Source: Whitmania pigra
Lineage: Eukaryota; Annelida; Clitellata; Hirudinida; Haemopidae
DNA length: 64,000 bases
Direction of reading: 5' to 3'
Assembly: GCA_021613335.1 (NCBI GenBank)
Contig: JAJTWR010000365.1
Span: 3,042,501-3,106,500, forward strand
Below are positions 1 to 64,000 of this stretch, one piece after another (positions within the stretch are counted from its first letter, which is position 1; every line of letters starts with the position of its first letter). Made by a program: the position numbers and the translations under genes. Under the pieces are notes generated by a model. The model had not been told where the DNA came from. It saw nothing but the letters and a program-made list of their open reading frames with translations, and did no database searches.

Positions 1-8
1 AATAATCT

Positions 9-53
9 AATAATAATAATAATAATAATATCATAATAATAATAATAATAATA
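9..53. repeat. (AAT)n microsatellite
   Basis: An imperfect AAT trinucleotide run at the left edge, with one TATCAT-type interruption. No gene is visible around it. Confidence 0.9.
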
Positions 54-271
54 GCACGAACCATGTCACCAAGGACAAAACGCGCCCATTTCTCCTGTTT
101 AAAATGAAGTCATGGATCTGCACCGGTGATTTTGTTGTATTCGTTCAATTCATTCCAGTCGAAGCTTCTCCGGATTAGTTTCAGATGGTTGGATCTTCAA
201 ACGCATAATTGGACAATTATCTTCTGCGATTCAAGCGCTTGCTGCCCTCGCGAATTTGTGGTCGCACAACC

Positions 272-706
272 CTCCATCCATCCATCCTCCATCCATCCAT
301 CCATCCATCCATCCATCCATCCATCCATCAATCCATCAATCCATCCATCCATCCATCCATCCATCCATCCATCCATCCATCCATCCATCCATCCATCCAT
401 CCATCCATCCATCCATCCATCCATCCATCCCATCCATCCATCCATCCATCCATCCATCCATCCATCCATCCATCCATCCATCCATCCATCCATCCATCCA
501 TCCATCCATCCATCCATCCATCCATCCATCCATCCATCCATCCATCCATCCATCCATCCATCCATCCATCCATCCATCCATCCATCCATCCATCCATCCA
601 TCCATCATCCATCATCCATCCATCCATCCATCCATCCATCCATCCATCCATCCATCCATCCATCCATCCATCCATCCATCCATCCATCCATCCATCCATC
701 CATCAT
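272..706. repeat. (CATC)n tetranucleotide microsatellite, about 435 bp
   Basis: A nearly pure CATC array with a few interruptions (near 327-340, 428-432 and 604-616). Several frames stay open through it on both strands because the 4-bp unit read in threes gives a 4-residue repeat (Ile-His-Pro-Ser or Met-Asp-Gly-Trp). These open frames are artefacts of the repeat. Confidence 0.95.
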
Positions 707-2702
707 TCAATTCTGAAAGCTTGGATGGGTTTAATTTATTGCAGTAATGTTCTCTTAATGTGTTTCGTCGATACGTCAATTTCGTGTTTTTGGTTTAAGT
801 AGAATTGCTAATCAAACATAATTTTTTAATTATTATGCAAATAATAACATATGTATATGTATACATTCATTAATAATAACTTGTTTTATGTATGTATATA
901 TATATAAAATTTTTTGATTGTTAAACAAATAATATTTCTATAATTAAATGTAAACACAAAAAGTTTAAAATTTATTATCGTCTCGTGTTTCTTTCGAATG
1001 TCGAAATAAAGAAATAATGAGTTGAAAAGGAAGGAAATCTTCGTCAAATGAACCCATTGATGCTGAATCATCAACAATGAACGCTTACAAAAAATGAATA
1101 TTGTCACTGGTAACAAAACAGCAAAAAATATGGGTCTGGGTAAATATCTCTAGGTACCTTTCAAGTGACGTGTCTATGTTTCTTGCTCTTCAGTCTGAAG
1201 AAATGTTTGCTGAAAGATGAATTAATCAAGTGCTTTGTTTGCTTCAGCAGATGCTTCGAGGGGAGGAGTTTCTGATGATTTCGTTGTTCTTCTACAGTTT
1301 TGTAAGGTTTTGCAAATATTTTTGTGAACATTTTTTTTAATGTAAGCGTGATTAATATTATATGTTAAAATGTCATTTGATTTAATGAAAACACTTTATT
1401 TGTCCCTCGTATTCAGCTGTTAACGTGATTCTACCATGAATCATGATGATATTCATAAATTTCTGCGATGAATAATAATTGTTTTTTGAAAGCGAATAAA
1501 AATTACGTGAAAGAAATTCAATTGAGTGATGGCTCAATTTGCTGCCGAGGTTAAAACAAATGTCCTCAAATATTACTTAAAATTATTAAATATTAAGAGG
1601 TCAAAATGTATTTTTTTATTGTTTGGATTAATACTAAGGACGTACAACTTGAGGAGATGACAGGCATAGCTTGGGGAAGGAGGTAGGAGGTAGATATGTC
1701 CCTGGGCGCCAAGATACCGGGGGCGTCAAAATGAAGATTACAACGTTACATTCAGAAGAAGTGGAGAAGTGGGTAATAAATCGATCACAAGATTACGGCA
1801 GCAATCAGATTATACGTCAGTAATTCACTGTGGTGTTTAAATAACTGTACCCAACATAATAAATCTGGAGTCTAAATACGCTGTTAAGGGGTCGTCCATC
1901 AATGTCGGCCGCAAAAATTTGCCGATTTTTTACCTTCCTCTTGTCCGCAAATGTCCGCTTTTGGTGTACCCCCAGCCCCCAGTCGCCTCTTCCCCTTTAT
2001 TATTTGGCGGAGACATCTGCATTTTGTTTGGTCTTATAAGCAACTAGCGACTTTTGGACAAATAAATGCGGTTGCTGTTAGTATTAATTGTTATTAAACA
2101 CGTAGACAGCTACAAATTGAAATATGATTTTTGAAAGAACGTACGGAGATTAAAGTATTGGCCAGTGAAATATCAATTTCAGATTTTATCAATCTGTTGT
2201 TTTATAACTTTTGTACCAACATTAACATTGTTAATATAAAAAAAGCAAAAATCAAATAATCAAAAATTATGACCCATTTATTTGATGGAAGGAACGCTAA
2301 TAAACCTCCATTTTCTTGGAGCAAACAAAAGTCCTTTATCGCGTGGGCTGAAAGTGTAATTACCGTATTTTCACGTAAGTAACACGCAAACGAATATAAC
2401 TATGTAATAATATGATCGTATCACACCATATTAATTTTAAAAAAAATTAAATAATTTTGGTATATATTTTGAATGTGAGACAAAAGCTAATTCAAACAAC
2501 ATAAACGCAAATCTCCAGCTCAATAAATTATTTAAAACCATACAAACGTGACCATATCAATTATGAATAAATCTTAGATTGAGTGGTAAACATTGAAAAA
2601 CCTTTAAATAACTCAACATTGAAAAAACAGCCTGCATCCCAAGGAAATAAATGGGTCAATGCCCACGCATAGCATAATTAATTAATTCTCATAATGCGAG
2701 TG
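707..2702. other. AT-rich intergenic DNA
   Basis: No exon with matching splice sites was found. The stretch at about 1655-1735 is richer in G and C (CCCTGGGCGCC context). The stretch at 1886-2010 begins with a GGGGTCGTCCATCAATG motif and ends in CCCCCAGCCCCCAG; this resembles ends of dispersed repeats seen in many invertebrate genomes. The rest is featureless AT-rich sequence. Confidence 0.5.
1886..2010. repeat. degenerate dispersed-repeat fragment (tentative)
   Basis: A compositionally distinct block opens with GGGGTCGTCCATCAATG and continues with C-rich stretches, unlike the AT-rich surroundings. Similar GTCGTCCAT blocks are common at the ends of invertebrate DNA-transposon remnants. No terminal inverted repeat or target duplication could be paired here, so the class is not assigned. 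Confidence 0.3.
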
Positions 2703-2710
2703 TATAAATA
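2703..2710 (+). promoter_or_regulatory. TATA box of the peptide-precursor gene
   Basis: TATAAATA lies 60 bp upstream of the ATG at 2770. This leaves room for a transcription start about 30 bp downstream and a 5'UTR of about 35 nt. The position and quality match the TATA boxes of the secreted microexon genes at 53 and 58 kb. Confidence 0.6.
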
Positions 2711-2769
2711 CGCTATTTTAAAATTAATTTCCTCATCTTTTACGTTCAAAATTCGTTTGAGTTTCGAGC

Positions 2770-3201
2770 ATGAAGTCGGCATCGTTGTATCAATGCCTAT
2801 TCGTGTTGTATATCTTGAATGAGGCAAGACATACAAAAGGTAATGTTTATATATCACACCATCATAAATAAATAAAAGTTTTGAATTGTTAGTTTAATTA
2901 AAAACTTGGGCTTTTTATTTTTGCTGTTTTTAATCATTTTTTTGGCTGAATATATTTTATCCAATCAAAATGCTTTGAACACATCACCGATAAATTCTTA
3001 AATAAGTTTAAACTCTCGCAGTTGAGATGACCCTATATGCTTTTAGCCAAAAGTCAGGTGGACAAGGGCCAATTGGGCGGAAAGAAAAGATACTTTGAGG
3101 ATACGTCCGACTTTCCAGAGGAAAGTTTAATGCTAGAAAAGAGAGTCTTCACTGACATTTCCCAGCGATGCCAAAAGGAAAATTGCGAAATGATTGACTG
3201 A
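2770..3201 (+). CDS. small secreted precursor, candidate neuropeptide prohormone
   Basis: There are two exons, 2770-2839 and 3047-3201, joined in phase 1 (donor AAAG|GTAATG, acceptor CTTTTAG|CC), giving 74 residues and TGA at 3199-3201. The N-terminus has a hydrophobic stretch (CLFVLYIL, residues 9-16) consistent with a short signal peptide. The rest reads as a prohormone: a GGKKR site at residues 34-38, then an acidic spacer starting YFEDTSD, then an EKR site, then a last peptide VFTDISQRCQKENCEMID with two cysteines four residues apart. GKKR could also give an amidated upstream peptide. A TATA box lies 60 bp upstream. I recognise no named neuropeptide family. It could instead be another small secreted peptide. 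The gene model is good; the function is inferred from layout only. Confidence 0.65.
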
Positions 3202-4632
3202 TACAAATAGAAGTTCCTACTATCAATGCTTGCTAAAGCTCGCATGTATTTCTATCGGCAAATAACTTCATGTTGGAAATTTAAATATTAGTGGCCAAAT
3301 TGAATTATAAACTTACTTTGATATTTATAACATAACATGAATGGACTTTATGAATCTGCCCTTCCGTTGAAACTGCTTCCGTTCCTTAATTTGAAAAAAA
3401 AACTGAAAAAAATCAAAATCATCACTTAGTCATTGATGACTCGTCTTTCGTCAGCAGACACATATACATGTAACGTTTATTTATTTATTTATTTGATTAT
3501 AGTCCGTTGCATAACTGAGATGATTTGGACTTATATACATGTAACGCTAAAAGCCCAGTTTATAACGTAGCTGAAGTTAGCAGACAGTCAAATTTAATTT
3601 CAATTGCCAATTTTTAAATTATAATATTTGGAAACTATTTAAAAAATGTTCACATGTCAGTTGTATTAAAATTTTCAATTTTTAGAAATTATTTTTAATT
3701 GGTGGAATATTGTATGGTATTAATTGCATTGCATTGTATTTTTTTTCTTGTCATTCCGCCTTGGAGTGATCCCCAGAGTAGTTTCCCTCGTCTTAAATTT
3801 CATTGACATTTATCAGCGTTAAATTTGAGGTTTATTCACTTCATTCGCCACAATTTTTTAACAAAAAATTTCAAGAAAATTGGCTTCATTGGTGCCATGT
3901 CCCAAGGCAGGTTCCAGTTGTAATTATTAACTATTGATGACTTTCAAAAAGATCTAAATTCTGAAAACATAATTATAGATTATGAACATTTTAAATTATA
4001 ATTATTATTTATATTCTATTATTTTCTAAGGACTAAAGATTATTAATAACAAAATTTATTCAAAAATTGAAATAGAACAAAATTTAAGCATTTAAACTAT
4101 GAACTAGGGTTGATTTTGCACAAAACACTTCAGATTGCAGCACGAAAGTAATTGTTTAAAAGAATCAATTTAGTTTCACAAAGAGAAGTTGGAAACAGTT
4201 GGTCGATATTCAAATGCAGATATTTCTTTAAGAAAGTCTTCGATAAATAAATATTTTAAAACGTACTAATTCAATTAACAAACAGTCTAGTTAACATCTC
4301 GACCGCATAATAATCAAATCACACAATAAAGACTATCACATAATTATGTAGTGCTCTAATTCATTTCTTAAACCGAAAGATCTTTATTCAATGAGGACGG
4401 TTGAAATTGTCAAGACTGATCGGTCGGCCTTCGGTTATAGTAACTTTCGTTTGTTTTTAAAGTTAATAACGAATTGGTAGTAGAGATTAATTTATTAAAT
4501 TTAATCAAGCATGTTTAAATGTAAATAAATCAAAAGAAATCAATTAAATTATTTAGGAAACTTTCACTTTTAAAAGTTTATTTTTGTTGTCATTAGATAG
4601 GACTGGGTTTTCTCGACACCTGAGTTATTAAT
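3202..4632. other. AT-rich intergenic DNA
   Basis: The spacer between the peptide-precursor gene and PIGA. It includes a short TTTA run (about 3478-3493) but no exon with convincing splice sites. The PIGA promoter should lie in the right part of this stretch; no TATA box is evident there. Confidence 0.5.
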
Positions 4633-6596
4633 ATGAAGCACAACATTTGGTAAAGTTTGCTTTCAGTATTTGTGTGTTGTGTTTTTTTTTCTTTACTACA
4701 TTTGTGTTCCACTTTATTTGTTTTGGCCATTTGGAAGTTAAATGTTGACACTTAATGTTAAGGCAAAATCATTTAATGCCATAAATGATGATTCAAATAT
4801 TATTTTAGCATCACATGAAAATTGAAATATTTTGAGTTGTTTTCACTTTGTAACTTGCATATTGCAGCATGGTCTCTGATTTTTTCTATCCCAATATTGG
4901 AGGAGTTGAGAATCACATTTACCAGTTGTCCCAGTGTCTGCTTGACAGGGGTCACAAAGTGGTGGTTGCCACTCATGCTTATGGAGACAGAAGTGGTGTT
5001 CGGATTCTCTCCAATGGTCTTAAGGCAATAATTAACGCTCATATTATTATGCTACAAATTTTGATAGTGCATTTGTTGCATTAAGATTTTATTTGCTGTC
5101 AAGGAAATGCTAGTTTTAGAAAACTAGCTAATGATGATTTAATTATTATCAAACTAATGCTGGTTTTAATGCAAATTCTTTTGTAACCTTAGGTTTATTA
5201 CCTTCCAATCACTCCAGTTTACAATCAGTCCATCCTTCCAACCATATTCACAAACTTTCCTCTCATAAGAAACATCATCATCAGGGAACAAATTGACATC
5301 GTACATGGACATTCTGTTGGTTTCCTGTTGGAATTTTCAATCGATGAACAATATTTTAATTTATTATTGTCATAATTAATTTCATTTAATATAACTAATA
5401 ATTAAACAAATACTTACATAAACTCCAATAATAACCAACTGGTAAATAATGGTTAATAACAGTCATAGCACTTCAGGAGAATACCATACTTTTGATGACA
5501 AGAGGTTATCTTTAATCGTTTAGGCCTTCTCGACGATGTGCCACGAGTCGATGATCCAAGCTCGAGTCATGGACGTCAAAACGGTTTTCACCGATCACTC
5601 GCTCTTTGGCTTTGCAGACGCCAGTTCCATCCTCACCAACAAGGTACTACAGGTGTCGCTGGCAGGTGTCAATCACGTCATCTGCGTCTCTCATACCTGG
5701 TATTTGGATGGTTGCATTGAATTGCGAGCAACTTCATGATATGTTTAGTTTATAAAGATTATTAACTTTTAATATCAACATTTCAATCATTGCATGTCGT
5801 CAACAACAGCAAGGAGAACACAGTCTTAAGAGCTGAAATCAAACCCAGCCTTGTGTCTGTCATCCCGAATGCAGTCGATGCTTCTTCCTTTCTTCCGAAT
5901 CCTTCACTGAAGGATCCTAACAAGAGTTTGTTATGCAAAGTTGATTTGTTTAATTTAAAATAATATTTTTATAATTAACTGTTTTGCTGAGCATTTGTAA
6001 ATTGTTAATGTGGCATATTTGGCAATAGACAACAATAAATAATTATAAGTTAATAACTTATTGTCCATTTATAACTTAATGTCTATTTGTCATTTCTAAT
6101 ATTATTATTTTTTCATTAAATTTTTTCAAATTTGATATTTTTATAATCAATTTTATCACAATTCTAATGTTTTGAACTTAATTTTACAAATTAAGCATTT
6201 CCTTAATATTTACTCATTAATATTATTTAGAACTAATATTTATTATTTTTCAATAATAATAATTTCCAGTAATAATAACTACTATCTACAATAATTATTA
6301 AACTCATTACTTTTCATTCCTACAGTCACAATTGTCGTTTTCTGTCGACTTGTGTACAGGAAGGGAGCAGATTTATTGGGCGACATAATTCCGATGTTGT
6401 GCTCCGAACATAAAGACGTTCACTTTGTCATTGGTTGGTTTTGAGGAGCATTGTTTGGCACATGTCTTGATTGCAAGTTAACTCGATGTTAGCTCATGTT
6501 AAATGAACCATCATAATTTATTAGGTCCCTAACTCAAATTTTTATGTATCCCTGGACTATTTCACTTAGCCCACATAAACCACAACTTCATTTTGA

Positions 6597-6638
<42 letters not shown>

Positions 6639-8630
6639 TTTATTATCAAACTATTGCCGTGTGTTTTTCATTGATTTTTAAATTGCATGATCATTAGGAA
6701 TGCAAAGATGGTACTAGTACTAGTAATGGTAGCATGGGTTAAGATACTTTCTTAAATTACATAATTAATTAATAATAATAATTAATCCCAGGAGGTGATG
6801 GCCCCAAGCGAGTGTTGATCGAAGAAGTCAGAGAGAAGAACTGCCTCTACGACAGGGTCGAACTCCTCGGTACTGTCAGCCACTCGGATGCCAGAGATGT
6901 GAGGATAATTAATTATTTAATATTTTTATTATTCCTTGAAATACTCAAGTGGATGAGATTGTTCGAATGAAAATATTATTTATTATTATTATTGTCAACT
7001 TTTCAAATGAATTCTGCATTCGTAAGTATTTGGTAATATAAATTGAATCGAGTAATTTTAGTATTTATTAATTTCACAACAACATGTTGATTGTATTTTA
7101 TTGTATTTATTATTCTGTTTTTCAGGTTTTAACGAGAGGTAACATTTTCCTGAACACCTCACTAACTGAAGCCTTCTGTATTGCCATTGTAGAAGCTGCT
7201 TCATGTGGGTCGGTAATTTATTAATCGTGTCGGTTAATTGGTGTAACTAATTACTGCAACAATTAAAACGAATAGTAATATAATTACTTAATATTATTAA
7301 TTAACCTTAATGCAATTTGTTAATTAATTCAGACTTCAGATTGTGAGCACAAAAGTTGGAGGCATCCCAGAGGTGCTTCCTTCGCATCTCATCAGACTTG
7401 CAGAGCCAAGTGTATCCAGTGAGTTACTAATTTGCATATTATAATGACCTGCTTAACATAAGATAGTAAATGTGAGTTTTAATGTCTCTTCTGACATTAT
7501 TGATCTGCATTTCATAGCAAACAATTTACAATGATTGTAGTAGTAATAATAATTTAAATCTTTGTAGTTAGTTTATTAAGCTTAATATTCCATTTCCAGT
7601 TCACTTGCTGATTCACCTGTAATAACCGAATGACTTATTGAACACTTAAGCATCTCATTTCATTAAAGCTTTATCATCTCAGGCCTCGTGGAGCAGCTGA
7701 ATTGTGCCATTAAAGACAGAAGAGAGGGAAAAGTAGCAGACGAGTGGGAAACACACAAGGTCGTTTCCAAGCTCTATACTTGGCAGGATGTTGCCAGGAG
7801 AACAGAAATCGTGTACGATCACATATCCAAGGAATCAAAGTGTACGCTTCAGCAGAAGTTGAAAAAGTAAACAATTTTCATCACTGGTGGCAAATTTATT
7901 TCATATTTCATTGCAAATTTATTGATTTATTTATAGTTGGATAGTAAGTTATATTAATATCATTATTACTTTTATTATTATTAAGTTTTATCACTATTAA
8001 ATACATTTGTTTATAGTTGTTATTAAATATGACTATTTCCAAGCATTAAAGCTGAAATTAAATTTAAATTTGTTTGGAGTAAATTTAACATATTTTAAGC
8101 TTGTTATTATTACTGAAATTCTGAAAGTCCAAAAGATTTTAAATAAATTTCATTATATCAAACTTATGTAAGCTAGAATTTATTTATTTTTGGTTGGTTC
8201 TGTTTGGTCACTTGAATAATAATCCTTATTTCCTAATTATTACCTGGTAAGAAAATAACTTGGCAATTGTTTATCATAATTTATTAGATATGAAAATTGT
8301 GGTGCAGTCGCTGGAAAGCTTCAGATGTTGGTCTTCTTGATAAACTATTTGTTCTTTTTCTTTCTCGAATGGTTTTACCCGAGGAAGGTTAGCCGGACGT
8401 TTTTCCTTCAATCTGTAAAATTAATTATTTATATTCATCTGAATGAATTGCTACGTTGGACGTGTTGCTAAAGAAAGCAATGATCTCAATGATCAATTGA
8501 TATCCTGTGACTGTCTGTGTTTCAGAATATCGACATAGCTGTTGACTGTACAAAACTGAGAAGAACCAGCAATGATGATGATGACAGCTTTCAATCCTCA
8601 AATGGTCTTATCAGTCAGAACAAAATGTGA
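4633..8630 (+). CDS. PIGA: PIGA: phosphatidylinositol N-acetylglucosaminyltransferase catalytic subunit
   Basis: Twelve exons give a complete 453-residue protein: 4633-4649, 4868-5024, 5193-5315, 5524-5699, 5810-5925, 6326-6433, 6792-6898, 7126-7208, 7333-7418, 7683-7866, 8288-8387, 8526-8630. All junctions keep frame. The first coding exon is only 17 nt (MKHNI plus two bases). The intron after 5024 has a GC donor (AAG|GCAATA). Family hallmarks include [19 protein letters not shown] near the N-terminus, [18 protein letters not shown], the GT4-type EX7E motif EAFCIAIVE (about residues 283-291), [13 protein letters not shown], and a C-terminal membrane segment (about 396-413) before a short polar tail. 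PIGA transfers GlcNAc from UDP-GlcNAc to phosphatidylinositol on the cytosolic face of the ER, the first step of GPI-anchor synthesis. The length is close to that of vertebrate PIGA. One oddity is a Cys at the T-C-K-E-N junction where vertebrates have Ser. Confidence 0.95.
6598..6636. repeat. (ATT)n microsatellite in PIGA intron
   Basis: A pure ATT run inside the intron between PIGA exons 6 and 7. Confidence 0.9.
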
Positions 8631-10088
8631 TTTAAAAAAGTTGTTTTAAATTAATTCATTGCTAAAGTGGACAATATTATTGTTGTTATTATTATTATTA
8701 TCTTTTATTATCACTGTTATTATTATTGTTATTATTATTATTAATGTTATATTACGGTTATTAATGTTTTGACATTAATAATGCGATGGTGGTTGCGTTG
8801 CGTCAGTCATTCGCGCAAAGGCGAATAACTGCGCCTCAGAAATTCTTACGAACCCTTGCGACTTGAAGTAGAGAATTCTTTTTTAATGACCTCGATTAAT
8901 AAATTCAGGAGACTACTAAGAATCATAAAATGAAAACGTGATTAATTCACAAATCCCATGCTTAATAATTAGTCATGAAAATTTTCCAGTTGAAAGCGAT
9001 GAACTTGGCTCCTTGAACAGGTGTTGCGTAATAGAACCTTTTTCAACGTTAACTCAGTGTTACGTGAATCATTTGTTTAGATCCTGTGCTGCGTTCTAAG
9101 AGCAAAGTGTATATCTTGAAAAACAACTCTATTATCATTGCGGAGTTGAAACGGCCTCACATTCATTTACCGAAAAATATTATTCTTACAATTATGCTAT
9201 CATTTCTAAGATTGGTCGCTAATTACAGTTAAGGCCATTTTGGCGACGAGGATGTGCGTTTGTTCTTTGAGGAAGATATAAATAAAATATATGATCGTAC
9301 GTTGGATTTTTAAACCATATGAAATATGAAAATGTCTATTTAGTCCTTATTAGTACTGACTCGAGTCTTCGAGCTAGTGCAAAGCTCGGCAGGAATTTAC
9401 CCAGGCCTCGATGTATCGTAATCTGGTTGATGGAGGTCCATAAACCAGCGTACATCCCGGTCAAAACTTGCCCACTCAAACAAATGTTTTATTATCTTGA
9501 TGTGCTCGTTTGCCTATCATTGTCTGCACAATGCCTAAATCCGACACTGGTAAAAAGCTTATTGTGGGTCGAGGTTATAATGTTATTATGTCATTACGTC
9601 CTAAACGTCAAATCCCGACTTTGGGTCCGTGATTCATGTTTCTTCGAAATACTTTTAAAAGTGTGACTAAAATTACTTTTGAAACCAAATACTTTCTGAA
9701 AATGTTCTCAAGAAATTGTCACAGAATTCTTAGATACGTAAAACGAGATCTTGAATCTAAAGTGAAAAATTCATTTCGAAACTAGGCTTTCGTTTTTAAA
9801 AGTAATTAATATGCAGAATTATTTCAAAGTCCTGAAAGAAATGGACGGTTGACGCCCATTTGAAGATGATTTATAGACTGTTGTTTTGGGGCTTGCGGGA
9901 TATTTATAACCTGCATACATTCATATTAATGTGCAGAAGAAGTCTTGATGTCTTTGTTTGCTTCAGATCGGCTAGATAAGTTCTGATATATTCTCTTAGC
10001 TCCAGTCAGATTCTAAACCTTTAAAAGAGTTAGTAAAGCGTCGATAACATCGTCTTCATTTATTTTTCAATTTGTAAATAAATAAAAT
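8631..10088. other. PIGA 3' flank and intergenic region
   Basis: A TTA/TTG trinucleotide-rich stretch lies at 8679-8760. An AATAAA at about 8898-8903 may be the PIGA polyadenylation signal. The interval 8780-9900 is somewhat richer in G and C than its surroundings and has one 115-codon open frame (9319-9666). I see no recognisable domain and no flanking splice logic for it, so it is not called a gene. Confidence 0.4.
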
Positions 10089-17132
<7,044 letters not shown>

Positions 17133-20100
17133 TAACTCGTGCGATGCAAGCTTTCACTCTGCTCATTGGATTGCATGTTTTCTCACGCTTGGATTATTAT
17201 GCCATCCATCCATCCATCCATCCATAGATGATCGTTGTGTATCTCCATTTCACAAGACTCTGCTGCCAGTAGTTCGAGCGGCAAACATTGCTGCGAGGAT
17301 GCTATCGTCGACCTGCTGATGTGATGCAATAGTTACTCACTCGTTGTTACATCAACCTTCATCATCATCATCATCATCATGCTGATCTTTACTGCCTCTT
17401 GTTGTAACACGAGTCGTTCAATATTTCTGCTAGTTCACCGACTCTCGACGGACATTCTTTGAAGCGAGCACCTATTGGCAGAGTATTCTTAGATCCGAAA
17501 CAATGCTTCATAACCCTTCAAAATGGGGTTGAATTCTCATTAGACTGCCCCGATCAGCGTTTTGATTAGGGGTAATTTAAGGATTTACATACAGAAGCTC
17601 TTGAAGATTAGAATGCCTTGCTTCTAAGCTTAAAATTTTATACTGTCTCTGCTCACGAACCTGGTAAAAGTTTTTAATCTCCAAACTCTCTTTATAAACC
17701 TTGTCGTAATTTCTGTCCTTTTGCAGTTTGATATCAAGTTTAAAACATTCCATGTGCTTCCCGTGTTTTGATATTTAATCGGAATTTTTATTTAATTCTT
17801 TTTTCACTCCGCAGGGGCATTGGTGGAAAATTAAACATTTTGTAGACTGGAGCATTAGATGGGAACATTTAACTGAAAGTGGATATTTGGTTGTTTTAAG
17901 TTCAGCTGTTAGTTTGTTTCTGTGACAAATTGTGTTTCTGAGTGTAAAGATCGATGTGATATAAAACATGCATACGATTGTTCGAATGTTCGTCTTTGCT
18001 TCCATTTCATTTTACTTGGTGTTTGAGTTTTAAACTTCAATGTGAGATCTGCGTCAGTGACTAATTTGTGATTCGATTTCAATGTGGTGTCGTTGTGTTT
18101 TCTCTGGTTTTCTTTACTTTTTGTTTGCAAATTTCTTAAATGTTCCTGGCTAAAAATGTTGAAAATAAAAAACTTATTTGCTGTCTGTATTTCATTGCTT
18201 TTTGCTTTCTGAGTTCTCTGTTGCCTCAAATGTAGTCTTAAAACTTCAAATCATTTGAGAATTTCAAACCATTGGAATTCAAGGATTTCTAGTAAATGGT
18301 AGATAAATTGGTTTGCTTACCATAGCGGAAGTCTTAAATGCATAGTAACGGATTTCGAGTGAATTAACCAGAAAGGGGATTCTTAACGTATGCAACGAGT
18401 GATGTTGGCTTTGGGCCAACTTTTCATGTCTGCCATTCTCTCGTGCTTGAGCTGAGACGCCCTCGTTAAATCGATCAATGCGTGAGTGCTCATAAATATG
18501 TCATTTCGTTCGAGTCTGTTTTTGGGTAAATTTATGAGCTGGGGTAAGAAAATTTCTAGCAAATGGAAAAGTTCGACTAACATGCGAAGAATGTCGAAAA
18601 TATCCAGCGATGGGCATGTGGAATTCGAGCATTGCTGTTAAGTTATACGTATAGGAGCGTTTAGAGGTGAAATAGAGGTTGCAACAAAAATCCAAACAAT
18701 TAACGGCAGCTCTTCCTCCGCAAATAAACATTTTGGTGCCGCCAATTGCGAAACAACGAATTTTTCTCTCAAGATTCACTAATTTTAATTCAGTTGAACT
18801 GAATTAGAGTAGAATTTGAATTGAAAGACTTTGGAGAAAAGTTGATTTCATTAATTATTTGCTAAATTATGATTTACTAGTAATGTGCAGTCTAAGCGAG
18901 ATGAGTAGTTGCAATTTTAAAGCCATTTAAGACATTTCAGAATAATTTGGTTCAACTATCTCAAAGTGATACTCAACATGCTTTAAATAAATTTTAAATT
19001 ATAATCTATTCACCAGATGTCAGACCAATATCTGACTGATTCCATGATATCAGAAACTTTTTCCTAGACTAAACTTTTTACGTTTTGTGCTATTTTATTT
19101 GCTAATTATTTTACATGCTATTTTTTAGCATGTAATTTCCTATTTGATCCCTATTTGCCAATGTTGAATTCAAAATTTACCTTAAACCGCTGCAATATAT
19201 CACGGACCTGTGAACTGCATTTATTTTTAGCTGACTTTCAATTGGGGCCGTTAATCATTCTTTGATCGGAGCAGTTTTTTTTTACGAGCGGATTTTTCTA
19301 AGTTTCTGTGCTTAAATGCAATGTTAATGTTGAGAAAAATTGTTCCAGAATTATACATTTTCTCCAATATTTTCGTTGGTTTTATGAATGCATTTGTCAT
19401 GGAGGAGCTTTGACTTTTGGAATGTTAGCTGGGCCAGCGCAAAATTTGTATTTATTTATAATATTTTGTTATTGATGGTTATTTATTTTAGAAAATAGTC
19501 TATTAATCAATCGCGTAGTTTAGAATCAGATGATTAATTATCATTTTTTTAACGATAACTAACTTATATTATATTATCTTTGAAATGTTTTTATTTTCTC
19601 CTGTGATCTTAAATAGAGTTGATATATTAATGTAGCGATGTGAAAATTAAGAAATTCTCACGTTGCCGACATTTCACTATTTGTTACCATTTTGGTGTGG
19701 CAGACCTAAATTCTTTGTTTGAAAATTTTGCTAAAAAACCAAGAACAACCGATCAGTTTTGCACCTGTTTCTGTGTTTGAAGGTTGTCCAGAACTGAGGA
19801 ATTTTCAGATTTGATGAATCTTGCAATTGCTTTTCAAAATGTGTGGAAATATAGATAGATATTATATATAGATAGATATTAACACATAAAGTAGTTATCA
19901 AAAGTCAATTTACCAAATTTTAAGCGGCATTTATCGAGTATAATTAGTCAAAGTCAAATAACCTAACTAAAGTCTAACAAATCATCTTTATTGGCGACAG
20001 CTTTAGGTGATTACTTTTCGCAAAATTATATTTAAGCTTGCGATATTAAAACATTAAAGAGGTTGTTAGCTTCATAAAATTATAATATTTCAAATAAATT

Positions 20101-21980
20101 TAAATTAATGAATGTTACTTTATAATATCAAAAGCTTTATCGGTGCCAACATCTTCACATTCTGGTGCATCTGCAAATATCAAGTACATTTCTCCACACA
20201 CCATTTCACATCTTTCAAGTTAGAGTAAGATGCGTCGCTTGAATCATTAGATACACCAATCTCCAGCCAAGAGTTGTTAATCATTTCAGGAGAAAAAAAA
20301 CTCGATCTTTGTGTTATTCCAATTTTATATTCTATATTTTATAACAAGGATCTGGTGGACCCAATTAACCGCACTTATGAAATGAATTTACAAAAACATC
20401 TAATAAAGATGGAGTAGATTCAAATGTCTTTTTAGAAAATGAATCTTTCCAAGGCATCCATTAGATGCATCGTTCTGTTTGGTTCTGGAACCACGTGATA
20501 AATTGACCATAAATTGATTTCAGTCATCAATTCCGCGCCAATAGCAGATGCATCCATCACTGCGGATGCAGTTTCATCGGTTGCTGAAGTCACTTCTTGA
20601 GATAATTACATTCGTTGAGATGCTTGCAATTAAACGTTGATTCAACTGCGAAGCACCCAGTGAACTCTCATCGAGGTAAGTTTTTATTTATTGACGAAGA
20701 CATGTTATAAACTCTTTTGTTAGACAAATCAACAGAACAATGGATATCCTTAAAATTCAATTTTGCGATGATGAATTTTGATAAGAACCTCAAATTAAAA
20801 TCATATCTCGGAGAATTGATAAGAGTTTTAAAGGGGCGAAGAGTGGCAGATCTGATAAATTGACGTGCATATGTATCACGATAAGGAACCAAATAAGGAA
20901 CATCTATTGACTGTCATAATTTATTACGAAACAATATATTTTCTGCGGAAATTACTTTAATTAGTTCTATTAGATTGAATTATAAATAATAAATTAAGAA
21001 ATAAATGCATTTCTCAAAACTGACAAATAAATCTAAGCCTGGAATCGCTGATCTGCCTTCTGCCCTGTAATTCCTGTGTTTATGGGAGGAATAAATAATG
21101 GATTAACTTGCTGAGAAGGTGAGAAAGTGCGGGAAAAGAGGCAGACAATGTTGTTTAGAGAAATATTGATAAAACGATGGAAAACCATTGATTATGATTT
21201 GATTGCCTTTTTTTGCTTTACAAAATAAAAATTAAAAATATAAAATGAAACGAGACTAAAATAATTATTTTGTAAAAGAGAAAAAAAAACACCACAGAGT
21301 TTGCGTAACCTCGGAATGCCAAGCAGCCAAACATACGGACATATTGTTCTGATTCTCGGCTGAATTAGTCACTTAAAGGGAGCTAAATCACCTGAAACTA
21401 ATTACTAAAATGTCTCATGAAAAAGATTTGCTAATAACAGATTTACGACAAACTTTTAATTACAAACGAGTGAATGCTGCTAAAGGAGCATATTTTAAGC
21501 TTTCAATTTGAGGAACATCTTGTCTACCATTTTTGATTAATGATTAATAATAGTGACAAAAATTAACAAATACTTGTTAAATTACAAAATTAATACAAAA
21601 TAATAAATAAAACAGGTTTATTATTAATGTATACTAGCTCTTAAGTCACGTACAACTCATAAGGGTGTCAAGACATTAAGACATCGTGACACTTTTGACA
21701 TCTCATAAACATTCCTAGCTCAAACATTTTGTGTGAAATAAAAAATAAGAAAATAAGTAAATTAAAATGTAATTTGATTAACAATGCCATCATTACCATT
21801 AACACGGGCTTTATTAAATTTTGATCTTTATCACCAATAAATTTGGTGTTTTTCCTAAATAGTTATTTAAACAAAAATATTTCCAAGACTCAAAAGTGCA
21901 CTCAAAATGAATCCATTATCTCATTGAATAAAATATCAGCTTACAAACTTAGCATCGAGTTTAATAGATTTCCTGCTGAG
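17133..21980. other. UBE2R 3' flank and long intergenic region
   Basis: Directly after the UBE2R stop there is GC-richer 3'UTR-like sequence with a short CATC run (17201-17226) and an AATAAA near 18165. The rest is AT-rich. Short minus-strand open frames (17775-18779) show no recognisable domain or splice logic. A possible pseudogene fragment lies at 20130-20640 and is listed separately. Confidence 0.4.
20130..20640 (-). pseudogene. possible degenerate coding fragment, unknown family
   Basis: On the minus strand two stretches read as plausible protein but are separated by stops and frameshifts. One runs from about 20605 to 20433 (starts EVTSATDETASAVMDASAIG). The other runs from about 20285 to 20185 (includes SNLKDVKWCVEKC). 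The second has the spacing of a small extracellular Cys-containing domain, but it is too short to name. Codon-like composition stands out from the AT-rich surroundings. Low certainty. Confidence 0.2.
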
Positions 21981-21987
21981 CTAAGGC

Positions 21988-22915
<928 letters not shown>

Positions 22916-23807
22916 TCGAGCGAGGAAAGTAAAAAGCACTGGATCGTTTTGTTCCTCATCAATTTGTTGCTGCAGAGACACGCGAGACTCGAAAATAGGA
23001 TTGATTTGTTTGTTGCTAAATAATATTAATTATTTGATTTAATAAATGAACAATATCAAGTAACATTAATTAATTTAATATGTTAGCTAGTAATTAAGAT
23101 TAATTAATATAATAAGTTAATTAATATTCATTATTATTAAAAAGTAAACGTTGTTAATTAGCAAGAGACTGATCAAAAGTAAGTGGGTTTTCTTATTAAT
23201 TATTAATAATTATGATATATTTCCATCGTTCTTTTTGAAATAGTGTTATGTATTTTCAACTATTTTTTTTAAATCATTGAACAATTTGTAAAAAATTAGC
23301 TGTTGGTTGATTATAAAACGTTAAACTAATGTTGAACTTATTAATTATTCCAGACAACGTTTTATCAGTTAACCAGTTGTAAACTGCTGTTCTTAAGTAA
23401 CAGCTGCCTGAAATTGATTTAGCAGCAACAAACTCTGACTAGAAATATGGCGGGAATTCTTGTGAAAATTCTCCTTTTCTTGTAAAAATGCAATAATAAA
23501 AAAAATAATATAATAATAATAATAGCAAACAAATAGTAATAACAATAATTTTAATTACAGATTTCATTGAGAAAGGTAAATCCTGCTAATTTTACGCAAA
23601 GATACCATGAGACAATGTTCTGACAGTTTTATTAAATACATTTAAAATTTAATTATTAATAAATTTGAAATTATTTATCAAAATATTTTAAAGATTTTGT
23701 TGTTTTATTAACTTTTGTTGTTAACAATTTTGCAACAACATTGCGAATATTAACTTTAGCAAAAGATTTATTGTTTGTAAAGTAAAAATAAGTTTTAAAT
23801 TTAAACT

Positions 23808-24032
23808 TAAAAATAATTAATTATAAACTTAAAAATAATTAATTATAAACTTAAAAATAATTAATTATAAACTTAAAAGTAATTAATTATAAACTTAAAA
23901 ATAATTAATTATAAACTTAAAAATAAATAATTATTAACTTAAAAATAATTAATTATAAACTTAAAAATATCATTAATTATAAACTTAAAAATAATTAATT
24001 ATAAACTTAAAAATAATTAATTATAAACTTAA
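23808..24032. repeat. about 20-bp AT-only minisatellite, about 10 copies
   Basis: The unit TTAAAAATAATTAATTATAAAC is repeated about ten times in tandem, with small variants (a G for A near 23879 and a short insertion near 23969). Confidence 0.9.
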
Positions 24033-24999
24033 AAACATTGAATCCTACTTTAATACTAACCAGGTAGACGTATCTATTTATTTATTTAAAAGTGGATTTA
24101 TTTTGTAATTGCTTTAAATAATAATAATAATGTAATGACATTTTAAGTTATTATTATTACTATTACTATATTTTCAAAAATTTCTTCAATTAATTATGTA
24201 AATTTTAAACAAAGTATAAGATTAAATAAAGTATTTAATTCAATTGACAATTAATGTAAACGATAATAATAATTTTAAATTACTTTTACATCTTGAATTT
24301 AAAATATTATTCCATCAAAAAACGAATAAGGTTGTCTGTTGCCATGGATATTTTCATTAAATTTTACATTTTAATTTTAAACAACATTTCTTATTAACGT
24401 TTAATTATACTGTTTTACTTTGTAATTTTACCATTCATAATATTTCATTATTACATTAACAACTGAATTACTAAAGATATCATCTTACATTAAAATATAT
24501 ATCGTCATAATTTTAATCAAGCGTTCCAATGTTTGTTTATTTGAGTCTATTATTATGTTATTATTATTTTATTGTCTTATTCGAATCTTTTATTTCCCCT
24601 CAAGTTGTAATAAAAGAACTGAACTGAACTTTGGGTTTGCATATTTTTCTTAGATGTTATTTCTTCCTTATCTTCAACTATTGTCTGACAAGAAACAAAA
24701 TCTCCCTTTTAATGGAAACAACAATGCAAACAAAAAAACACATTAATTAAATACACGAGAATTTTTCTTATCGTTTGAAAATGTTGAAAATAATTTTAAT
24801 ATTTTGATAATAGCAATGAGTAAATACTGAATAAAATTATTAAAAATAATTGAACAAATAATTCAATGTTCAAGTATGGCGCCCGTTCAGATAGGCTATC
24901 GATAGATAAGATGGAATAAGTTCAACTTAAGGACATCTGGGTTGGCCACTGCCTGCAGACGTTTTTCAAGTTCATAAAATAACTGGAGTTCTAAAATTT

Positions 25000-25105
25000 C
25001 CCTTTTCAGTTAAGCGTTAAGTTTTGTACTTAATTAAAATTTTAAATCAATAATTTAAATTACTTAATTTTGTACTTAATTAAAAGTTTAAATTAATAAT
25101 TTAAA
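25000..25105. repeat. short direct repeat, two copies
   Basis: The segment TTTTGTACTTAATTAAAA, with its following TTTAAAT..AATAATTTAAA, occurs twice in tandem (about 25021-25065 and 25067-25111). Confidence 0.7.
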
Positions 25106-25334
25106 GTACATAATTTTCCAATAATAATGTTTTGTTCAAATGAAAAAACTGGATGGAATGCCTTGAAATTGTCAAACACATATGATAGGCTCATAGGGAT
25201 TGATGAATAAATTGCATTCAGTAACTCAGTAGAGCTGTTTAGTTATGGTAATTGAGGCATCGTAAAACACAAGTTAATTCTAACCTTAAACTCTCCTAAA
25301 CGATTCTTTATGGAAACAAGATTTACGACGTTTG

Positions 25335-25456
25335 ATTTGTGGTATTATTATAATTTGATTTTGTGATATTATTATAATTTGATTTTGTGATATTATTATA
25401 ATTTGATCTTGTGGTATTATTATAATTTAATTTTGTGGTATTATTATGATTTGATT
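25335..25456. repeat. about 24-bp minisatellite, five copies
   Basis: Five tandem copies of a unit close to TTGTGGTATTATTATAATTTGA, with G/A and T/C variants. Confidence 0.85.
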
Positions 25457-25595
25457 TGAGTTCTTCCTGGTATTTTGAAGATTTAATATTGCTTTCTTTT
25501 CGCATTTACAATGTCTGATCATGCGAGATGTTTGACTGGTAACTAATAAATATAAATAAATAAATAAATTAATTAATACATTATACATTAATATT

Positions 25596-25664
25596 AATAT
25601 TAACAATAACAATGAATAATAATAATGAATAATAATAATGACGATAATAATAATAACAATAATA

Positions 25665-25705
<41 letters not shown>

Positions 25706-25706
25706 C
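25596..25706. repeat. (AAT)n-rich microsatellite
   Basis: AAT trinucleotides with AAC and GAATAATAATAAT variants, ending in a pure AAT run. Confidence 0.9.
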
Positions 25707-26645
25707 ATAAATGATATTTATTATCTTTGAAATACGATTTGCAAGAACACTCGATGACGTCACGCGTTGCAGTTTTATTTGAGCACCTGTTGTTTTGTGA
25801 TTTCTGGAATTCTTTCTCACATGTTTAAAGATGTAATACGATTACTAATAATGCTAATTATACCAATGATACTACTACTATTACTAATAAGGTTAGTAAA
25901 ATTTAGAATCATAATATTAATAATAATAATAATGTTTACTTTGCACAAAAAGAAGGAAGGGAAATGATGATGATGATGATAATGATAATGACTTGTTTCA
26001 TAACAAGATAATCATTATTTTTATTGATGTGATGCTGATTATGATGACGATTGTGACCTCTGAAGAATTAACCTTTTAAGTGCAAGGTAATTTGACATTC
26101 ACCTGACAGAAAGTGTCGTTTCAAGCATTAATTTAATTGCGGAAACCAAGTTTATTAAAAAAAAAAATATTATTTTTGATTATTAAAATATGACCTTGTA
26201 CAATATTTCTGAATATTTTATTTGTGAAGCATAAAAATAATTGGATCCTCGAATAGATTCCCGATCAATTCTTTTCGACAGTTCTATTTTTGAACGAAAT
26301 TGGAAACAATTTGAAGAGATTTTAGGGATGTAAAGGAGGCGTCATCATCGTCGTCATGTTCGCCATCATAATCGTCATCATCATCATCATCATCCATAAA
26401 ATTTAAATCGACTTACCTCATAGCACATGTTGATAAACAAACATTTACAAAATGTCTCAATGCCCAATTAACAATATGAAGAAAAAACGTGAACGATTTG
26501 AAATTTTTAATTAATCAATTTAACTTCAGAGTCTGCCTAAAACAGGAAAAAGGTGATAGACTCATCAGAATCATCATCATCATCTCAGTCGGTTTCATAA
26601 GAATGATCTTTAAGCTGCCCGTGATTGGCTGATTTGAACTGAAAC

Positions 26646-26824
26646 ATGGAGGCTAACTTGAACCAGTTTCGTCTGCTCACAGTGGAGGGAGAACAACTTG
26701 CAAACGCGCAACGACGAGGTAGCCATGGAGATGATATTGGATGCTTGAAGGGGAGTCCACTTGTCAAACAGTGAGTTTTTTAAATTGATGTTTAAATGAT
26801 TAAACTGGTGATGATGACAATGAC

Positions 26825-26883
<59 letters not shown>

Positions 26884-29800
26884 CGATGATGCTTTTCTTC
26901 TCCTGTTGCTGCAGTGTCGTCAATGTAATGCTGCTGGTAACAAATGTGCCAGTTAATAATACATCAGATCCAATAAATATCGAGCAACAACAAATTAGTT
27001 TACTTAATTAACAGTTTTTTTTTTAATAACCTGATATCAGATTAATTTATAATTCGTTTGAAGTAAGAATTTGTTGGAATCTTGTGGTGGAGTTTCACAA
27101 ATCTTTGATCAGTTTGATTAACGACGGAAACGATAATAAATAAAAATGAAATAAATAATTTACAAAATGATAATTTATAAATTATATGACTTATGATATT
27201 AATTGTAATTGTACTTCATATATATAGCTCCATATGCATAGCCTCAGAGGCGCTTCTTGAAACCATTTATATAGGAAAGGCTGGGTTTCGAACACGACAC
27301 ATTTAAGACTGTTGCCATTACCGTCGCATGCAGGCACGTAACCTTTTTAATAACATATTGAATAAATAAATGAAATGCCATCAGCCGATTGGTCTACGAA
27401 GATTGTCCTTACTTCGACTCTTCAAAGAGCAGCAAAACCAACGACAAACTTCGCAAAAGTTCCTCAACACGTTCGAAAGACCAGCTCTCCTGCCAACTGC
27501 ACACTTCCCTCTCTCACGAACCCGCCATCTGCGACCACCCACATCACCATCATCGTCGTCATCATCAACTCTGCCGCCATTTGAGAGGCATCACCACTTT
27601 TCAAGCCAAGTCGAGACCTCGATCGCAGTCCAATCGTCAGCTGTCGCTACAGCAAGACGCCGATGACGACGACGACGACGACAGCAGAAGTTCGAGACGT
27701 TCGCTACCGCTCTCAGAGGAGTCTGAAGCCTTGTTGCAGCAGATTTCCTGTCGAAACAAAACTCCGCAAGATGTCTTCCTGGGACTCGAGGATAGAAAAA
27801 GAAGTAAAAAGGGTTTTCCAGAAAAAGATGAAGAAACTTCAACATTGGAATTGGTTGAGGAAAGAATTGAGGACGAGAAAAAGAAGAAAGGGGAAGAAAA
27901 TCTTATCAACAGCATCAAATCTCTCGAAAAGACGATGATCCTCCATTGCCAGTTGCTGAGTAAAAGACTTGCAAGAGAAAGAACAACTGTTCAGCAGAAA
28001 TTCAATGGAGACTCAAAACATCATCATCATCAACGTCCAGTCGAACAACCGTCTCTGGCCCACGTGACCCCGAAGACGAACGTTCGAGTGGATAAAGTGA
28101 GTTAGAAATGTGAACATGGTTTTGGATGGTGAATAGTTTATGCTAATGAGGTTTTGTTTCCAGTGGTGATGTCATACGATTAATATTAATGTTAATTTAG
28201 TGGGTAATATTTACTAATATTTCATTATTGCCGTTAATAAGAAAAAGTTAAAAAGACATTGTCGAACCACTTCAGCCATTTTGAAATTAATTCTAAGTTA
28301 TTTAAATGACAGGCAGACGAATAAATATTTTATCATGTAATTTTATTAATTTACTTACGGTAACAAGTATATTATAATATATATTTACTAATATTAAAAT
28401 ATTAGTATATTATAATTTACATTATATTTGATCACGAAGACTTCTTATATTTCTTGAAAGAAAAAAAGTTTTCCAAATAAAATCGTTCGGATAGTTTTAC
28501 TTTGCCTTTGAGTACTTTCCAATCATGAAGTGGATTGCAAAGTGATAAAGTTGCTCAAGACACAATACTTTAAAATTTACTTATTTTTTTTAAAATCAAG
28601 AATTAAACTTAATTTTAAATTTCAATTTATAAATTGATTTACATTATAAATTTTATTTACACTAGTCGTAAATATTTTAACAAGTAATTTATTATTATTA
28701 ATTATTTTATTACCCAAATTGTATTTGAAGTCTTCACACATTTTTTGGGGTATTTTGTGACACAAAACATTTTATTTTGAACTTTCATTGAAAATTTAAA
28801 GTTGTGTGGGATGTCATTGCTACATAATTATTTGTTAGTATAAGTATGAAATAAAGCAGTTATTAATCATTATGTTATTATTCACAACATTATTAAGATT
28901 AATAAGAAAACTAATGAAAAAAGTTAACTCATCATCAAAGTCAACTTGGTCTGATATTTGTAACAATTACTTTTTAAAAATAACAACAACCTTTGACCTT
29001 TCGAACTATGGTTTTCAGGGTTCAAAGTTCATCGTCGTAGAAATTCAAACCCCCACTGCTTAGTTGTTTGCATCTTTCTAAAAATAACTCGTTTGGAAAA
29101 CAACTTCTCAGAGGTGTTTTCCTATTTTTACGATAATCAATTTTTCAAGATTATCACTTTTCATCAAATTCATCACTTCATCATCATCATCATCATCGTT
29201 ATCGTCATCTTGATAGTCGTGATCGTCGTAGTCGTCATCATCATCATCGTTATCGTCATCTTGATAGTCGTGATCGTCGTAGTCGTCGTCATCATCATCG
29301 TCGTCACCACTTTATCAGCATCATCATATCAACTTCGTCCTTATTCCGAGGTTCAAATTGGCTGCTCGTCAAAAATGTGGACCTTCACCTTAAACGGTGC
29401 ATCTTAAATAAGAAGACCTAAATTAAAGCTTCTTTAAAGTTCATTTATAATAATTTTTTCATTAAAATTCATTTATAATAATTTTTTCTTTAAAATTCAT
29501 TTACAATAATTTTTTCTTTTAAATTCATTTATAATAATTTTATAGTTAATCCTCCTCAAATTCACTTATATTGATTTTTCTTTCATTTAATTTATTTAAT
29601 GCTGAAAACAAATGTGAACATCACTTAATTTTCTGATCGTCAAAAGAATAATAACAGTAAAAGATGAAATAATAAATTTTATTATTAATTATCAAAATTA
29701 TTAATTATTTTTCTTTTGGAACCACGTAACAACGCAAATATTAATGGCTATGCTATCATTATTTAATATTCTACAGTATTAAATCAGACATTTAAATATA

Positions 29801-32800
29801 TGAGCTAAATTAAATAATAATTTCTTTTATAAAATGAAATCTCGCAAACATTTAAATAATAATGAGAAAAATATTATTCAATCCCAACTTTAAAAATATT
29901 ATTCAATTCACTTTAAAAATACTTTAAAATGTCCAAAACATTTGCACGGCCGAAGCATGGTAGTTTGATTTTTATTGTACTCCTTGACATCCAATTTAAG
30001 GATTTAGGTTGATTTATATAAGTATTTATTTTATTTTCTTTGAAATGCTTCACAAATAAATTTATTAAAATTACTACAAATAATAATTATTTATCATTTA
30101 TTCAAATTAGCATTTGTTAATATTCCAAAAGGAAATTCAAAAGTGATTAGCCGCAATAGCGTAAATCTTATGCAATCACCTCATGATCAACATTTAAAAA
30201 AAAAACAATTTTTATGCAATAAATTCTTGCAGGTAATTTATTCATCCGTTGAAAGATTTATAATTGTCTGAAAATCTGCCTTCGATCGAAACATAATTTG
30301 ATCACTTTGTTCTTGTTGCTTATTTGTTTTTTATTTTTTACGAATAATTGTTTTTTAAATTTATTTCAAATTAAATACTGATAATATATGATAAATAAAT
30401 TAAAATACTGATTTGAAAGGTTTTTAAAATATTTTTTAAAATAACTATACAACGATTTATTTTCATTTTTGATTATTTGATATTTTTAAACCATTAGTTT
30501 AACATTAATTCATTAAATATCCACGAAAGTCTTAAATACTCTCAACTCCTCACGTCTCTCCATACATAAACCATCGTAATAATAATAATAAAAAAAAAAT
30601 TTAGTTTTAGTTTTTAACGAGTAATAAGTTAACGTCCAACGCAGGTGAGCGTGTATATGAGAGTGATATTTCTGAAGATCGGAGAGATAGACACGATGAA
30701 GGAGAATTTCATGGCAGATGCTTTCATCCAGGCGAGATGGAGAGAACCTGCACTTGATGGACTCCAGAGCCAGGTAAATGTCAGTGACCCGGTAATTGAA
30801 CTCAATTGATCTGTTTTAATTTCAATCATTTAATCATTTCAATCACTTGAAAGTTTAGATGAAGCTTTGTGACGTGTTATTGAAATGGGTTTGAGTTACA
30901 ATCGAATTTAGGGAAAATAATATTATGTTGTTTTTGTAATCAAAAATATGAATAAAGAAATTTAAATTGTGATACCTACAGGACTATGGGATGTACCTCA
31001 GAAATTTGAAATGAGATTATAACCACAATGTTAAAATCAAACTTAATTGATAACAAATTCGGAATTATTAAATTATTAAATATTTAGGGAATGTTACTTT
31101 TAATTTGTTTATTTGTTTTATTTGCAGTATTTTTATTAAATAATAATTCGTTTAAATATCTGGGACAATAAAATTTTGTGATTAGGAAAGTGTTGATGTT
31201 TGTAACAGGTGTTGCTTCATAAATCATTTTTATGAGGTCGATCGGCGATAACCTTTTAAATAGTAGTAGTAGTAGTAATAATGATAATAATAATATGAAT
31301 AATAGCAATAATAATAGTAATACTACTACTACTAATAATAATAACAATAACATAATATTAATAGCATTAATAATAATGTGCAGCTTCTCAGTGCCCAGAG
31401 TATGGAGGACGTAGAATGGGACAAGTACTGGAATCCCAAGTTGTACGTTGAAAATAATTTGGGGGAACCCAAGGAAACCATTTGGCAGACTGTCAGTTAC
31501 GGATTGAAAGGTGAAGCCACAGTGTATGAAAGGAGAAGGATTAAGGGATGCTTCTTGGAGAACCTGGAACTTGATGATTTTCCGTTCGATACACAGGTAT
31601 ATACGTGTGAGTGTGTATGTATGTATGTGTATGTATGTATGTATGTAGGTATGTATGTATGTATGTATGTATGTATGTATGTATGTATGTATGTATGTAT
31701 GTATGTATGTATGTATGTATGTATGTATGTATGTATGTATGTATGTATGTATGTATGTATGTATGTATGTATGTATGTATGTAGTATGTATGTATGTATG
31801 TATGTATGTATGTATGTATGTATGTATGTATGTATGTATGTATGTATGTATGTATGTATGTATGTAGTATGTATGTATGTATGTATGTATGTATGTATGT
31901 ATGTATGTATGTATGTATGTATGTATGTATGTATGTGTTAGTGTGTGAGTTATTTAAAAGTAAAATATATTTCTAACTGTGTTTTCAAATGAGTAATTTT
32001 CGATTATTTTTGAATTAACGCGAAGATTCCTGGTGTTAGAAATAACAGGGGAAAACACAACATAGCAAAGCACTTTATGTCTTGCGCGAACATGTGATGC
32101 TGTAGTGTTGTGATGTTGTGAACTAAAAAAACAAGCCATTTTAAAACTTGGAGAAAATCAAAGATCCAGTTCACACCTGACAACATATTTTAAGATTAAG
32201 TTTCGGTGAAATAATTAATAATTTAAGTGATGAATATTCATTCGTTTTTATAAATTGTTTTTGCACATTGTCTTTCTGTCTTCGGCATTATTTAGGCATC
32301 TCCGATTCTAAACATATATGGTGCCATATAAATTAACTATTATTATATATTTTTAAAGTATTAATTGTGGTTAATTATTATTAAATTACTACTACTAATA
32401 AATAAATTAAAATGCAAATTAATTAAATATACTTAAAATGTTTTTAAGAAATATAAAAAAATAAAATATTACTTCTCTTTGGATTGAATGGATTTATAAA
32501 AAAATTTCTGGCGTCGCTAAAAGTACCAAGACATTTTGACTTTATTCGAGATATAAATAAATAAATAAATAAATAAATAAATCCACCTGATGGAGGTGCT
32601 GATGACGGATGGAATTGCAAGTTCATAACAATCTCATTTCATTGAACTGAAAAGTGGTGATGGACTATTTTGTAAATTGTTTTTGTTTAAAGTATAAATA
32701 GATTAAAGATATAATTATAGTTACAAATTGTTTATCAACGAATAACATTAAAACTGGTATACTAGCAATTTTAAATTTTAACTAGGCTGCCTTTGTAAAC

Positions 32801-35800
32801 GAGAAAACTCAATTTAAAATAAAATCCTTATTGAAGATGCATGCCGTCATCGATGACATTCAATATTTTATTCTTATACGTATGTAACTTAATTATAAAA
32901 TATATTTGAATAAGTAATGTATAGTCAATATTTAGCCAACTTAATAATAAGTTAATAATAAAGACCTACTTTTTTTGTTCTACTTGATCATAAAGATAAC
33001 AGATGTTTAGTTGCTCAAAGATTTTTTTCAGTAAGTAAAAGAGCTAATAAAATCAATGCTGATAATATCCTGAGCGATAACGTGTTAGCAAGCGGTTATT
33101 TCGTGAAAACAAGAACATACCTTTGAGGAATTCGCATGTTTGGTAGTAAACTTTCTATTATCTTCAAGTAAACATGGATTCGCATGAATGCTCTTCGTTG
33201 ACATGTTTCCTAGTACTCCAGGGATCCTCACAAGAGTTTCCTCCGTTTTTAAGACGTCCTGCGGTTCTCCTGAATTCTTTCATCGTCAGAAGGGTACCTC
33301 CGGTTATCAGCTGGATATCCATGACGGTTTTAACCGTAGGAACTAATGTTTTATCGTCAGCTATCGGAGACTCAAAGTTGGATTTCTTAGGCCGATCGCT
33401 ACTCGCTGGACTGGAACGACTCTGAAAGCTCTCCGTTTTTTTACGTCGCCTACTTACCTGCTGTGAACCAACAAACTTCGACTCTAAGAGGCTATCTAAG
33501 GCCATCTTGAGTCCACCCCAGTTACCTAAAGCGTTAAAGCTTTCGATGGCTTCATCGCATCCTGTACTTAATAATAATTATATTAAATACTTAACAATAA
33601 TAAATGCAAACTGAGGCTTATATTTGCTTTTCTTGTAGTAGCCGGAAGACAGGCATTTTAGGGATCCTGCCACGGGCTTTAGCTTGACTATGTTTGATTT
33701 TTATTATTTGCGATTATAATTTTTGATCAATAACACAAATATATAAACCCAAGGAGCTGACTCTGACAATAACCAGTGAAAGATCAGACACGGAGTTGGA
33801 ACTGAACGAGGACAACATTGAAATTTCCAGCATCAACGTTCAGTCGTTCGTGGACGAGCAGGAATGGGCACTACACAGTCACGTGGAGACCTGGAAATGC
33901 ATCACGACGAAGATTTTCCAAAACTCGAAACTCAAGCATCCTTCCTTCTCGACCTCGTGTAGAGCATCCAGAAGAGCAGGATTTTACATCTGGAACATCT
34001 TTTTGGTCATGGTGGGAAGGGTGTTCAGTTTTTGGGTGCCGAATGTGAAGATAATTATATTAACATAATAATTAAATTAACTTATTCATGTAATTTTGTC
34101 GTGCGATTGCTGGTAGTGAAATTAATATAATTTTTAATGCTTGCCAATAAATCTCAATGATTATATCTGTGCTTAAGCTACTAATGAAATTCAATAATTT
34201 ATGATAATCAACGGTTTAAGACTAATCAAATTGCAATGTCTAAATTTACATTTTTACTTCTCGACGATTAATATAATTTTAATTTGGCGCGAGTAATAAA
34301 TTAAGGTATTTAAGCTTATCTAAGTGAGTTAGTTGCAAGTAGAAATCCCCATTTTGTTTTCTGTGAATAATTAAAAAGTAATAATGCGGGAAGTAATTAT
34401 TGATGCTTTTATTCGATGAGAGGTCGAACAGCAGATTTAATTTTTTAGGGAGGCAGATGCTATCAATAAAAGAATATTCAGATAATTCTCCAGTTTTTAA
34501 GGTATTTTTTAGCAAAGTGATTTATTGGCGACTTCCACATTGCTGCTTAGCTCGCCAGTACCAATGGATTAGAGATTAAACATAAATCACGAAGCAGTAA
34601 ATAGAATAAAATTTGTTGACATTAGATAAAATGTTTGTATTTTTTCAATTAATTGTAAATTAATTTTATAAATTATTTTCTTTCAGCTTTTCATCTGCAG
34701 TTTGACGTTTGCGACTTTCTCAGTGGAGCTGACGAAACCGGAGAACAGATTGCAACTGTCCTTCATCTTGTTGCTGACGACAATTACTTTCAAATTCGTC
34801 GTCAGTCAAACCCTGCCCAGGATTTCTTACCTCACCTATCTTGTAATTAAGCATTTCAGATTAATTTAACGCCTCTGTGACACTGTTGCTAATTAACTTC
34901 GTAACTTAATAGCGTGCTTTTAAATTGGGAAAATCGAGATATAAATATTTTAAATAAATTTATTTATTTGAAGTGGAGAGGATAATTGTTTTTTTTGTTA
35001 TGGTTAGATAGATTCTATAGTCTTGAAACTATTACGTTATATTATTACATAACTTGGCGGAAAAAATTTAACTTCACTTAAATTAACAATAACTTGCGAC
35101 CCGTCGCCCCTTTTAGTTAATAAACGATTTTTAAATTAAATAATTTAATTTTTTATGATTTAAATTAAATAAATATTTTCATCAACAGGACAAGTACATC
35201 TTGACATCTATGGGTATTTTGTGCGGTGTTTGCGTGTGGCATGCCGTCATACCACTCTTCAAGCAAGATGCTGAACTAGCCAAAGTGGCAGACAAATGGG
35301 GTCTCGTTGTGTTCTCCTCGTGTTATTTTCTATTCCATCTCTTCTTCTTCCTTTACATCTACATTATGGTTGGTCGACAATTGTTTGACTGTTCCATTAC
35401 TTGAATTAACTTGAATTTATTAATTACATAACCAATTAAGTCATCCGCATGGTAAAATGTTCTTAGCGAAGCATTCACAGTAAAGCTTAAAATAGGATAG
35501 CTTCCACATTTTTAACTGCCTATTTATTGCTTACAAGAATTTGTTACAACGCAGTTTTGCCATTAATGATAAAATGCCAATAAAATCTGTTTTTACAGGC
35601 TTTAAAAAGAAGGTGGAAATACGATCAAAAAGATAGGGACCACAAGGTAGCTAGGATAACTTTAAACTCATTTAAACTGTTTTTCCAATAGTTGCATGTC
35701 GCAGGTACAAACATTAAAACAATGAACGTAGCATTAACAAGATCATCAATCATATACAGGAAATCGTGTCTTATTTTTGTCCTCATAAGAATGTTGTTTT

Positions 35801-36122
35801 TATTCATTACGAACAAGATAATATTTTCTTCTAGGAACGCGTACGAAAGCTTCAGATGTTGCAAGAGCAGCAGAGTAGGTTGGATGTTGTTGAGCGGCAG
35901 AATCAGTTATTAGTCGGGAAGTCAGAGAATCCAAAAAACACGCAACTCTATCGGGACAAAATCAACGATTGCAACGAAACAACGACAGCAATGACTTTTG
36001 GATCCAACAACAAAATGGACGCTCGCTGTGACTCAAGATTGAATTTGGAAAATCAGAAAGCCACAGTGGATGATACAACGTTACAGATTTACACGAGGCA
36101 CATTTCACTTGAAGAAGTTTAG
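26646..36122 (+). CDS. orphan pentameric ligand-gated ion channel without Cys-loop cysteines
   Basis: Nine exons, 26646-26770, 27385-28096, 30645-30773, 31399-31596 (31384 possible), 33754-34011, 34687-34842, 35189-35368, 35599-35646 and 35835-36122, give 697 residues with every junction in frame. Residues 1-279 are polar, with His/Asp-rich tracts and a Lys/Glu-rich region likely to form a helix; no signal peptide is visible. The ligand-binding domain follows (VYMRVIFLKIGEIDT, QARWREP, DKYWNPKLY, then FPFDTQ at 383-388). The two cysteines that normally flank FPFD are Glu and Leu here. The pore has four membrane segments (about 464-487, 495-517, 527-550, 564-586). M2 starts NRLQLSFILLL, placing Leu at 9'. 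The M3-M4 loop is only about 13 residues, as in bacterial members. A 111-residue charged tail follows M4. Ligand and ion selectivity are unknown; no PAR-type anion motif precedes M2. Confidence 0.88.
26810..26892. repeat. (GAT)n microsatellite in ion-channel intron 1
   Basis: A GAT run directly downstream of the first ion-channel exon. Confidence 0.9.
27206..27330 (+). repeat. dispersed repeat, 'TTTATATAGCGC' family
   Basis: This stretch has the order ATATATAGCTCCATATGCATAGC, an internal ACCATTTATATAGG, then GCTGGGTTTCGAACACGACAC. The same order occurs at 48361-48492, 53309-53437 and, inverted and shorter, near 39130-39190. It is a multi-copy interspersed repeat of unassigned class. It lies in ion-channel intron 1. 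Confidence 0.6.
29179..29311. repeat. 57-bp compound repeat, two copies, within an ATC/GTC-rich stretch
   Basis: The block TCATCATCATCATCGTTATC, continuing GTCATCTTGATAGTCGTGATCGTCGTAGTC, is present twice in tandem inside ion-channel intron 2, then grades into simple ATC/GTC sequence. Confidence 0.8.
29434..29545. repeat. about 29-bp tandem repeat, four copies
   Basis: Four tandem units close to TTCATTTATAATAATTTTTT, each followed by CTTTAAAA-like sequence, in ion-channel intron 2. Confidence 0.8.
31262..31378. repeat. (AGT/AAT)n-rich stretch before ion-channel exon 4
   Basis: Trinucleotide-rich sequence (AGT, AAT, ACT, AAC) fills the end of intron 3, so the acceptor of exon 4 lacks a clean pyrimidine tract until the TTCTCAGTGCCCAG just before 31399. 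Confidence 0.8.
31614..31941. repeat. (ATGT)n tetranucleotide microsatellite, about 330 bp
   Basis: A nearly pure GTAT/ATGT array starting 18 bp after the donor of ion-channel exon 4, with two single-unit slips near 31783 and 31866. Confidence 0.95.
33164..33561 (-). other. unidentified minus-strand open reading frame nested in ion-channel intron 4
   Basis: A minus-strand frame is open from a possible acceptor (AGTACAG|GATGCG, exon start 33561) to a stop at 33164, about 132 codons. It begins CDEAIESFNALGNWGG and continues with Ser/Lys/Arg-rich sequence. A strong donor consensus (CAGCAG|GTAAGT) lies inside it at 33457, so a 104-nt exon (33458-33561) is an alternative reading. Base composition is clearly less AT-rich than the surrounding intron. 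I do not recognise the family. It could be an exon of a nested gene, a retrocopy fragment or a transposon remnant. Confidence 0.3.
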
Positions 36123-36179
36123 CCTCTCATATGACCTTTTAATGTTTGTGACTTTTAAGAATTTATCTCGATTTGCGTG

Positions 36180-36185
36180 AATAAA
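36180..36185 (+). terminator. polyadenylation signal of the ion-channel gene
   Basis: AATAAA lies 58 bp downstream of the stop codon. Confidence 0.6.
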
Positions 36186-37155
36186 TATACACATTGTAAT
36201 ATGGATATAACGTATATAAATAGTTAACTTTCAAATTGATTATTTTGATAACTCTCTTTGTTTTCAAGTTGGTGTTTTAGGTCGAAATAAATTTTCCGTG
36301 TCGAAGACAAGAAGTATTGGAAACAATTAATTTTTGAAAATTGTTCTCCATAAGTTTCATTCTAAAAAATTTAGTTGATGAAATAAGTGAAAAAATAAGT
36401 AAATTTTTGTAATGTTCAAGTTTAAGATTCAAATTAAATTCGAGAAGTAAATTACAATTCCAACAATAATTGTCCTCAGAAAACTAAGAACAAATTAACA
36501 GGTAACTGACGTTCCTCATTAACTTTTGTTGCCATCAATTAGGACTGTTTCAATTACTTCATGCTGCTTTCATGGTGCTTTCATATTTAAGGTGTTCTTA
36601 GTCGTTGATGGTTTGCAGCGCCGCCGAGAAGGGACCCGGTAATTATTTGGGACCCGCCCTGATTTTAAACATAATTTTGTTATGATTTCCAATTAACAAA
36701 TTAACAACTAACAATAGGGTCCTGCGACCACTGTGACAATGTGACGATGTGACTGTGTGACCACTAACCAGAAATTTCTGTCAGCAGTCCTGATGGTTTA
36801 TAATTGAAAGTAACGACTAACATGGAAGGCAATCATGTTTTGTGTCGTTTGCTGGATTGCAACGCAGTTCTGACTAATTTAAATGATCAAGATAAGGAAT
36901 AAAATAAACCTGTAATAAATAACACCATAAAAACTATACCAATAGACAAATAGTAATATGCAGTTAAATAGATAAAATAAACAAATAATGAATAGCATAA
37001 ACATTCACAACCAATTGAATGCAAGTATGTTGTTTTGGCATGCCGTTTCAACCTTTCATAACAAATCTTTCACTGTTATCTAAACTGATCGCAACATGAG
37101 ACCTTCATCAAGTGGCTCTTTCCTGCTGCAAGAAATGCTATTGTTGTTATTATTA

Positions 37156-37190
<35 letters not shown>

Positions 37191-37396
37191 TATTTTATAT
37201 TATTTTAATTATTAATTCATTCCAACCAAAAAGAGGGTCGCAAAATATTCATTAACACAAATTACATGTAGTTGGTTGGTTTGTAGGTATAGAGTGGTCA
37301 GAAAAAATTTGAACTCATTTAATTGTTAGTTTCTGAGATCTGTGGTAGATATACCGCAGCTTGGAACCTGGAGCTGAGGATATCTGAGGGCGGAGA
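36186..37396. other. intergenic region between the ion-channel gene and the hAT element
   Basis: AT-rich with an ATT run at 37141-37190 and a small GC-richer patch at 36618-36660 (GCGCCGCCGAGAAGGGACCC). No exon is supported. Confidence 0.5.
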
Positions 37397-38655
37397 GTTC
37401 CAGGTAGAGCTGGGTTCAAGTAAGTAAGTACTTAAGTACTTAAGTAAATTTTGTACTTATTACTTACTTAAGTAATTTTTGGACGACTTGAAAATTATAA
37501 GTAATATTGCCAGATGATTACAATGCAGATTTTGTTGACATGGTGAGTGATACTATTTCAAAAGTCGGAGCAATTGTCAAGCTGTTCATAAAGAACCCCC
37601 GAAAAATGACTGCTTGCAAAAGAACTGTGAAAAGGAATTGGGAAAACACTTTCTCTGCTCTTGGACATCAAAACTAACTAGATGGAACTCATTGCTTAAG
37701 ATTGCTCAAACGATTCTTGGAAGCCAGGACACCCATTGACAATACATTGATAGAGCTCAATCTAGGATCAAAATGCTTGACAGAGGATGAGGTTGCAGTT
37801 GTGAAAGACTTGGCAGAAAGTCTAGAAATAATTGAGGTTGGTGCAACCGCTCTTTGTAGACGTGACGTCACAATTTCAAAGAGTGAAAAGATTTTTGAGT
37901 ATGTTCTCAAAAGCTGACAGAAGAAACAGAAGCTATTTCACAGGAATTATTGACAGCTGTCAATGACAGAACTGAATCAAGGAGAAATAAAGACATTTGT
38001 GGCCTTGTGAGATATATAGAGGCTCCAGACAGTTATGAGCATGTGGTCGAGTTTTCACTCTTAGGTTATCCAAAGAAACGAGAGCCTGCCGAATTGGCAA
38101 TAAATGTTCTTTCACGGCCTTTTCCCTATGGTTCTATTAATGAGAGTGCTGAAAATTTTAAACATAACATAACATCACTAAGGAACCCCTATGAAAAAGT
38201 CCAAAGTAGAAGAGCTCAATGACATTTTATGCCAGCCAGAAGATCAACATTTGGATTGTGCTCAAGAAAATATCTTAACACACATTAAGAAAGAAATGAA
38301 ATTTTACGAAGCAACAAAGGAATGTCCCAAAATCTTGAAAAGCTTGAAGTCTTGTCTAAACTCACTTCCACCCTCCTCTGTTGAAGCAGAAAGGTGTTTT
38401 AATGCTGCTGGACTGTTTATTTTAAAGTTGAGGTCATCGTTAAGTGATGAGACGATTGATTCTTTATGCTTTGCATTATCAAATAATTTTTCTTTATAGA
38501 TGAGTTATAAATAAGGCAATTAAAATTTGGTATATTGTCTCTAGCTACTTTTAAAAAATTACTTGAATTACTTAATTGCTTAAGTCATTTTTTAAAAATT
38601 ACTTGTTACTTAAATATTTTTTTTAAGCTTGCTTGAACCCAGCACTAGTTCCAGG
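37397..38655 (+). mobile_element. hAT-family DNA transposon, decayed, with intact 8-bp target-site duplication
   Basis: The element spans 37405-38647 and is flanked by a perfect 8-bp duplication GTTCCAGG (37397-37404 and 38648-38655), the size expected for hAT insertions. Terminal inverted repeats read TAGAGCTGGGTTCAAG on the left and TAGTGCTGGGTTCAAG on the right strand. Subterminal DNA holds multiple ACTTAAGT-type motifs. Inside are broken transposase pieces (37702-37917, 37950-38222 and 38191-38499). The last contains the C-terminal hAT dimerisation signature SSVEAERCFNAAG followed by KLRSSLSDETIDSL. The N-terminal DNA-binding and most of the catalytic domain are missing, so the copy cannot move on its own. 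Confidence 0.9.
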
Positions 38656-38802
38656 GTTTCACAATTCGATTGGTGAAGAAATGGAGCCCGTGAGTGGTGG
38701 AGCATTTGTCCAAAAATCGAGATCAGATATGAGGTTGCAGTTTAACAATCAAACTGAGGGCTCTATTTTGTAATTTTATCGGTTCTGACTTGCCCTATAT
38801 TA

Positions 38803-38930
38803 TCATTATTATCAATATTATCACGATTATCAATATTATCACGATTATCAATATTATCAATATTATCACGATTATCACGATTATCAATATTATCAATATT
38901 ATCACGATTATCAATATTACCACTATTTCT
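38803..38930. repeat. TATCAATATTATCACGAT minisatellite
   Basis: Tandem 9-bp-based units (ATTATCAAT and ATTATCACG) arranged in a mixed order. Confidence 0.85.
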
Positions 38931-39129
38931 ATCGAAATTTAGAAATTAAGTCACAAAGAAATAGTTTATCACTGTGCAGTTATACTAAGCCAAGACTCGA
39001 ACATGAACGTCTTTATTACATTTGCTTTGAGTCAATCTGACAACGTCAAGAATCAAGAAATATTTCTAAATGGTTTATATAAATGGATTGCGTTCCTGCA
39101 TCTAATGGCATAATGATAACGCTCGAAAT

Positions 39130-39190
39130 ATGTTCGCAACCCAGTCTGCGCCTCTACAGCCCTCGGGTAGGGGCGCTATATAAATGGTAG
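39130..39190 (-). repeat. inverted short copy of the 'TTTATATAGCGC' repeat
   Basis: Read on the minus strand it begins CCATTTATATAGCGCCCCTA and ends near TGGGTTGCGAAC, matching the right half of the family seen at 48.4 and 53.3 kb. Confidence 0.5.
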
Positions 39191-39401
39191 AACGATTAAA
39201 AAATCACATCAGCTCTCAAAAAATTGGCAAAATTCAAATAAATATACAAATAACTGCAGTTAGTGCTTTTATAACTTAAAAAGGAGGCAATGTGGCAAAA
39301 CATTTGAGACACTTGTTTTGTTGGGCCTAACTTTCCGGGTGACATTGTAAGTTGTTAAATAATAGAAATCAATTAATGAATTGTTAATATTAATATTGAC
39401 A

Positions 39402-39497
39402 AATATTATAAATAACAATGATTTCTGTTGAGCCTTTTAATATTTAAGTAAATATTATAAATAACAATGATTTCTGTTGAGCCTTTTAATATTTAAG
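39402..39497. repeat. 49-bp tandem duplication
   Basis: AATATTATAAATAACAATGA, followed by TTTCTGTTGAGCCTTTTAATATTTAAG, occurs twice in a row with almost no difference. Confidence 0.85.
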
Positions 39498-39689
39498 ATG
39501 AAATAACTTGTAAAAGGTTTTGACTTGCTTTGCATCGTTGATTCATTAAAACCCATTGATTGAGCATCTGTTACGAGGTTCAATAACAGTCCACAGTTTT
39601 CTGTTCAAGTTGATGATTAAGTATCTCCAAGGCTATGAAGGTAACTTCTATGTAACTGTTTCTTGTTAATTTCTTAATTGTACAACCTA

Positions 39690-39919
39690 CATATTTAATA
39701 CTGTAAATTAGCTCGGAGATTAAGGCTATAATTTTAAATTTTTTAACATTTTAGTTATTTGGTATTATTACAAAAAACTCGAATGTTTTCATTTTACGGC
39801 TGAACATATTCAATACTGTAGATTAGCTTGGAGATTAAGGCTATAATTTTAAATTTTGTAACATTTTAGTTATTTGGTATTATTACAAAAAAAAAACGAA
39901 TGTTGTCATTTTACGACTG
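39690..39919. repeat. 115-bp tandem duplication
   Basis: Two adjacent copies (39690-39804 and 39805-39919) of a block starting CATATTTAATACTGTA / CATATTCAATACTGTA and ending TTTTAC(G)ACTGAA. They differ at a few positions and in poly-A length. Confidence 0.85.
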
Positions 39920-40375
39920 AACTTATTGTTATTAAATTTGATTACCACACACTTTATTAAATAATATTTAAAATAATTGCATTTACAAACTTCATTTCCA
40001 ATCTTTATTGTTATTAATATTGTGATCAGTTATCAGCAAACACTAAATATTATAATATGTTACGTAAACTATTTACATAATAAATACCAATAATGAACAA
40101 TTTTATAAATATTAAAGTGGAAATTTTTGAAGAAAAGAAATCTTCTGCAATGCATCATCTTCATAATTGTTACAAAAATCATCATCATCATTATTTCTCA
40201 ACAACAAGGGAATGATTTGAAAGCAAAACAGGTTTAAATAAGCAGTGTCATTAAATATTAATGCTTTATAAGTAATTCGTAAATATTAATAATAATGCTA
40301 ATTTGTAAATAACTGTCATGGTTAACATTCCAAAACAATTAAACATTAAGAACTCAATGCAATAATTACAAATAG

Positions 40376-41779
40376 GATTCTGAAAAGCATCCAGCCTTAA
40401 ATTTCATCCACATTCCAATAAAGTCTCCTCTGACTTCCGAGGAAAGCATCATGAAATACAGACAGGACAGGTTCCGGTTTTTTCAGGATAGAAATGCAAC
40501 AGGTTTGTGATGTTGTCGATTATATAATATTAGCTAACTGATATTTACAACGTATCAGAATGTTGAATTAATAGCTGAATATTTCTTAAAAATTGATTTA
40601 AAAACAATACATAAATAATCAATTAAATACTAACGCTTGCTTAAACGATTATCGATGTCCAGACAACTCAAAAGCCCAAATACCCATTTGCATCCTTAAG
40701 TACCTCAATCCTTAAACACTTAACTTCTGTTTTTCAGTTCCGTCAACTGAATACTTGCTCTAATAAACTTATTAATTAACTACTAATTAATTGCTAATTT
40801 GTGGACTCCCGGGTTATTTCAATATTGCCAATAATAATAGTAATAACCAACTCTGTAAAATAATAATATAATTAGTAATAATTTTATAATATAATAATTC
40901 TATGATATAATAATATTAATCACGTCAAACTAGGTCTGGGTGAAAGGGGGGATCCATCCTATCTGGATGGCGTGGACCAAGAGACCATCATGAATGTTGT
41001 CAAGAGGGAAAAGTTCAATAAGTTACTTAGCGATCGGATGTCGCTTGACAGAAGTTTGCCTGATTACAGGATTGAGGAGTTGGTTGATTGAATGCGATCT
41101 TTACGAAATAGCTTTTACAAGTATTATTACATTCGAACTATCATAATTTAAATTATTATCCACTTATTGATAAAGGTAAGTATATCACAAAGTTACCAAG
41201 ATTTTAAAATCTTGATTTCAGATGCAAATCACTGAAATATCCTGCAATACTTCCAAGAGCCAGCGTCATCATCGTCTTCTGCAACGAAACCCCTTCAGTT
41301 GTTCTTAGAACAGTTCACAGCGTCGTGAACAGAACACCTCCACAATATCTTCATGAAGTCATTCTTGTTGATGATGCCAGCGACCGAGGTTAGTTAGTTA
41401 GTTAAATAAAATTTAAGGTCATCGTAACAGATAACAGTTCTTGACAAGTTACAGTTAATCAATCATTCACAAAAAAATTATTAAACTTATCTAAAAATAT
41501 TCTGTCTATAGTTATAGACTATATATATACAATGAAATCTTTATATCTTTTATTTCCTGGTAGACGATTTAAAGTTTCAAGTAGCAGATCATTTGAGAGA
41601 AGCCTATCCAGATGGGATAGCAAAACTGATCAGATCAGAAGATAGATTGGGTTTGATCCGAGCGAGGATGAGAGGAGCTGTGGAAGCAGCTGGTGATGTT
41701 TTGGTTTTCCTCGATGCTCACTGCGAAGTCACCTTCATGTGGTTGGTGATTGATTATTCCCTTGGTTGAACGCCTGTTC

Positions 41780-41829
<50 letters not shown>

Positions 41830-41909
41830 TTATTATTATTATTATTATTATTTATTATTATTATTATTATTATTATATTATTATTATTATTATATTATTA
41901 TTATTATTA

Positions 41910-42007
<98 letters not shown>

Positions 42008-42107
42008 TATTATTATTATGTATTATTATTATTATTTATTATTATTATTCTTATTATTATTATTATTATTATATTATTATTATTTATTATTATTATTATT
42101 ATTATTC

Positions 42108-42185
<78 letters not shown>

Positions 42186-45100
42186 GTTATTATTATTCTT
42201 ATTATTATTATGTTATTATTCTGTTCAAATGTTTTGTTCACTTGCACTTTCAAACATCTTCTAAGCTCACGATTATTATTAACTCTTTGCTCTAACTGAT
42301 AGTAATATTATGTTTGCATTTGGCAAACGCAATTGCGTAAAATGTTTTTATATACATATAAAATAATATATCCTCCCAGATGTAATTGATAAAATTGTTT
42401 TCTGAGATTACTTATATGGAGTTTGCATTAGGAGGCTCTAATTTAACTTGAGTTAAAACTCCATTTAGATTAAATTGTATCGATGAAAATGTAATAATTT
42501 GACATTGAAAAAAAGAGAATTGTTAATTTAAAATTTAATTTAATGTGTTACATACCGATTTAGGTTGGAACCTCTTCTGAACAGAATACAAGAAGACAAA
42601 ACAGTGGTTGTGTGCCCCCTCATTGACCTCTTATGCACCCAAACTTTGAGGTTTTCTAGAAATGGCGGTGGAAGTGCAGGAGGATTTGATTGGAGTTTGT
42701 CTTTCGATTGGATTCCAATACAAGCGAAAGAAATGATGAGAAGGAAAAATGAAACTTTTCCAATAAAGTTTGAAACTTTAACTTAATTGCATTAGGAGGC
42801 TCTAATCTGCATCTAATATCGTAATTTAAAGTTAATGAAAAAATTAAAACAGAATAATTGAATCTTTTTAAAAATATGCAAATTTAATAAAAACATAAAG
42901 AGCCTTGTATTAAGGACATGCCATGAACTTGGTTAAACCATTAACCTTCCGAAGGTCACCAGCCATGGCAGGTGGTCTGTTTGCAGTGGATCGGCAGTTC
43001 TTCTTCAGACTGGGTGGCTACGACATTGGCATGCATATCTGGGGAGGTGAGAACACTGAAATGTCGCTCAGGGTAAGGGGTACTTTTATTCTGCAGTAGC
43101 CTTTGTTAAATTCGGCACCCCGTCATAATAGCCCGGCGACAAAATAGCCCCGTCAAAATAGCACCATCAAAACATAAAGCTCATTTCATTTAATCAAATT
43201 TGAAATAAGTTATAGGTTAATGTATCAACTCTTATAAATATTTTTTTTAAAGATACATTGACGGGGATGGTTTGACGGGGCTATTTTGTCGCTGGGCTAT
43301 TTTGACGGGCCACCGTTAAATTCATGTTAAGTTCTGTTGATGTATTTCTTTATTTAACAATTTTAGTGCAGTGATATTTGATAAACATTGTTTATCTCCT
43401 TTTAAGCATTTTGCTATAGAAATTAAAAAGTGTTATGAAAATAATATGTGCTGTTTTATAATTGCTATTACTATTAATATATTATTAACTTAGCAACTGC
43501 ATTTAAACACAATAATATAATTATAATTTATTCCGTGTGGAAACGGATGGAACTTGTTACAGCAATTTATGATTTAAAAAGTACTTTAATAATTTTATTT
43601 TGCAAGGAATTCAAATTGTGTTAAAATATGTTTTGTTTTTAAGACTTGGATGTGTGGTGGATCGTTGGAGTTCATTCCGTGCTCCAGAGTTGGTCACCTT
43701 TACCGATCTGCCTTTCCATATTCCACTGACAGCAAGTTATCAATTCCACTTAACAATTTACTTTTAAATATTATTAATGAGTATGATATTAAACTACATT
43801 TACTTTAATTTAATTTAATGTTTGCTCATAAATTATTATAATTATATTAAACAAAATTATTTCTGATCATGTTTGGAATTAATTTCATTTCAGCTGTTCA
43901 AATTTCTTATTTAATAGATAACAATTTACGTTCAAATTTCTTATTTAACAGATAAAAATTGGTACATCAATCCAAAAAGGGTGGCTGAGGTTTGGCTGGA
44001 TGAATACAAAAGAATATTTTATCTTCATAGACCGGAACTCAAAGTTAACTAATAACCATTTACTTAATTATTAAACAGCACAGTATTTTTGAATTGTAAT
44101 CCTAGAAAAAATATATTAAAGAATATTCATTAAAATTTCAGATTCTTGATGCTGGAAACCTGAGCGAGAGAATAGAACTGCGAAATAAACTAAAATGCAA
44201 GTCATTCAAATGGTATTTGGACAACGTGTTTCCTGAACTTTTTGTTCCTGATGAAAATGTTCGTGCTTACGGAAGTGTCAGTAATCCATTGTTACATGCA
44301 TTATTACATTATTGCTTTATTCCACTTAAGTAACTTTAATTATTTTAATAATTAACTATAATTTTCTTAATATTGTTAAACTTTTAATATTAATATCTCA
44401 TTTCTTCTCCAAAAAACCTAAAATTCTGTAAATGCAAGGTTTATATTTATCTTCTAAAAAAGAACAATTAATAATTTGAAAGATTTGTTTAAATGGCTGT
44501 ACAAAAATTTAAGTACAAAGATTGAGCTTAATAATTATTAAACAAAATAGATCTCAAAGCACATCTCAACTACCCAAATGATGAAGAGCAATTACAAGCT
44601 TTAAGTTAAACAATTTTCTCATTGAATTAGTGAACAAGAACAATTACTAAATACTATTAAATTAAATATTTATTAAATCAAGATAAAAGTAATATTTAAT
44701 ATAAATTTACAGATTTGCCTTCGATTTGGAAACAAATGTTGGGATTCTCTAGGAAAAGACTCGGGTTATTCCTCGTACACAATTAGTCTTTTTGATGACC
44801 AACAGGGCACCAGTCTTAATCAGGTCTGCATGGAATCACAAATAAATTCAAACAATTGAAGTCATCATGGGCTAATTAGAAGCAAATAAATTAATAGTAC
44901 AATTTATAATTAATTAATTAAAAACAAATATTACAATTTAAGTATTTATTAGTCAAGCTAAATGTAACATTTGATTGAGCACGACTAATTAATCTAAAAA
45001 AGATAACTTTTTGTGACAAATAAAATTTCATAAACATTATTTGAATCAATCAATTAATTACTAATATTAATTAACCAATTACTTATGTAATTATGTTAAA

Positions 45101-45698
45101 TAGTATAATTGTAACTACTTAATTCTTTAACTTGTTGATACAATGGTATATTGATGAAACGACTGTTTAACTTACTATTTAAGTTATTATACATTTTAAA
45201 TTCATTGCAGTTATTTTCGCTGGACAAAGAAAACAAAATCAGAAAAGAAAACAGATGTCTCATTGTCGTTGAACGAAAACATAGATCAGATGTTGTAATG
45301 GAAAAATGTTCCACAAATGACGGAATTCGTGTGGATTACTTCAAGGTTCAGATTTTTTTTAGTTATATCGGATTGTTTAATATCTATCAAATAATGATTA
45401 TTAATAAGTTTAAAGCAAATTGATAACATAATGCCACATTAATTTTAAATTTAAAGGTAATTAAGATAATTGTTAGGCATCATGTAACATTTTATATTAC
45501 TAAACATATTAGTTGATTTTACAACATTATTTAAATCGTGTTAATTATGCATCCAAGGATTCCGGTTTATTAATGTTGGAGAATGACAGGTGCTTTGAAG
45601 CAGTCTTCAGCAAGAAGTGGAAACAACATACACTAGTGGTTTCAACGTGTGGTTTGAAAGATAATCAGATATGGAATTTTCAAGTATTTGTGGGATGA
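40376..45698 (+). CDS. GALNT: polypeptide N-acetylgalactosaminyltransferase (GalNAc-T), 5' exon(s) not found
   Basis: Twelve in-frame exons encode 561 residues to the stop: 40376-40502, 40934-41078, 41222-41388, 41564-41741, 42564-42767, 42955-43072, 43644-43731, 43952-44043, 44142-44276, 44713-44823, 45211-45345, 45513-45698. The exon ending at 43731 uses a GC donor (ACA|GCAAGT). Family signatures, in order, are [26 protein letters not shown] (the metal-binding DxH), [39 protein letters not shown] and [10 protein letters not shown]-terminal ricin-type lectin domain carries cysteine pairs and a QxW motif (DNQIWNF). The enzyme would start mucin-type O-glycosylation in the Golgi by transferring GalNAc from UDP-GalNAc to Ser/Thr. 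The N-terminal type II membrane anchor and stem are not visible. Which GalNAc-T subtype it is cannot be told. Confidence 0.93.
41779..42216. repeat. (ATT)n microsatellite, about 440 bp
   Basis: A long ATT array with phase slips, about 40 bp after a GalNAc-transferase donor. The open frames through it (poly-Ile, poly-Tyr, poly-Leu) are artefacts. Confidence 0.95.
43106..43322. mobile_element. MITE with long inverted repeats and 7-bp target duplication
   Basis: The element at 43113-43315 (203 bp) is flanked by TTAAATT on both sides (43106-43112 and 43316-43322). Its ends are inverted repeats of about 55 bp made of GTCAAAATAGCCCC-type units (left starts CGGCACCCCGTCATAATAGC, right strand starts CGGTGGCCCGTCAAAATAGC). 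It has no coding capacity and lies in a GalNAc-transferase intron. The same unit forms an array at 48030-48192. Confidence 0.8.
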
Positions 45699-45755
45699 AA
45701 GACAATTTCATTTTCATGATAAAAATGTAAACAAAATTATTAATTGATCGGTTTA

Positions 45756-45761
45756 AATAAA
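45756..45761 (+). terminator. polyadenylation signal of the GalNAc-transferase gene
   Basis: AATAAA lies about 58 bp after the stop codon. Confidence 0.6.
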
Positions 45762-46445
45762 ACCATTTTGTCAAGAACAAGAAAAACCATTTTACTTTAC
45801 TTTTTAATTCATTGATTTGAGCTTTTTTTAGTTTGCAAAACCAAAAATAATAACTTCAAAGTCAAGTACATCGTAACTTAGATCGAGATTGTTCGGTACA
45901 ACAAAATTTCCCTCAATCTATCTGTTCCAGTGATCCAGTATTCCACTTCATACTGTCGACATGGATATCGCAGGAATTCTCATCCTCCTCACAACAATGA
46001 AGTCCTTACAGATTTCTTGATGTTTAAAACAAACATTCATGACATCGACTCGAGAAAATTTTTATCATTCCATTCTCTCGTGAAGGGGTTTTGGTAGATC
46101 GATTAAAAACGTACCTCCGAATCGTATCTGGATACTTAAGTCACTCAAACGATTGGCTAATTAGCATTTAGCAAATTTTTATCAACTAAAATAAAGTATG
46201 AATCGATTGGAGGAGAATATACAATGTTAACGCCCGTTCATCTCTCATTCTAAACAAATGATGAAAAATCATCAAAATTGGGTTCAAATGCGCGAAGATT
46301 TTGGTTTTTTAAGGTGAACATTTATTATAATTAAAAACAAATGGTCAGGAAACACATAAAATTTTACAATATTTAAGTTATTTAGCAGTTTTACATAAAT
46401 TCTTAGAAATTTCATGTTAACGTTTTTGTTGATTTTCAAGACTCT
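45762..46445. other. intergenic region between the GalNAc-transferase and the microexon array
   Basis: No exon is supported. A 19-codon plus-strand frame at about 45961 (starts MDIAGILILLTT) looks hydrophobic but stops at once. Confidence 0.45.
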
Positions 46446-48010
46446 TTATTTGTCATTGATTTGTCCTACTGAAATGTAATAGCAACATTTATTCGACATT
46501 TGTTAGCATCTAATATTTACTAAAATTCTTTAAACAGTTATTTGAATTAATTCATTTTAACGGATAACATCTTGAATAGTTTATTTTATGTTAATGTTCA
46601 TTTTATTCAAAAATTGTTATGATTTTTTATAATTTAATGCTAAATTTTTAATTCCTTTATCATCGTCGTCATCGCTATCAGTGGAATATGATGCAGATTT
46701 GTTTGAACCAAACAAAGAAATAAATTTAACGCAAGAATGCGTTAAAATACATCGGTGCCAACAACTCTAAATTATTTAATTAAATAAATTAATTAATAAA
46801 TAAATTATTTGTTAAATAATTTATCAACAATGGAGATGTCGCCAGATCTTCAATGCCTGGCAAAGCGACTGAAATAACAAATAGCTATTTAATGGCATTT
46901 AAATATCTTTTAATTTAACGTTACAAATTTAAAAATTGTACTAAAAAATTAACCTGTTAGCCCGACTATATTACCTGCAAATGTAATTTTCATGGAAAAA
47001 ATAAAAAAACGAAGTATTTTAAACCTAATAACATTTGAATTAAAAAAAGATTTATTGAAAAAATTAATAAATAATTGATTTTAAAAATTAACATTGGTCC
47101 AAGTCCTGAGTTCAGCAATCCTGAAATCATTTAATTCAAATTATAAAAATTAAAAACGTAAATAAGCAACAATAGTAATTACTTATTCATAAACGTATAC
47201 TTAGTTATAAAAATTTCAGATGTAACCATTGAAGTAATTATAAAATTTCTATAAGTTCCTAAAAGCTTTTTGATCATAGTCACCGGCTACAAACAGAAAG
47301 TACGGGAATACAAGTATATATTTTACATTGTATAATATAATTTGTGTAATATGGTGGTAATTCATGAATTCCACAATTGAAATAAAATATTTTTATTATT
47401 GCCATTATTATTTATAAATTTTGTTGAATAATAATAATAAATATTATTAAGATATAATTTTTAAAAAAACCTCCTGTTAAGTCTTCAAATGGAGGTACTG
47501 AAAAAAAAGATCACTTAAGTACTATGTGGCAAGTAATTCAATCTCGAAAATCAAGTTTCATCAACTTTATTCACTGATATTTAATTTATCAATTGTAGCT
47601 TCAATTCTTAGATTAAACAGTTTGAATTTCTAAATTAAATATTGGATATAATTTTTAATAAAAAAATAACATTCTTACTTTTGTGCAAATTAGTAACACG
47701 AAAATAATTTAAACAATATTTGATTTAAATTACTTTAAATATAGTGATTAAAAAAGCACTCCTCATATTTTCATACCTTCCTTCAATGGTTCTTTTACTA
47801 AAATCACAAAATATTTTAGGCTTATTAGTTTGAAACGCTATCTTCAAAACATTCATGAAAATGGAAATAATACTTTTTAGTCAATTAAATTTTTAAATGC
47901 ACGTAATTCTTATATGCAAAATTTTAAAACGAGTGAAATGAAATATTTTCATGTTATTGGGATATAATTATAAAAACCTTCAGCATTTCCTGAGCCTTCA
48001 AGTGGAAGTA
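46446..48010 (-). pseudogene. old, decayed partial copy of the microexon gene
   Basis: Minus-strand microexons with good flanks remain at 47978-48010 (33 nt, (V)LPLEGSGNAE), 47471-47497 (27 nt, (V)PPFEDLTG) and 46954-46974 (21 nt, NIVGLT). All have the same phase as those of the intact copies. Other units are damaged: the unit at about 47091-47118 is 28 nt, the one near 47270-47295 has lost its GT donor, and the terminal acidic exon near 46650-46715 (SASYSTDSDDDDDKG) has AA where the acceptor AG should be. The signal-peptide exon and exons 2-4 are absent. A short downstream exon at 46446-46468 (acceptor ATTTCAG, then VGQINDK and TAA overlapping AATAAA) could be an alternative 3' end. It could also serve as extra 3' exons for the copy upstream of it. 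Confidence 0.6.
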
Positions 48011-48029
48011 CTGAAAAAAGGTTTTAAGT

Positions 48030-48192
48030 TCGAGGGCACCCCGTCATAACAGCTCCGACAAAACAGCCCCGTCAAAATAGCCCGGCGTCAAAATAGCCCA
48101 GGACGGAAAAATCCCGTCAAAATGGCCCCGTCGAAATAGCCCCGACAAAATAGCCCGGCGATAAAATAGCCCCGACAAAACAGCCCCATGAT
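48030..48192. repeat. array of GTCAAAATAGCCCC units (relative of the MITE at 43.1 kb)
   Basis: About nine imperfect 17-20-bp units (GTCAAAATAGCCCGGC, GACAAAACAGCCCC and similar) starting GGGCACCCCGTCATAACAGC. It lies at the junction between the decayed microexon copy and the recent tandem duplication. Confidence 0.75.
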
Positions 48193-48360
48193 AACTCCAT
48201 AAATTATTTAATAAATTTTATTCAATCAAATGTGCAACAGTCACTCCATTCATAAGACAATTGACAATAAATATACTGCTTAGAAAAATGAGTGTTTTTA
48301 TTTTTATCTTAATAATAAAATTGATATATTAAATAAATAAATGTAATTATCAGTAATTGT

Positions 48361-48492
48361 AATTGATCTTCATTTATATAGCGCCACATGCATAGCGTCA
48401 AAAGCACTTTCTTAAACCATTTATATAGCGCTCCTTCCAAGGGCGCTGGCGGTAGTGCATGCTGGGTTTCGAAAACGATACATTACAGCACG
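48361..48492 (+). repeat. 'TTTATATAGCGC' dispersed repeat
   Basis: Reads CATTTATATAGCGCCACATG, then CCATTTATATAGCGCTCC, then GCATGCTGGGTTTCGAAAACG. Matches the copies at 27.2 and 53.3 kb. Confidence 0.65.
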
Positions 48493-48577
48493 ACACTTAT
48501 TGACATGTGTATAATTAAGTAAATACACGTCTGTAAACATATACGAAAAATCCAATATAAAATAAATTTAAAAACAT

Positions 48578-48861
48578 TTTTAAGTTAAACAGACAATTTT
48601 TTCTACATGTGACGAGCATTTCAAAATTTTCGAATTTGATTGTGGTGAAAATTTGTTTGACCATCTGATAGAATTTAATGACATTATGCTACTGTTTCTC
48701 AGATATGATTTTGTGAAAAAGTTAAACGGACAATTTTTTCTACATGTGACGAGCATGTCAAAATATTCGAATTTGATTGTGGTGAAAATTTGTTTGACCA
48801 TCTGATAGAATTTAATGAATTTAATTGCTACTGTTTCTCAGATATGATTTTGTGAAAAAGT
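48578..48861. repeat. about 142-bp tandem repeat, two copies (microexon copy 1 flank)
   Basis: Two units starting AAACAGACAATTTTTTCTAC / AAACGGACAATTTTTTCTAC and ending GATATGATTTTGTGAAAAAG. Open frames in it are repeat artefacts. Confidence 0.85.
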
Positions 48862-49495
48862 GGTACATTACAACTGATAACGATCCGCATAAGTATGTTG
48901 TTGCGAATGGGATGTGAAGACGCCTAGTGCTTTTTCACAACGTCTTGGAAACATATTTATTGTTGAACACCAAAACTTTTAAAAGTTTTGTTTTCAAATT
49001 GCCTTTCAAGATCACGATTTGTCCACAATTCAAAAAGATCTTTCTTCAGCTCTTCATCATATGACATATTATTCAAATTGTAAGAATATGGATTCGTGAT
49101 CCATTCTACTGAAACTTTCAATTCTCCAGCTGGAAAACTAGACTGGGTAACTTTAGAAAGAGTCGTTATATTTTTCCCTGCTGGTTAAGTATAACACGTA
49201 TTTAACTTAATATCACCATTTATTTGCCACTTTGTTAAAATCATTTACGTATTACCTGTAAAACGTAATAATCTTTTTTAAGGTTCAAATTATTAAAACT
49301 TAAAGCATCTGTTATTTTAACTAAAATTTAAGTTTCACAAATTTTAAACCAGACATTGCTTTTGCAATTGCATTTCAATTTTGACGGTTAACATAAAGTG
49401 ACTTCAATCCTTGTTTTATTTTGCCAGGAATTTATTTTATGTCAATGAACATTTTCTTGAAAAGGTGTTTTGATTTTCAATTGATGCTAAAAGTT

Positions 49496-52400
49496 TTATT
49501 CTTTATGTTCGTCTTCGTCGTCACTGGAATTTGATGCAGAGTTATCTGAAGAAATAATGAAATGAATTTAACTCAGGAATGAAAGATGTTTTGGATTAAA
49601 AAAATCTAAATTATTTATTTAATTTATTATTGACTCTCACCGGTTATATGCTTGGCATGCTTATTGACTGAAATGTAAACAAGTGGCACATTAATATAAT
49701 TTAAATTAACTAATTTTTAGTTTAATGTGAAAGAAATTTGAAAATTGTAATTAAAACGTAACCTGTTACTCCTGCCAAGTTTCCGCCTACAAACGTAATT
49801 TTATTATACAACCAATTAATTTTAACGGAACGAATTATTTCAAATTTAACAAAATTAAAGTTTTAAATATTAAAAAAAAGATTAGTTTTTGGATTTAACA
49901 ATCAATATAAAGATGCCATCAGCCACCTTGTGATCCATGTTCAGATTTTATAGCTCCTAAAATATGTAATACAAATTATAACAAAAATATTAAAGACAAA
50001 TCATTAAAAAAAACAATAATAACTTATTCACAAACCTGTAGTTAGTGATAAAATTTCAGATGCATTTATTAGAAGATTAATTTATAAATTCTTAAAATCC
50101 TACTTTTTTGGATTCCAGCTTCCACAGAGGCTAAAAACAATTAGATACATTAAATTTAATATTTTAATGTGAAAGTTGAAAATCTTAAAATTGTAATTAA
50201 AAAGTAACCTGTTACTCTTGTCAAGTTGCGGCCTACAAACGTAATGTTTTTATGTTAAGACGTTACAAAGTAACATAAATAAAATTTTAAATTAGATTAT
50301 TTTATTTTAAAATTTTATTAAAATTCTAGATTGTTATTCTTTGGTTCGTTCGAGAACCTTCCTCTTTCCGATTATCGCTCATTTGTTGTTGTGGTTATCG
50401 CCGGTCGTTTTTGTTAAATCGGAAATTGTTGATTAGTCATACCGAAACTTTTTTTAATATATAATAATATAAGATTTAATATATCGTAGTATGGATTTAT
50501 TTGAAGCCAGTTTGAGTGTCGTTAGCGAAGATAAGAGGAACAAGGGTGAAGATAGTGCGTGACCGTATTTGAACAAAATGTTCAGATTTCGATCAAAGGA
50601 AACTCATATAAGTATGCATGCCTACTCTGCCAACAGAAAAAAAAAAACTATATGTTCAGCATATGAAGGTTCTTCATCTAACTTGAAGAAACACGTGAAA
50701 CGCATGCATCCAACATCCAGAAGTTAAGGAATATGGGATATCTGTTGCCAACGGTTGTCAAGCTTCATGAGAAACTGGTAGCCAAAATAGCATCTTCTAA
50801 TGCAGCAATGGTGGACGAGCTGAAAGCATCTCATTCATCTGATTCTGACAGTGTTGAAGACAGTTTCTTCAATTGCACAAGGTCAAGTGATATTCTGATG
50901 CAGTATCTTCAAGATCGATCAGATGACATGAACATTATTTATCCAGTTGAACGCTCTTCTGAACGCTATTGCAGCTGTTGAACGATTATTCAGCTATGCT
51001 GGTATGAACAGCCGAAGGACCATAATGAGTGACAAACTATTCGAGGACTTAGTTATGTTAAAAATTACCAAATGTGTGTGATTGTAATAAATAATAAAAA
51101 CACCAAAAGAATGCATTAGTTCAATTGTTATTACTTAGTGACTGTTAGTACTAGGAGTTAATACCATTAATTGTTTTAACGATAATAGAAACAATTCCTT
51201 TTAAATAATACGGAATGATGTATGATCACAATAATGGCAGCATCAAAGTTACTTGTAATTTTTACTTAAAAGTAACTTTTGGGTGCTGTAACTTTTCACT
51301 TTTACTTGAGTAACTTTTTGAGACAATACTCTTACTTATACTTAAGTAGCTTTTTGAGCTATTACTTTTACTTGTAACTAATTACCGAAATGAGGTAATT
51401 TTTACAACACTGTTAAAAAGTAACCTGTTACTCTTGTAAAGTTGCGGCCTACAAACGTAATGTTTTTATGTAAAAATATTAACCAATTAATTTTAACGGA
51501 ACGAATATCAATTTTGATACGAAAATACGAATTTTTCAAATTTAACAAAATTTAACTTTTAAGTATTAAAAGAAAAGATTAATATTTGGATTTAACAATC
51601 AATATAAAAATGCCATCAACCACATCTTGGTCCATGTACAGATTTTAATTCTCCTAAAAACATGTAATACAAATTATAAAAAATATTAAAGACAAATAAT
51701 TTAAAATAACCATTAAGAACTTATTCACAAACCTGTGGTTAGTTATAAAATTTCAGATGCATTTATTAGAATATTAATTTATAAATTCTTAAAATCTTAC
51801 TTTTTTGGATCCTAGCTTCCACAGAGGCTAAAAACAGTTAGTATGCGATAGCAAGTTTATATTTCAGTAGTATAATGTGTTCCAGGTATATTTATCATTT
51901 GATAAATAATACGTATTATATAACTTGTATATAGATGTGCATGTAAATAATTTTGTATTTCATGTCTATTTATATGTTGTATAATATGTAATGTACGGTT
52001 TATATAATAAGTTTGTAGTTCATGTAACATACGAGTAAAATGAAATATTTTCATGTTATCGATATTTAATCATGCATTACCTCCAGCATCTGGGATGTCT
52101 CCAAGTGTATGTACTGAAACAAAAACGTCTCTTAAGCTCTACGATGCAAGTAACTCAGATAGTAAATATTTTTAATAGCAACTTCAATAAAGACTTCAAA
52201 ATATTAATAATGAATTTTTCCTTTCGTGCAGTAGTTTATTTACTAACGGGAGAAAATTTAGACGATAATTGAGAATATTATCATATTAAATTTCTTTAAA
52301 TATGGTGATTAATATATCATATTTTGATACCTCCCTCCAAAAATTATTTCACTAAATCCATAAAATATTTTATGCTTATTAAGTTCAAACACTGTCTTCA

Positions 52401-53012
52401 AAACATTCATGAAAAGGGAAAGAAATCTTTTTAGGGTATTAAATCTTTAAATGCCAATTAATTAGTAAATGTCAAAATTTAAAACGTTTTTGCACTTTTC
52501 ATTATTCTTGAATATTGAATTTCACGATATTACCTGTATCGTTGAGCACATTCAAATTCAATTGAGCTGAAAATAATTAATATTAATTAGGTTCATTTGT
52601 AAATATCGCTTGACATCAATGGCAGATAGTCTTACGTTTCTTCTCTTCCAAGCCATGCTTCACTGAGAAATTTAAAATTCCACGTCAGAAATAAAAATAA
52701 CATGTAAATTAACTCAATCGCATCGAGCTGTTACACATTCTAAATGTAAAATAGATTTCCGTCCAACCTTTTCCGTCAAAATCCAGAAGTCCAGCTGAAA
52801 TAAATAATTACAAATTAAAGATATTCAAGTATGAATATGAAAATATGAATCCATAAATTGATTGGTAGAATTTGAAATTTTATTTCAAAATTAATTTAAA
52901 ACACGTAATATTTTAGAATATTTGAAATGGTTCAATTCACTTAACGAAATCCACCTGAGATGATGGAGTTGAGGAAAGCAGTCAGAAACAAAGCACTGAT
53001 GAGGAACTTCAT
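49496..53012 (-). CDS. secreted microexon gene, copy 1
   Basis: The signal-peptide exon 52955-53012 (MKFLISALFLTAFLNSIIS) is followed by microexons 52768-52794, 52636-52662, 52534-52566, 52081-52113, 51801-51827, 51624-51653, 51425-51448, 50209-50232, 50104-50130, 49927-49956, 49763-49786 and 49641-49667, then the terminal exon 49496-49545. Internal exons are 24, 27, 30 or 33 nt and all start with two bases and end with one base of a split codon, so each can be skipped in frame. Using all of them gives 146 residues: signal peptide, short units, two related cassettes (SVEARIQK..., SVEAGIQK...), two NxT glycosylation sites (NFT, NLT) and an acidic tail (NSASNSSDDEDEHKE). K-R pairs form across two junctions. 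The stop TAA overlaps an AATAAA. A TATA box sits about 50 bp upstream of the ATG. I recognise no homologue. The layout matches schistosome MEGs; function unknown. Confidence 0.75.
50253..51412 (+). mobile_element. dead hAT-type element inside microexon copy 1
   Basis: The right end reads, on the minus strand, CAGTGTTGTAAAAATTACCT, a typical hAT terminus. Subterminal DNA is full of AAGTAAC-type motifs. Inside are a start (MDLFEASLSVVSEDKRNKG, then a stop), a BED-type zinc finger fragment (YACLLCQQKK...LKKHVKRMH), a middle fragment (50733-50981) and a hAT dimerisation remnant (AVERLFSYAGMNSRRTIMSD). The left terminus is missing: similarity to the host intron stops near 50253. Both flanks carry TTAAAAAGTAACCTGTTACT with a complete 24-nt microexon, so the element sits between two copies of that unit. 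Confidence 0.75.
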
Positions 53013-53060
53013 TTTCGAGGTTGGTTGTTCAATTCTGAAACAAGTCGGTTGCAAGGCAGA

Positions 53061-53067
53061 TTTTATA
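53061..53067 (-). promoter_or_regulatory. TATA box of microexon gene copy 1
   Basis: TATAAAA on the minus strand, about 50 bp upstream of the ATG at 53012, leaving a 5'UTR of roughly 20-25 nt. Conserved at 58149-58155. Confidence 0.65.
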
Positions 53068-53308
53068 GGCTTTGCAAACAATGAAGATGCTGTTTTTATG
53101 AAAATATTTGATTTTATTCAATCAAATGCCTAACAGTCACTCCATTTATAAGATAACAGATAATAAATATACTACACAGAACATTATTATTGCAAAGGTA
53201 GTCAATTTATTTGTCGGACTTGTCAATTGTTTTATGTGAGTGTTTTTATTTTAATCTTGATAATAAAATTGATATGTTAAATAAATAAATGTAATTATCA
53301 GTAATTGT

Positions 53309-53437
53309 AATTGATCTTCATTTATATAGCGCCACATGCATAGCGTCAAAAGCACTTTCTTAAACCATTTATATAGCGCTCCTTCCAAGGGCGCTGGCGG
53401 TAGTGCATGCTGTGTTTCGAAAACGATACATTACGAC
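53309..53437 (+). repeat. 'TTTATATAGCGC' dispersed repeat
   Basis: The same element as at 48361-48492, carried in the second duplication unit. Confidence 0.65.
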
Positions 53438-53674
53438 TGTTGCCATGTTTCCGAAGTATTACACGAAAGAACAAAATGTGAACAAAAACACAAAACCAAC
53501 CATAAAGTAAAAAACAGTGAATACATGTACGAGGAGGACGTCTATAAAATAAATTTCCTCATCATCGAAATCCACAGCACGACACCTGTTGACATGTGTA
53601 TAATTAAGTAAATACACGTCAGTAAACATATACGAAAAACCAATATAAAATAAATTTAAAAACATTTTTAAGTT

Positions 53675-53949
53675 AAACAGACAATTTTTTCTACATGTGA
53701 CGAGCATGTCAAAACATTTCGAATTTGATTGTGGTGAAAATTTGTTTGACCATCTGATAGAATTTAATGACATTATGCTACTGTTTCTCAGATATGATTT
53801 TGTGAAAAAGTTAAACGGACAATTTTTTCTACATGTGACGAGCATGTCAAAATATTCGAATTTGATTGTGGTGAAAATTTGTTTGACCATCTGATAGAAT
53901 TTAATGAATTTAATTGCTACTGTTTCTCAGATATGATTTTGTGAAAAAG
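53675..53949. repeat. about 142-bp tandem repeat, two copies (microexon copy 2 flank)
   Basis: Counterpart of 48578-48861. The 143-codon minus-strand open frame across it repeats the same peptide and is an artefact. Confidence 0.85.
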
Positions 53950-54584
53950 TGGTACATTACAACTGATAACGATCCGCATAAGTATGTTGTTGCGAATGGG
54001 ATGTGAAGACGCCTAGTGCTTTTTCACAACGTCTTGGAAACATATTTATTGTTGAACACCAAAACTTTTAAAAGTTTTGTTTTCAAATTGCCTTTCAAGA
54101 TCACGATTTGTCCACAATTCAAAAAGATCTTTCTTCAGCTCTTCATCATATGACATATTATTCAAATTGTAAGAATATGGATTCGTGATCCATTCTACTG
54201 AAACTTTCAATTCTCCAGCTGGAAAACTAGACTGGGTAACTTTAGAAAGAGTCGTTATATTTTTCCCTGCTGGTTAAGTATAACACGTATTTAACTTAAT
54301 ATCACCATTTATTTGCCACTTTGTTAAAATCATTTACGTATTACCTGTAAAACGTAATAATCTTTTTTAAGGTTCAAATTATTAAAACTTAAAGCATCTG
54401 TTATTTTAACTAAAATTTAAGTTTCACAAATTTTAAACCAGACATTGCTTTTGCAATTGCATTTCAATTTTGACGGTTAACATAAAGTGACTTCAATCCT
54501 TGTTTTATTTTGCCAGGAATTTATTTTATGTCAATGAACATTTTCTTGAAAAGGTGTTTTGATTTTCAATTGATGCTAAAAGTT

Positions 54585-57500
54585 TTATTCTTTATGTTCG
54601 TCTTCGTCGTCACTGGAATTTGATGCAGAGTTATCTGAAGAAATAATGAAATGAATTTAACTCAGGAATGAAAGATGTTTTGGATTAAAAAAATCTAAAT
54701 TATTTATTTAATTTATTATTGACTCTCACCGGTTATATGCTTGGCATGCTTATTGACTGAAATGTAAACAAGTGGCACATTAATATAATTTAAATTAACT
54801 AATTTTTAGTTTAATGTGAAAGAAATTTGAAAATTGTAATTAAAACGTAACCTGTTACTCCTGCCAAGTTTCCGCCTACAAACGTAATTTTATTATACAA
54901 CCAATTAATTTTAACGGAACGAATTATTTCAAATTTAACAAAATTAAAGTTTTAAATATTAAAAAAAAGATTAGTTTTTGGATTTAACAATCAATATAAA
55001 GATGCCATCAGCCACCTTGTGATCCATGTTCAGATTTTATAGCTCCTAAAATATGTAATACAAATTATAACAAAAATATTAAAGACAAATCATTAAAAAA
55101 AACAATAATAACTTATTCACAAACCTGTAGTTAGTGATAAAATTTCAGATGCATTTATTAGAAGATTAATTTATAAATTCTTAAAATCCTACTTTTTTGG
55201 ATTCCAGCTTCCACAGAGGCTAAAAACAATTAGATACATTAAATTTAATATTTTAATGTGAAAGTTGAAAATCTTAAAATTGTAATTAAAAAGTAACCTG
55301 TTACTCTTGTCAAGTTGCGGCCTACAAACGTAATGTTTTTATGTTAAGACGTTACAAAGTAACATAAATAAAATTTTAAATTAGATTATTTTATTTTAAA
55401 ATTTTATTAAAATTCTAGATTGTTATTCTTTGGTTCGTTCGAGAACCTTCCTCTTTCCGATCATCGCTCATTTGTTGTTGTGGTTATCGCCGGTCGTTTT
55501 TGTTAAATCGGAAATTGTTGATTAGTCATACCGAAACTTTTTTTAATATATAATAATATAAGATTTAATATATCGTAGTATGGATTTATTTGAAGCCAGT
55601 TTGAGTGTCGTTAGCGAAGATAAGAGGAACAAGGGTGAAGATAGTGCGTGACCGTATTTGAACAAAATGTTCAGATTTCGATCAAAGGAAACTCATATAA
55701 GTATGCATGCCTACTCTGCCAACAGAAAAAAAAAACTATATGTTCAGCATATGAAGGTTCTTCATCTAACTTGAAGAAACACGTGAAACGCATGCATCCA
55801 ACATCCAGAAGTTAAGGAATATGGGATATCTGTTGCCAACGGTTGTCAAGCTTCATGAGAAACTGGTAGCCAAAATAGCATCTTCTAATGCAGCAATGGT
55901 GGACGAGCTGAAAGCATCTCATTCATCTGATTCTGACAGTGTTGAAGACAGTTTCTTCAATTGCACAAGGTCAAGTGATATTCTGATGCAGTATCTTCAA
56001 GATCGATCAGATGACATGAACATTATTTATCCAGTTGAACGCTCTTCTGAACGCTATTGCAGCTGTTGAACGATTATTCAGCTATGCTGGTATGAACAGC
56101 CGAAGGACCATAATGAGTGACAAACTATTCGAGGACTTAGTTATGTTAAAAATTACCAAATGTGTGTGATTGTAATAAATAATAAAAACACCAAAAGAAT
56201 GCATTAGTTCAATTGTTATTACTTAGTGACTGTTAGTACTAGGAGTTAATACCATTAATTGTTTTAACGATAATAGAAACAATTCCTTTTAAATAATACG
56301 GAATGATGTATGATCACAATAATGGCAGCATCAAAGTTACTTGTAATTTTTACTTAAAAGTAACTTTTGGGTGCTGTAACTTTTCACTTTTACTTGAGTA
56401 ACTTTTTGAGACAATACTCTTACTTATACTTAAGTAGCTTTTTGAGCTATTACTTTTACTTGTAACTAATTACCGAAATGAGGTAATTTTTACAACACTG
56501 TTAAAAAGTAACCTGTTACTCTTGTAAAGTTGCGGCCTACAAACGTAATGTTTTTATGTAAAAATATTAACCAATTAATTTTAACGGAACGAATATCAAT
56601 TTTGATACGAAAATACGAATTTTTCAAATTTAACAAAATTTAACTTTTAAGTATTAAAAGAAAAGATTAATATTTGGATTTAACAATCAATATAAAAATG
56701 CCATCAACCACATCTTGGTCCATGTACAGATTTTAATTCTCCTAAAAACATGTAATACAAATTATAAAAAATATTAAAGACAAATAATTTAAAATAACCA
56801 TTAAGAACTTATTCACAAACCTGTGGTTAGTTATAAAATTTCAGATGCATTTATTAGAATATTAATTTATAAATTCTTAAAATCTTACTTTTTTGGATCC
56901 TAGCTTCCACAGAGGCTAAAAACAGTTAGTATGCGATAGCAAGTTTATATTTCAGTAGTATAATGTGTTCCAGGTATATTTATCATTTGATAAATAATAC
57001 GTATTATATAACTTGTATATAGATGTGCATGTAAATAATTTTGTATTTCATGTCTATTTATATGTTGTATAATATGTAATGTACGGTTTATATAATAAGT
57101 TTGTAGTTCATGTAACATACGAGTAAAATGAAATATTTTCATGTTATCGATATTTAATCATGCATTACCTCCAGCATCTGGGATGTCTCCAAGTGTATGT
57201 ACTGAAACAAAAACGTCTCTTAAGCTCTACGATGCAAGTAACTCAGATAGTAAATATTTTTAATAGCAACTTCAATAAAGACTTCAAAATATTAATAATG
57301 AATTTTTCCTTTCGTGCAGTAGTTTATTTACTAACGGGAGAAAATTTAGACGATAATTGAGAATATTATCATATTAAATTTCTTTAAATATGGTGATTAA
57401 TATATCATATTTTGATACCTCCCTCCAAAAATTATTTCACTAAATCCATAAAATATTTTATGCTTATTAAGTTCAAACACTGTCTTCAAAACATTCATGA

Positions 57501-58100
57501 AAAGGGAAAGAAATCTTTTTAGGGTATTAAATCTTTAAATGCCAATTAATTAGTAAATGTCAAAATTTAAAACGTTTTTGCACTTTTCATTATTCTTGAA
57601 TATTGAATTTCACGATATTACCTGTATCGTTGAGCACATTCAAATTCAATTGAGCTGAAAATAATTAATATTAATTAGGTTCATTTGTAAATATCGCTTG
57701 ACATCAATGGCAGATAGTCTTACGTTTCTTCTCTTCCAAGCCATGCTTCACTGAGAAATTTAAAATTCCACGTCAGAAATAAAAATAACATGTAAATTAA
57801 CTCAATCGCATCGAGCTGTTACACATTCTAAATGTAAAATAGATTTCCGTCCAACCTTTTCCGTCAAAATCCAGAAGTCCAGCTGAAATAAATAATTACA
57901 AATTAAAGATATTCAAGTATGAATATGAAAATATGAATCCATAAATTGATTGGTAGAATTTGAAATTTTATTTCAAAATTAATTTAAAACACGTAATATT
58001 TTAGAATATTTGAAATGCTTCAATTCACTTAACGAAATCCACCTGAGATGATGGAGTTGAGGAAAGCAGTCAGAAACAAAGCACTGATGAGGAACTTCAT
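54585..58100 (-). CDS. secreted microexon gene, copy 2
   Basis: Nearly identical to copy 1. Exons are 58043-58100 (signal peptide), 57856-57882, 57724-57750, 57622-57654, 57169-57201, 56889-56915, 56712-56741, 56513-56536, 55298-55321, 55193-55219, 55016-55045, 54852-54875, 54730-54756 and 54585-54634. I saw no differences in the exons, splice sites or TATA box compared with copy 1, so the two genes should make the same proteins. The dead hAT element is present in the same intron, so the insertion predates the duplication. The 54.6-kb end is followed by copy 1's promoter side, giving a head-to-tail arrangement on the minus strand. Confidence 0.75.
55342..56500 (+). mobile_element. dead hAT-type element inside microexon copy 2
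   Basis: The same element as at 50253-51412, duplicated with the host gene. It differs by one A fewer in the poly-A run of the zinc-finger fragment and one substitution near 55462. The same stop codons break the transposase. Confidence 0.75.
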
Positions 58101-58148
58101 TTTCGAGGTTGGTTGTTCAATTCTGAAACAAGTCGGTTGCAAAGCAGA

Positions 58149-58155
58149 TTTTATA
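58149..58155 (-). promoter_or_regulatory. TATA box of microexon gene copy 2
   Basis: TATAAAA on the minus strand, at the same spacing from the signal-peptide ATG (58100) as in copy 1. Confidence 0.65.
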
Positions 58156-58330
58156 GGCTTTGCAAACAATGAAGATGCTGTTTTTATGAAAATATTTGAT
58201 TTTATTCAATCAAATGCCTAACAGTCACTCCATTCATAAGGCAACTAACAATAAATATACTACACAGAACATTATTATTGCAAAGGTAATCAATTTATTT
58301 GTCGGACCAATTAATTTTTTTCATGTGAAT

Positions 58331-58366
58331 ATTGTTATTTTATTCTTAATAACAAACATGATATAA

Positions 58367-58397
<31 letters not shown>

Positions 58398-59822
58398 GTG
58401 TAATTATAGTTATTCAATTATAATCATATTAAATCAGAATTATTTATAAATTCAAAAATATGTGCATTTTGTGGTATTAGAAAGCTTGCAATTGTTTTTT
58501 ATTTGTGAATAATTATGAATACTTATGATCAATCCTTATATAACAATTTACACTGAATTAAGAAACATTGAAGAAAGTTTATCTGATATTTAAGATTACA
58601 ATCACGAGATTGATCAAATAACAATAATAAACTAGTAAAAGGATGTAGTAAACATTCCAGATACAGTCGAACCTGGTTATGTCTCCGGCCTAGGGATTTG
58701 GCAAGAAACGTAAGTTAACCGATGATCGAGATATCGAAAATCTATATTGTGGCTGTATATTAACATGTTTTTGTAATTTCTTTACATACATAATATTAAT
58801 TAATTAATTATTTACACAACAGCAATTGATATTTGATATTGATAACAGCAATATGTACAATTATATTTGCTAACAACGATTCGAAATGAGAACCACCATC
58901 TCGGCACATCTTGACATCACCATTTATGATTATTTTTTTCTACATTGCAAACGCAAAGATCGCTCGCAAAATCTTCCCGTTGACGGGAAAGCTTATTGCT
59001 CGCGAATTTGTGAACCACCGAAGCACTGCATCGTCGAAATTTTTGGGTTCAGTCACTCTAAGTTTATTTACTGCCGGATCAAAGATACGCCTCTCGTATA
59101 TTTTCTTTATCACAAAAAAATAGATGTATTTAATAAGGATTTTTGAATGTCTGGAATTCAAAATTCAAAATGGTTTGCATTGCGACCCATCATATTGTTA
59201 ATATACCCGACATCTGTTTAAATATTTTGAGTTCAGTACTTGAGTTTTTAATCAGCTGATACTATGCGAGCATGTAAACAAATTTTGTGAATGGAGGAAT
59301 GGATGAGAATGAATTCAGGTCAGCTGAATAAATATAACTTTGATGAAGTATTCAATAAAATTTGCATCGTCAAAATTTGTTTCGTGCACAACAAATCAAT
59401 GGACATAGAGAGTACGATGGTAGCGTGAACATAAGAAAAAGACAGCTGATTATGATTATGATTACTGATTATGGTACGCCTTGGCCTTCTCCCATCACTG
59501 TAATACGTCGACAAATGTTAAATTTCTCGATACTTCGGACTTCGAGTTTTCGGTCGGAGAATTTACCTGCGAGATTCTGGACCATCTTTGATCAGCTACC
59601 AAAATATCTCAGGTTTTTACCAACTGCAGCTCCGAAACTCAGCTCGCTTAATGTCATTCTCCAAAATCCCTGCGAATATCTCCCGACTCTGGAATATATG
59701 TAAGGCTTCATGCAATTAATGATTGAATGAAAATGTCAAATGAAATTCCTGATGTATAACTGAAATATAATTTTTTTACGCAGTTTCATTAGTCATTGTT
59801 GACAGTACTTTAACTTTGAAAG
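58331..59822. other. intergenic region right of the microexon array
   Basis: Contains an AAAT run (58365-58398) and a possible Tigger/pogo-like terminus at 58662-58740 (starts ACAGTCGAACCTGGTTATGT). Open frames at 58886-59146 and 59362-59703 show no recognisable domain. The second ends at a good donor context (ATAT|GTAAGG at 59701), so it could hold an exon of the gene suggested at 59.8 kb, but the phase does not match in that frame. Confidence 0.35.
58662..58740 (+). repeat. possible Tigger/pogo-like transposon end
   Basis: ACAGTCGAACCTGGTTATGT followed by AACGTAAGTTAACCGATGATCGAGATATC resembles termini of Tc1/pogo-type elements. No matching opposite end was found. Confidence 0.3.
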
Positions 59823-60022
59823 CCAAAAGTGCTTGGCGAATCCTATGAGGACTGCAAGCGTTTAGTCAAATTGTTCACAAGATTGATGGAAGAGTGAGTA
59901 TTTTTTATGTGTGATGATCACAAAATTCAATGAAAGAATCCTTTTAACATTCAATAAATTGACATTTTTCTGTTTGCAGTTGTCAATTAATTACACGTGG
60001 ATTAAAGATTTCCGAGATTTGA
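59823..60022 (+). CDS. possible last two exons of an unidentified gene
   Basis: The exon 59823-59893 (acceptor TTTGAAAG, PKVLGESYEDCKRLVKLF, donor GAAGA|GTGAGT) joins in frame to 59980-60022 (acceptor TTTCTGTTTGCAG, then CQLITRGLKISEI and TGA). An AATAAA follows at 60102-60107. Splice sites are strong and the frame is continuous, but only 37 residues are visible and the upstream exon, which must end in phase 0, was not found. No family is recognised. Confidence 0.3.
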
Positions 60023-61564
60023 GTGGCGAGGTATATTGTTGGACTCGACAAGGCATTTTCTTCCCGTTCAAACAATTCTGCATAGTTTGGTGAATTTTGT
60101 AAATAAACTGATGCTCTAAGAAAGCCATATTTCTGACAACTTGTATGTTGAACTTAGGATGCTATGTCGTACAACGAGATCAATGTCTTCCAACGTAGAT
60201 GACCAGTCCGTCCCTTATGAAAGCGCCAAATTAACTAAACTCCGTGTCAGGGTCTTGGGAGAACGGTCAACCAGACCTTTGACTCGAACCATCCGGAACA
60301 TACGGTCCTTTTGATCCTTCAAAGAACTCGACTAATGATTTCATTCGAGACTACTCGACATTTGCGCCAGGACTGATAAAGTATTAAATTACTGGTTAAG
60401 TTACAAATTTATTAACCAATGGTGTCTGACAATATTTGAAGGATTTTGAAAAACGACGAAAGTTTTCAAGATTGCGTCAAAAACTTGCGAAAATGGATGA
60501 AAGACGTTAGCCATTGATTTTAGGTTAAATTTCAGATTAATTAGGTACTTGATGGTAGACCTAGGAACCGCCTAGCCGAGCCGCCGGCCGATTTGAAGTT
60601 AGGTCGAGCCAAGCTGAATAATATCGCGGTCGCCAGCTATTTGTGACTCATAAGTCGCAGCCGATTTCACATCAAAATCAAATTCGATTATATTCGTAAC
60701 AGAGGTGACGCTTTAGTAACCAGCTCTAATGCTGAAATTTTAGAACAAAATAACTAAACATTAATTCAAGAAAATTTTTTTCAGCAACTACTAGGATGTC
60801 CCAACAAAAACATGAAACACTTGAAAAGCTTTATGTCTTCCAGGTAACCATCTTTTAGACATCTTGATACCATGTATGTGATTTTTGCTCATCTGAGTAA
60901 TTAGAAACTAATGACGCTATGCACATGACGCCTTATAAATTATTTATTGTAATTATTAATTTATTGTAATTATTAATTTATTATAATTATTAATTACTAT
61001 AATTATTAATTATTATTATTATTATTATTATGATCATCATCAAATTGAAGAGATTTTGAGAATTTGATCAAAGAAACACATTAACTGTCAGCATGGATGG
61101 TTTCCTTATTTAGTTTATTCCATAAGGTTTATTCCCCTGCGCTGAAATAACTATTCTTTGAAGTTTCCCGAAGAGTTCCTATATAATTTACAATCGTGCC
61201 CTCTAGTAGAAGCACTTTTTGTGGCTTCGAAAACTGTTCAGGCAAAAGGCCTTCCTTTACCGATAAAATTTTGTATTATTTATATTGAAATATTTACATA
61301 CAAACTTTTTTTAAATTTAATAAGAAATTATTTTAAATTAAATTTCAGATATGGAATAGTTGTCTTATTCAAGATTGCAAAAACTATTTATTTATTTATT
61401 CAAATGACCAATAATGTCGCAGATAACAATCTTCCAAGATAAATGAGATACAAAGTTTATGGTACTCAATCATATTATAAATCAAATAGCATATAGATTG
61501 TCATAAATTCAGCAATGTCAAGATCAGCTTAAACACAAAATAGCTAATTTAAATGCCTCAGATG
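60023..61564. other. intergenic region left of the RNF213-like gene
   Basis: Mostly AT-rich, with a GC-richer block at about 60130-60720 (for example CCTAGCCGAGCCGCCGGCCG near 60569) that looks like foreign repeat DNA but could not be classified, and an ATT run near 61010. No gene is supported. Confidence 0.4.
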
Positions 61565-64000
61565 TCACTTAAGCAGAATTCTCTTTTCAGGATCCACGCT
61601 GCAGAGCCAAGTGTCAACACAATGACAAGCCAATATTTCTTTAGGAAAAACTCCACGTTCCAACTGAACTCTAATGCGCACCTCTTGATCTCTGGCTTCA
61701 ATGAACTCCAATAGAATGTCGTACAAGCTGAAAAATCAATCACCAGCTTAATGTGAACATCTGATTAATTCTTAAAGCCCTACCTTTGTTTCGAGTTGTC
61801 AAACTCTTCATCATGTGGAACGTTTATGATGAATACGATGCATTCGTACAACAATGAGGAAAACAAATCCACTCTCACAAATTGCAGACATTTCATCAGT
61901 CGTTGTTGAATATCATCAGGCATGATTTCTTTATATTTATCATTGACACTCCAAAAGGGTAGCTGCACAAAAATGAATTCGGAGGTGATATTGTAAAGTA
62001 TATTTGATTCATTAAAACTCACTTGTCCATTTCTAACTTGCATCTTTGTTTGGATGAAGGAAAGTGACAGCCAAGTCTGTTTTGCATGTTTTAATTGTAG
62101 ATCTCTCATCTAATAATTAAAAAAAATTACTTTAATGAGGTGGCACTTTGATTGTTCAATAAAGACTAAAGCTTACCGATGGATAATCAGCAAATATATT
62201 TTTCATTTTAAGGGTCTCAGTCATGAATTGTATAATATTTTCATTTGGGTCACTGCCAAGAGAAGCAATAAATTCCAGAACAACATTGAAGCAAGGCATA
62301 ACTTTAGATAGGTCGGGCAATATTTTGAAATCATTCTCCAACATTGTCACCATAGTCATCTTCAACCAAAATCATAAACTTAAAATAAATTAAATTTTAT
62401 TTTGCAAAAAATATATGGAAAAACCTGGGGAATCTTTTTTTCAATTTCAGCAAACACAAAGCAGACATTAAAATCTTCCGTGTAATTTATAAATGTTATC
62501 TAGAAAGCAATAAATCGTTAATTTGGATTTAAAACTAAAATTCAAGAGAGGTTTTACATTTGGTTTTATCCTTGGTTTATCATAAATAAATTGATCCATT
62601 ATTTGGTGCTCAAGGTTTGTAAAGTCATATTCCAACTTTGTGCTTTTCCCAGGTTCAAGATTATAATTACAATGAGCAAGTATTAACATGTGCAATTCTT
62701 TTTCTGGATCAAACAGAATCAGATGACTGGATGTGCATTCTCTCAGCGGCATCACCTTTGTTATGCTTTAACAAAAATAGCAGAAAGAAATTATTAGTGA
62801 GGATGAAAAAAATTGGGAATGTTCTAGCAATAACCTTTTTCCAGTTGTTTTCTCATAAACATTTAGAAGTTGATTTTGTTGATCAACCAGATAGTGAATC
62901 AAAGAAAGAGAACAAATTCCAAGGCCTTTCGTTGTCGGCAAAAAATAACCAATTTTACTGTTGTAGTTAAGATGTTCTTTCAAATATTCTCCAGGAACAA
63001 CTTTTTGTTGGAAAACTAAAAAAAATTATATTTCATTAAAAAAGTACTCTTACTCAAGCCAAGTTGGGGAGTTAATTATATTTTTGAAATCCATTTAGGA
63101 ACTATGTTTCACAAATGTGTTTCTGGAACTCTACTTACTAATAGTATTAAAAGATAAAACAAGTTGAAGTACAAAACTCTTAAATACTTTTAGGAACTTA
63201 AGTGAATAAATTATAGCTTTATGTTTGTTGCATGGTACTAATATAACACGTCATCACAAATCTCACCAAATTTCTTCAAGTTATATCTAAGAGAATTCCA
63301 GGAAGCAAAAAAATCCTTAAAAAGGTCTTGGAGAGCTGATTTCACCATTTCTACAATGGAAAGTATGGGCAAATTAAAAAAAAAACTATTTTGAAATATA
63401 TTTATAAAAAAATACATGAAATGTATTTATAAAAAAAAATATTTGATGAAATTTTTATATGATACCATCTTGGTCTTTTAGGAATTCATTCACCGTGTAA
63501 TTCTCAGCTTCGATTGCGCTAATTCGTCTGTTGAGAGCCATGCATAACCTTCTTTGAAGGTCAAATATGGCTGGCAGTCGCTTGATTTCTTGCAGAACAT
63601 GGCTCTGATATAAAAGAAGATAATTTTGTAAAATTTAAAAACTGTATATTAAACTGTAAAAGCCATATTTTTTTTAATAATGCACGATCTAAATGAAACT
63701 AACATGTTCCAAAACGTATTGTAGAAAAATATGTTTATCCTCATCTTTAGATGTTCCACTTAGTTTTGATAAATTACGCAAGTTAAGAAGCAAATGCTCT
63801 TTGGAAACCCTAGGTCTGAACTTCCAGAAAACAGAACATTGATGAATGTTCTGCAAGGTTCTGTCTGGTAAGTTTCTATCCTCGTCAACCTCATAAATTA
63901 TTTTCATTAGAGGACTGAGAACTGAGAAATGAAACTCACTACATAAATAAGTATTTATTTATTTAATTTTATTAATTATTTATCCTTACAGATATCTGAA
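61565..64000 (-). CDS. RNF213: RNF213-like (mysterin) E3 ubiquitin ligase, C-terminal part
   Basis: Minus-strand exons, in transcript order, are (edge)-63990, 63914-63704, 63604-63466, 63350-63267, 63015-62835, 62765-62558, 62499-62425, 62359-62177, 62109-62023, 61962-61784 and 61727-61565 (stop). All junctions keep frame from 63914 on; the first acceptor could instead be at 63921. Typical stretches of the family's C-terminal region are VLQEIKRLPAIFDLQRRL, FLPTTKGLGICSLSLIHYL, PLRECTSSHLILFDPEKEL, EYDFTNLEHQIMDQF and FNVVLEFIASLGSDPNENI. RNF213 is a giant cytosolic AAA+ ATPase with a RING and a C-terminal transthiolation-type ligase core; only the tail of that region is in this window. The intron 62766-62834 is only 69 nt. 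The AAA+ and RING parts must lie to the right. The assignment rests on remembered family patterns. Confidence 0.75.

Follow-up and report, generated by a model that had tools for sequence, protein, structure and literature searches.

The locus raises the question of whether a run of very small exons on the minus strand, between positions 53,012 and 49,496 of the window, i.e., the whole stretch of 64,000 nucleotides of leech DNA that was analysed, belongs to a real gene and, if so, to what kind of gene. The first-pass annotation had described here a signal-peptide exon ending in phase 1, twelve exons of 24, 27, 30 or 33 nt with AG/GT flanks, lengths divisible by three and a common phase, and an acidic terminal exon with a stop overlapping AATAAA. 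The layout had been likened to that of micro-exon genes (MEGs), and no family had been recognised. We put at about three in four the probability that the locus belongs to a genuine leech family of micro-exon genes that has been duplicated in tandem and encodes small secreted proteins.

In the predicted structure of this gene copy (copy A), a signal-peptide-like exon comes first, then an unbroken series of twelve exons measuring 24-33 nt, and finally a terminal exon that is acidic; the joined exons give a single open frame of 441 nt, i.e., 146 amino acids. The elements of the original description were all recovered. E1 begins with ATG, ends one base into a codon and is conserved among the paralogs described below. 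All twelve internal exons (in order 27, 27, 33, 33, 27, 30, 24, 24, 27, 30, 24 and 27 nt) are flanked by AG and GT, are divisible by three and start at codon position 2, and the stop of the acidic terminal exon does overlap AATAAA. The introns measure 69-420 nt save for one of 1,192 nt, which is the site of a repeated element. From upstream to downstream, the features are:

53034..53067, minus strand: TATAAAA (53067-53061) and initiator-like TTTCAGA (53040-53034), putative promoter elements
52955..53012, minus strand: E1, 58 nt, signal-peptide-like, MKFLISALFLTAFLNSIIS plus the first base of the next codon
52768..52794, minus strand: E2, microexon of 27 nt
52636..52662, minus strand: E3, microexon of 27 nt
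52534..52566, minus strand: E4, microexon of 33 nt
52331..52351, minus strand: microexon-like remnant of 21 nt, with an in-frame stop in copy A
52222..52242, minus strand: microexon-like remnant of 21 nt, lacking a donor in copy A
52081..52113, minus strand: E5, microexon of 33 nt
51801..51827, minus strand: E6, microexon of 27 nt, first copy of a repeated block
51624..51653, minus strand: E7, microexon of 30 nt, first copy of the repeated block, donor weak
51425..51448, minus strand: E8, microexon of 24 nt, first copy of the repeated block
50266..51412, no strand assigned: repeated element between E8 and E8b, edges approximate
50209..50232, minus strand: E8b, microexon of 24 nt; the surrounding 62 nt share 97% identity with the region of E8
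50104..50130, minus strand: E9, microexon of 27 nt, second copy of E6
49927..49956, minus strand: E10, microexon of 30 nt, second copy of E7
49763..49786, minus strand: E11, microexon of 24 nt, second copy of E8
49641..49667, minus strand: E12, microexon of 27 nt
49496..49545, minus strand: E13, acidic terminal exon of 50 nt, TAA stop within AATAAA (49,500-49,495)

The product predicted for copy A consists of MKFLISALFLTAFLNSIISA followed by a mature chain of 126 residues, the cleavage point after residue 20 having been placed by eye. For this chain, a pI of 8.1, a GRAVY value of -0.84 and a single cysteine are predicted, and its tail reads SSDDEDEHKE; four sites of the N-glycosylation type are present in the full predicted chain. 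Judged by eye and by its conservation across the copies, the N-terminus is a predicted signal peptide and the product accordingly of a predicted secreted type.

Short open stretches between AG and GT arise easily, and the whole exon chain could in principle be a chance pattern in AT-rich intron sequence. When candidates with AG/GT flanks, a length of 24, 27, 30 or 33 nt and an open frame were counted in a stretch of 3.9 kb, the gene stretch yielded 29, compared with a mean of 14.8 (maximum 28) in 60 first-order Markov sequences and of 18.8 (maximum 30) in 26 stretches taken from elsewhere in the window. This count is near chance, so the bare combination of flanks, divisibility by three and open frame is weak evidence. 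A different picture emerged once donor and acceptor scores, derived from generic weight tables, had to be non-negative. Ten candidates then stood in the gene stretch vs. means of 0.23 (maximum 2) in the Markov sequences, 0.54 (maximum 4) in the other stretches of the window and 0.46 (maximum 3) in 150 overlapping windows from seven other stretches of the genome. These ten are E2-E6, E8, E8b, E9, E11 and E12, all of them predicted exons and none besides; of the twelve, E7 (donor) and E10 (acceptor) score below zero. Eight lengths not divisible by three gave 0 candidates under the same filter. Phase-1 openness is less telling, because exons of such small size frequently lack stops in two or all three frames: on the gene strand, entry in phase 0 likewise leaves five candidates open and entry in phase 2 eight, the opposite strand providing 2, 2 and 0 candidates in the three phases. 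In addition, the conservation of E1 and of the splice sites in paralogs supports the predicted gene model independently. Given the excess in splice scores and the conservation across paralogs, we rejected a chance origin, the probability of which we consider negligible.

Copy A is not alone. Two further copies are situated in the window:

54585..58100, minus strand: copy B, second complete copy, tandem unit of about 5,088 bp
46580..48285, minus strand: copy C, decayed third copy with an upstream piece, two E5-like exons, E6-, E7- and E8-like exons and remnants of the tail

Copies A and B are identical in 14 of 14 exons. Over roughly 3.9 kb their alignment contains 11 differences, including an end gap, and all of these fall outside exons. 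A search for E1 in copy C did not find it. In the assembly of 178 Mb, the signal exon occurs at eight places, namely in copies A and B, at five positions on contig C183 (611, 634, 642, 935 and 1014 kb) and once on contig C7. C183 also carries partial copies lacking the signal exon, and the 3' region of the gene has eight matches in the genome. TATAAAA is retained in six of seven aligned upstream regions and is altered in C7. Copies B and C, the paralogs on C183 and C7, the duplication of E6-E8 as E9-E11 and the repeated element are family features beyond those given in the first-pass annotation.

Within the gene, the block E6-E7-E8 is duplicated as E9-E10-E11 (92% and 78% identity over its two main parts), and a third copy of E8, E8b, is found on the far side of the repeated element. 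A 201-bp piece of this element was matched by all 40 of the candidates scored, out of 395 in the genome; we presume the element to be hAT-like, and its 99-aa open reading frame had no match in Pfam. E5-like cassettes occur twice each in paralogs 618 and 935 and in copy C. The 21-nt remnant at 52331..52351 has open relatives in copy C and, as a second copy, in paralog 1014; a donor for the remnant at 52222..52242 is present in five paralogs (611, 618, 634, 935 and 1014). The block duplication, E8b, the doubled E5-like cassettes and the differences in the 21-nt cassettes among copies thus make cassette turnover visible, and the variation that can be observed is variation among gene copies and repeated exons rather than among splice forms.

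With regard to their state of preservation, the exons of the paralogs constitute a mixed group. E2 (27 aligned nt) is open in all seven copies, though m642 has no donor there; C7, which keeps just the E2 acceptor and the first bases, is outside this count. E3 (27 nt) is open in 6/6 and E4 (33 nt) in 3/3 aligned copies, m634 lacking the E4 acceptor and having a weak in-frame acceptor 9 nt further on, and E5 (33 nt) is open in five of six, being truncated in m611. E6 measures 26 nt in 618 and 935, and the E7-like stretches measure 29 nt in 634, 642 and 1014 and 28 nt in copy C. Moreover, 618 is devoid of E1, 611 is truncated, the tail of 935 is shifted, a terminal exon was not found in 1014, and the BLAST alignment of C7 has one single-base gap in or just before E1. 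All paralogs examined are incomplete or damaged, and only A and B are clean from E1 to the stop.

Such a record would be expected if the family were decaying and non-functional and if the copies in the window looked intact merely through youth. The repeated element inside the gene points the same way, as do the gaps in raw alignments of the mature exons, of which there are 20, only seven being multiples of three, at a rate (20/1108 sites) about equal to that of introns (163/7439 sites). To weigh this reading, paralogs were aligned piecewise and changes were counted by parsimony on hand-set trees, with expectations base- and block-matched to introns; all selection statistics given here come from a small sample, and the paralogs in it are related to one another. 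In E1, 11 changes were observed vs. 36.0 expected, and at splice sites 14 vs. 26.3 (P=0.004). The mature exons, with 70 changes vs. 67.2 expected (P=0.37), equal introns in nucleotide divergence, as decay would predict; per site, 0.19 changes were counted in E1 and 0.41 in mature exons. With C7 left out, none of the indels is confined to the 178 sites of E1-E5, compared with 28 counted in 796 intron sites, and one indel spans the edge of E5 in the truncated paralog 611.

Coding changes in E2-E5 lean toward replacement, 42 changes being nonsynonymous and 6 synonymous, whereas the mutation spectrum of the introns predicts a nonsynonymous share of 72.2% (one-sided P=0.0098); taken singly, only E3 is significant, E2, E4 and E5 are not. 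For E6-E8, the ratio of 20.2 to 4.8 is compatible with expectation (P=0.32). C7 was left out of this test; for the E6-E8 block, neither this test nor the change counts include m634, m642 or copy C, because their E7-like stretch is not divisible by three. That no stops arose is compatible with neutrality (P=0.19 for E2-E5 and P=0.30 for E6-E8). Pairwise dN exceeds dS in 15 of 15 paralog pairs and in four of five pairs of repeated cassettes, these pairs being non-independent and many of them having almost no synonymous changes. Accelerated evolution of the mature exons was considered on the basis of raw divergence (0.241 in exons vs. 0.157 in introns) and dropped: the excess is gone after base matching, and the raw comparison is unsound because matches were redundant or overlapping and exons are richer in G+C. 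Taken together, the constraint on E1 and splice sites and the counts in mature exons indicate that the signal and the splice sites are conserved, the mature residues being either free to change or subject to mild diversifying selection. A family in mere decay would not be expected to have constrained E1 and splice sites, no indels within E1-E5, a nonsynonymous lean in E2-E5 and a retained TATA box, and we regard this reading as unlikely.

If the locus is a member of a live family for small secreted proteins, the following course can be proposed. The TATA promoter would drive transcription, and the conserved signal-peptide exon would export a product whose mature chain would be a string of symmetric cassettes of 8-11 codons followed by the acidic tail. 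All cassettes start and end at the same codon position, so that duplication, loss or skipping of a cassette leaves the reading frame intact. Expression might take place in gland or epidermis, diversification may be driven by targets outside the body, i.e., host, prey or microbe, and putative alternative splicing could mix the cassettes in addition.

A more demanding proposal is that the gene is a MEG proper in mechanism, its twelve cassettes being alternatively skipped to give many isoforms per gene in single worms. All twelve are symmetric and share the entry codon position, 3,968 of the 4,096 cassette subsets of copy A are open and distinct, the splice sites of E7 and E10 are weak, and alternative splicing of symmetric small exons has been described for schistosome MEGs (PMC4350168). 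On the other hand, exon duplication by itself also predicts symmetry, and the variation observed lies between gene copies; the number of open subsets is a capacity for variants rather than a demonstrated result of splicing. We give this proposal a chance not far below even. A wider reading combines both sources of variety. On this view, leeches would have arrived independently at a micro-exon gene system, in the form of a gland-secreted family whose interchangeable cassettes of 8-11 residues would be shuffled by two routes: in the genome, through duplication, loss and a mobile element lodged between two copies of the same cassette, and through alternative splicing. The variants that one gene supplies at the interface with host or prey could then number up to thousands. 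This wider reading is put forward tentatively here, as a possibility about which we are rather doubtful.

A signal-peptide-like start would also suit a peptide precursor (neuropeptide, antimicrobial or hormone-like) that is cut at dibasic sites, and two KR pairs do occur at repeated positions, E6/E7 and E9/E10, where they straddle the splice junction. By reading, however, the E6-like exon of paralog 634 yields no KR, which led us to give this alternative less weight; in addition, glycine precedes neither KR, and the divergence is fast, unlike that of neuropeptides. We therefore hold a dibasic precursor to be improbable and retain the cassette-built secreted protein as the preferred reading.

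As to known families, none had been recognised at the outset, and database searches led to the same result. Neither Pfam nor PDB gave a match to the predicted product at E<=1, and no protein was found at E<=1 for a 138-aa form and a four-row family alignment in a protein search that requires shared 5-residue words and similar length and whose database includes a named leech protein. Sequence kinship to a described MEG family was not found by these database searches. In structural terms, the likeness to MEGs noted by the first-pass annotation holds: MEGs have been defined by at least seven exons, at least half of them shorter than 70 nt and divisible by three, with a run of at least four such exons (PMC7653826), and the predicted structure of copy A has 14 exons with 12 micro-exons in one run.

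Small secreted proteins in multi-gene families are also typical of leech saliva, e.g., antistasin and the hirudin superfamily, which probably stem from the same kind of animal. Those are cysteine-rich domains, whereas the mature chain predicted here has one cysteine and no Pfam domain. Antistasin (PF02822) has 58 matches in this genome. One antistasin stretch is most similar to an unnamed protein (97% identity); among its matches, a name is attached solely to the antistasin-like factor A of Hirudo verbana (83% identity over 15% of the query). For hirudin, a single match was obtained; it extends over positions 1-19 of 64 and lies in a frame that we take to resemble a hirudin signal peptide. The haemoglobin-linker (erythrocruorin-linker) family PF16915, from its name and general knowledge presumably an annelid family, has five matches, four of them over the cut-off. 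Together with the antistasin and hirudin matches, it points to an annelid genome, most likely that of a leech. Neither PF16915 nor PF02822 occurs in 14 control genomes, of which those named are bacteria or archaea, so that this excludes no other animal. Four stop-free frames of 542-715 aa under the bacterial code, obtained in a search for COX1, were read as bacterial contigs.

Bicycle genes, reported from aphids, phylloxerids and coccids, resemble the leech gene in that their internal exons are small, numerous and entered at codon position 2, in that many of the genes encode an N-terminal signal sequence, and in their fast divergence (PMC9168663). When copy A was scored by hand with the structural classifier for bicycle genes, using its mean internal exon length and the published coefficients (PMC9168663), the result was 0.99994 against a cut-off of 0.72. 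This score is no proof of homology, as the classifier considers nothing but structure and was developed for aphids and their relatives. Unlike bicycle genes, copy A is from an annelid and its product has one cysteine and no CYC motif, a motif that is also missing from some bicycle homologs (PMC9168663).

Like the MEGs of schistosomes and tapeworms, the leech gene combines a predicted signal peptide with a coding sequence made up mostly of small symmetric exons, may have a mature part more divergent than the signal part and carries a putative mobile element in or near the gene (PMC4350168). A mature part that evolves faster than the signal part, with a high dN/dS, is a further mark of MEGs; here the lean toward replacement is significant in E2-E5 and not in E6-E8. 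It differs from them in its host, an annelid instead of a flatworm, in cassettes of 24-33 nt, the micro-exons of Schistosoma mansoni MEGs being mostly 15 bp long (PMC10526429), and in introns that are short apart from the one of 1,192 nt. According to a paper of 2015, MEGs appear restricted to platyhelminths (PMC4350168), and among the papers listed in an open-access literature search on leeches or annelids and micro-exon genes, none was on an annelid MEG. Since the taxon and, in the database searches, the sequence agree with neither family, we file the gene neither as a MEG nor as a bicycle gene; the family is probably a convergent, MEG-like secreted family, and its resemblance to MEGs and bicycle genes is likely due to convergence.

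MEG-type genes are easily overlooked by gene finders (PMC7653826), and leech secretions may therefore hold an uncatalogued class of proteins. If the reading proposed here is true, a layout known above all from parasitic flatworms and gall aphids, and with it a means of varying secreted proteins, may have evolved anew in a further group of animals, and symmetric mini-exons used as frame-safe cassettes would represent a repeatable route to fast-evolving secreted proteins. The leech family would then constitute a third case, unrelated in sequence, after flatworm MEGs and bicycle genes, in a host- or prey-feeding annelid. Its nearest parallel in behaviour is provided by Hymenolepis microstoma, in which ten MEGs with one common N-terminal motif have been expanded in a tandem cluster (PMC7653826).

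Besides the predicted secreted-protein genes with their symmetric microexons, the window contains repeat arrays, a receptor-like open frame and hAT-type sequences, as follows.

273-704: long simple-repeat array, period 4 nt
21987-22915: long simple-repeat array, period 6 nt
31351-31941, plus strand: open frame running into a TGTA repeat
31614-31936: long simple-repeat array, period 4 nt
38182-38499, plus strand: Pfam match (E=9.5e-05) to the C-terminal dimerisation region of the hAT family
41780-42220: long simple-repeat array, period 3 nt
43118-43309 and 48039-48187, both orientations: dispersed 14-bp repeat CCCCGTCAAAATAG
~49190-48950 and ~54280-54040, minus strand: short frame 3' of each of gene copies A and B, within the tandem unit

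One of the two arrays of the 14-bp repeat adjoins the decayed gene copy C. The receptor-like frame presumably opens much as a Cys-loop receptor does; a Pfam search with the whole ORF returned no match. The short frames downstream of copies A and B we take to resemble a hAT-type transposon protein.

With regard to other contigs of the assembly, four COX1-family matches were located on C115, C49, C360 and C47, in frames of 542-715 aa that are stop-free under the bacterial code, and these look like bacterial contigs within the assembly. On contig C7, the upstream region of the family together with its signal exon precedes exons that encode an F5/8 type C (lectin-like) domain and have been duplicated (~203.5-208.1 kb, loci L024 and L040; Pfam E=3.4e-07 for one piece), with intervening fragments that we assume to be copia-like. 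This locus possibly represents a captured promoter and signal exon.
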